The translations under genes and the position numbers were made by a program. Of a stretch of 45,560 bases of DNA, positions 1 through 45,560 are shown one piece after another (positions within the stretch are counted from its first letter, which is position 1; the number at the start of each line of letters is the position of its first letter). The stretch is from Anaerolineales bacterium (GTDB lineage Bacteria; Chloroflexota; Anaerolineae; Anaerolineales; UBA11858), in assembly GCA_018335275.1 (NCBI GenBank), contig JAGXKM010000009.1:1-45560 (forward strand), in the 5' to 3' direction. A model generated the notes under the pieces. That model was not told the DNA's origin. It was given only the letters and a program-made list of their open reading frames with translations, and made no database searches.

Positions 1-112
1 CCAAAAGGATATGTTCAGTATCAATTTGATTGTGCCCATACCGCTGAATGACCTCCGCGGCACGCTGGGCAGCCTCTTGTGCTCGTTCCGTAAAACGATC
101 GAAACGCATCAT
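1..112 (-). CDS. clpC: ATP-dependent Clp protease ATP-binding subunit (ClpC/ClpB type), N-terminal fragment cut by window edge
   Basis: Minus-strand translation from ATG at 112 (or 109): [37 protein letters not shown], a typical Clp N-domain start. SD-like AAGGAAGG lies upstream. Confidence 0.85.
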
Positions 113-434
113 AAGCTTACCTTCCTTAATATGGAAATTTCAAACAGGTATTTAGCTCTACCCTTACCAAGGTCATTATATCAAGATGGCGTTAATAATT
201 TGTATGAAAAAACCTTCCTCAGCCGCAATACGCATGAAAAATAGGCATCCGGGACTGGAAAAATATGTGCAATTATCGGACCATTACAGATCAACAGAGA
301 CAGGAACCCATACAGTCAGAAAGGTTTGACTTGCTGGAAAAACGACGTTCAACCTTTAAATATCCCCCTTCTGATCCTCGGCCTTGATTGATTTCCCGGA
401 AAAACAAAATAAGTAGATGTGATGTACGGACAAA

Positions 435-461
435 AACCAGGTTTCAATCCGAAACCTGGTT
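435..461 (-). terminator. Rho-independent terminator downstream of the 53-aa small ORF
   Basis: AACCAGGTTTC-aatcc-GAAACCTGGTT, 11-bp perfect stem with 5-nt loop. Read on the minus strand it is followed by a T-run. Confidence 0.75.
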
Positions 462-510
462 AGAAAAAGAGGTCAGATAATTTGGAGTCGCTTATAATGC
501 AGCAACCCCT

Positions 511-672
511 TTACGCTTCTCCCTCCTGGAGGGATTCCTGGTAGGCCTTCCACCCGGGACACCAGTTGGTGTGCCAGCGCCATAAGCGACCTAAAATTGA
601 CTTAGGTCTCGCTTCAGCCTTTTTTCTTAAGGGACAATTTCCACAATTTTGTTCTTCCACCACTTCACTCAT
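511..672 (-). CDS. Small Cys/Trp-rich protein, 53 aa (not in supplied ORF track)
   Basis: MSEVVEEQNCGNCPLRKKAEARPKSILGRLWRWHTNWCPGWKAYQESLQEGEA*. GGAG SD before ATG; terminator downstream at 435-461. Confidence 0.75.
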   Translation of the reverse strand: MSEVVEEQNCGNCPLRKKAEARPKSILGRLWRWHTNWCPGWKAYQESLQEGEA

Positions 673-760
673 ACGGTTCTCCTCAGATAGGCAATTCTCA
701 CTCTATTTCCCCGGGAGGGGCAATATACTTTACATCATGGAATGGGGGGCTTCAAACCGG

Positions 761-1567
761 TTATTGCACTTTGATGGAGCCCAGACCCGTCTCAATTTTC
801 ATCTCAATCTTGTTTTCAGCTGTCTCAAATGCATCGGAAATATACAAGCCTCCTTGCCGCGGAAATCGGTCTTCATTGACATTTATGGAGGCAAGCCCGC
901 CTTCTGTTTCAATGCGAGCAGCCACATTTTCAGGAATACGCACTGACACGGATGCAACCCCTGCCTCAAGTTTTACCTTTGTGTGCCCTGCCCTTTCAGG
1001 AAGCGTTAGCGTAGTTGAACTCACCCCTGTCTCTACTTCAAGGTCCTTTAAGTTTAACTGAGAAAAATCCAATGTCGCGTCCCCTGCCCCAGCTTCAAGT
1101 TTGAAGGATAAAGGAATCTCTTCGTTGATTTTCAACGCCCAGTCAAATCCTCCACCCGTAGTCCATGTCCAGGGGAATAAAAAATCGAGGAAAGCCCCGG
1201 GAGCTGGTTTGAGAGTAATATCCAGCCTTGACCCCTGTCGGTTGACGGCCTTCTCCAAACCTCCTCCAAACATCCCCGAAAGCGCCTGATCCGGAGCTGC
1301 GCCATCTGACAATCGGAATTGGCCTGCACCGTGTTTAACGCGAAGTTTGACTTCACCAGCTCCCTCGAGAGGGATGGACGCCTCTTTGCTTTCTACGGGA
1401 GGCCCGGGTGCCAAAGAACTCCATATAAACCATACACCGAGCAGGATCAGGAATATGGGCCAGAATAAGCTCCACACGTTTATACTCAAAAACCCAAGGT
1501 TCCCCAACAATAATAAAAACCCAAAAAGCACAAAGATCAAAGCCCAAAATACGCGACTGCGTCTCAT
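761..1567 (-). CDS. Membrane protein with N-terminal TM segments (DUF5668-like) and LiaF/adhesin-like C-terminal repeats
   Basis: 268 aa; MRRSRVFWALIFVLFGFLLLLGNLGFLSINVWSLFWPIFLILLGVWFIW, then beta-rich domain (VETGVSSTTLTLPE...LEAGVASVSVRIPE...). Confidence 0.75.
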   Translation of the reverse strand: MRRSRVFWALIFVLFGFLLLLGNLGFLSINVWSLFWPIFLILLGVWFIWSSLAPGPPVESKEASIPLEGAGEVKLRVKHGAGQFRLSDGAAPDQALSGMFGGGLEKAVNRQGSRLDITLKPAPGAFLDFLFPWTWTTGGGFDWALKINEEIPLSFKLEAGAGDATLDFSQLNLKDLEVETGVSSTTLTLPERAGHTKVKLEAGVASVSVRIPENVAARIETEGGLASINVNEDRFPRQGGLYISDAFETAENKIEMKIETGLGSIKVQ

Positions 1568-1607
1568 CGTTCCTCCTTAGTACTTGACCATCCTACCATA
1601 ATCAGCT

Positions 1608-2111
1608 TCACTCCTTGGGAATTAGCAGAGGGCGCAAAAGGATGAGCACCCCCAAAAGGATCAGGAGCACAGGCCAATAATCACCGACCAAACCCAGAGC
1701 GCCAAAGAAAGATCCAAAAACCGCGAAAAGGGTCAGACTGATCAAAACCAGAAGACCACCTTCCCTAAACGCTTTACCTCCCTCACCGCTGAGGAGGTTC
1801 ATCAGGATTATGCCTACCCCGACGAAGCCTGGGATCAGGGACCACACAAAAGACCAACTCTCCCAGTTGCCAGTCAGGTTCTGGTAATACAGGATCCCCC
1901 CAATCCCCCCCACAATACAAGCGGGGACCGCCATGCCGGGTTCGCCAATCGCTGCTCCCAGTCCAAACAAAAAGAGCCCCACGATGATCACGATCCACGG
2001 CCAGGAGAATTGAATGAATACTCCTGGCAGGATTTGGACAGCCAACAATGCGGCGCCCACCAAAACCAAAATGATCCCCCCAGCGATGTTAGTCCTTTTT
2101 TCTTTATTCAT
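1608..2111 (-). CDS. Multi-TM membrane protein (DUF5668-like)
   Basis: 167 aa, hydrophobic, with ILLGVLILLRPLL-type segments. Same strand and adjacent to 761-1567. Confidence 0.7.
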   Translation of the reverse strand: MNKEKRTNIAGGIILVLVGAALLAVQILPGVFIQFSWPWIVIIVGLFLFGLGAAIGEPGMAVPACIVGGIGGILYYQNLTGNWESWSFVWSLIPGFVGVGIILMNLLSGEGGKAFREGGLLVLISLTLFAVFGSFFGALGLVGDYWPVLLILLGVLILLRPLLIPKE

Positions 2112-2284
2112 GTATCCACCCTCCTTGCAATAAATGTATTTATCCCTCAGTAATCATACAACAATTTGTCACATTCAACATTAAATATTCCATTTCTGCA
2201 TTTCAACCTTTATCTAACAAACAGATTCCCGCCTAATGAAAAATCAATTAGCGGTTATTAAGGGGTACATTATCAAAGGAGGAA

Positions 2285-2668
2285 TTAACAGGTGGTATGA
2301 AATAAGCCCCCCACCCGCTCCCCTTTCTTTGCCAGCTGATTGAACAACTTCACCGCTTCCCGCGTTTCAGCAACATGATAGTCAACATCCCTTTCACGGA
2401 GGTATTCTTCCGTCTCTTTTTTCACCTGGAGTCGTTTGTTCTGCCCCCGGGAGAGTATAAGCACATCTACGTCCTTTCTGAGGACGCCTTCGAGATCCGC
2501 AACCTGAATACCAGGGTTGTGCTGGGTGCCAGTTTCATTCCAGTCCCACTCCTTTGCCCCCCCAGGCCAGAGTTTACAATCCCGGAAATGATGCGCTTCC
2601 CCCTGAATGGTCACCTCAATCTCACCCCAGGACAGGTCCGTAATCAACGTATCATGGACATCCGACAT
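2285..2668 (-). CDS. Mth938-like (AAMDC-type) domain protein
   Basis: MSDVHDTLITDLSWGEIEVTIQGEAHHFRDCKLWPGGAKEWDWNETGTQHNPGI... SD GGAGGT upstream of the internal ATG at 2668 supports that start. Confidence 0.75.
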   Translation of the reverse strand: MSDVHDTLITDLSWGEIEVTIQGEAHHFRDCKLWPGGAKEWDWNETGTQHNPGIQVADLEGVLRKDVDVLILSRGQNKRLQVKKETEEYLRERDVDYHVAETREAVKLFNQLAKKGERVGGLFHTTC

Positions 2669-2941
2669 GACAGCACCTCCAGGAATTTGCTTTACCCTTG
2701 GATAGACTCGGGCTTCTAGCTGAAAAAAGTTTTCTTCGTGCAGTTTCAAAACACAATTTCATCTTAGGACAAATCTTTTTGAAAGACAAGTTAACCACAA
2801 CTTGAGGAGTTCCCTCACCACCTGGGCTGCCATGAAAATCATGGCACAAACTTGGCTGAAGAAAAAACCAGGCGATCCATTTCATACCTCCAAAAACCAA
2901 GATCGGATTTTCCAGGAAAAGCAGCAGGATTACAGAAAAGT

Positions 2942-2977
2942 AAAACTGCCTCTACCCTGCAGGGTAGAAGCAGTTTG
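2942..2977 (-). terminator. Terminator downstream of lgt
   Basis: AAACTGC-C-TCTACCCTGCAGGGTAGA-A-GCAGTTT hairpin. T-rich tract follows on the minus strand. Confidence 0.65.
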
Positions 2978-3027
2978 GATCTCACTCTATAACAGAAGAA
3001 GCTGGATGTTTCGACAAACCCTGACGT

Positions 3028-3915
3028 TTATCCCTGGACTTTCCCCTTTCCTTGGGCCTCAGGGGATAACTCATATTCATCCGGTCCGGGTTCCAAGAAA
3101 GGTAAGCGGATGATTTCATACTGGACCAAGAGGATGATCAAGCCGGCCAGGATCATCAACCCCGCAGCGACACGGGAATAACTGATCAATGTCCCCGGGA
3201 CCAGAGGCTGGTCCGGCCGGAAGAATTCGATCAATTGCCTTCCCACCCCTTCCAGAACAAGCCAACCGGCGAAAATGGAACCCGGTTTTATTTTCTTTTT
3301 GAACTCAAGAAAGGCCCACAACAGAATCCCAGTGGCCAGTAAATTCCACAAAATCTCGTATGCAAAGGCGGGGTGGAAGCGTGTCGTTTCCAGGGGGAAT
3401 CTAGCCAGATTATCCCACGGAGGGATGCGATTCAGAGCGTCAATCTTAATACCCCACGGCAAATCCGTGGGAGGACCATACAGTTCCTGGTTAATGAAAT
3501 TGGCAGGACGCACCACAGCCTGCCCGACCAACAGCGCCGGCGCCGCTGCATCAAAAACCAGACGGACATCAAGACCATGGCGCCGGATATACAACCAGGC
3601 AGCCAAAGCGCCAAAAAGGACAGCTCCATAAAAATGCAGTCCCCCCTGGGGTAAGTTGATGATTTGGAGAGGATTTTCCAGATAATACCTTGATCCACCC
3701 AGAGTCTCGTTGACCACGTACCACAACCTTGCTCCCACGATACCTGCAGGCGCAGCCCAAATCAGCAAATCCCAGACATGCTCGGAATCCTCGCCCCGGT
3801 GGCGGACACCCCATTCGGCTACAAAACCGGCCACAATGATCCCCAAAGCCATAATCAAGCCGTACCAGTGCAAGGAAATGTTCGTACCCGGGATTGTAAA
3901 AATAATCGGATCCAT
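3028..3915 (-). CDS. lgt: Prolipoprotein diacylglyceryl transferase
   Basis: MDPIIFTIPGTNISLHWYGLIMALGIIVAGF...; Lgt motifs (GARLWYV, GGLHFYGA, RPANFINQELYGPPTDLPWGI). Start set to the ATG at 3915; the longer ORF extends to 4041. Confidence 0.93.
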   Translation of the reverse strand: MDPIIFTIPGTNISLHWYGLIMALGIIVAGFVAEWGVRHRGEDSEHVWDLLIWAAPAGIVGARLWYVVNETLGGSRYYLENPLQIINLPQGGLHFYGAVLFGALAAWLYIRRHGLDVRLVFDAAAPALLVGQAVVRPANFINQELYGPPTDLPWGIKIDALNRIPPWDNLARFPLETTRFHPAFAYEILWNLLATGILLWAFLEFKKKIKPGSIFAGWLVLEGVGRQLIEFFRPDQPLVPGTLISYSRVAAGLMILAGLIILLVQYEIIRLPFLEPGPDEYELSPEAQGKGKVQG

Positions 3916-3949
3916 ATGTGTCTCCTTTGGCAACCCCAAACAATAAACA

Positions 3950-3997
3950 GTAAAAAAGCAGCCGCACATCCCTGCGTACCAAGAACCTGCGGCTGCG
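3950..3997 (-). terminator. Rho-independent terminator of glyA-gcvT fusion gene
   Basis: GCAGCCGCA (3958-3966) pairs with TGCGGCTGC (3988-3996). TTTTTTA follows on the minus strand. Confidence 0.75.
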
Positions 3998-4027
3998 TTG
4001 TGCGTCTTATTTTTTATATCATAAAAC

Positions 4028-7000
4028 TTAATCTTCAGCACCCATCCAGGAGGGTTGAGCCTCGCCTTTGACAGGGAAACGGGTCAGGATCGTGGCCTCA
4101 ACCGGCAGGGTTACCCGGTTACGGCGCAGTAAAGCATCTTCAAGCGATTCTCCACGCAAGGGGAAGATCGAAATCGGGGTTCCAGGTTCATTGTACCGCC
4201 GATCCACGATAGCCAGGCCGAGCATGTACCCTTCCTCATCGATAGAACAGCTCGTCACTTGACCGATCTCCTTGCCGTGTTCCTCGACGACCGGGTCACC
4301 CATATGAGGGCGGCGCGCCCTCTTCTGGTTGAGCCGGAAGCGAATCAGCTCCCGATCCCGGTCTTTTTCGCTTTCTAGAAGCGCTTTTCTACCCACGAAA
4401 AATGGCTTGTGGTACTTGACATATCCCGGGAAGCCTGCTTCTATGGGCGTGATCTGGAAAGGACCCGCTAACTCATGACCATAAAGCGGCAATCCAGCTT
4501 CAATCCTTGTGGAATCCCTGCAGGCTAAACCAGCGGGTTTTACGCCGTATTCCTCCCCGGCTTCCAGAATATCCGTCCACAATGCTTCCATATCATCGGG
4601 GTGAACCAGGATTTCAAATCCCCAGTTCTCTCCTGTGTACCCAGTTCGGGCAATCACCAGGGGGATCCCCGCCAACTCGCATTCAATAAACCTCGTCCTT
4701 GGAAGGCGAGCAAGTTCTGCCTTGATTTCCGGATCCGGGGTTAGGTCCTGAAGAATTTTCAGTGATGCTGGACCCTGCAGCGCAATATCCCGCTTTTGAT
4801 CCTCCCCCACCCCCGGATCTTTCAAGTTCCGAAGGTTAGCTGAGGCTTCCACCCCAATCCAGGGCCGGTTTTCATCAATCAAAACATCCCCATTATTGAC
4901 CGCATTCAACCAATCCCAATCTTTGTCTTCATTAGAAGCATTGACCACCATGTAATAATGATCAACCCGTGATCGATAGATGATCCCGTCGTCGATCACG
5001 CTGCCATCCGGTTCCAGGAAGTAACCATACATGGACTGCCCATCCTCAATCCAGGCTGCGTAATTTGAAAACACGGTGTCGAGGAAACGGGTTGCATTGG
5101 GACCGGAGACTTCAAAAACGCCCATATGGGAGACATCAAACAAACCCGCAGCATTCCGCACTGCCCGATGCTCTTCCAACACCGAACCATACCGGACCGG
5201 CATCTCCCAGCCGGCAAAGGGTACCATCTTGCCACCCATTTCTTGATGGATCTCATTGAGGGGCGTTTTCTTGAGAGGTCGTTCTGGCTCCTCCCAGGTC
5301 CATGTTTCCAGATCAGCTTCAGGGGCAAGCTCATCCAGGGAAGAACGACCCACAAAGTACAATTTCCGGAGGTCAAATCTTTCTGGATGCTCTTTATGCA
5401 GCGTTTCCGCCGGGGTTCCCGGTTGGGAGGATGCATGATGGTCCTGGGCCGCCTCCACTTTCTCAACTACGACCGGGCCTTCTACCTTGCGGTACAGGTC
5501 GTCCTCATCAAACAATGTATAACCATCAGCCAGACCCCGCAGCCAGGAGGTCACCCGGGCCGCCTGTTCCGGTGAAGGGGTAAGCAGGAAATAATCGCGC
5601 CCCACCTCATCCTGTTCTTCACGAGTGACGATGACTTCATCCATCAAACGGCCTTCTCGGTCCAAAAGGTAAGTGGTCAGTGAATCCCCCACCTCCAGGT
5701 CGATCATATTGGAGGTGCAGATATCGTTCATGTGCTGCCGAGCTCTCCACCCGCTAATCCGCAGAGAAATGGGTTCCGGTTCAGGATCCTCCACAAGCCC
5801 TGTATAGTGGGGATACCCGCTTTCACTGTATTCAAAATCTATGCCCGCTTCATCCGCTACTCCAGCCGCACCCTGCCGGACTTCTTCCAGAATGGATAGC
5901 TCTACCTTCCCTCTGGGCAGCGTGCCGATCAGCCCGTTATAGGTAAAGGGGCGTATGTTAGTCAATAAGCGATGTAAGAGCCCGGCAATGGTGTCCATGT
6001 CCCCTTCGTCCAATCCGCGCTGCGTCAGCCACGGCGTACCCAGCCGGATCCCTGTAGCCAGGGACGTTTCCTCATCGCCAGGTATGGTGTTTTTATTGGC
6101 CACCAGGCCGGCCAGATCCATCATGCGCACAGCCGGCTCCCCCCACACCGGGTAGTCCTGCCCGGTAGGAAGTGCAGCCGGCGCCTCAATGGATTTCAAG
6201 TCAATGAGCAAGAGGTGAGTATCCGTTCCGCCATACGCCAACCTTAAACCCCTTTCCTGCAGTCCTGTCGCCAGGGCTTTTGCATTCTTCACGATCTGCT
6301 CTTGTAAGTTTTTGAACTTCGCGCTTTGAGCGATTTTGAAGGCAACCGCCATGGCCGCAAATTTATTGACATGCGGTCCTCCCTGTTCTCCAGGGAAAAT
6401 GGCCAGGTCGATCTCTTTCGCTAAATCCGGATCCGTGGTTAATATCACCGCCCCTCGCGGACCGCAGAGCGTTTTGTGGGTGGTAAACGCGGTCACATCT
6501 GCTATGCCAACCGGATTAGGATAAACACCTGCTGCTGTCATCCCTGCCACATGGGCGACATCCGCCATCAAATACGCGCCCACCTCATCAGCGATCTCAC
6601 GAAACGCTTCCCAATCTGGCGCCCAAGGATAAGAAGTGTAACCGGCGACAATGATTTTAGGCTGGTGTTCAAGCGCTTGTTCGCGGATGCGGTCATAATC
6701 CAAGCGCTCCGTTTCTGGATCCACACCGTAAGAGACCACCTGGTACCGCTGTCCGGAGATGTTAAACTCAGATCCGTGAGAAAGGTGTCCACCTTGGTAC
6801 AGGTCCAATCCCATCAGCGTATCCCCAGGCTCCAATAAAGTCCAATACACACCCAGGTTGGCCGCTGTGCCAGAAAGCGCCTGAACATTGACATGGATAT
6901 GTTCCGGAAGAATGGATCCGTGAGCGAAAGCCTGAGCGCAGCGCCTCTGGGCCAGACATTCCACAAAATGCACGTAATCCACGCCTTTATAAAATCGCCG

Positions 7001-7282
7001 GTCCGCATACCGCCGGTAATAAGCCAGCTGCCAGGCCACATCTTTCAGCCGGTGTTCCGGTTCCCGGGTCATCCGCGTCGGCGGATAGCCCTCAGCGTAA
7101 ATATTCTGAAAACGAGAACCAAGCGCTTCCCGAACGGACGGTGGTGCATAGGATTCGGAGGGGATAAAAATCAATTTTCGCGCCTGGCGCTCTCCCTCCC
7201 AACGGATCAGATCCGAAACAAAGGGAGCGATCTCATCCAACGAATCGCGGAATAAAAAATCATCCTGGGGATCGGGGGACAT
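4028..7282 (-). CDS. Fusion protein: serine hydroxymethyltransferase + GcvT-like middle segment + aminomethyltransferase (GcvT)
   Basis: 1084 aa. SHMT motifs: NIYAEGYP, NVQALSGTAANLGVY, GGHLSHGSEFNISG, VTAFTTHKTLCGPRGA. GcvT motifs: TPLNEIHQEMGGKMVPFAGWEMPVRYGSVLEEHRAVRNAAGLFDVSHMG, GYTGENWGFEI, CRDSTRIEAGLPLYGHEL. Single uninterrupted frame. Confidence 0.93.
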   Translation of the reverse strand: MSPDPQDDFLFRDSLDEIAPFVSDLIRWEGERQARKLIFIPSESYAPPSVREALGSRFQNIYAEGYPPTRMTREPEHRLKDVAWQLAYYRRYADRRFYKGVDYVHFVECLAQRRCAQAFAHGSILPEHIHVNVQALSGTAANLGVYWTLLEPGDTLMGLDLYQGGHLSHGSEFNISGQRYQVVSYGVDPETERLDYDRIREQALEHQPKIIVAGYTSYPWAPDWEAFREIADEVGAYLMADVAHVAGMTAAGVYPNPVGIADVTAFTTHKTLCGPRGAVILTTDPDLAKEIDLAIFPGEQGGPHVNKFAAMAVAFKIAQSAKFKNLQEQIVKNAKALATGLQERGLRLAYGGTDTHLLLIDLKSIEAPAALPTGQDYPVWGEPAVRMMDLAGLVANKNTIPGDEETSLATGIRLGTPWLTQRGLDEGDMDTIAGLLHRLLTNIRPFTYNGLIGTLPRGKVELSILEEVRQGAAGVADEAGIDFEYSESGYPHYTGLVEDPEPEPISLRISGWRARQHMNDICTSNMIDLEVGDSLTTYLLDREGRLMDEVIVTREEQDEVGRDYFLLTPSPEQAARVTSWLRGLADGYTLFDEDDLYRKVEGPVVVEKVEAAQDHHASSQPGTPAETLHKEHPERFDLRKLYFVGRSSLDELAPEADLETWTWEEPERPLKKTPLNEIHQEMGGKMVPFAGWEMPVRYGSVLEEHRAVRNAAGLFDVSHMGVFEVSGPNATRFLDTVFSNYAAWIEDGQSMYGYFLEPDGSVIDDGIIYRSRVDHYYMVVNASNEDKDWDWLNAVNNGDVLIDENRPWIGVEASANLRNLKDPGVGEDQKRDIALQGPASLKILQDLTPDPEIKAELARLPRTRFIECELAGIPLVIARTGYTGENWGFEILVHPDDMEALWTDILEAGEEYGVKPAGLACRDSTRIEAGLPLYGHELAGPFQITPIEAGFPGYVKYHKPFFVGRKALLESEKDRDRELIRFRLNQKRARRPHMGDPVVEEHGKEIGQVTSCSIDEEGYMLGLAIVDRRYNEPGTPISIFPLRGESLEDALLRRNRVTLPVEATILTRFPVKGEAQPSWMGAED

Positions 7283-7446
7283 AACTTCTCTCCTTTACAA
7301 GAAACACATGAGATCAAAAAAAGACCCAATGGATTTTAGCATACATCATCTGCTTCCAATGGCACTCGCCTCAATCAGTGGAAAATGAAAACGGGATACA
7401 CCACATCCCTGATATATCCTAAATATATTTGAGAAACCGCATTCTT

Positions 7447-7704
7447 TCATGTGACCTCTTTCATATGCTGGATACACAAAGGACACCAATCTTCAAACTT
7501 CAGAAAACGAAATCCACCCAATGGAAAAAATCGTAAAACCTCCTCCTGTCCCATAAAAAGAGCAGAACACCCCCCATCCATGTTCTGCCCGATCCGGGGC
7601 TTTGCAAATGCCTGTTGTGATAATTCTGTTGATCCCTCTGTATTTTTCCCCACTCTTAACCAGGTCAATAAAGGGATCAGGATCAGGGTCAGGGGAGGAG
7701 ACAA
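7447..7704 (-). CDS. Possible small protein, 85 aa, unknown
   Basis: ORF directly downstream of the 7711 lipoprotein gene; C-terminus LKFEDWCPLCIQHMKEVT. TTG start without a clear SD. Confidence 0.3.
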   Translation of the reverse strand: MSPPLTLILIPLLTWLRVGKNTEGSTELSQQAFAKPRIGQNMDGGCSALFMGQEEVLRFFPLGGFRFLKFEDWCPLCIQHMKEVT

Positions 7705-7710
7705 GGCAGC

Positions 7711-8634
7711 CTATTCCGCTGTGAAGTTAATGACCCTTTTAACGCACAACCCTGCCATTCCATCCTGGGAGCAGACGGTCACAGTGACTTCCACGTTAAA
7801 GTCCAAGGGATTTCGCAGTCTTCCACTGTGCCAATACGCTGTCTGACCCGTAGTTATTTTTGCTTTAGAAGGATTTAAGGGATCCAGGGGGTTTCCGCTG
7901 TTGAAAAATGCGTCAGCTGACTCGGTGACTTCTTGATCCTGGACCACATCACTCGCATCGCGGTACTTGGTTTTAACCGTAGTGGAAATAGATTCCAGGT
8001 TGATGCTGCCCGTGTTGATAATCTTAAACCACAGGTGGCAGTGACCCGCTCCACAGTCAGATCGTTGGAAGTCAAAGGAGTAACTTGGCTTCGGAGGAGG
8101 AGTGAATACCGGAAGATTCGATGTGGGGCCAACCGGTGTGGCGTATTTTCCTCCAATCCAGCAGTTGCCGGGGTAGTCCGGATTGACGATATACCAGAAC
8201 ATACCTGTGGGGTCTTTGGCGATAATTTCTGACTCTTGATCTGTATTCATAACCCCCACCTCCTGGTAGATCGTCCCCGGACCTTCGCGACAAAACGTGT
8301 TTCCACCCACATATACGACCACCTTTCCCATCGTGGGTGTCAAGGTAAGGGTCGGTTTTTTCGTAGGCGTTACTTCCGCTTCAGTTGGGGTTTGGCTGGG
8401 TGATGGAAGAGGCGTATTGGTATTTAACTCTTTCTCCTCGGCAGACTGGGCGGCAACGGTTTGGGCTACCTTTGTTTCCACAATCGATCCCTGGTCGACC
8501 TCTTCCGGAGTGGAAACTGGAATGTCGCAGGCAGACAGGAGAGCCAGGAGGGTTACCAGGAGTAAGCACAAGCCCCATTTCACCGCACTTCTCTTGTAAT
8601 TTTTATTTCTTTGATTGATTTCAACACTCAACAT
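7711..8634 (-). CDS. Lipoprotein with SH3-like domain and Thr/Pro linker
   Basis: ATG at 8634 with GAGGAGAGGA SD; lipobox LLALLSAC; TPT/SPSQTPTE linker; GNTFCREGPGTIYQEVGV resembles SH3b. Confidence 0.75.
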   Translation of the reverse strand: MLSVEINQRNKNYKRSAVKWGLCLLLVTLLALLSACDIPVSTPEEVDQGSIVETKVAQTVAAQSAEEKELNTNTPLPSPSQTPTEAEVTPTKKPTLTLTPTMGKVVVYVGGNTFCREGPGTIYQEVGVMNTDQESEIIAKDPTGMFWYIVNPDYPGNCWIGGKYATPVGPTSNLPVFTPPPKPSYSFDFQRSDCGAGHCHLWFKIINTGSINLESISTTVKTKYRDASDVVQDQEVTESADAFFNSGNPLDPLNPSKAKITTGQTAYWHSGRLRNPLDFNVEVTVTVCSQDGMAGLCVKRVINFTAE

Positions 8635-8792
8635 ATTCCTCTCCTCACTTAGACGAGATTGCTTCCAGAGTAGGCCATTGCCCTTCAGATAGGATGAGAC
8701 CTCAATCCACGGCAATGATCAGGGGCAGTCGCAATAATACTTGACATGGGCGACTTCATCCGGATCTCGTTTCCACTCTGATCTCTTTTGGG

Positions 8793-9995
8793 CTAGATGA
8801 GCCCAATCTGTTCTCCACCTTTTTTGAATGCCTGAATGGCTTCGTCCAGCTGTGCCTGTGTGTGTTCCGAACAAAGCTGCACCCTGATCCTTGCCATTCC
8901 CCGGGCGACCATGGGGTAAACGATAGGAAGCACATATAACCCTTCTTTCCAGACATAGTCTGCCAGCTTCTTTGCGGTTTTGCTCTCCCCGCACATGATG
9001 GGGACAATCGGGGTTTCGCTGTGTCCGGTATCAAACCCCAGGGATTTCATCTCCTGGAGGAAATACTCCCGGTTTTTCCAGACGCGCTCCACGCGTTCCG
9101 GCTCATTTTCCATGACCTCTATGGCAGCGATGGTAGCCGCGGCAACACTGGGCGGCAGGGCACCACTCAGCAGCCAAGTCCTGGCTTTGTTCATGGCAAA
9201 TTTGGTCAGTTCTTCACTCCCGCTCAGGTGTCCACCCACGATCCCAAAAGCCTTCGAAAAAGTCCCCATCTCCGCGTGAACCTGGTCCCGGGTCAAGTCA
9301 AAATGATTCACGATCCCCCTTCCTCCTTCACCAAGCACCCCTTCCCCGTGGGCATCATCCACGTAGACGCCCGCTCCATGCTCGGCGGCGATATCCGCAA
9401 TTTCGGGTAAAGGCGCTAAATCCCCATCCATACTGAAGACACCGTCTGTGACGATCCAGATATGCTGATAAGCGGGCTGGTGTGTTTCCGCCTCTTCCAT
9501 AAGGCGGGCAAGATCATCAACATCCTTATGCTTGTAGATAGCCTTGTCTGCTTTGGTCAACCGCATGCCATCGATAATCGAGCCATGATTCAACTCATCC
9601 GAAACATACAGGTCCCCTTCCCCCGCAAGTTGAGCGACCACCCCTTGATTGGTCATAAATCCCGTTTGAAAGGTAAGGGAAGAAGGGGCATCTTTAAATT
9701 CTGCTAATCTTCGATCCAGTTTTCGATGGAGGGATGTATCCCCGGCAATGGAACGGTCACTCCCCGCGCCCGCCCCGTACTTCTCGGTTGCCCTTACCAT
9801 AGCCTCCACGACATTGGGATGGGTGGACAAATTGAGGTAATTATTCGAACACAGGACAATGACCTCACGACCATCCACTTTGGAAACCGGTTTACTCGCA
9901 CCCTGAAGCTCTCTGGGCTCCCAGGTCAAACCTTCCTCAGCCAAACGCTGATACTCCTCCCCTAAATAGCGAATGGGGTCGCGTTTTGTATTCAT
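8793..9995 (-). CDS. kbl: Glycine C-acetyltransferase / 2-amino-3-ketobutyrate CoA ligase family (alpha-oxoamine synthase)
   Basis: 400 aa; LCSNNYLNLSTHP, GSDRSIAGDTSLHRKLD, VDDAHGEGVLG, GTFSKAFGIVGG (PLP lysine). AAGGAGG SD. Confidence 0.87.
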   Translation of the reverse strand: MNTKRDPIRYLGEEYQRLAEEGLTWEPRELQGASKPVSKVDGREVIVLCSNNYLNLSTHPNVVEAMVRATEKYGAGAGSDRSIAGDTSLHRKLDRRLAEFKDAPSSLTFQTGFMTNQGVVAQLAGEGDLYVSDELNHGSIIDGMRLTKADKAIYKHKDVDDLARLMEEAETHQPAYQHIWIVTDGVFSMDGDLAPLPEIADIAAEHGAGVYVDDAHGEGVLGEGGRGIVNHFDLTRDQVHAEMGTFSKAFGIVGGHLSGSEELTKFAMNKARTWLLSGALPPSVAAATIAAIEVMENEPERVERVWKNREYFLQEMKSLGFDTGHSETPIVPIMCGESKTAKKLADYVWKEGLYVLPIVYPMVARGMARIRVQLCSEHTQAQLDEAIQAFKKGGEQIGLI

Positions 9996-10054
9996 CAGTC
10001 CATCCTCCTTGAATCAGATCCTACCTTGAGTTTATTTTTTTTGTAAATCAGACC

Positions 10055-10090
10055 TAGAAAATCCTCCATAATACAACGATGGATTTTCTA
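10055..10090. repeat. Inverted repeat between GIY-YIG gene and kbl
   Basis: TAGAAAATCC (10055-10064) and GGATTTTCTA (10081-10090), perfect 10-bp arms. No U-run directly after it. Confidence 0.5.
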
Positions 10091-10124
10091 TTTCAGGTCA
10101 CTGCCTTTTTCCAAGCGGTGAAGA

Positions 10125-10427
10125 TCACCCCTCACATGGAATTTCATCACTTTCCATCTCGATTTCACACTTTTGGGACAGTGTTTTCTTTTGCTCATGG
10201 GAAAGCTGTTTAATTTCATACTCCCTGCTCATGGCTGCAGACCGGTCGGGATGCTCTTCGACATAGATTAATTCCACGGGCCTTCGCCACTTCGTATAAA
10301 AAGCCCCTCTCCCTGCGTTATGCTCCCCCACCCTGCGTTGGACGTCCGTCGTCCACCCTGTATAAAATGTCTCGTCCGCGCATTTCACAATATAACAATA
10401 ACAGCGAGCGTTGTTTTCTTCACTCAC
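10125..10427 (-). CDS. GIY-YIG nuclease family protein
   Basis: ARCYCYIVKCADETFYTGWTTDVQRRVGEHNAGRGAFYTKWRRPVELIYVE. Confidence 0.9.
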   Translation of the reverse strand: MSEENNARCYCYIVKCADETFYTGWTTDVQRRVGEHNAGRGAFYTKWRRPVELIYVEEHPDRSAAMSREYEIKQLSHEQKKTLSQKCEIEMESDEIPCEG

Positions 10428-10525
10428 AGCTCATCTCCCGAGAGATAATCCAGGCAGCAGGTCCCTGAAAACAGCTCCTTTCCCTTACCTGCCTCGATTG
10501 GTCAGTTCAGGCCTGAAATAATTAA

Positions 10526-11056
10526 TCAGCACATATCATCGGCTTTTATCAAAGCCTTTAACATCCGCAGGCGAGAAGTGTCCTCGATCCCTTCAAAATC
10601 CTGCCTTTCATGGTTTCGGATCAGCCATGCAGTGGTGGAGGATGCTCCCCGCTGCAGGGCCATCTCCGCTCCCCACGCAGGATGGTGCTTTGCGACACTC
10701 ATTGGATGTCTGTCTTCTCCCATGACAGGAGAAGTGTCCGGCTTTGTATCTTGGTGAAAAATTGAGGACGCAATCACGATCCACGCCCGTCCCCAAACCG
10801 TCAATGGGGAGCGGTTTTTGCCCACATCATGAAGTAAGGCAGCAGCAAGCAAGTCCGGATCCTGATACCCCTTAGCTTTCAACCTGCGGTAGACTCGAAA
10901 GCCGTGTGTTTGCTCGGGATCAGACATCTCCGTAAATAATGTTAACGGGTCCGGAGCCAGGGCTGAACGCACCTCTTCCCAATGCCGGCGGGAAAGCTTG
11001 CCGGTAAGCGTGTGCCAGAATTGGCGGGCCCGGTAAAAAATTCTTTCCACACTCAT
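10526..11056 (-). CDS. HD-domain protein
   Basis: AAALLHDVGKNRS motif. ATG at 11056 overlaps the upstream stop (ATGA), suggesting translational coupling. Confidence 0.75.
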   Translation of the reverse strand: MSVERIFYRARQFWHTLTGKLSRRHWEEVRSALAPDPLTLFTEMSDPEQTHGFRVYRRLKAKGYQDPDLLAAALLHDVGKNRSPLTVWGRAWIVIASSIFHQDTKPDTSPVMGEDRHPMSVAKHHPAWGAEMALQRGASSTTAWLIRNHERQDFEGIEDTSRLRMLKALIKADDMC

Positions 11057-11712
11057 CCAATCAACAACCTCACCAAAAAGCGCAGCGGCGGCCCCAGGAT
11101 CCATCCCAGGATATCCAAACCAAGATAAGGACCAATGATGAAAAGGGCCAGCAAGATCATAGGCCCGTAAGGTCGAATTTCTTCAAGGGTTTGTTTCCAA
11201 GAAGGAGGGACGAAATACATAGCCACCTTTTCTCCATCCAAAGGCGCTAAGGGAATCAAGTTGAAGAGCATCAAGACTAAATTAATGGAAATGAACTCCC
11301 ACAAAAAACCGGGCAGGGTGGGAAAAATTCGCGATCCATTATAGGAAGCTGAAATCGCCGCATTCAGGGAAACCAATCCTACGCGGAAAGGCACAGCTGC
11401 CAGAACCGCCATCAGGAAATTCGATAGAGGGCCCGCCAAGGAAACCCACATCGGTCCTGCAGGGGAGCTTCGCTTTAACGCGTAAGGGTTGACTGGGACA
11501 GGTTTCGCCCAGCCAAATCCAGCCACGATCAACATTAATGAACCCATAGGGTCCAGATGAGCGGCGGGATTTAATGTCAGCCTGCCGTTCATTCGCGGCG
11601 TTTGGTCCCCGAACTGATCAGCAGTCCAGGCATGGGCAAACTCATGCACTGAAAAAGCTGTAATCAAGATGATGATTCGCGAGATTAACGTTGCTGGATC
11701 AAGATTTAACAT
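11053..11712 (-). CDS. Site-2 protease family (M50) metalloprotease
   Basis: 219 aa; SVHEFAHAWTADQFGD (HExxH), NPAAHLDPMGSL, NLIPLAPLDGEK. Confidence 0.9.
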   Translation of the reverse strand: MLNLDPATLISRIIILITAFSVHEFAHAWTADQFGDQTPRMNGRLTLNPAAHLDPMGSLMLIVAGFGWAKPVPVNPYALKRSSPAGPMWVSLAGPLSNFLMAVLAAVPFRVGLVSLNAAISASYNGSRIFPTLPGFLWEFISINLVLMLFNLIPLAPLDGEKVAMYFVPPSWKQTLEEIRPYGPMILLALFIIGPYLGLDILGWILGPPLRFLVRLLIG

Positions 11713-11809
11713 ACCATTTCTCCTGTTGGAGCATTATACCACCCGCCTTCCGGGCTGATGGATGCGGGATCCGCCGGTCTCAAAGGTGGAAAAAGGTGCC
11801 GGAAAGGAA

Positions 11810-11818
11810 TGTTATAAT
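11810..11818 (+). promoter_or_regulatory. Extended -10 promoter directly upstream of DUF951-rsmI
   Basis: TGTTATAAT (TGn + TATAAT); the hexamer ends 6 nt before the ATG at 11825. No good -35. Confidence 0.55.
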
Positions 11819-11824
11819 GCCAGC

Positions 11825-12016
11825 ATGTTACCCAATCTTGAACTGAATGACATCCTCAAACTCCGAAAACCTCATGCCTGCGGCGAAAATAAATGGAAAG
11901 TGGTTCGCCTGGGAGGGGATATTAAGATTGAATGCCTGGGCTGCGGGCGGCGCGTGATGCTCCCACGCCGTAAATTAGCCCGCAGCATAAAAGAAATCCT
12001 GTCTGAAGAAAATTAA
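11825..12016 (+). CDS. DUF951-family small protein
   Basis: MLPNLELNDILKLRKPHACGENKWKVVRLGGDIKIECLGCGRRVMLPRRKLARSIKEILSEEN. Confidence 0.87.
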   Translation: MLPNLELNDILKLRKPHACGENKWKVVRLGGDIKIECLGCGRRVMLPRRKLARSIKEILSEEN

Positions 12017-12017
12017 A

Positions 12018-12842
12018 ATGGGCACATTATTTATCGTAGCTACCCCCATCGGAAATTTGGAAGATATCACGTATCGAGCTGTGCGCATCTTAGACGAAGT
12101 TTCTCTGATCGCAGCTGAAGATACCCGGACCACAGGCAAATTGCTCGATCATTACCAAATTTCCACCCGCCTCACCAGCTATCACGAGCATAACAAAGAA
12201 GAAAAAATTGCAGCCCTGATCGAACATTTACGAGAGGGAAACCTTGCCCTGGTTTCCGATGCCGGCACACCAGGGATCAATGACCCAGGTTATAACCTAA
12301 TCCGGGCCGCCCTAGAAGTGGATCATGCTGTTGTACCCATTCCCGGGCCCAGTTCTTTGATCGCTGCACTCTCCGCCTCCGGTCTGCCGACCGACTCCTT
12401 CCACTTCCTGGGTTACATCCCCCGCAAATCAAGCCACCGGAAAAAAGTCTTCCAGAAGGTAAAAGATGAGCCTTATACACTCATCTTTCTGGAATCGCCG
12501 CACCGTATCCTGGATTCCCTCCCGGAGATGGAAGTAGTTTTTGGAGATAGGGACATCGCCGTGGCCAGGGAACTCACTAAGCTTCATGAAGAAATCTTCA
12601 GAGGCAGGTTAACGGAAGCAGTGGAACATTTTCGGGAACAGGAACCCCGGGGAGAATTCACATTAGTCGTCAAGGGAGCATCTCCATTAGACCAGAAGTG
12701 GTCCAGGGAAAAGCTGCTTGATGAATTACAAAAACTGCACAGGGAGGACAGACTGCCCCCCTCCAAAATAGCCAAAGACGTAGCGGAACGGTCAAAATGG
12801 GCCAGAAGAAAGGTATACAAACTGCTGCAGGACCTTGCCTAG
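12018..12842 (+). CDS. rsmI: 16S rRNA (cytidine(1402)-2'-O)-methyltransferase
   Basis: MGTLFIVATPIGNLEDITYRAVRILDEVSLIAAEDTRTTGKLLDHY; SDAGTPGINDPGY. Confidence 0.95.
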   Translation: MGTLFIVATPIGNLEDITYRAVRILDEVSLIAAEDTRTTGKLLDHYQISTRLTSYHEHNKEEKIAALIEHLREGNLALVSDAGTPGINDPGYNLIRAALEVDHAVVPIPGPSSLIAALSASGLPTDSFHFLGYIPRKSSHRKKVFQKVKDEPYTLIFLESPHRILDSLPEMEVVFGDRDIAVARELTKLHEEIFRGRLTEAVEHFREQEPRGEFTLVVKGASPLDQKWSREKLLDELQKLHREDRLPPSKIAKDVAERSKWARRKVYKLLQDLA

Positions 12843-12853
12843 AGGAGAAAAAA

Positions 12854-13924
12854 ATGCACCTTAATGATCACGAAGCGTTTCAATCCCTGGACACCCAAAA
12901 TATGCTCGCCGAGATCAATGGACTCCCTGAACAAGTGGCAGAAGCCTGGGAGATCGGGCTGGATTTCCCGCTCCCGGAATGGACAGGCATCACCCGGGTG
13001 GTGGTCGCCGGTATGGGTGGATCCGCCATCGGGGGCTCATTGATCAAAGCCTACGCCGCTCCCGTGGGTGAAGCACCGATATATGTTCACCGGAATTATG
13101 ATCTCCCAGCCTGGGTGAGGGGGAAGGAAACGCTTTTGATCGCTTCCTCCCATTCCGGAAATACAGAGGAAACCCTTTCCGCGTTCGAAACAGCTGTAGA
13201 ACGAGGCTGCCGGGTCATAGGCATCACGACCGGCGGTAGGTTGGCTCACAGGGTGAAGGAAGAAAACTCAATCCTGTGGCAGTTTTCACACCAGGGGCAG
13301 CCCCGGGCTGCAGTAGGATACTCCTTCACTCTGCTCTTAGCTGCTCTTTTCAGGTCAGGAATCATCCCCGATCCGACCCCTGAGGTGGAGGAGGCAGTAT
13401 CCGTCCTCAGGAAGCAGCAGAAGCAATTATTCTCAGATCAGCCCATCCCCAAAAACCCGGCCAAACGGCTTGCCGGTCAGCTTATCGAACGTTGGGTTTG
13501 CATCATAGGCGCGGAACACCTCGCCCCTGTGGCACGGCGCTGGAAAACGCAGGTGAACGAACTCTCCAAAGCCTGGGGACAATGGGAAGCCCTTCCAGAA
13601 GCGGATCACAACACCCTGGCGGGTATCCTGAACCCCGAAGAAGCGCTTTTCAAAACCATGGCGCTCTTTCTGCGCGCTGATGCCGCTCATACCCGCAACC
13701 AGGCTCGCGTGAACCTGACAAAAAAACAATTTATGTTGGAAGGTCTTAACACAGATTTCATAGATGCCAGAGGGAAATCCCGTTTGGCCCAGCAGTGGTC
13801 CACGCTTCACCTGGGAGATTATGTCGCATATTATCTGGCCATGTTGTACGATGTCGATCCCACGCCTGTGGCGGCGATTGAGAACTTAAAAAAAGAACTC
13901 AAAAGCGAGGGGTCGGTCAGGTAA
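12854..13924 (+). CDS. Bifunctional phosphoglucose/phosphomannose isomerase-like SIS protein
   Basis: VVVAGMGGSAIGGSLIKAYA, LIASSHSGNTEETLSAFE, GYSFTLLLAALFR; start at internal ATG 12854. Confidence 0.85.
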   Translation: MHLNDHEAFQSLDTQNMLAEINGLPEQVAEAWEIGLDFPLPEWTGITRVVVAGMGGSAIGGSLIKAYAAPVGEAPIYVHRNYDLPAWVRGKETLLIASSHSGNTEETLSAFETAVERGCRVIGITTGGRLAHRVKEENSILWQFSHQGQPRAAVGYSFTLLLAALFRSGIIPDPTPEVEEAVSVLRKQQKQLFSDQPIPKNPAKRLAGQLIERWVCIIGAEHLAPVARRWKTQVNELSKAWGQWEALPEADHNTLAGILNPEEALFKTMALFLRADAAHTRNQARVNLTKKQFMLEGLNTDFIDARGKSRLAQQWSTLHLGDYVAYYLAMLYDVDPTPVAAIENLKKELKSEGSVR

Positions 13925-13933
13925 CTCCACACG

Positions 13934-14075
13934 CTGTCCTTTCCACCTTGGAAAGAACGGTATCTGGTCCCAGAATAGAAACCCATAAGACATCGTGGTG
14001 ATTCGGGATGCGAACAGGCATCCACAAACCCCCCGTTATGAGAGTCGCTATTTCGACACTAAGGCTGTACAAGGA
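13934..14075. other. Structured intergenic segment between pgi/pmi and polX
   Basis: Hairpins CTTTCCA-cct-TGGAAAG, TCTGG-tc-CCAGA, GGATGC-gaacag-GCATCC, GTCG-ctattt-CGAC, with possible closing pair TGTCCTT/AAGGACA. Confidence 0.3.
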
Positions 14076-14089
14076 CAAAAATAAAACGT

Positions 14090-15814
14090 ATGGACAACGT
14101 GCAGATCGCAGAGAAACTCGATTTGATCGCTGACCTTTTAGAGATCCGCGGAGATGTGATCTACAAGATTCTTGCCTATCGTAAAGCCGCTGAGAGCTTG
14201 CGTGAATTAGGACGAGATGTCTCTCAAATTCACGAAAGCAGTGCCCTCCAGGAGATCCCAGGCGTGGGGAAAGCGATCAGCGAGAAGATTCAAGAATTCT
14301 TAGAAACCGGTTCACTTAGCTTTCTTGAAGAGCTTAAAACGGAAGTGCCGCCGTCGCTTGTCAAATGGCTAGATGTCCCGGGGTTGGGGCCCAAACGGGT
14401 AGGCCAGATCTGGCAGGCGTTGGAGATCACCACCCTGGATGAGCTGCAGGCAGCTGCAGAAGACCAGAAGTTAAGGGCATTAGACGGCCTGGGACCAAAA
14501 ACCGAAGAAAACATCATCTCGGGGGTGGAATCCCTGAAAAAACGCTCTGGTCGAACACGGCTGGGCGATGCTTTACCTTTTGCAGAAGAAATACTCCAAG
14601 CATTGCGGGAGTTACCCCAGGTAACCCAGGCACAGGCAGGAGGAAGTTTACGCCGTAGGCAGGAGACAGTGGGAGATTTGGACCTCTTAGCAGCATCCAG
14701 GGACCCCAAAACGGTCATGGAAACCTTTTTGAATCATCCACGGGTAGCAGAGATCGTCAGTTCTGGAGATGTTAAATCCAGCGTGAGCTTCAAAGGGGGC
14801 ATGCGAGCTCAATTGTGGGTTCATCCCCCAGAAAGATTCGGGACCGCCCTGCAATTTGCAACCGGGGCAAAAGATCACAATCTGCGTTTGCGCGAACTCG
14901 CGTTAGATCAGGGGTATTCCCTTTCAGAACGCGCATTGCTCCAGATCGAGGATGAAAACGAACTGCTTTTTGAGGATGAAAGGGACCTTTACAAAATCCT
15001 GGGATTGGCCTGGATCCCTCCCGAACTTCGCGAAGATCGGGGTGAAATACAAGCGGCCAAAGAAGGCACACTGCCGGCGCTGATTGAACGAGGAGATGTC
15101 ATCTCTGAACTTCACAGCCATTCCAAGTGGAGCGATGGGAAGTACTCTATAATGGAAATGGCACTGGGAGCCATCCAGAGGGGATATGAAATACTGGCGG
15201 TCACAGACCACTCCCAAAGCCTGGGCATCGCAGGGGGATTAACAGAAGATGACTTAAAAGCCCAGAAAGAAGAATTCCAGCGAGTGCAGGAAGAGTTAGG
15301 CGATCAGATCACCTTACTCCAGGGAGTTGAAATGGAAATCTTGGCTGATGGAAAGTTGGATTTTCCCGATCGGCTCCTCGCTGAGTTAGATATCGTCATC
15401 GCTTCCCTCCATACCAGCATGCGTCAGTCCCGGGAGAAAGCTACAGCCCGGATTTTGCGCGCCATTCAGAACCCATATGTAGATATCATTGGGCATCCCA
15501 CCAACAGGTTAATTGGTAAACGAGAACCCGCTGACCTGGATATGGACAGCATCTTTGAAGCGGCTGCAGAGCAGGGAACGGCATTAGAGGTCAACGCCAA
15601 CCCCATGCGCCTTGACCTTTCGGACATATACATCCGCCGGGCGGTTCAAGATGGGATCCCTATCAGCATTAACACAGATGCGCACGCGCCCGATGAGTTT
15701 GATTACCTCCCATATGGCCTGGCCACAGCACGTCGGGGTTGGGCGAGCGCGGAAAATGTGATTAACACCTGGTCGAAAAAAAGACTCTTAGATTGGTTGA
15801 GCAGAAACCAGTAA
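14090..15814 (+). CDS. polX: DNA polymerase/3'-5' exonuclease PolX (family X polymerase + PHP domain)
   Basis: 574 aa; N-terminal HhH (IPGVGKAISEKIQEFLETG), GSLRRRQETVGDLDLL, C-terminal PHP (ELHSHSKWSDGKYSIMEMA, TDHSQSLGIAGG). Confidence 0.93.
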   Translation: MDNVQIAEKLDLIADLLEIRGDVIYKILAYRKAAESLRELGRDVSQIHESSALQEIPGVGKAISEKIQEFLETGSLSFLEELKTEVPPSLVKWLDVPGLGPKRVGQIWQALEITTLDELQAAAEDQKLRALDGLGPKTEENIISGVESLKKRSGRTRLGDALPFAEEILQALRELPQVTQAQAGGSLRRRQETVGDLDLLAASRDPKTVMETFLNHPRVAEIVSSGDVKSSVSFKGGMRAQLWVHPPERFGTALQFATGAKDHNLRLRELALDQGYSLSERALLQIEDENELLFEDERDLYKILGLAWIPPELREDRGEIQAAKEGTLPALIERGDVISELHSHSKWSDGKYSIMEMALGAIQRGYEILAVTDHSQSLGIAGGLTEDDLKAQKEEFQRVQEELGDQITLLQGVEMEILADGKLDFPDRLLAELDIVIASLHTSMRQSREKATARILRAIQNPYVDIIGHPTNRLIGKREPADLDMDSIFEAAAEQGTALEVNANPMRLDLSDIYIRRAVQDGIPISINTDAHAPDEFDYLPYGLATARRGWASAENVINTWSKKRLLDWLSRNQ

Positions 15815-15845
15815 AAAATCCGCAATGAGTGGGGCTCGAGTTCAT

Positions 15846-16670
15846 TTACCCTTCCACTAATTCCCCATTCACCCAGGCCAATCTTGTAACCTGACTTTCA
15901 AGCCTCAGAAGCTGAATGAGTCTTCTTGAGAATTCCGCAGGGTCTCCCGTAGTCATAAACTGGATCTGACCCCTTCCACCTGCTTTAGCTCGCAAATCAT
16001 GTCGATCCAACAACCTTCCCACCTGCCGGGCCACTGCCGGTGCAGGATCAATGACTTCAATTTCCGCCCCAACGATTTCCTTGATGAGGGGAATCACAAA
16101 AGGATAATGTGTACATCCCATGACCACTTTATCCACCCCCTTTTCCAGCATAGGTATAAGAGCTCTTTCCAAAATTTCTTTCGTCTCCGCATCCGCAACA
16201 CGTCCCATCTCAATCTGATGCACCAAACCGGGACACGTATGCTGGAGGACTGTGACCCCTTGAGCGAAGCGTTCCACGGTGGAATTGTACAGCTCCCCTT
16301 GAAAGGTAGCTGGCGTGGCTAAGACCCCCACGACCCCACTGCTGGTCTCCTCCGCAGCTGGTTTCACAGCAGGTTCCATGCCCACAAACGGCAGCCCTGG
16401 ATAGGATGCACGCAGTTTTTTCAAGGAAGCAGCAGACGCAGTGTTGCAGGCAACGACGACCAATTTCACATCCCGGGAAACCAGGAAACGCACAATGCCC
16501 TGGGATAATCTTTCAACCTCTGTTTTGGGGCGGGGCCCATAAGGGACGTGGATCTGGTCGGCAATATAGATGAAATTCTCATCCGGAAGTTGATCCCGGA
16601 CAGCGCGCAAAACGGATAACCCACCCAGGCCGGAATCAAAGATTCCAATCGGCCGATTGTCAGGTGACAT
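15846..16670 (-). CDS. murI: Glutamate racemase
   Basis: PIGIFDSGLGGLSVLRAV, VVACNTASAASL, VVMGCTHYPF; SD GGGGAG. Confidence 0.95.
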   Translation of the reverse strand: MSPDNRPIGIFDSGLGGLSVLRAVRDQLPDENFIYIADQIHVPYGPRPKTEVERLSQGIVRFLVSRDVKLVVVACNTASAASLKKLRASYPGLPFVGMEPAVKPAAEETSSGVVGVLATPATFQGELYNSTVERFAQGVTVLQHTCPGLVHQIEMGRVADAETKEILERALIPMLEKGVDKVVMGCTHYPFVIPLIKEIVGAEIEVIDPAPAVARQVGRLLDRHDLRAKAGGRGQIQFMTTGDPAEFSRRLIQLLRLESQVTRLAWVNGELVEG

Positions 16671-16786
16671 AATTCTCCCCGAAACAATACATCACTAGTG
16701 ATAAGCCGCCGAGCTTATTATACCCCGCCGGGAGTATTACCTGAGCATTCACAAAAGCCGGGAAATATTTCACCTTAAATAATAAA

Positions 16787-16809
16787 AGCGCAGTGACTCT
16801 CACTGCGCT
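16787..16809 (-). terminator. Rho-independent terminator downstream of rplS
   Basis: AGCGCAGTGA-ctc-TCACTGCGCT, 10-bp stem; T-rich on the minus strand. Confidence 0.8.
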
Positions 16810-16829
16810 CTTGTGTGACGTTTGGAAGG

Positions 16830-17183
16830 TTATTCTGAAGTAAATTTTTGTTTCAAACGTGCCTTTTTCCCGCTGCGGGCCCGCAAGTAATACAATCTGG
16901 AACGACGAGAAAAGGAACTGCGGTGGACATCGACCCGATCGATCATGGGAGATCTGGTGGGAAAGGTCCTTTCCACACCGATACCATTGCTTGCGATGCG
17001 CCGAACCGTAAAGGTTTTGCTGTTCCCCGATCCGCGAACACGGATCACCGTGCCCTTGAATTCTTGTATCCGTAAATTATCCCCTTCTTTGATGCGCACA
17101 AAAACGCTGACATTGTCGCCAGAGTGCAGATCAGGGATGTTCGGGTTATCCTCTGCTTCAAAAGCTTTCAATAGATCATTCAT
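16830..17183 (-). CDS. rplS: 50S ribosomal protein L19
   Basis: IPDLHSGDNVSVFVRIKEGDNLRIQEFKGTVIRVRGSGNSKTFTVRRIASNGIGVERTFP. Confidence 0.97.
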   Translation of the reverse strand: MNDLLKAFEAEDNPNIPDLHSGDNVSVFVRIKEGDNLRIQEFKGTVIRVRGSGNSKTFTVRRIASNGIGVERTFPTRSPMIDRVDVHRSSFSRRSRLYYLRARSGKKARLKQKFTSE

Positions 17184-17424
17184 CTTTAATTACCTTTCAT
17201 GTTATTTAAATAATGCCAAAATTTCAACTACGTTTTCATCCAGTAATTACACGGCTGGTCATTATAACATGGCTGATGGATTTTGAGAAGTGAAACAGAA
17301 AAATCACATGCCTTGCTCTGGCCAGGGGCACGAAACGCATTCTTCTCCTTTAAAGCCCGGCGCGGGATGTTTATGCTTACATCCCCCACAGAAATACCAG
17401 CCCCGAGATATAAAACCAGTAAAG

Positions 17425-18723
17425 CTATTGATCCTGAAGTTGATCTTGAATTTGAGATACAGCTTCTTCTGGATCCATCTGATCTTCGAGCACCGAGATG
17501 ACTGCTTCCTGAAACACAAGGCCTGCATGATCTAGAAATTTCTGAGAAGGAATCAAGTTCGCCGCAGGAAGAACCCGCTCAAAAAAGTTGGTCTCCACCT
17601 CGTCTTTTCCCCAAAAAGGCATCGAGGAGGATAGAGGAGGGACAAAACCCGCCTCCGTGGTCCATTCTGCAAGATAACGTTCTTCAGTAAAGAAATCAAT
17701 GAACTGCACACCCACATCAACCTGTTCAGAACCTTTGTCAACGAGCGACCACACCCAGCCGGTGGTATAAGAAAACGCTTTCCCGTTTGAGGTAGGTAAA
17801 GCTGCTAAAGATGTATTTGGAGCATTCGCTTGTAAAAAACTTGAACTCCAAGTAATGACCTGGGTGGACCGACGCTCGGTATACGCATTCCAGGCTTGCT
17901 GATCTGTTTCAAATTGTGTCAACCAAAAAGGCATGACCTCTTCCTGGTGGGCCTGCTGGTAAAAGGTCAAGACTTCTAATATTGGGGTTCTATCAACGAG
18001 ATAAGCATCATTTAATTGTGCAAACTCCCCCCCTAAACTTTCGTAAAATGCTAAGGTGACAAGCGCGTCAGAATCAGAAGCGGGAAAGATCATCGCCTGT
18101 GAAGTGGAAAGCAGCTCTTCCCAGGTACCAGGCGGATTCTCAAAACTACCCGTCTGATACGCAAATACCAAGATGTCCGCCGCAAATGGAATCCCGTATG
18201 TTTTCTCATTGTAGACTGCTAATTGGTCGGCAAATGAATACCAACTTTTCTCCTCAAAAAAAGCCGCATACTCACCAAATGGGGTGATCAATTCCTCTTC
18301 AGCTGTCTTTTCCATCAAAGCACGGGGAATGGCAATTACATCCGGCAAGGCCCCAGGAGCTGCTTCCTGTGCAGTTCTTAACGTGTTCAGAATGCTCCCG
18401 GGACCGGAAAGATCTTTCACCCGGACATCGATTGTCAGCGAGGGGTTTTGAGAAGAATACTCTTCCAGGCGCGATTTGAAAAGCTCCCCGTCTGGAGTCC
18501 CATTCTGGGGGTCAAATTGAGGAGGAATCCAAACCGTAAACACGGTTTTCTCGCTGCTGGAGGGCTGTAAGGTGGCAGTTTCCTCTGGAGCTACTGGGGT
18601 CTCTGTCACAGCAGGGGTCATCCCCTCTCCTTCAGATGGAGAACGACCAAGAAAAGGGATTTGTGTGCAAGCAGTGAATATCAGGGTCAGGCTTAGGGTT
18701 AAAATCAGGATCATCTTCTTCAT
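17425..18723 (-). CDS. Extracellular solute-binding lipoprotein (ABC-type)
   Basis: MKKMILILTLSLTLIFTACTQ lipobox; SBP-like body (YGIPFAADILVFAYQTGSFENPPGTWEELL). No permease genes adjacent. Confidence 0.85.
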   Translation of the reverse strand: MKKMILILTLSLTLIFTACTQIPFLGRSPSEGEGMTPAVTETPVAPEETATLQPSSSEKTVFTVWIPPQFDPQNGTPDGELFKSRLEEYSSQNPSLTIDVRVKDLSGPGSILNTLRTAQEAAPGALPDVIAIPRALMEKTAEEELITPFGEYAAFFEEKSWYSFADQLAVYNEKTYGIPFAADILVFAYQTGSFENPPGTWEELLSTSQAMIFPASDSDALVTLAFYESLGGEFAQLNDAYLVDRTPILEVLTFYQQAHQEEVMPFWLTQFETDQQAWNAYTERRSTQVITWSSSFLQANAPNTSLAALPTSNGKAFSYTTGWVWSLVDKGSEQVDVGVQFIDFFTEERYLAEWTTEAGFVPPLSSSMPFWGKDEVETNFFERVLPAANLIPSQKFLDHAGLVFQEAVISVLEDQMDPEEAVSQIQDQLQDQ

Positions 18724-18809
18724 AGTTCTATCCGGTGTCTTCAATGGATTCCATGGCAATGAACACACATTAAACCATAAATCTACGCTCCTGAAAGAGA
18801 TCTTTCCCA

Positions 18810-19823
18810 TCAACTGCCCAGAAAAGGTTCAAAAAGCAGCTTTTCCAGCAAAATAGCAGCCTGTTGAACATCGTCCCAATCCACCATCTCCGAAGGGCTG
18901 TGCACATACCGGCAGGGGATGGACAAACAACCAGAAGGAACGCCTCCTCGCGTGAGTTGAATGGAGGCAGCATCCGTCGTTCCTCTTTCTAAAACCTCTC
19001 TCTGGCAGCTGATTTTATGTTTTCGAGCAACATCTATCATCCAATCCACCACCTCTGGATGGGAGAGCATCCCTTTATCCCTGATTTTTATAGCCGGCCC
19101 TTCTCCCAAGGAAACATCCATCTTCACCCCCTGGGGTGTATCACCCGTCCGGGTCACATCAATCGCTAAACCGATATCCGGTTCCAGCTGGTAAGCGGCA
19201 GGCCCAGCTCCCCGTAAACCTACCTCCTCCTGGTTGCTGAACACAAACCAACTTTCATGAGGGGTTCGTTTTGGGGATTGATGCACTTTACGTAACGTTT
19301 CCACCATCACCGCCACGCCAACCCGGTCATCCAGAGCTTTGGAGACCACCCGTTTTCCCAGATCCAACCACGGACGGTCAAACACCGCCACATCGCCGAT
19401 ATCAATCGAGCATTGGTTCTCATTTTCCGCCCCGATGTCAATGTACATTTTGTCAAGTCCAGGGACCTTTTTGCGTTTCCCCGACCCTTCCACATCAATC
19501 ACCCCGCGCGTACCATCCAGGAACCGCACTCTCCCACCCAGCAAATAACTGGGGTAAACGCCCCCCATGTTCGTGAAACGAATGAAGCCCCGCTTGTCTA
19601 TATGAGTGGCGATGAGTCCTATTTCATCGAGGTGGGAGGCAATCATGATCCTCTTCCCCCCCTCCCTCACCTCCCCTTTGCGGACGATCAAATTCCCCAT
19701 GGAGTCAACCCTGATTTCATCCGCCATCGTTTCGATTTCTTCCCGAACAAAATCCCGGAGTTCCTTTTCATGACCCGGGGGAGCCGGGATTTCAACCAAT
19801 GATTTCAGCAATGACTTCATCAA
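18810..19823 (-). CDS. M42 family metallopeptidase (copy 1)
   Basis: ASHLDEIGLIAT, SKALDDRVGVAV, SNQEEVGLRGA, AIDVTRTGD, YVHSPSEM. Confidence 0.92.
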   Translation of the reverse strand: MMKSLLKSLVEIPAPPGHEKELRDFVREEIETMADEIRVDSMGNLIVRKGEVREGGKRIMIASHLDEIGLIATHIDKRGFIRFTNMGGVYPSYLLGGRVRFLDGTRGVIDVEGSGKRKKVPGLDKMYIDIGAENENQCSIDIGDVAVFDRPWLDLGKRVVSKALDDRVGVAVMVETLRKVHQSPKRTPHESWFVFSNQEEVGLRGAGPAAYQLEPDIGLAIDVTRTGDTPQGVKMDVSLGEGPAIKIRDKGMLSHPEVVDWMIDVARKHKISCQREVLERGTTDAASIQLTRGGVPSGCLSIPCRYVHSPSEMVDWDDVQQAAILLEKLLFEPFLGS

Positions 19824-19851
19824 ACTACTCCTTTTATCCTTTTCTCCAACG

Positions 19852-20919
19852 CTACGTACCCAAAGCGCCCAATATGTCCGAAGACATGTTTTTCAAAGCG
19901 GCTTCCACGAAATTCAAGGTCGCCTGGTAATCCTCCAACCTGACCAACGACACAGGAGAATGCAAGTACCGAGTGGGCACAGAAATCGAAACGCTGGGAA
20001 TACCGCTGCGTTGTCTGTGAATGGCGGCTGCATCTGTCCTTCCGCCACCTGGCTGGCGAAATTGGAAAGAGAGATCCTCTTCTTCCCCGACACGAAGGAG
20101 ATATTGGACCAGCCGGGGATCCGATATCGTCCCGGAATCCGCAGTGTAAACAGCAGCGCCTTTCCCTAAACGTGTGTTATAAAACGCGTTCTCAACCCCT
20201 TCTTCCCAGACGGGGAAATCACGGGCAGGCGTTGTATCTAAGACAATACTGCAATCCGGATTCAGTTTGTATGCGGCCACGTGGGCTCCCCGCAGCCCGA
20301 TCTCTTCCTGAACGGTGAAAGCAGCCAGGAGATCAATCTGCTTGGGAGCGCGCTTGATCAGTTCAATCAGGATTGCCACGCCCAGGCGATCATCAAAAGC
20401 TTTCCCAATCAGGGAATCTCCAACCTGTTTAAGCGGGGTAGCAAACACCGCCCGGTCTCCCACCTGAACGCGATCAGCGGAGCCGGCTCCCACATCAATC
20501 CGGAGCTTTTTCAGGGGAACGAAGCTTTTTCGATCCTTCTTTTCCGTGAGGTGAATGGGGGTTAGGCCGATCACACCAGGGACCTGTTCTTTACCAACCC
20601 AAACCGATTTACCGGTCAGGTATTTCTCGGAAATCCCCCCTACCTTCGCAAAGCGATAACAACCGTCATCATCCTCTGCAGTCAGCATGAAGCCCACTTC
20701 ATCCATATGCGCCGCGACCATCACTTTCATTCTGGGACCGCTTTCTTCTCCCCGGCAAGCAACAAGCAAATTCCCCAGTGGGTCCACCTGAATTTCATCT
20801 GCAAAGGGTTTGATTTCTTTCATGACCCGTTCCCGGACAGCGCTTTCCGCACCAGAAACACCACTGAGGTTGGATAAGGTTTCAATAAGAGAAAGGTCAA
20901 ATTGATTGTCTGTGCTCAT
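19852..20919 (-). CDS. M42 family metallopeptidase (copy 2)
   Basis: AAHMDEVGFMLT, GKAFDDRLGVAI, TVQEEIGLRGA, VLDTTPARD, YLHSPVSL. Confidence 0.92.
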   Translation of the reverse strand: MSTDNQFDLSLIETLSNLSGVSGAESAVRERVMKEIKPFADEIQVDPLGNLLVACRGEESGPRMKVMVAAHMDEVGFMLTAEDDDGCYRFAKVGGISEKYLTGKSVWVGKEQVPGVIGLTPIHLTEKKDRKSFVPLKKLRIDVGAGSADRVQVGDRAVFATPLKQVGDSLIGKAFDDRLGVAILIELIKRAPKQIDLLAAFTVQEEIGLRGAHVAAYKLNPDCSIVLDTTPARDFPVWEEGVENAFYNTRLGKGAAVYTADSGTISDPRLVQYLLRVGEEEDLSFQFRQPGGGRTDAAAIHRQRSGIPSVSISVPTRYLHSPVSLVRLEDYQATLNFVEAALKNMSSDILGALGT

Positions 20920-20922
20920 CCG

Positions 20923-21993
20923 TCATTCTTCCCATTCTAAGGTGGATAAAAAATTTGCATCCAAACGGTCAATCAAAGCCTGGCTCAATTTTGCCACTGC
21001 CCGGATATCTTCTTTATGCACCATTTCGACCGGAGTGTGCATGTAACGAAGAGGAATACTGAGCACCATCGTGGGCACACCGGCTGCTGAAATTTGCAGG
21101 ACATCGGCATCCGTACCCGAGCGCATGGGGAGAGGTTCTCTGTTTACAGAGATATCTTCTTCTTCAGCAGCTTCCTCAAAGGCCCGATACAGACCGGGGT
21201 GAACGCTGGGTCCCCAACCCAATGGGATTTCTTCGCCCATGGGATAAGATTTATGGTCCGGCGTGCCCGGGGCGGAAGCAAACGTGACATCCACAGCAAC
21301 AGCCAGATCCGGCTGAAGGGTATAAGCTGATGTCAACGCCCCGGACATGTTTTCCTCCTCCTGGGAGGTGGCGACGACCCATACATCCCAGGCAGGGTCT
21401 CTGGTCTGGAGTGAAGTCAGCATGATCGTGATCGCAGCCACGGATGCCCGGTTGTCTAATGCAGGTCCAGCGATCAAATTGTCTCCCATCATGAGAGGAG
21501 GCTGTTGAAATGAGACCAGATCCCCTATCTGGACCATGTCCTTTAACTCTGCTTCTTTCAGGCCGAGATCCACAATCAGATATTTGAACTCCACGGAGTC
21601 CTTCGGAGCTGAGTCAGGAAGGAGAGCCTTCGGGAGCTGGTCGATCACGCCCGGCAAATCCTCCTCCCCGTGCACGGTAACGATCCCCCCCGGTAAAACC
21701 CGGGGGTCCACACCACCCACAGAGGTCACACGCAGGAAATCACCTTGATAACCTGTGACCATCAAGCCGATGGCATCCATATGTGCAGCAAATAGGATTT
21801 TGGGACGCGGCTGAGGAGCATTACCTCTGACCACCCCCTCCAGGCTGCCTAAAGGGCTCACCCGGAGTTCGTCCACCATAGGTTCCCAGATTTCTTGAAG
21901 GTAACGAAGGACAGGGTCTTCGCGCCCTGACAAACCCGGAACGTGAAGCAAATCCAGAAGAAGGTCATTCATTTCCATACTATCCATAATCAA
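20923..21993 (-). CDS. M42 family metallopeptidase (copy 3, more divergent)
   Basis: AAHMDAIGLMVT, GPALDNRASVAA, TSQEEENMSGA, AVDVTFASA, YMHTPVEM. Confidence 0.9.
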   Translation of the reverse strand: MIMDSMEMNDLLLDLLHVPGLSGREDPVLRYLQEIWEPMVDELRVSPLGSLEGVVRGNAPQPRPKILFAAHMDAIGLMVTGYQGDFLRVTSVGGVDPRVLPGGIVTVHGEEDLPGVIDQLPKALLPDSAPKDSVEFKYLIVDLGLKEAELKDMVQIGDLVSFQQPPLMMGDNLIAGPALDNRASVAAITIMLTSLQTRDPAWDVWVVATSQEEENMSGALTSAYTLQPDLAVAVDVTFASAPGTPDHKSYPMGEEIPLGWGPSVHPGLYRAFEEAAEEEDISVNREPLPMRSGTDADVLQISAAGVPTMVLSIPLRYMHTPVEMVHKEDIRAVAKLSQALIDRLDANFLSTLEWEE

Positions 21994-21996
21994 TCC

Positions 21997-22398
21997 TTAG
22001 GAACCGTCTTCCGTCGGGGAAGGCACGATGGTCGGAGTCTCGGAAGGGAGATCCGTGGGGGAGGCGGTGAATGTCGGCGTTTCAGACGGCGTATTCGTCA
22101 AGGTCGGTGAAGGGAGCGGGGTGTCTGTAGGCAAGGGAGTGGGAGTCCAGGTATTCGTCGGCAAGGGCGTTAATGAGGGTGTAAAAGAGGGGAAAGGGGT
22201 CCGCACCAGCGGTTTCAAAGTTTCGGTAAAGGTCGGCGCGGGATTGAAATCCTGTGTAGGTGACGGAGTGGGAGTGTCGCGCTGGATCGTGTTTATGCGC
22301 ACAAAGACCAAACCAGTGCAGTAACAAGGAATGGTAACGATGAGAATAATTAAAAAAATTGACCGAAGTCGGCCGCGTTTTCTTGCTCTTTCAAACAT
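21997..22398 (-). CDS. Single-TM protein with long Thr/Pro/Ser-rich tail
   Basis: MFERARKRGRLRSIFLIILIVTIPCYCTGLVFVRI, then PTPSPTQ...TWTPTPLPTDTPLPSPTLTNTPSETPT. Abuts the M42 cluster. Confidence 0.6.
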   Translation of the reverse strand: MFERARKRGRLRSIFLIILIVTIPCYCTGLVFVRINTIQRDTPTPSPTQDFNPAPTFTETLKPLVRTPFPSFTPSLTPLPTNTWTPTPLPTDTPLPSPTLTNTPSETPTFTASPTDLPSETPTIVPSPTEDGS

Positions 22399-22634
22399 GT
22401 AATGACCACTGGTTGATAATGGTTTTGCCTGATCAAAAATCAAGCTCCACGGTACAGGGTTCAGAAAACCTGACCGCTACCTATCCCGCTTTATATCATA
22501 TAATCCCAGTGTATTATAAGGCAGAACATAAGAATTAAAACCCTTGTCGGGAAAGGCAAAGAGCCAGATTAAATGATTATCCACGCACCTGAGATTATAT
22601 TTCCCCGTTCACGGATCATAGGGGAGATATTGAC

Positions 22635-23372
22635 ATGAACCTGCCACAAAGGGTTCACACTCTTCTTTTCGATTTTGACGGGACCCTGTGTCACCGCCGC
22701 CCTTCCTCCCTGGATGTATTTTTCCATCTTCTCGAGAATACAGATCTTGAAGTGGATCCAGAATCAAAGCGGAATACGAGACGCTTCGTGCATTATTATT
22801 GGGCCAATTCGCAGGAATTAATGCAGGACATTAAAGAGTTTGACAAGTTAACCCCACCTTTTTGGGAAAACTATCTGAAACGCAAACTGATAGCTTTTGG
22901 GTTAGATGAGGAACGCGGCAGCGCCCTCTCTTCTCAGCTTCAACCGGGGATGGAGAAAGAATATCAACCAGAACCATGGATTCCCCCTGACGTTCATCCC
23001 ACGCTGTCCGCGTTACAACGGGAAGGGTACACGCTGGGATTGGTCTCCAACCGATCCATGCCTATTGGTGGTGAGTTAAGCGAACATGACCTTGACCGTT
23101 ACTTTGATTTTCACTATACAGCTGGAGAAATCCAGAGTTGGAAACCTGACCAGGCGATCTTTGAATTCGCCCTGGACTTAGCCCAGAGCACACCGCAGCA
23201 GACTTCTTTCATCGGTGATAACTACTACGCGGACATCCTGGGAGCGAAAAACGTAGGTCTGCATACCATCCTCATCGACCCCCATGACACTTTCCCGGAT
23301 GCGGATTGCTCTGTGATCCATTCTATAGGGGAACTTAGGGGCAGGCATCAAGTGAATCCCAGGGAAGCTTAA
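22635..23372 (+). CDS. HAD-family hydrolase
   Basis: HTLLFDFDGTLCHRR, LGLVSNRS, SFIGDNYYADILGAKNVG; SD GGGGAGA. Confidence 0.9.
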   Translation: MNLPQRVHTLLFDFDGTLCHRRPSSLDVFFHLLENTDLEVDPESKRNTRRFVHYYWANSQELMQDIKEFDKLTPPFWENYLKRKLIAFGLDEERGSALSSQLQPGMEKEYQPEPWIPPDVHPTLSALQREGYTLGLVSNRSMPIGGELSEHDLDRYFDFHYTAGEIQSWKPDQAIFEFALDLAQSTPQQTSFIGDNYYADILGAKNVGLHTILIDPHDTFPDADCSVIHSIGELRGRHQVNPREA

Positions 23373-23392
23373 AAATAATTGGATGATCTTTT

Positions 23393-24442
23393 TTAGCGGT
23401 TAAGTAATATTTTTTGTGTGGGGTAAGGAAGATCAATATTCTCCTCTTCAAAACGCCGGTAGAGAGCGAGATTGATGGCTTCCTGCACATCCATATAGAA
23501 ATTATAATCAGGTCGTTCCACAAAATAGACCACTTCGAAAATCAAAGCAAAATCACCCAACGTTTTCAAATGCGCGCGGTCAAATCGGACTTCCTCCAAG
23601 GATTGGACAACATCTTCCACCATGGACGGAATTCGCTGCAGAGTTTCATGGGGCGTCTCATAAGAAACACCAAAGGTAAAGTCTATTCTTCGTTCCTGCA
23701 GGCGTTTGTAATTTCGGATGCGGCTGTTCAACAAATCCGAGTTGGAAAACACCAACTCTTCTCCTGACAGGCTGCGAACACGTGTGCTCTTCAACCCGAT
23801 ATCCTCCACTGTGCCCGCAAATTCATCCACGACGATAAAATCTCCCATGGCAAAGGGTTTGTCCATAGCAATGGATAAGGACGCAAATAGATCCCCCAAT
23901 ACATTTTGGACTGCCAGAGCAACCGCAATACCTCCAATGCCTAAACTGGCGATGAGCGAGCTGATCTCCACGCCCAAGTTATCCAGGATCAGCAGCCCAA
24001 CCAGGACCCAGAGAGCGATTTTCGCTACCAGACCAAAGGCATCAATGGTGGTGGCAGATTCCCCTTGGTCCTCATCTAATTTCCCAGAAACGCCGCGGTT
24101 GACATAAAAGGTGATCAAACTCATCCCCCAGAAACCAAGCTGCAGGAAAAAGGCAATCCGAACTATTTTATTCAATATAGATTGATCGCCTTCCGGCAAG
24201 GTCAACACCAAAGACCCCACATAGATGCCGATGATCAATAAAAAGAAGAAACGCGTTTGCCGGATCAAGGGGAGAAAGTAATCGTCGATTTCCGTGGCAG
24301 ATTTTTCAATCAGGGAAACCACGCGGTTTCTAGAAAACTTTTTTATCAATTCCAGGGCGATCACTACAAGCCCCAGGATGCCAAATGCCATGAGCCATGT
24401 TTGAATGCTGTTCCCATAGAAAAGGGTATCTAAGAAATTCAT
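23393..24442 (-). CDS. Mechanosensitive ion channel (MscS) family protein
   Basis: GIGGIAVALAVQNVLGDLFASLSIAMDKPFAMGDFIVVDEFAGTVEDIGLKSTRVRSLSGE. Confidence 0.92.
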   Translation of the reverse strand: MNFLDTLFYGNSIQTWLMAFGILGLVVIALELIKKFSRNRVVSLIEKSATEIDDYFLPLIRQTRFFFLLIIGIYVGSLVLTLPEGDQSILNKIVRIAFFLQLGFWGMSLITFYVNRGVSGKLDEDQGESATTIDAFGLVAKIALWVLVGLLILDNLGVEISSLIASLGIGGIAVALAVQNVLGDLFASLSIAMDKPFAMGDFIVVDEFAGTVEDIGLKSTRVRSLSGEELVFSNSDLLNSRIRNYKRLQERRIDFTFGVSYETPHETLQRIPSMVEDVVQSLEEVRFDRAHLKTLGDFALIFEVVYFVERPDYNFYMDVQEAINLALYRRFEEENIDLPYPTQKILLNR

Positions 24443-24596
24443 TCCCTACCTTCCTTTCCTTATCTGCCTTTCACCACATAATTCCGATCATATTATAGAT
24501 ACTCTCTGCTTTGCGTAAAGAGGAACCATCTCTTTAAAAACAAACGGGGTAAGTTTTGATTTCCGCAATGGAAAACAATACATGGGAAATACATTC

Positions 24597-25706
24597 CTAT
24601 CCGCTATTGGGAGGGGATTGGAATGCCCGCACGAAACCTTTTCTCTGATCTTCCTCCATCCGGTGATAAACCGTATAGGTTGGATAAGGGAGGTCAATCC
24701 CTGCATCGGTCAGAGCATCATACAGGCAGCTGTTGAGTTTATCCAAAATACGCCTTGTTTCAACATAATTTTCGATCCAACATCGAACTCGGAATATCAT
24801 CGCATAATCACCCCATTCAACGAACAAAGCTTCGATCCTTCGGTCTTTCATCACCCAACCCTGGCTGCTGACTGCGTCGATCATCACTTGTCTGGCTTGA
24901 TCGATATCTGTACCGTAGCCCACGCCGACATGGGTTTCCACGCGATACACAGTGCTGGGGATGGAATGATTGACAATCAGGCTTGTTCCGATCACGGAGT
25001 TGGGGATAACAACCATGCGATTATCGCGGGTTCGAATGCGGGTGCTGCGCAATCCCACATCCTTCACATCTCCCCAAGTATCTAACTCCAGGATCTCAAT
25101 CCTGTCCCCAATCCTGAAAGGCCTATCCGCCATGATCACAAAACCGTTGATCGTGTCCTCCAGCGTGGCGCGAGCAGCCAGAGCCACCGCCAAAGATCCA
25201 ATCCCAAGTGTGGTAACGAACGCGCTGATGTTGACTTCAAAATGGCTCAGAAAGAGGATGAGGGCAATGAAACCAATTAAAACGAGCAACACGCGGCGGG
25301 CAAAAGGTAAGACTTGCTCATCTAACGTAGAGTCTGTTTGTTCGACCATCTTCTGGTCATACCATGCGGTTATTCGATTAACGACCCTCACGCTAGCAAG
25401 GATGGCCAACATCCAATAAAGGATAAAGAAGGAGTGGTTCCTATAAACTACCCATTCCTCTGGAAAAAAAGGGAGCCGTTGGACCCCTATCTGAAGTCCG
25501 ATGAAGATAGATAACAGGAATACGGGTAACCTGAGCGCCTCTAGGAGCGCATTATCAAATTCTGTCCGCGTACTCTCCAAAATCCGGATCACGACCCGAT
25601 CAAGGATCAATAATAATAAACGGCCCAACACGAACGAACCAGCTAGGATCCCCATGGAGATCAGGACTTCTTTCCATTGGGAAGAGGTGAGCAGAAGTTG
25701 AGTCAT
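24597..25706 (-). CDS. Mechanosensitive ion channel (MscS) family protein (second paralog)
   Basis: GIGSLAVALAARATLEDTINGFVIMADRPFRIGDRIEILELDTWGDVKDVGLRSTRIRTRDNR. Confidence 0.92.
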   Translation of the reverse strand: MTQLLLTSSQWKEVLISMGILAGSFVLGRLLLLILDRVVIRILESTRTEFDNALLEALRLPVFLLSIFIGLQIGVQRLPFFPEEWVVYRNHSFFILYWMLAILASVRVVNRITAWYDQKMVEQTDSTLDEQVLPFARRVLLVLIGFIALILFLSHFEVNISAFVTTLGIGSLAVALAARATLEDTINGFVIMADRPFRIGDRIEILELDTWGDVKDVGLRSTRIRTRDNRMVVIPNSVIGTSLIVNHSIPSTVYRVETHVGVGYGTDIDQARQVMIDAVSSQGWVMKDRRIEALFVEWGDYAMIFRVRCWIENYVETRRILDKLNSCLYDALTDAGIDLPYPTYTVYHRMEEDQRKGFVRAFQSPPNSG

Positions 25707-25888
25707 GAATATCTCCTAAGGATTAGAGTTTACATGGCATTCACACCACGGTTTATTGATCATAACACAGCCTGAAAGAAACTCGTTTCTACATCCCAGT
25801 TTCTGTTGATCAAAAATCGATGCCAATAACCTGCTTTCTTCAAGATCTCCCGGGCAAACCCAACTTGGTCCTCTGAGCTTTAAATCCA

Positions 25889-25921
25889 TCGAGCCGGCCT
25901 GATTAATCAGTACCGGCTCGA
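25889..25921. repeat. Inverted repeat downstream of the DUF3179 gene
   Basis: TCGAGCCGG...CCGGCTCGA enclosing palindrome CTGATTAATCAG. Stem-loop, but no U-tract. Confidence 0.55.
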
Positions 25922-25951
25922 CGTATCGCCTGATTCTTCCATAGAAAAAGG

Positions 25952-27277
25952 TTATTCCTCCATTAAAGAATCCGGGGGTTGAAATGCGGCCCAGGCAAAC
26001 CAGAACGTATCATGATGGGGAATGGGGGTAAGTGTTTCTCCCGCCAAAGGGCCTTCGACCGCTTCTCCGAGGATGTTCCATGTGCTGTTCGTTTTTTCAT
26101 CCCGAAATGTACCATCCTCATCAGCAGTAAATCTGAGTTCTTCTCCCTCCACCAAAGCTTCGAAAACCCCGGTTGTACCCACATCTTTCCCCTCTGAGAT
26201 AGTGCTCGTATCCAGCGCAGAAGCGGTTCCCTCCTTCCAAAAGACCACTATGGGAGTCCCTTCAAAGGTCTCATGAATCAATCTTTCTTCTTGTAAGCGT
26301 TGGTAACTAAAGCTCTTTGACTGGTCCCCTTCTCCGAGAATGCCTACCACTCTTTCCATGGGTTTCAAACGCTCATCGACATCACCCTGGAAAAGAAACG
26401 GTGATGAATCGATATCGTCATATCCGACATAAGGATTAGAACCATAACGGCGGTTAAACCCTGTTTCCCGAGACAGGACCTCACCCTCCGGATGCTCGTT
26501 CTTGAAGTCACTCCAGGAGACAATCGTTGCCGGAAGGAACTTTAACTGTTGGCCTGTTAAATCCCCTACGATCGCTTCCCCACTGAACTGCTGCCACCAG
26601 GACTCCGTCTGACGGTCATACATCACCAGATCGCTGTTCCTTAAATTTCCACTGGTACCAAAGGTCAGGATTTGTCCATTAACACTGGGCCTTTCAAAGA
26701 CTAAAGCTGTGTTGCATAAGGGACAAAATGTGACCACAACCGGTACCCCCCCTACCTTGTCATTGACAATTTCATGCCAGGTCATAATCTGCAAAGGGTA
26801 AGCCCGGGCATCCCCATCAATCTGGAGAGAAATCACAGGTTCGCGATCCTTCAACCACCCATCCACTGACTCCAAGGGTACAAAGATGGGATCATCAATA
26901 GGGGGAATGCCATCTGGAGGAGGTCCACCCGAGAAAATGGTGCTGTAGTCAACACTATGTTCGCAGAAATTCGTTTTTTCCCAATAAGCTGTGTTGAAAG
27001 CTGGTTGTTCTCCATCAAATGGGTCTTCACATGTAGTTTCATCCACCTTTGGCCCTTCCTCTTGCGCTGACGGTGAAGGTGTATCCTTTTCCAGATCTTG
27101 TTCGGAATCTCCTTCAGATTCCAGACCTTCCCCCGCTGGGCCATCAATTTCTTCCTTCACTTCTCCACCCCCATTCAGATCATCCTCAGATAGAGATCCG
27201 GGGTTTGCAGCGCTGGTACATGCAGAAATCAATAATCCCACCACCACCGTTAACACCAATAACCTTTTCTTAGGCAT
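25952..27277 (-). CDS. DUF3179 domain lipoprotein
   Basis: VVGLLISACTS lipobox; PVVVTFCPLCNTALVFER...FGTSGNLRNSDLVMYDRQTESWWQQFSGEAIVG. Confidence 0.88.
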   Translation of the reverse strand: MPKKRLLVLTVVVGLLISACTSAANPGSLSEDDLNGGGEVKEEIDGPAGEGLESEGDSEQDLEKDTPSPSAQEEGPKVDETTCEDPFDGEQPAFNTAYWEKTNFCEHSVDYSTIFSGGPPPDGIPPIDDPIFVPLESVDGWLKDREPVISLQIDGDARAYPLQIMTWHEIVNDKVGGVPVVVTFCPLCNTALVFERPSVNGQILTFGTSGNLRNSDLVMYDRQTESWWQQFSGEAIVGDLTGQQLKFLPATIVSWSDFKNEHPEGEVLSRETGFNRRYGSNPYVGYDDIDSSPFLFQGDVDERLKPMERVVGILGEGDQSKSFSYQRLQEERLIHETFEGTPIVVFWKEGTASALDTSTISEGKDVGTTGVFEALVEGEELRFTADEDGTFRDEKTNSTWNILGEAVEGPLAGETLTPIPHHDTFWFAWAAFQPPDSLMEE

Positions 27278-27640
27278 CGAAATCTCCTTTTTTCACATTA
27301 AATGTGTCTACCTTCAATGCTTAGACGAGCATCAAGGAAACCATCTTACTCAGGAAATTACCGAGAAGACAAATCCTATCGCCGTCTATTTGGGGGTTTT
27401 AATCAAAGAATGAAAAAAAGAGACATCGATTAAGATATATGCCGTTTGCTTTTTCAATCTGATTGGGATTCTACCCACCCGGTATACAATGTCCCCGCTT
27501 TCAAATAAGTTAACAGCTTGTGTATATCAGCATTCGACATATGTGAGAAGTAAATCACAAATCGTGAAACAGGAGGTAGACATGGTCGATAGAGAGCCAA
27601 GGCGCACAGGATAAAACCTGCTTAATACCTTCAACTTTGA

Positions 27641-29356
27641 TCAATATCCAAGGTCTTCCAGGGATTCCTCCGCACTTTGCTCTGAAATATCCTTTATCCC
27701 CCTTTTCAATTGTTTCCAGAAAGAATCGTCATATCGGCGCGACCGGATGGGAAGCGGCATAGGCACCCCCCAACCTAAGAGAAGCACTTCCTCTTTCGGC
27801 TGTAGGCGGGAGAGCATACCCCGCAGCACTTGCCGACCGGCCAGACCTGAAAGCACGGCCCGGATATCATCCTCGTCACCCAGCCAGCCCGAGATCCGCG
27901 TCCCGAGTTGGGACATAACCTCATCGTAGATTTGGGAGGGACGCTGGTCGATGATCAGCAAGGTGACATAATATTTGCGCAGTTCCCTGGCGATGGTGCT
28001 GAATGTGGTCTGGGAAGCCATCTCCGGGTTCAGCAGCTTATGGGCCTCTTCCACAACCACAACCAAGGAGCGAGGCTCCTCCTTTCCAGAACTTCGGAAT
28101 TGGTTTGTTCTCCACTCCCAACGTTCCCGGATCTTCCGGGTCAGCAAGTTCGACACCAACAAATAATCCAGATCACTCTCATGTTTTCCAAAAGAAAGCA
28201 CTACGTGGCCACCCGCTTCCAGCATCTTGACGATCTCCTGGATACCATCCGATGCAGGTTCTTCCACGATATAAGGACTGTTGAACACCCTGCGAAGTTT
28301 ATTATGCAAGGCCTCCGCAGCCATCACATTCACTCCATTGTCATTCGCCCAGTAAGCCACACTATCGCTGGCCGGGACCTTCTTTCCGTCACTATTCTCC
28401 ACGAATTGACCGACGGACATAGCCCGGAAAGCCCGAAACCAATCCTTCCGCCCAAATGATTTCACCAGGGCATCTAAGGTGGTAGGGGTTGTCTCCCGCA
28501 GATTTAACTCCCTTTGCAGCAGCATGATATCTGTTGGTTGGATGGCTGACATGGGAATTTCTAAATTAAAATCAGGACTTTGTCCGCGAATTTGCGCTCC
28601 CTTACCCAAACCGACCACACGCACCTTACTGGAAAACTTCGTTTTCAACCCGATCACACGTTCTCCTGTGTCGGAAGCCGTATCATCAAAGCCGTATTCA
28701 TTATGCATATCAAACACCAGCACAGAAGCGGTGTCGAATTGAATAAGCCCGGCCAACATGATCCGGGTTAAAAAGGATTTTCCGGTTCCCGTGGCTCCAA
28801 AAATACCGGAGGAGCGCTGGATGAATTTATGGAGATTAATCCGGACCGGATGTTCACCTTCCCGTGTTTCACCGATCACAAAATTGCCTTTCTCTTCTTT
28901 TCCAAATATTTCAGCGATGTCTCCCCGGGTCGCCATGCGGACACGGGCATGATGAGGGGGGACAGTTTTTACCGGGATCGGGCGGGGTTGATCCTTTTTT
29001 CCAGACTCGATGTCCTGCGCCCATTCTTGATATTCCTCAGACACCAGTTCAGGACCTCGCTCCAACATCAATGTTGGCAGCACCTCTAGATCCGTATAGA
29101 GCGTCTTTTCATGAAGCATGCCAGCCAATTCAGGGGAGAAACGATCTTCACTCATCTCTTCCGCAAAACGCTCCTCGGTAGCCCCCAACTGAAGGTCCGT
29201 CACCAAACCGTAAAACAACCACTGATCGCTCTCCAGGACGACAAACGATCCCTCCTGAACCTCAAAAGAGGGGACGGTCAAACGAACTCTGAGGTGATCC
29301 TTCAGGCTTCCACGAACCAGGTAACCGATCAGATTTGTGTTTTCTGCCATATCCAT
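27641..29356 (-). CDS. herA: HerA-like ATPase (HAS-barrel + HerA/FtsK-type ATPase)
   Basis: 571 aa; N-terminal barrel IGYLVRGSLKDHLRVRLTVPSFEVQEGSFV; Walker A GATGTGKS; Walker B LVVVVEEAHKLL; IIDQRPSQIYDEVMSQLGTRISGWLGDEDD. Confidence 0.9.
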   Translation of the reverse strand: MDMAENTNLIGYLVRGSLKDHLRVRLTVPSFEVQEGSFVVLESDQWLFYGLVTDLQLGATEERFAEEMSEDRFSPELAGMLHEKTLYTDLEVLPTLMLERGPELVSEEYQEWAQDIESGKKDQPRPIPVKTVPPHHARVRMATRGDIAEIFGKEEKGNFVIGETREGEHPVRINLHKFIQRSSGIFGATGTGKSFLTRIMLAGLIQFDTASVLVFDMHNEYGFDDTASDTGERVIGLKTKFSSKVRVVGLGKGAQIRGQSPDFNLEIPMSAIQPTDIMLLQRELNLRETTPTTLDALVKSFGRKDWFRAFRAMSVGQFVENSDGKKVPASDSVAYWANDNGVNVMAAEALHNKLRRVFNSPYIVEEPASDGIQEIVKMLEAGGHVVLSFGKHESDLDYLLVSNLLTRKIRERWEWRTNQFRSSGKEEPRSLVVVVEEAHKLLNPEMASQTTFSTIARELRKYYVTLLIIDQRPSQIYDEVMSQLGTRISGWLGDEDDIRAVLSGLAGRQVLRGMLSRLQPKEEVLLLGWGVPMPLPIRSRRYDDSFWKQLKRGIKDISEQSAEESLEDLGY

Positions 29357-29358
29357 TC

Positions 29359-29976
29359 CTATACAATCCTTTCCTCTCCAAGAGTATCCTGTAAAGCGCC
29401 AAGTAATGAAGTAAGGGTCTGATAATCATCCTGTAAGAGCAGGATCAACTCCTCTACTGCTCTCTTCGACCAGGAAGGGTCGTCTGATTTTTCGTGGATC
29501 TGATGGGACTGCCGGATATGGGCCGCGAGCAATTCTACCAGCGGGATATCCTCATGGCGCAAGAGATGCCTGAAATATCCAAAACGTCCCTGTGATGTGA
29601 AATTCATGACCTCCGGTGGAGAACATTTATAGATTAAATCCAGGCTCAACGGGGGACGGGGAGGGAGCACATGGCGCAATTTCGAATCTTCTTCATACCC
29701 CACACTAAGCACACTGATTTCCACAGGGATGTTTCGATTCACCTGTGCATCCTGGATCGTGCTGGGTTCTACCTCAGGTGCGGTTGCCAAATGTCGGACC
29801 AAACCATCATCGTCCACATGAAGATCATGCACAAGACCATACACCTGGGCATCTTCTCCAATGGGCGCTCTGACCAAGCTGCCAAAGGAGGGCACATCGA
29901 TTTTATCCACCTGGCAGCCGACAACGAAACCGCTCATCCCTGCCCGCAGCATGCGTCCAATTTTTATTTCATTCAT
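29359..29976 (-). CDS. Small HAS-barrel-like protein of the NurA-HerA operon, uncharacterised
   Basis: 205 aa; IGRMLRAGMSGFVVGCQVDKIDVPSFGSLVRAPIGEDAQVYGLVHDLHV resembles the HerA N-terminus. Overlaps the nurA stop (ATGA). Confidence 0.75.
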   Translation of the reverse strand: MNEIKIGRMLRAGMSGFVVGCQVDKIDVPSFGSLVRAPIGEDAQVYGLVHDLHVDDDGLVRHLATAPEVEPSTIQDAQVNRNIPVEISVLSVGYEEDSKLRHVLPPRPPLSLDLIYKCSPPEVMNFTSQGRFGYFRHLLRHEDIPLVELLAAHIRQSHQIHEKSDDPSWSKRAVEELILLLQDDYQTLTSLLGALQDTLGEERIV

Positions 29977-31178
29977 CGTCTATACCTCTTTCTACCAGCC
30001 TGGTCTTTATAATATCGTTTATGCGATCTTTGACCTACAGACACTCCTCTTTTCCGCCGCTCCCTGAGGATCATCTCCGTCAACAACTCCTGCTCTTCTC
30101 TTCCCACTACAGCGATCTCATGCGCCCTGTGTAATACATAGGGATATCCGACACCGCCCATCATGCGGCACTGCTGTAAAAGAACAGCATGCAGGCAATT
30201 CATCTTCTCCCCATCTTCAACAACCCAAGCAGGGACCTCGACTCTCGCCAACCATGGATTCCCTGCTCGTCCCACATTGAGATAAAAGAAATGCAAGGCG
30301 ATCTCATCTGTGTAATCCGAGCTCGAGAAAGCTTGAATCCCAAACACACCTGACCGCTCCCCGGGTCGTAAAAGGCTGGCGTATAAATCGATATCTGATA
30401 AACCTTGAAAAGGATGGTGCTCTGCTATTTTACTTAATTCCCCATCTGCTAGAGTGGCTAACTCCAGCAATCTGAGCACATAATCAGCCCTCGGTTTATC
30501 AACGTATCCGGCCGTTACAGTGCCCATCCGGCTCAGGTCACGAAGCGCTTCTTGATAGCGTTTTAATCCCTTTCGGAAGGCAGGGGACCTGCTTCCACTC
30601 CGTTCATGGGATTCCCAAAGCTCTAAGGGCCCATCTGTCAGCGTGACCAGCGGGAAAGGATCCTTTCCCGCTTTACACAATGGTCCTGCTTTGATGGCGA
30701 TATATTCGCGTTCTGCGACATCCCGCTCGAGGGCGACATGTCCCTGTGAGACCAAACCATGCGAGGTGTAAATATCCTCCTCAAATCGGAGCTGTGTTTC
30801 AATGGACGTCTGGGGAGGATAATCCCGATGCAAATCGAACCAGATCCCACCCACATTCACTAAATAATACTGCACTGCAGCGTGGGGATCCGGGTTGATT
30901 TGGGATCCGTCAGCAGCTAATATCCCGACTTTATCCGGTATTTCCGGGGCCGTGAAACGCGAGGTAAGCGCCTCTTTTTTGGGACGGGCACATCTCAAGG
31001 CAGGATATTGACCCGCAGCTTTTTCCACTTTGCCCTGCAGTCGATCTGTTTGCTGGGCGAATTCTTGCAGCAAATCACCTGCGCGTCTTCGAATTTTGTT
31101 CAAATGATTTTCTCTGACCACCGCCCGCTCACCCAAGTCCCTCACCTGGGGTTGGAGCTGTTCATAATTCAAACTCAA
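29973..31178 (-). CDS. nurA: NurA-domain DNA end-processing nuclease
   Basis: VGILAADGSQINPDPHAAVQYYLVNVGG and GVGYPYVLHRAHEIAVV NurA motifs. TTG start at 31178 preceded by strong SD (GAGGAGGGAG); the ORF extends to 31247. Confidence 0.87.
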   Translation of the reverse strand: MSLNYEQLQPQVRDLGERAVVRENHLNKIRRRAGDLLQEFAQQTDRLQGKVEKAAGQYPALRCARPKKEALTSRFTAPEIPDKVGILAADGSQINPDPHAAVQYYLVNVGGIWFDLHRDYPPQTSIETQLRFEEDIYTSHGLVSQGHVALERDVAEREYIAIKAGPLCKAGKDPFPLVTLTDGPLELWESHERSGSRSPAFRKGLKRYQEALRDLSRMGTVTAGYVDKPRADYVLRLLELATLADGELSKIAEHHPFQGLSDIDLYASLLRPGERSGVFGIQAFSSSDYTDEIALHFFYLNVGRAGNPWLARVEVPAWVVEDGEKMNCLHAVLLQQCRMMGGVGYPYVLHRAHEIAVVGREEQELLTEMILRERRKRGVSVGQRSHKRYYKDQAGRKRYRR

Positions 31179-31303
31179 GAATCTCCCTCCTCGAACATAT
31201 GTTTCAAGTATTGTACAGGCGAGTCTCTCTTTTGACAAGTTTAACAAAAGGAGACAACATTCTCCAGTTATCCAGATGAAAGGTGGCCCAATCCTCTGTG
31301 TTA

Positions 31304-31345
31304 AATAGATCTCCTGATAGGTATTAAACCAAACATAGATCTATT
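31304..31345. promoter_or_regulatory. Inverted repeat overlapping a -35 (possible operator)
   Basis: AATAGATCT (31304-31312) and AGATCTATT (31337-31345), abutting/overlapping TTGACA. Confidence 0.4.
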
Positions 31346-31373
31346 GACAAATGTTCATTCACAATCCTATAGT
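31344..31373 (+). promoter_or_regulatory. Sigma70-type promoter for SIMPL-domain gene
   Basis: TTGACA-N18-TATAGT upstream of 31558. Confidence 0.6.
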
Positions 31374-31557
31374 GAAAATCAAGCCTGTTATCAGCAAAAA
31401 GGTTCAGAAAATCCTTTTCTCCTTTTGTGCCCAAAACAAAGGACTATTCATAAATTTGATGACATAAAAAGCTTGTTGAAAGGAACAAATTTCAACCCGA
31501 ATACGTCATAGACATGAAAGACCACGAATATACATTTCAGATTTTACTGGAGGTAAC

Positions 31558-32277
31558 ATGTTTAACAAAAAATGGATTCTTATCGTTGTCATGCTGGGTT
31601 TTGTCGTAAGTGCTTGCCAAAACCCCGTTTCTGCACCGTTCGCTTCGGAAGATCAAGTTCGCACGATTTCTGTAGAAGGCACGGGGCATGTTTCCCTAGA
31701 CCCCACCCTGGCCCGCATCACCATCGGCGTTCAGACAAGTGATGAAAACGCCCAAGAGGCTGTTCAAGAGAACAATCAGAAAGTAGAAGAAGTCATGAAA
31801 GCCTTGGAAGAATTTGGTATTTCCCCCGAGGACCTGCAGACATCGGATTTCAGCATTCGCGAACAGGCAGATCGTGAACCGGGCTTGGAAAACAAAGAAG
31901 AGACAGACAAAACCTATCTGGTTTCCAACCTCGTCCGGGTCACATTACGCGACATCGATCAACTTGGCGCGCTGTTGGATGAAACGGTCCAAGCGGGTGC
32001 CAACCGGATTCAAGGCATCCAATTTGACGCTGAAAAGAAAGCAGAAGCCAACAAAGAAGCTCTCAAACTGGCCATGAAGGACGCCCGCGTTCGGGCGGAA
32101 ACGATCGCTGATACAGCGGATGTCCAGCTGGGAGAAGTCTATCGTGTAGAAACCTTTGGCGGCGGCCCTGTTTACGCGGAGAGAGAACTTGAAGAGGCAG
32201 CAGGAGCTGTACCAATTTCCCCCGGTCAAATGGAGATCCAGGTCAGGGTAAGTGTCAGTTATCAAATTGGTCAATAG
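31558..32277 (+). CDS. SIMPL (DUF541) domain lipoprotein
   Basis: Lipobox GFVVSACQ; ISVEGTGHVSLDPTLARITIGVQTSDENAQEAVQENNQKVEEVMKAL; SD TGGAGGT. Confidence 0.9.
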   Translation: MFNKKWILIVVMLGFVVSACQNPVSAPFASEDQVRTISVEGTGHVSLDPTLARITIGVQTSDENAQEAVQENNQKVEEVMKALEEFGISPEDLQTSDFSIREQADREPGLENKEETDKTYLVSNLVRVTLRDIDQLGALLDETVQAGANRIQGIQFDAEKKAEANKEALKLAMKDARVRAETIADTADVQLGEVYRVETFGGGPVYAERELEEAAGAVPISPGQMEIQVRVSVSYQIGQ

Positions 32278-32327
32278 AAGACATTGATCATTCCCAACAA
32301 CTTTGGATTTTCTCTCGCTTTAGAGAT

Positions 32328-32360
32328 CAACCCCTTGGTGCACTACACACCAAGGGGTTG
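32328..32360 (+). terminator. Strong stem-loop downstream of the SIMPL gene
   Basis: CAACCCCTTGGTG-cactaca-CACCAAGGGGTTG, 13-bp perfect stem. No poly-T afterwards, so terminator function is uncertain. Confidence 0.5.
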
Positions 32361-32431
32361 CATGATATAACCCGGTCTCAAAACCCATAAAACCACCCCC
32401 TTGCTGATCATTCTTATCTGTCATTCCCCTG

Positions 32432-32440
32432 TGGTATAAA
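32432..32440 (+). promoter_or_regulatory. Extended -10 promoter adjacent to start codon
   Basis: TGGTATAAA(T), ending 8 nt before ATG at 32449. Confidence 0.5.
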
Positions 32441-32448
32441 TAGGTACC

Positions 32449-33351
32449 ATGAAGGAGAGATACACTTTCCATCCCCCGCGAAAAAAAGGAAATATATTTC
32501 ACTTCCTGTTCATCGCTGCCCTGATTGCACTGGGTATCTGGGGGATATGGCAAATCTCAAATGCAGAGGTAGCTCCCCAGTTGTTGGTTTACCTCCTACC
32601 CATCCTGCTTTTCCTTCTTTTCGTCCCCTTCCTGATCTACCGGCTGTACGCCTTACACCGCTCTCAATACGTCCTCGATCGTGATGGTCTTATCCTTCAA
32701 TGGGGATGGCGGAAGGAAACCATCCCCATGGATCACATTGAGTGGGTCCATGAGGCTAAAGAGTTGAACACCCAACCCAAACCTCCACTCATCCGCTGGC
32801 CGGGGGCAGTATTGGGTAAAAGAAGATTGACTCGCGGACCCACGATAGAATTTCTTGCCTCTCGGAGTCATTCATTGGTCATCATCTCCGAGGAAGATCA
32901 GTATTATGTGATCTCGCCCCAAGATGTAAAAAAATTCATCGATACCTATAACCACCTTACCGAACTTGGCTCATTGAACCCCCTGCCCTCGCAAGATACA
33001 CACCCCGCATTTTTGATCACCCAATTATGGAAACGACGGGCGAACTTGATGATCACAGTTTCAGGATTCATCCTTGTTTTATCGCTCCTGGTTTGGGCCT
33101 TATCCATCATTCCCAACCGGGAAGAAATTTCCCTGGGGTTCTCCCATCAAGGGAACCCTCACCAGCCTTTACCCAGCGTCCGCCTTATCCTTCTCCCCAT
33201 CCTTTATACAATATCGTATTTTGGGAACCTGGTCATCGGACTCTTCCTCTACCGAAGAGAGAAAAACCGAAGCCTGGCTTATTTCCTGTGGGGGAGCAGT
33301 GTTTTTCTAGGCCTAGTTTTCCACATCGGCATGTACTTTATCACCACATAA
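32449..33351 (+). CDS. Membrane protein with PH-like domain
   Basis: 300 aa; two N-terminal TMs, then YVLDRDGLILQWGWRKETIPMDHIEWVHEAKE (bacterial PH-like), then further TMs. Confidence 0.7.
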   Translation: MKERYTFHPPRKKGNIFHFLFIAALIALGIWGIWQISNAEVAPQLLVYLLPILLFLLFVPFLIYRLYALHRSQYVLDRDGLILQWGWRKETIPMDHIEWVHEAKELNTQPKPPLIRWPGAVLGKRRLTRGPTIEFLASRSHSLVIISEEDQYYVISPQDVKKFIDTYNHLTELGSLNPLPSQDTHPAFLITQLWKRRANLMITVSGFILVLSLLVWALSIIPNREEISLGFSHQGNPHQPLPSVRLILLPILYTISYFGNLVIGLFLYRREKNRSLAYFLWGSSVFLGLVFHIGMYFITT

Positions 33352-33408
33352 TCCTCTTTTTCCACAGGAATCCCCCAGTTATCCACAGTTCTGAAAGGCT
33401 TTTCCACA
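33317..33408 (+). promoter_or_regulatory. Cluster of DnaA-box-like 9-mers
   Basis: TTTTCCACA at 33317, 33358 and 33400; TTATCCACA at 33379. Same orientation; last three at exact 21-bp spacing. Confidence 0.6.
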
Positions 33409-33496
33409 ATCCTATCCAGATCTGAGTCAGCTACACGACCACTCCGATCATCCTCTGCCCGCCTGGATAAAAACCTTAAAAAAGGGGCTGGGCACC

Positions 33497-35404
33497 TCAT
33501 TCACTCAATATTGTCTTCCTCTTGCGGGGTGATAAATACAGGATAGTGCTCAACAAAATCAAAAACGCCCCCGGCATAACCATCCGATTGAAACCGGAGT
33601 TCAACCACCAGCTGGTATCATATCTGCTGTCAAAAGCAAAGATGTAGTAGATACCTATCATAATGACGACATTCACAAACCCAACCAGAAGAAACCAACC
33701 TTCGCGCTGATTAATTTCTCTTCCCCTCATAGGATAAAGCAAAGCACTTAAAAACAAACCCACCCCGATACTCCCCCAGGTCTGAAAATGGATAGCTTGC
33801 CTGCCTATAAATGAAAGCATAAAGGCCAAAGAGGAGAAGTGAAAGTTTCCAGAAATGATCTCCCGTAAAGCCTCTTTAGAAAGGTTTTCCACGCCCTCTG
33901 GAATAGAATATGGTTTAATGGTCAACTTCCATAAGCCCCAGAATAAAATCGGAGATATAAGTATGGCAATCAAATGGGACCGTTTGATTCGCGCTTTAGT
34001 TCCCAGGAAATGAAAGAAAACCAACGAGATAATCACCCCTAAAGTTAACCAGATCCCTTCCGGCCTGGTCCAAACCACGAAAATTAAAAACAACCCCGTT
34101 ATCAGACTTCTCAAGGTTTGATTCTGGAATTCATCCCCAAAACAAGAGTCGAACAATAATATTGCCCCCCCTGCCATAAAAAAGGCAAAAGGTAAATTTG
34201 CATAACCAATCATTGCATGTCGCACAACAATGGGTAAAGTGGCAAAAATGATCGTACAAAATCCAGCCCAGTCCTTTACCACGTTTTCGATGAGATAACC
34301 ATACATTAAGCATAAAAACGCGAGATAAAACCCGGGAAACAACATTTTTGATGCCGGTAAACTATTCCCAAAAGCTGATCTCCAAACAGCTATAGAGGAA
34401 GGAATCAATAAGGGATAATTGGTTGTGCTGGTGCCCCATGTACCTGCGGCTTTCAAACCCGCTACGCTCATCCCCTCCCCTTTCGCTCCCCAGAGGGCAA
34501 TGGCATCCGAGGTGTGATATCCAGCACCTACGGAAATGAAGAAGAGAACCGCGCTCAGGCCTACCCAAAACAATACCCAAATGGAAAAAGTACCCGAAAA
34601 ATCCATAAGATATAAAAATTTATCCTCTTCATCCCAAATCGTTCTAAACAGAAAAATTGCGCCCCAAAAAACAGCATACACAAACAATAAGATTTTAAGT
34701 TCCAATGCCGGGAACAGGAGCAGAGAAATATAAACCAAAATCGATAATAGGCCAATGATCAGGCCGTATCCAACTCCTATTTGAAACCAGGGTGAATATT
34801 CAGGGATCAACCACCTTGCAAAATGAAAACCCACAAACAGAAAATAAATAAAAACACAGATTGGGAAAACTACATCTGCCAAAAAAGCCCACACAGAAGA
34901 AATTTGGTTGGGATCTGTCCCGTTCCCTAAACCATCTTCAGGGCCGTGTACCCCCCAGGTGTCATTAAACATACGCACCTTAGGGCTATCCTTATCAATT
35001 TGCTCAGCCGGGAACTGACCCAATCCCATAACCAAAAGATAGGTGTTGTCCTCCTCAAGGAATGCTGACCCACAATTAACTGTTGTGCAGTTGATTACCT
35101 CGCGCGGAGATAAGAATACCTGCATAAAGGGAGTTTTTGACAGCGCTCGCATGGTGACTTCTTCCGGGGGAAGGACAACCCTACCTTCCTCGGGAATTTC
35201 TTTCCTTAGGAATTCGACATAATCCGCGAAGTTATTCCCTCGCGCAAAACGAGCGCTCCGCCAAATCCCAGATTTTTGAACATATAGGAGAACCCCTTTC
35301 CCATAAGAAAGAATATCCGGTGTCACATGAAACAAATTCACCCCCACCAAACCACATAAAAAAAGAATGGTTAAGATGAGATAGAGATTATTTTTTCCTT
35401 TCAT
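33497..35404 (-). CDS. Polytopic membrane protein (possible GT-C/dolichyl-mannosyltransferase-like)
   Basis: MKGKNNLYLILTILFLCGLVGVNLF... many TM helices. ORF starts at 35488; ATG at 35404 preferred. Confidence 0.6.
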   Translation of the reverse strand: MKGKNNLYLILTILFLCGLVGVNLFHVTPDILSYGKGVLLYVQKSGIWRSARFARGNNFADYVEFLRKEIPEEGRVVLPPEEVTMRALSKTPFMQVFLSPREVINCTTVNCGSAFLEEDNTYLLVMGLGQFPAEQIDKDSPKVRMFNDTWGVHGPEDGLGNGTDPNQISSVWAFLADVVFPICVFIYFLFVGFHFARWLIPEYSPWFQIGVGYGLIIGLLSILVYISLLLFPALELKILLFVYAVFWGAIFLFRTIWDEEDKFLYLMDFSGTFSIWVLFWVGLSAVLFFISVGAGYHTSDAIALWGAKGEGMSVAGLKAAGTWGTSTTNYPLLIPSSIAVWRSAFGNSLPASKMLFPGFYLAFLCLMYGYLIENVVKDWAGFCTIIFATLPIVVRHAMIGYANLPFAFFMAGGAILLFDSCFGDEFQNQTLRSLITGLFLIFVVWTRPEGIWLTLGVIISLVFFHFLGTKARIKRSHLIAILISPILFWGLWKLTIKPYSIPEGVENLSKEALREIISGNFHFSSLAFMLSFIGRQAIHFQTWGSIGVGLFLSALLYPMRGREINQREGWFLLVGFVNVVIMIGIYYIFAFDSRYDTSWWLNSGFNRMVMPGAFLILLSTILYLSPRKRKTILSE

Positions 35405-35613
35405 GAAACTTTCCTTTTCAAAACAGTTGAAAAGGTGCCAGTCCGAGGAACAACTCCCCAAAGCTGTCAGAAGGCACCTGCCTATCAAAATGAATCATAT
35501 CATCTGAAAATAGTCCGCACAAACGCGATGAGCCCATCGTTAGGTTATAATAATCTGGTCAATCAGAAAGTTCAAGCAAGCCAACTACTCAAGAAATTGC
35601 ACTGCTGTTCACT

Positions 35614-37554
35614 ATGAAACATTTTTTCAAAAAACACTACTTGCTCATAATCTTAATTCTCCTCAATATATCCTTCGCAGTGGTATTTGGCGGTGACTTC
35701 GGGGATTCGTGGGATGAAAAACCGAGGTATGAAGCTGCCCTGCAGGCCATTTCACAATATAAAGAATTAGAGCCGAACAAAAATATCGGTGACAAGGGTC
35801 CAATTTATTGGGTTTTTGCCAAGCTCGGAGGGGATTTAATCCAATCCGTAAACCCGAATTTAACACACATTCAAGCCTGGCATTACATCCACTTTTTAAC
35901 CTTCATATTAAGCGTGATTGCCCTATACTCAATCTGTCTGCGTTTCCTATCCCCTGAGTACTCTTTTCTGACTGCAGCCCTTTTCAACACCCAGCCCTTG
36001 TTATTTGGCCACGCGTTCATCAACCCCAAAGATATCCCCTTCATGGCCTTCTTCCTGTTAACGATTTCAAGCGGGTTGACAATGATTGACAAGGGTAGAA
36101 TAAAAGCCCAGCATCATAAATCTGGCACCAGATCAGAATCCTTTTGGGACCTCATCACCTCCAATTGGGCTGCTCTGAACACCCCAAGACGCCTCCTTGT
36201 GCTCCTCACTGGCATATTGCCCCCCATAGCTTTATCCTTGTTCAGGCTTTACTCAAAAAGAATACAAGTCAGCATCACAGCTTTCATCAACAGCATCCAG
36301 AATGAACATTTCCTCCGGATCCTCAACCAGCTGTCATTTTATTTCTTTCGTGGAAATATCGATTCGGGTGTCACCCTAAATAATGTCAAAACCATATACC
36401 CCTATCTATTCGTCCTCTCAGGTCTCATCTTTGGAGGACTCGTGGCCCTGATAGGGGCTTTGTTTCTTCCAAATGTAATACGGTTCCTCCTGGGATTCAA
36501 GTCCTGGAAAAACTTCCTGGAAAAACTCAAAATAGTCGTACGGAACCCAAATGTATATCTGGCTGCGCTTATCTTGGGAGTGTCCATCGTAAACAGATCC
36601 CTTTCTCTGGCAGCAGGATTCTTTGTGATCTTTTATTTGTGGGTCAACTATAGATCTTATTTTTTACCGGTCTCTTTCATGTATACGAGCGTCGCCATGG
36701 TGACCGTTTATCTGTCATGGCCGAGCATGTGGGGAAATCCGATTCTGGGTTTTTTGAAGAGCTTTTTTACTGTGTCAGATTTTTCATGGGGTGGCGGAAC
36801 TCTCTTCTGGGGAACACTCCTGAAATCCAGCAATTTGCCAAAAATTTATATTCCGACTTTAATATCCCTTCAATTCACCCTACCAACGATTATCCTGTTT
36901 CTGATTGGGTTGATCGCTGTGATTTTTCTTTACTCTTACAACAAAGGACAAAAGACAATCATTGTTATTCTCGCGGCTTGGTTTACCCTTCCCCTTTTAT
37001 CTACCTTCATCGTCAAACCAGCAACATATGACAATTTCCGGCATTATTTATTTCTCACTCCCCCAATTTTCGTATTTGCTGGCTTTGGTATAAAATACCT
37101 CCTGTCGCTGGTGCCCAACTATCCTATCTCGATTTTATTAATCATCCTAATCCTGCTTCCGGGAATTCATTCTCTCATCACCCTCCATCCCTATCAGTAT
37201 ATTTACTATAATGAATTGGTGGGGGGAGTAAGCGGTGCCTTCAGGAAATTTGAAATGGACTATTGGGGCACCTCTTATCGAGAGTGCACTTTATTCATAA
37301 ACCAAGAAGCGTCTGAAAACGATTCCATCCTCGTCTTCGGGCCTGCCCACATAGTGAAAAATTACGCTCGAGAAGACTTAAAGGTTCTCCATTACCGGGA
37401 ACCTGATCTCCATTGGATGGTAGAAGAAGCGGATTACGCCATTATCTCTACTCGGAGAAATAAAGATCTGTCCTTGTTGGACGATAAACCCACTATTTAT
37501 TCCGTGACCCGCGCCGGGGCAACGCTCGCGGTCGTCAAAGACATCAACCCTTAA
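35614..37554 (+). CDS. Polytopic glycosyltransferase-like membrane protein (GT39/PMT-like)
   Basis: 646 aa; GDFGDSWDEKPRYEAALQ, HAFINPKDIPFMAFFLL, multiple TMs. Confidence 0.65.
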   Translation: MKHFFKKHYLLIILILLNISFAVVFGGDFGDSWDEKPRYEAALQAISQYKELEPNKNIGDKGPIYWVFAKLGGDLIQSVNPNLTHIQAWHYIHFLTFILSVIALYSICLRFLSPEYSFLTAALFNTQPLLFGHAFINPKDIPFMAFFLLTISSGLTMIDKGRIKAQHHKSGTRSESFWDLITSNWAALNTPRRLLVLLTGILPPIALSLFRLYSKRIQVSITAFINSIQNEHFLRILNQLSFYFFRGNIDSGVTLNNVKTIYPYLFVLSGLIFGGLVALIGALFLPNVIRFLLGFKSWKNFLEKLKIVVRNPNVYLAALILGVSIVNRSLSLAAGFFVIFYLWVNYRSYFLPVSFMYTSVAMVTVYLSWPSMWGNPILGFLKSFFTVSDFSWGGGTLFWGTLLKSSNLPKIYIPTLISLQFTLPTIILFLIGLIAVIFLYSYNKGQKTIIVILAAWFTLPLLSTFIVKPATYDNFRHYLFLTPPIFVFAGFGIKYLLSLVPNYPISILLIILILLPGIHSLITLHPYQYIYYNELVGGVSGAFRKFEMDYWGTSYRECTLFINQEASENDSILVFGPAHIVKNYAREDLKVLHYREPDLHWMVEEADYAIISTRRNKDLSLLDDKPTIYSVTRAGATLAVVKDINP

Positions 37555-37580
37555 GCCTTATAGGATCCTTATTCCAAAAC

Positions 37581-37616
37581 AAAAAACCCGCCTGATTGTT
37601 GTTTTCTCAGGCGGGT
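37581..37616 (-). terminator. Rho-independent terminator downstream of lysS
   Basis: ACCCGCCTGA...TCAGGCGGGT. TTTTTT follows on the minus strand. Confidence 0.8.
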
Positions 37617-37636
37617 AACGTTGCGTCCTTCTATCC

Positions 37637-39154
37637 CTACTCTCCCTTTTCTCTTAAATGGGGAAACAACAACACTTCCCGAATACTATGTTTGTCGGTC
37701 AGGAGCATGACAAACCTGTCAACCCCCATCCCAAATCCCCCGTTAGGGGGCATACCGTACCGCATGGCTCGCAAATAATCCTCATCCATGGGATGCCGCT
37801 CCTCATCCCCCTCTTCATAGGACCTTCCCATCTCTAAAAATCGTTCCTCTTGGTCTAAGGGATCATTTAACTCAGTGAAAGCGTTGCATAATTCCATTCC
37901 CCCTACAAACCCTTCAAAACGTTCGACCGTCTGGGGATCATCTTTTTTGCTTTTTGCCAACGGAGAGATTTCCCGCGGGTAATCATAAATGATCGTAGGT
38001 TGAATCAAGGTGGGTTCCAAACAAGAATCAATCAGATCATCAATCAATTTTCCCCGCGATTCCTCAGGATTAAATTCAAGATCAAGATCACCCATCGCAT
38101 TCGCCAAACTAACCCCTGTGTCATGCGCTTTAATGTCGATCCCAGTTCTGTCAAGGAGCGCTTCTCTGAGTTCGATCCTTTCCCAGGGAATATCAAATGA
38201 GATCTCCTCGCCCTGGTATGAAAGCTTTTTCTCTCCCACGACTTTATCCACTACGAAAGCCACCATCTCTTCTGTGAGGTCCATGATGTCAAAATAATCA
38301 GCGTACGCCCAATAGAACTCTATTTGGGTGAACTCGGGATTATGTTTGAAAGATACGCCCTCATTGCGAAAATCCCGCCCAATCTCATACACACGTTCAA
38401 ACCCTCCCACTAACAATCGTTTTAAATACAGCTCAAAGGAAATCCGGAGGTACAAATCTTGTTTGAGCTGATTGTGATGTGTGGTAAAGGGTTTCGCCGC
38501 AGCTCCTCCGTAAATCGGCTGCAGGATGGGTGTCTCTACCTCTAAAAAACCCTGTCCATCCAAAAAGGATTGCATAGCCCGGATGGCGGATGTTCGAGTC
38601 CGAAATATGTCCCGCACATCCCGGTTTACAGCCAAATCTGCATACCGCTGCCGATAACGGGTTTCAGGATCCGCCAAGCTGGCATATTTAATCACCTCAC
38701 CGTCTACAACTTCCTCTTTAGCAGCTGGTAGAGGGGAAAGGGATTTAGAGATCATCTTGAAGGAAGAAACTGATAAGGTGATCTCTCCCGACCGGGTGCG
38801 GAAGATCTCCCCTTTTGCCTGCACGAAATCTCCCAAGTCAAAGTATTGATTGAAAAAATCAAGCTGTTCTTCGCCCAAGGTATCTGCTCTGAAGAAGAGT
38901 TGAATTTGTTCGGTTCCATCTTCAATATCCGCAAATGTGATCTTTCCCATTGGTCTCATCGACCGCAAGCGACCAACGAGCGTGGCCTGGATAGGTTCCG
39001 CGTCCTCAAGGCCTTCTATCCTTTTAAATTCCTTGATGGCTTCCTGGGCTGTATGTGTTCGCTCTACCCGACGGGGATACGGGTCGACGCCCATTTCGCG
39101 GAGCTGACGCAATTTTTCCAAACGAACTTTTTCCAATTTTGTATATTCTGCCAT
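37637..39154 (-). CDS. lysS: Lysyl-tRNA synthetase (class II)
   Basis: [95 protein letters not shown]. Confidence 0.96.
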
Positions 39155-39173
39155 GGGATCAATCCTCAATATT

Positions 39174-39209
39174 AAAAAATCCCCGCGCGGAATTCAGACG
39201 CACGGGGAT
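39174..39209 (-). terminator. Stem-loop with U-run between greA and lysS
   Basis: ATCCCCG (39179-39185) pairs with CGGGGAT (39203-39209). TTTTT follows on the minus strand, about 20 nt before the lysS ATG. Confidence 0.65.
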
Positions 39210-39228
39210 GGCTGGAATCCAATCAAAT

Positions 39229-39696
39229 TCAGGATATTTTTGTGATCTTAACTGTATATATACCGCCTGGGGCCAAGACATCCACCTCATCTCCCTTGGA
39301 ATGGCCCAACAGAGCGCTCCCCAAAGGGGATTCATTAGAGATTCGCCCCTCAATAGGATCCGCTTCCGCCCGCCCGACGATCGTAAAGGTTTCTTTTTCA
39401 TTTTCCGAAGTTTTGATGCTGACTTCCGTTCCAATCTGAACCACATCCGTTTCAGAAAGGTGATTCACAATTTCTGCTTGGTTAAGGATCCCCTTTAAGT
39501 ACTGAATTCGCCCTTCCACAAAGGCCTGGGCGTTCTTCGCAGCTTCCACCTCAACATCAGCATCCACCCCTAACGGGCTGCCATCCAGTGCTTCTCGAAG
39601 ACGGATGGCGACCTCTTCTCTCTTTTCCGTCTTCAAATATTCCAATTCTTTCTTTAGTTTATCATATCCTTCTTGGGTCAAATATGAGGTAGCCAT
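39229..39696 (-). CDS. greA: Transcription elongation factor GreA
   Basis: YLTQEGYDKLKKELEYLKTEKREEVAIRLREALDGSPLGVDADVEVEAAKNAQAFVEGRI; ISNESPLGSALLGHSKGDEV. Confidence 0.95.
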   Translation of the reverse strand: MATSYLTQEGYDKLKKELEYLKTEKREEVAIRLREALDGSPLGVDADVEVEAAKNAQAFVEGRIQYLKGILNQAEIVNHLSETDVVQIGTEVSIKTSENEKETFTIVGRAEADPIEGRISNESPLGSALLGHSKGDEVDVLAPGGIYTVKITKIS

Positions 39697-39864
39697 ACAA
39701 TGTTTCCTATGATAGTATATGATCTATTTAATAACAAAAGAGCTTTTCCAAGAGTTTCACACTCCCAAAAGCCCTCATTTCGTGAAAGTGCGGCTATTCT
39801 ATCATAAGCATTGCAGAACTTCAAGACCGTCCAGGATGAAATACCAATGAACGACTCCTGCCAA

Positions 39865-40617
39865 TCATCTCCCTCCATTCTTCTTCCAGAGTTTCACCCC
39901 GGACATCAAAGCGGCAAATTCTTCCAGCTCCTGCCTCAATTCTCCTTCACCCTCCCAAAACAATTTGATTTGGGAGCGATATAAGGCGCTGGCTCTTTTC
40001 CAAGCAGCCAGGGATGAAGGGGACATCTTATATTGGATTTCCTTCCAGTCCTCAGACTCAGACATCACCTTTAGGATCGATTGATTCTGGGGTTCACGCA
40101 CATAGGGATAATCGGCATAAAAACGCAGATCCTGTTTCAGGCGGTGAGCTGCTTTGCGCGTTAATTCATGATCGACATGATTTCCAATCCCCAGGGGGGA
40201 AACAAGGATCTCATCCTTTACCAAGGTCTGGGATAATTGCCTAGAAACCTTTTCTATCAATGGCTTTTCCAGCGGGCTTAAGCCCCCAAAGATCGCTTCC
40301 TCTCCCGGATATAACCACTCACCATCTCCCGGGGAACGGCGATAAATACAGTCTGGAATTTTGAAATGCTTTACCAAAGCCCCCAACTCCTGACAAGCCA
40401 ATGTATCTTCTTCCCGCCTGTGCTGAACGACATCTCCTTCCACCTGCCAGGTCGTATGAAGGGAATGAGCGAAAGAGGACAGCTCATTTTTAGGTGCACC
40501 GCCAGCACAGATAGTCCAGACTTCTACCTGGCTCCCTGCTTGAACCAGTTCCCAGACCAAAGCCCCGCATGAAAACACAACGTCATCCAAATGAGGAGAT
40601 AGGAAGATCCATTTCAT
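39865..40617 (-). CDS. PIG-L family deacetylase
   Basis: MKWIFLSPHLDDVVFSCGALVWEL; SPLGIGNHVDHELTRKAA. Confidence 0.9.
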   Translation of the reverse strand: MKWIFLSPHLDDVVFSCGALVWELVQAGSQVEVWTICAGGAPKNELSSFAHSLHTTWQVEGDVVQHRREEDTLACQELGALVKHFKIPDCIYRRSPGDGEWLYPGEEAIFGGLSPLEKPLIEKVSRQLSQTLVKDEILVSPLGIGNHVDHELTRKAAHRLKQDLRFYADYPYVREPQNQSILKVMSESEDWKEIQYKMSPSSLAAWKRASALYRSQIKLFWEGEGELRQELEEFAALMSGVKLWKKNGGR

Positions 40618-40636
40618 ATAACATTTTGTACCACAC

Positions 40637-42997
40637 TTACGGCAGCCGAGCTACATCAATCCACATTTTATGACCGTCAGTGGTGAATTCAATCCAACCA
40701 TGCATATCGGTTCGAAGCAGAGAATATCCAGCCATGTCATCCAATAACCCTGGAGAAGGAAGTCCATCCGAATCATCGGGAGCAACGCTCAAAACGACCA
40801 AGCGGGGATTTAAATTGTCAATCCAATTCTTGGGATTACTGGCTTGATAACCGTTATCCGCCAGCAATAACAGGGAAAGTGGACCGATATCTCGTCCCTG
40901 ACGAAGGTCTTGAAAACAATCTTTAGAAACACCAAAAGGGAGCAAGGCCCGAAGTCGGTCATAGGTTATGAAAAGGACACCTCCGCGGTCGGATTCAGTC
41001 AACACCTCCAACACTAACTTCTCTCCAATTTGCATCCTCGAACCTACCTCCCCATCCAGAATGCGCACATCGCTCTCACGTAAATTCGCCCGGAGATAAT
41101 CCGCTGCCCGGGAAGGGCTGCGCGCTCCAACCCAGAGCACGTTTTGCGGTGGGTTTCTATCCACAAAACGTGTCAGAGCTGCGATATCCTCCTCCAAGGG
41201 GGAGGCAACCACCCAAAGTTCTATCTCTTTATCCAAAACGGATAATCGACGTCCAAGCCCATCCGCAAGGGCACTGCTGCTGGGTCCTCCATTGATCAGC
41301 ACACGCTCTCCCGTGGGAGAACGCAGCAGGATCGCACTTCCCGTTCCCACCTCGAAAAAAGAAAGGTGAAGATATCCATCAGGAGCCTGAAACAGGGACC
41401 GCCAGACCAACATATTTCCACACGCCAGGATGATAACGACCACAGCAGGGTCCACAAGTCTGCTTAACAGTCCAAGCCACTTCCTGCCAAAAGTCATTCC
41501 AGCCAACATGCCATAAAAAATGATCACAAAAAACAAACCAATCCTTTCCGTGTGAATAACACCACTTTCCAACCCGGCAAATAGTTCCACAAATCGAATG
41601 GTATAGGTAACAAAAGGGTAAACGGTCAAACCTATCCATTTACCCAAGGGAAACCATATTAGCCCAAAAATCAAGGCTACCCCTCCCAGGATCATGATCG
41701 GCGGTTGAGCCGGTAAAATGACAGGGTTGGCAAGAAAACCAATCCAAGAAAGGGTTTGAAAATGGTATAAAAGCACAGGAAGCGTAGTTATTTGTGCGGC
41801 AAATGTGAAGAGCACATATTCGCTGACAGGTTTTGCCAACCGCTGAGCGCGATCTGAGGAAATCACACGAGAGGCGACCTTCATAAACCACTCAGTCAGA
41901 TCCTCTGCATAGAGGATCAAACCCAGCGTAGCTGCCAGAGAGAGTTGAAAAGAGATGTCCCAGGGGATATGGGGGTTGCATATGGCCATGATCAAAGATG
42001 CAAAAGCAACAGCGTTTACTCCATGTTGGCGGCGACCCAGGTGGCGGGCAAACAAAGCCAGCCCTCCCATCCATGCCGCACGCACAACCGCTGCATCAGC
42101 GCCAACTAAGATCGTATACACACTGATCCCAATCACTGCAGATAACGCTCCCCAGAAAGGTTTAAACAATCGGCTGAAAGCTGCAGCCAGAAACCCCGAG
42201 ACAATCGTGATATTAAATCCTGAAATAGCGATGATATGTGAGGTTCCTGTTTCTCGAAAAGCTCGTTCTACAGGATCTGGGATGCCGCTTTCTTCCCCAA
42301 GAAGTATTCCCGCCAATAGAGAAGCTTCCGGATCAGGCCATAATTTATAAATCTTCCGCAAACCCGCCCTTTTCAAAGAAGAAATGGCCCTCATAAAAAA
42401 CGTTCCCTGTCCGGATTCTAAGACGCCGATTTTTGCATTTGCCATGTAAGCATAAACACCTTGCCGGGCGAGGAACGCTCGATACGAGAAACCTTCAAGT
42501 TCCGGTGGTTGTCTCAACAACCCCCGCAGCATAATGCGGTCCCCATATTGAACTTCTTCACCTACAGGCACTCGAGCCAAAATCTTACCTTCCACGTCTT
42601 CGTGAATGGGATTTGACGAGTCGCGGAGTTTCTCGGTTTCAACAATAATGCTGGTATACTCATCCTGAATTTTTGGGAATCCTTTGACAACCCCATTCAC
42701 AACCACACTCCGGGTAGGATCAACATGATTCGCGACGAATTCCGGGTTTCCAAGATCAGGGAAAGAACGTAGATAACGAATCGCGCCCAGAGAAAAGGAC
42801 ACCGCACAGACAAGGCTCAGCGTCCAAAACGGGAAGGTTGAAATTTCAACTTTCAGCCAGATGGGAATCAGCAAACGCCCCAAAAGCAAAAAGAGCGTAA
42901 TGCCCAAAAAAACAAACCAAGGAACCTCAGACCAAGGCAGTAAATCAGCGGTCAGGATGCCCCCAAAAAATGAGGCTGAAATCCAGATCAGCGGCAT
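40637..42997 (-). CDS. comEC: ComEC/Rec2 family DNA internalisation channel with degenerate C-terminal MBL-like domain
   Basis: 786 aa; GILLGEESGIPDPVERAFRETGTSHIIAISGFNITIVSGFL; GADAAVVRAAWMGGLALFARHLGRRQHGVNAVAFASLIMAICNP. C-terminal FFEVGTGSAILLRSPTGERVLINGGP. Confidence 0.92.
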   Translation of the reverse strand: MPLIWISASFFGGILTADLLPWSEVPWFVFLGITLFLLLGRLLIPIWLKVEISTFPFWTLSLVCAVSFSLGAIRYLRSFPDLGNPEFVANHVDPTRSVVVNGVVKGFPKIQDEYTSIIVETEKLRDSSNPIHEDVEGKILARVPVGEEVQYGDRIMLRGLLRQPPELEGFSYRAFLARQGVYAYMANAKIGVLESGQGTFFMRAISSLKRAGLRKIYKLWPDPEASLLAGILLGEESGIPDPVERAFRETGTSHIIAISGFNITIVSGFLAAAFSRLFKPFWGALSAVIGISVYTILVGADAAVVRAAWMGGLALFARHLGRRQHGVNAVAFASLIMAICNPHIPWDISFQLSLAATLGLILYAEDLTEWFMKVASRVISSDRAQRLAKPVSEYVLFTFAAQITTLPVLLYHFQTLSWIGFLANPVILPAQPPIMILGGVALIFGLIWFPLGKWIGLTVYPFVTYTIRFVELFAGLESGVIHTERIGLFFVIIFYGMLAGMTFGRKWLGLLSRLVDPAVVVIILACGNMLVWRSLFQAPDGYLHLSFFEVGTGSAILLRSPTGERVLINGGPSSSALADGLGRRLSVLDKEIELWVVASPLEEDIAALTRFVDRNPPQNVLWVGARSPSRAADYLRANLRESDVRILDGEVGSRMQIGEKLVLEVLTESDRGGVLFITYDRLRALLPFGVSKDCFQDLRQGRDIGPLSLLLLADNGYQASNPKNWIDNLNPRLVVLSVAPDDSDGLPSPGLLDDMAGYSLLRTDMHGWIEFTTDGHKMWIDVARLP

Positions 42998-43214
42998 AGA
43001 TCTCTATTCTCCCTTTAGGATCCACACTCCATGCCTCTTGGTCAACCCAAGGAGGAAAAACGAGCAGCCGGCATGAGATATGTATCTCCCCGTCAGGGGT
43101 CTATTCCCTGTTATCTGAAAATCGATTCTGCAGATCGCCACGTTTCCCCCTTAGAAAAGGTCTCCCACGGACAAAGAATGTCATTAACCCCAGTCCATGG
43201 TCATTCTTTTCCTG

Positions 43215-43739
43215 TTATTTTTCAATATCAACCAGCATGAAACCCTCTCTGGGACTTCTCTTTTCTTCTTCCCCCTGGTTTGCTCGCCACATCAGCTGCT
43301 GGGCGAGAATTGCTGTAGCGAACACAAATAATCGTCTCGGAGTGGGGTTTTCTTCTTTCAGGATCACCTCTCGAGGGATCTTGAGCTTTAAGCAGAGCTT
43401 GGTGATCTCCTCCTCGTCAAATTTCCCTTCATCAAGGTCCTGGATAAAACGGTTACGAATATGCCAGATAATTACCAGGTCGTGATATTCTTTTTTACTT
43501 ATCAACCCCAAACCATACACCGCTTTTATCCGGGAACCAAATGTGCCAAGGGGACTTTCTTCCCCCAGCAACATTTGAGCCACTCTCTCATCGGGGATGA
43601 AAAAACACTCCAAAACACGACTTAAATGCGTGTTTAAATACACCGCGCCTGTGATAGCTGCTGCTCGATCACTTTTGTGTTGAAATTCAAGGACCAACCT
43701 TTCCCACTCTTGTGTGTTATCTGATCCAGCCCGTGCCAT
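43215..43739 (-). CDS. MltR-like protein
   Basis: FQHKSDRAAAITGAVYLNTHLSRVLECFFIPDERVAQMLLGEESPLGTFGSRIKAVYGLGLISKKEYHDLVIIWHIRNRF. Confidence 0.7.
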   Translation of the reverse strand: MARAGSDNTQEWERLVLEFQHKSDRAAAITGAVYLNTHLSRVLECFFIPDERVAQMLLGEESPLGTFGSRIKAVYGLGLISKKEYHDLVIIWHIRNRFIQDLDEGKFDEEEITKLCLKLKIPREVILKEENPTPRRLFVFATAILAQQLMWRANQGEEEKRSPREGFMLVDIEK

Positions 43740-43880
43740 AATTCATCCCTTTTGTTTGCTTGAAAATGGAGTTCATTTTTGATTATACAACAGAACTGTG
43801 GCTTTTCAGATCCCGAATCCTCTTGAATGAGAATAGACTCGCCACCGAGACGCAGTTCACCCAGGATGATTACCCATGAA

Positions 43881-44969
43881 TTATGGGTGACCTTTTCGAT
43901 ACACACGTTGGAATTCACGATGAAAAATATCACCAAGCGCTGCATTGTGGATGATTAACACATTCTCATCATTGACCTTTTCAGCGCTCTCCGTGAAATT
44001 GTACGAACCCATAATGACGATTTTCCCATCGATGAGTATGAATTTATGATGCATCTTTTCGGGATTTCCATCCTTACGGACATCCACGCCGTTTTTCTTA
44101 AATCGTTCCCATTCGCTTCCCATTTCAGAATACAACTGAGATGTATCGATCACACCCTGGACGAGAACTCCCCTTTCTGAACATCGGATCATCGCTTGGG
44201 CGATGGGGTCTGAGGTAAAAGAATACGCCAAGAACTTGATTTGATCCTCCGCGCCTTGAATCAACTCGATAATTCGCTTTTGGGGATGGTCGTCAGGAGA
44301 GAAATAGGTTTCCACTAAACCTGCCTGGATTTCAAGTTTTGGATGAGGAGTGTTGTCCCTAATCCGATCCCCAAACAATAGATCCTCAAACATCTCCTCA
44401 AATTCCACGGTGTAATTTTCTGCCAGGGAAGGGGACCGAAAATGGAGCAGATGGTTGTCATTCCGGTAAAAACCACGGAGTGTAAAATTCATGGATCCTG
44501 TCCAGACATCGCGCTGATCGATGATGATAAATTTCTGGTGCATCAGACCCCTTCTTTTGTCACCAACCACAGGGATCCCTGCTGAGCGAAGGGCTTGGAT
44601 CTCTGCTTCTTCCGCGCGGTCACTTTCCACCACCACCCGGACGGTTACCCCCCGTTGATGAGCCCGCAATAATGCATCCCGGACACTCCAAAGATCAAAG
44701 TCATATACAGCGAGATCCACCCGGAAACGAGATTGATCAATCGCACCTGCCAGCACCTCATCTGCTCCTCCTCGATAAGAATCCGCCGTGGGGCTGCCCG
44801 CTTCAGAAAAATATACGCTAATCTGACCCAGATCCTGGGGCTTCTCCGCGGGTTTCCCTGTCGGCAGCGGCTCCAGGAGAACAGCGGTCGGTTCTTGACA
44901 AGCGGAGAGGATAAAGATCAACCATAAACCCACCAGGGATTGAAGGAAACCCTCTCGAAATCTTTTCAT
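43881..44969 (-). CDS. Phospholipase D-like lipoprotein with two HKD motifs
   Basis: Lipobox FILSACQ; HQKFIIIDQRDVWTGSMN and HHKFILIDGKIVIMGSYN. Confidence 0.9.
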   Translation of the reverse strand: MKRFREGFLQSLVGLWLIFILSACQEPTAVLLEPLPTGKPAEKPQDLGQISVYFSEAGSPTADSYRGGADEVLAGAIDQSRFRVDLAVYDFDLWSVRDALLRAHQRGVTVRVVVESDRAEEAEIQALRSAGIPVVGDKRRGLMHQKFIIIDQRDVWTGSMNFTLRGFYRNDNHLLHFRSPSLAENYTVEFEEMFEDLLFGDRIRDNTPHPKLEIQAGLVETYFSPDDHPQKRIIELIQGAEDQIKFLAYSFTSDPIAQAMIRCSERGVLVQGVIDTSQLYSEMGSEWERFKKNGVDVRKDGNPEKMHHKFILIDGKIVIMGSYNFTESAEKVNDENVLIIHNAALGDIFHREFQRVYRKGHP

Positions 44970-44986
44970 GAAAAACTTTTTTGTCC

Positions 44987-45409
44987 TTAACTAGCTTCCA
45001 AACACCGGATTAATACTTTTCTCCGTGAGCCTGATGCCCGGTGCTCAAATGTGTATACGCCCTGCCAGCGCCCCAAATTCATCTCTCCATTGTCAACGGG
45101 AATGCTCAAACTCGTTGCTGTCAGCATGGCTCGCATATGAGAAGGAGAGTCATCTTTTCCCTCCAGCGTATGCCGATGCCAAGATTCCCCTTCCGGAGCA
45201 AGTTTATCCATGAATGTTTCCAGATCCTGTTTTGCAGTGGGATCATAACTTTCACTGATCACAAGGGAAGCGCTGGTATGCTGGATGTAAAGATGGCAGA
45301 TCCCTTCCCTGACCCCCCACTGCTCCAATTTTGCTTTGATTCGATCTGTAAATGGATATAACCCTTTCCCTTCCGTACGGATAATAACGATACCTTTCTT
45401 CCAGTTCAC
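44987..45409 (-). CDS. YjbQ family protein (UPF0047)
   Basis: GICHLYIQHTSASLVISESYDPTAKQDLETFMDKLAPEG...HRHTLEGKDDSPSHMRAMLTATSLSIPVDNGEMNLGRWQGVYTFEHR; GTG start with AGGAGG. Confidence 0.9.
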   Translation of the reverse strand: MNWKKGIVIIRTEGKGLYPFTDRIKAKLEQWGVREGICHLYIQHTSASLVISESYDPTAKQDLETFMDKLAPEGESWHRHTLEGKDDSPSHMRAMLTATSLSIPVDNGEMNLGRWQGVYTFEHRASGSRRKVLIRCLEAS

Positions 45410-45470
45410 ATCTCCTCCTGAGTATGTCCGGGTTTTCTTTCATTGTACCGATCAGCCACTTTTAAATCAA

Positions 45471-45497
45471 AAAGAGCAGTCAGGTGACTGCTCTTTT
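45471..45497 (-). terminator. Bidirectional-looking rho-independent terminator
   Basis: AAAGAGCAGTCA-gg-TGACTGCTCTTT, 12-bp stem with T-runs on both strands. Lies downstream of the partial minus gene at the right edge. Confidence 0.8.
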
Positions 45498-45523
45498 TTT
45501 ATATTCAATTTTTTAGATCTAAC

Positions 45524-45560
45524 TTAGAATAGGCTTTCAGATTCGTCGTCGACGTCGAAT
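45524..45560 (-). CDS. C-terminal fragment of a protein with an acidic tail, cut by window edge
   Basis: Minus-strand frame ...FDVDDESESLF* ends at 45524, just upstream of the 45471-45497 terminator. Confidence 0.4.
   Translation of the reverse strand, partial: FDVDDESESLF

Follow-up and report, generated by a model that had tools for sequence, protein, structure and literature searches.

For twenty years NurA and HerA have been studied as a two-protein machine. In the end-resection complex of Deinococcus radiodurans, six HerA subunits are bound to two of NurA (HerA6-NurA2), the HAS barrels form the collar of the HerA ring, and acidic HerA residues (D78, E80 and D81) contact basic motifs of NurA (PMC9960219). 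In the Thermococcus complex, NurA is contacted by the HAS-domain α1 helices and the loops preceding them; the purified complex cuts both strands, and the production of 3' overhangs is still unexplained (PMC12977600). The two genes are also found in an archaeal mre11-rad50-nurA-herA operon (Constantinesco 2002/2004, as cited in PMC7776575), and a HerA-type motor is joined to an effector in the anti-phage complexes TdpAB, HerA-SIR2 and HerA-DUF4297.

The locus described here lies on a 45,560-nucleotide stretch of DNA from an Anaerolineales bacterium (the window), which is a single contig of a 2.47-Mb draft genome. As in the Deinococcus system, homologous nurA and herA genes with intact motifs share one operon, but unlike the published two-component complexes there is an extra conserved gene between them, whose product we refer to as MID. 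The genes run in the order nurA, MID, herA on the minus strand, with the following features:

29973..31247, minus strand: nurA, 424 aa (PF09376, E 1.1e-19)
30105-30923, minus strand: NurA nuclease domain (E 3.9e-20), the sole match genome-wide
29359..29976, minus strand: MID open reading frame, 205 aa, ATG start, without a Walker A motif
27641..29356, minus strand: herA, 571 aa, a complete HerA (DUF87, E 1.3e-28)
29060-29332, minus strand: HAS barrel of HerA itself (structure model)
29093-29188, minus strand: docking insert of HerA (structure model)
28775-28798, minus strand: HerA Walker A, GATGTGKS (the Walker B is EEAH)

The end of nurA overlaps the MID ATG by 4 nt and a 2-nt gap separates the MID stop from the herA start, exactly the tight packing that had been read from the sequence in the original prediction. 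Both flanking genes keep the motifs of their families: the motif-I DGS of NurA is present in the window and in 158 of 160 NurA relatives, the Walker motifs are intact in 105 of 105 HerA relatives, and the model of the window HerA matches Sulfolobus HerA in the PDB (E 3.3e-20). The C-terminal tail of the window NurA is strongly basic, with a net charge of +9 over its last 44 residues; the mean for the tails of its relatives is +2.5.

In the AlphaFold model of MID, for which 81 sequences were used (pLDDT 82, pTM 0.79), six strands form a barrel and five helices come after it; the protein can be divided as follows:

29674..29961, minus strand: HAS barrel, residues 6-101 (AlphaFold and PDB matches)
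29731..29814, minus strand: acidic two-helix insert, residues 55-82, after the fourth strand and before strand 84-96
29650..29667, minus strand: linker motif LPPRPP, residues 104-109 (hhalign)
29377..29622, minus strand: C-terminal five-helix domain, residues 119-200, in place of the HerA ATPase

The barrel strands comprise residues 8-12, 16-22, 34-40, 43-54, 84-96 and 99-101, and the C-terminal helices residues 120-128, 134-139, 146-163, 169-180 and 185-199. An order of four strands, two helices and a further strand is common to the models of MID and of the window HerA, in which the corresponding elements are strands 9-15, 22-26, 38-43 and 46-59, helices 62-69 and 75-85, and strand 87-99. The insert helices of MID (56-65 and 71-80) are thus the counterparts of those two HerA helices, and the position of the insert, judged from the models and the residues reported in PMC9960219 and PMC12977600, corresponds to the element with which HerA docks NurA. 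The two-helix insert is modelled at low confidence in both proteins; its mean charge is -1.8 in MID and -2.7 in HerA. Conservation extends over the whole of MID, with P29 invariant, many further positions near-invariant, the linker prolines P105, P106 and P108 conserved at a level of at least 90% across the phylum, and L181, L188 and L192 among the conserved columns of the C-terminal domain.

When the MID model was compared with the PDB using Foldseek, the best 50 of 53 matches (E<=0.001) were all HerA or TdpA proteins, identifying the barrel as one of the HerA (HAS) type; one of them is the HerA from the Thermococcus complex with NurA (E 1.2e-5), and the HerA proteins of TdpAB, HerA-SIR2 and HerA-DUF4297 are among the best structural matches. 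No stand-alone barrel is found among those best 50, and the locus also differs from the three anti-phage systems in that its effector is NurA. The HAS-barrel fold that had been foreseen for a stand-alone subunit is therefore what structure prediction returns, but MID is not a bare barrel, since the conserved five-helix domain is also present.

The relationship to HerA is not evident from simple sequence searches. BLASTP of MID against HerA revealed no real similarity (best E 5.2), the window MID matches nothing in Pfam, NCBIfam or PADLOC, and phmmer and profile searches of PDB sequences with MID gave nothing meaningful; the connection is therefore made by comparing profiles with profiles and by comparing structures. 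Using hhalign, profiles of 110 MID and 54 HerA proteins were aligned in one collinear run of 114 columns (E 0.0014), spanning MID 1-130 and HerA 6-152, with a score of 32.4; the highest score among 100 column-shuffled controls was 27.1, the reversed control scored 14.4 and NurA 17.9. The run does not stop at the barrel but takes in the linker and the start of the HerA motor domain, its first elements: the MID consensus past the barrel is LPPxPPxxHxxVYxCxxxEVxxF and that of HerA VPxHFxxVxxAxxxDV, and LPPRPP of MID aligns with PVKTVPPHH, the linker leading into the HerA RecA domain. A second, diverged MID subfamily (see below) aligned with the same HerA set over 131 columns (E 2.7e-4), and both subfamilies are collinear with HerA residues ~5-150. 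There was no match between subfamily 2 and the HerA proteins of its own type (E 0.13), and subfamily 2 is consequently tied to HerA by way of subfamily-1 HerA and of MID itself. Finally, the Pfam HAS-barrel family (PF09378) matches 24 of 46 MID relatives at E<1 (best E 4.6e-7), although not the window protein. The parallel to the HerA N-terminus drawn in the original prediction thus stands by profile and by structure and fails by plain BLASTP.

Taken together, MID is almost certainly a HAS-barrel homologue. It is homologous to the HerA barrel and the linker that follows (HerA ~5-150); the RecA motor has been lost, and MID has a helical domain of its own. It resembles the HAS barrels of Deinococcus, Saccharolobus and Thermococcus HerA in the barrel itself, in the position of the two-helix insert and in a collinear profile that includes the linker; it differs from them in being a separate polypeptide with no motor and with its own C-terminal domain. 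At 205 aa and without a DUF87 match, in a family where a Walker A pattern occurs in only 1 of 190 relatives, MID lacks a motor and is therefore not a HerA. Natural fusions of MID to HerA or NurA were not found. The MID-bearing operon is a variant of the known NurA-HerA system, and MID is a previously unnamed protein that is neither HerA nor a bare HAS barrel; no description of it was found in the literature searched, in which coverage of subscription journals was thin.

Our survey covered Chloroflexota and plasmids. Scanning contigs with the single MID sequence yielded no relatives and a broad MID alignment yielded no usable stretch; a narrower alignment recovered 298 from the contig scan, and the relatives, where the genome collection gives names, are Chloroflexota and mostly Anaerolineales. 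Across 399 genomes of the phylum, 238 of them NurA-positive, MID-like proteins were detected in 145 with the single sequence and in 159 with a profile, and NurA is encoded in 157 of those 159 subfamily-1 genomes (238/399 overall; Fisher p 1e-46). Sufficient flanking sequence was available for 125 loci, which are not independent genomes because the same genome is sometimes present in two collections: 79 have nurA-MID-herA, 31 nurA-MID, 8 MID-herA and 7 MID alone, so that in 118 loci one or both partners lie close to MID. All 20 genomes picked for unusual arrangements, including MID alone, encode a DUF87 (HerA-type) protein.

Among the NurA genomes that seemed to have no MID, a gene downstream of nurA encoding a protein of ~195 aa surfaced as a second subfamily, related to the first over 157 columns (hhalign E 2.4e-12) and present in 73 of 379 genomes. 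Counting either subfamily, MID occurs in 223 of the 238 NurA-positive genomes and in only 4 NurA-negative ones; the associated p value, 5e-87, ignores shared ancestry and has descriptive value only. Several of the 15 NurA-positive genomes without MID have very weak NurA matches. Judged from gene content, the system in this phylum would not be limited to the two components of HerA6-NurA2, and we consider it very likely that MID is a functional partner of NurA-HerA. The conservation of a nurA-X-herA triad far beyond close relatives, together with the predicted HAS-barrel fold, upholds the original interpretation overall.

Some Chloroflexota depart from this layout. In five loci (L192-L196, from genomes G132, G339, G022, G351 and G148), nurA follows a Rad50/SMC-type gene and neither MID nor herA was detected nearby; in all four of these loci that were scanned, the next gene after nurA encodes a zinc-ribbon CpXC-domain protein (PF14353). 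In G351, a MID subfamily-2 gene adjoins the best DUF87 gene instead.

The family is also found outside the phylum. On haloarchaeal plasmids, a gene annotated as 'hypothetical protein' between nurA and herA belongs to the MID family: a Chloroflexota subfamily-2 MID finds the Halobaculum gene by tblastn (E 2e-18), and three further haloarchaeal plasmids also match. In Halobaculum and in halophilic archaeon DL31 the gene order is metallophosphoesterase, SMC ATPase, NurA, MID, HerA. These plasmids thus carry together the same gene set as the archaeal mre11-rad50-nurA-herA operon but add a fifth gene, MID subfamily 2, between nurA and herA. Complete or partial five-gene operons of this kind lie on haloarchaeal megaplasmids at L215:1-7417, L216:1-7306 and L214:1-4143. 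The HerA proteins of these plasmids are 39-43% identical to Chloroflexota subfamily-2 HerA, which suggests that the whole DNA-end-processing module was probably transferred across domains. With MID in almost all NurA-bearing Chloroflexota and in haloarchaea, a third part of the NurA-HerA machine, so far treated as two-part, has probably been overlooked. The middle gene is not common to all NurA-HerA operons: in the nurA-herA-metallophosphoesterase-SMC operon of a Pontibacillus (Bacillota) plasmid no gene lies between nurA and herA. Upstream of that operon, on a 0.9-Mb plasmid (L218:1964-6263), two hypothetical proteins match no Pfam family; on a Halorussus plasmid (L217:2710-2871), a 162-nt 'DES-1 beta-lactamase' prediction overlaps the 3' end of herA and is probably spurious.

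A contribution to phage defence had been raised alongside DNA end resection, but it is not indicated by the window neighbourhood or by PADLOC. The neighbours (MscS channels, DUF3179, SIMPL, a bPH-domain protein and a weak PMT_2 match) are ordinary or housekeeping genes, no defence genes were seen among those scanned, and neither MID nor NurA has a PADLOC match, leaving the idea of a defence island unsupported. HerA-based anti-phage systems pair an effector gene with a defence neighbourhood; here, the co-occurrence of MID and NurA is instead broad and near-obligate. Two differing MscS-type mechanosensitive channel genes lie in tandem, 154 nt apart, at window positions 23393-25706 on the minus strand.

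What might MID do? That it serves a Mre11-Rad50-linked NurA-HerA DNA-end machine as its dedicated third subunit, with an adapter as the likeliest role, seems to us an evenly balanced proposition, and for the adapter role specifically, which we infer, the chances are slightly below even. In such an arrangement, the HerA-like barrel of MID would stack either on the ring barrels of HerA or between them, and the NurA dimer would be engaged by the insert and the helical domain of MID. The six-fold motor would thereby be coupled to the two-fold nuclease, with DNA leaving the HerA channel for the active sites of NurA. HerA of the MID-bearing lineage keeps its own docking insert and complete barrel, indicating that MID supplements the HerA docking surface rather than substituting for it. 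This retention, the acidic MID insert at the docking site and the basic NurA tail are what favour an adapter. Sequence distances across 100 loci gave partial correlations of 0.82 for MID-HerA, 0.36 for MID-NurA and 0.17 for NurA-HerA given MID; the last being lowest is as expected if MID sits between the other two, although these values are weak evidence because the loci share ancestry, and rate differences confound them too. On the other side, a HerA with a complete barrel and insert could bind NurA directly, and the Deinococcus and archaeal proteins work as a pair (PMC9960219, PMC12977600), so that an adapter is in principle unneeded.

The resemblance of MID to precisely the NurA-binding part of HerA, but with no motor, could instead mean that it competes with HerA. 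As a gatekeeper, its insert would cover the surface of NurA to which HerA binds, holding the nuclease inactive until MID is displaced by a real end or by Rad50-Mre11. The 4-nt overlap of nurA with MID would fit such a role, as would the fact that nurA-MID without a nearby herA is the commonest partial arrangement (31 of the 125 loci as against 8 for MID-herA). Against it, MID stays with herA and not nurA in those 8 loci, its sequence distances follow HerA more closely than NurA, and the large conserved C-terminal domain exceeds the needs of a simple blocker; we regard competition as rather unlikely. The same MID-HerA correlation, the strongest of the pairs, would be accommodated if MID were a factor for ring assembly or loading that joins the HerA barrels transiently, selects hexamer or heptamer or opens the ring for DNA, and then leaves or stays peripheral during translocation. 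HerA does switch between heptamer and hexamer, the heptamer having been proposed as a DNA-loading intermediate (PMC5715905), and the HAS barrels form the collar of the ring (PMC9960219). No direct evidence speaks against such a factor, which we nevertheless consider unlikely; it leaves unexplained both the retained NurA-docking insert and the frequent pairing of nurA with MID in the absence of herA.

The genomic association with Rad50 invites a further possibility, that MID tethers HerA-NurA to Rad50-Mre11 with its helical domain as the Rad50-binding part. In 17 of 20 subfamily-2 or MID-less loci the gene immediately upstream of nurA is of the Rad50/SMC type (AAA_23 and SbcC Walker B domains, with a Rad50 zinc hook in the Anaerolineae copies), and in several Anaerolineae such a gene comes straight after herA; these neighbours group MID with the archaeal Mre11-Rad50-NurA-HerA end-processing set, and the haloarchaeal operon has all five genes. 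Most subfamily-1 loci have no rad50 nearby, however, and in the window genome the gene is on another contig; we hold a tether to be quite improbable. Least credible of all, to the point of being negligible, is that MID is a non-functional remnant or split product, a barrel that came away from a broken HerA: homology to the HerA N-terminus is what such a relic would show, but we reject a split gene since the adjacent HerA keeps its full barrel and since MID, in which P29 is invariant, is conserved across two domains of life and in two or more diverged subfamilies.

Returning to the adapter, our tentative proposal, held with somewhat less than even confidence, is that a large branch of the NurA-HerA machines, those of Chloroflexota and haloarchaeal megaplasmids, would be three-protein assemblies (five with Mre11-Rad50) in which a motor-less HerA paralogue would make up a separate tier of barrels, placed between HerA ring and NurA dimer, and control the hand-over of duplex from motor to nuclease, for example by setting which strand is cut. 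A near-obligate third component, present phylum-wide and in haloarchaeal operons, may be one possible missing piece for the 3' overhang problem. MID also shows how the docking collar of a ring motor, once duplicated, can find a second use as a protein in its own right.
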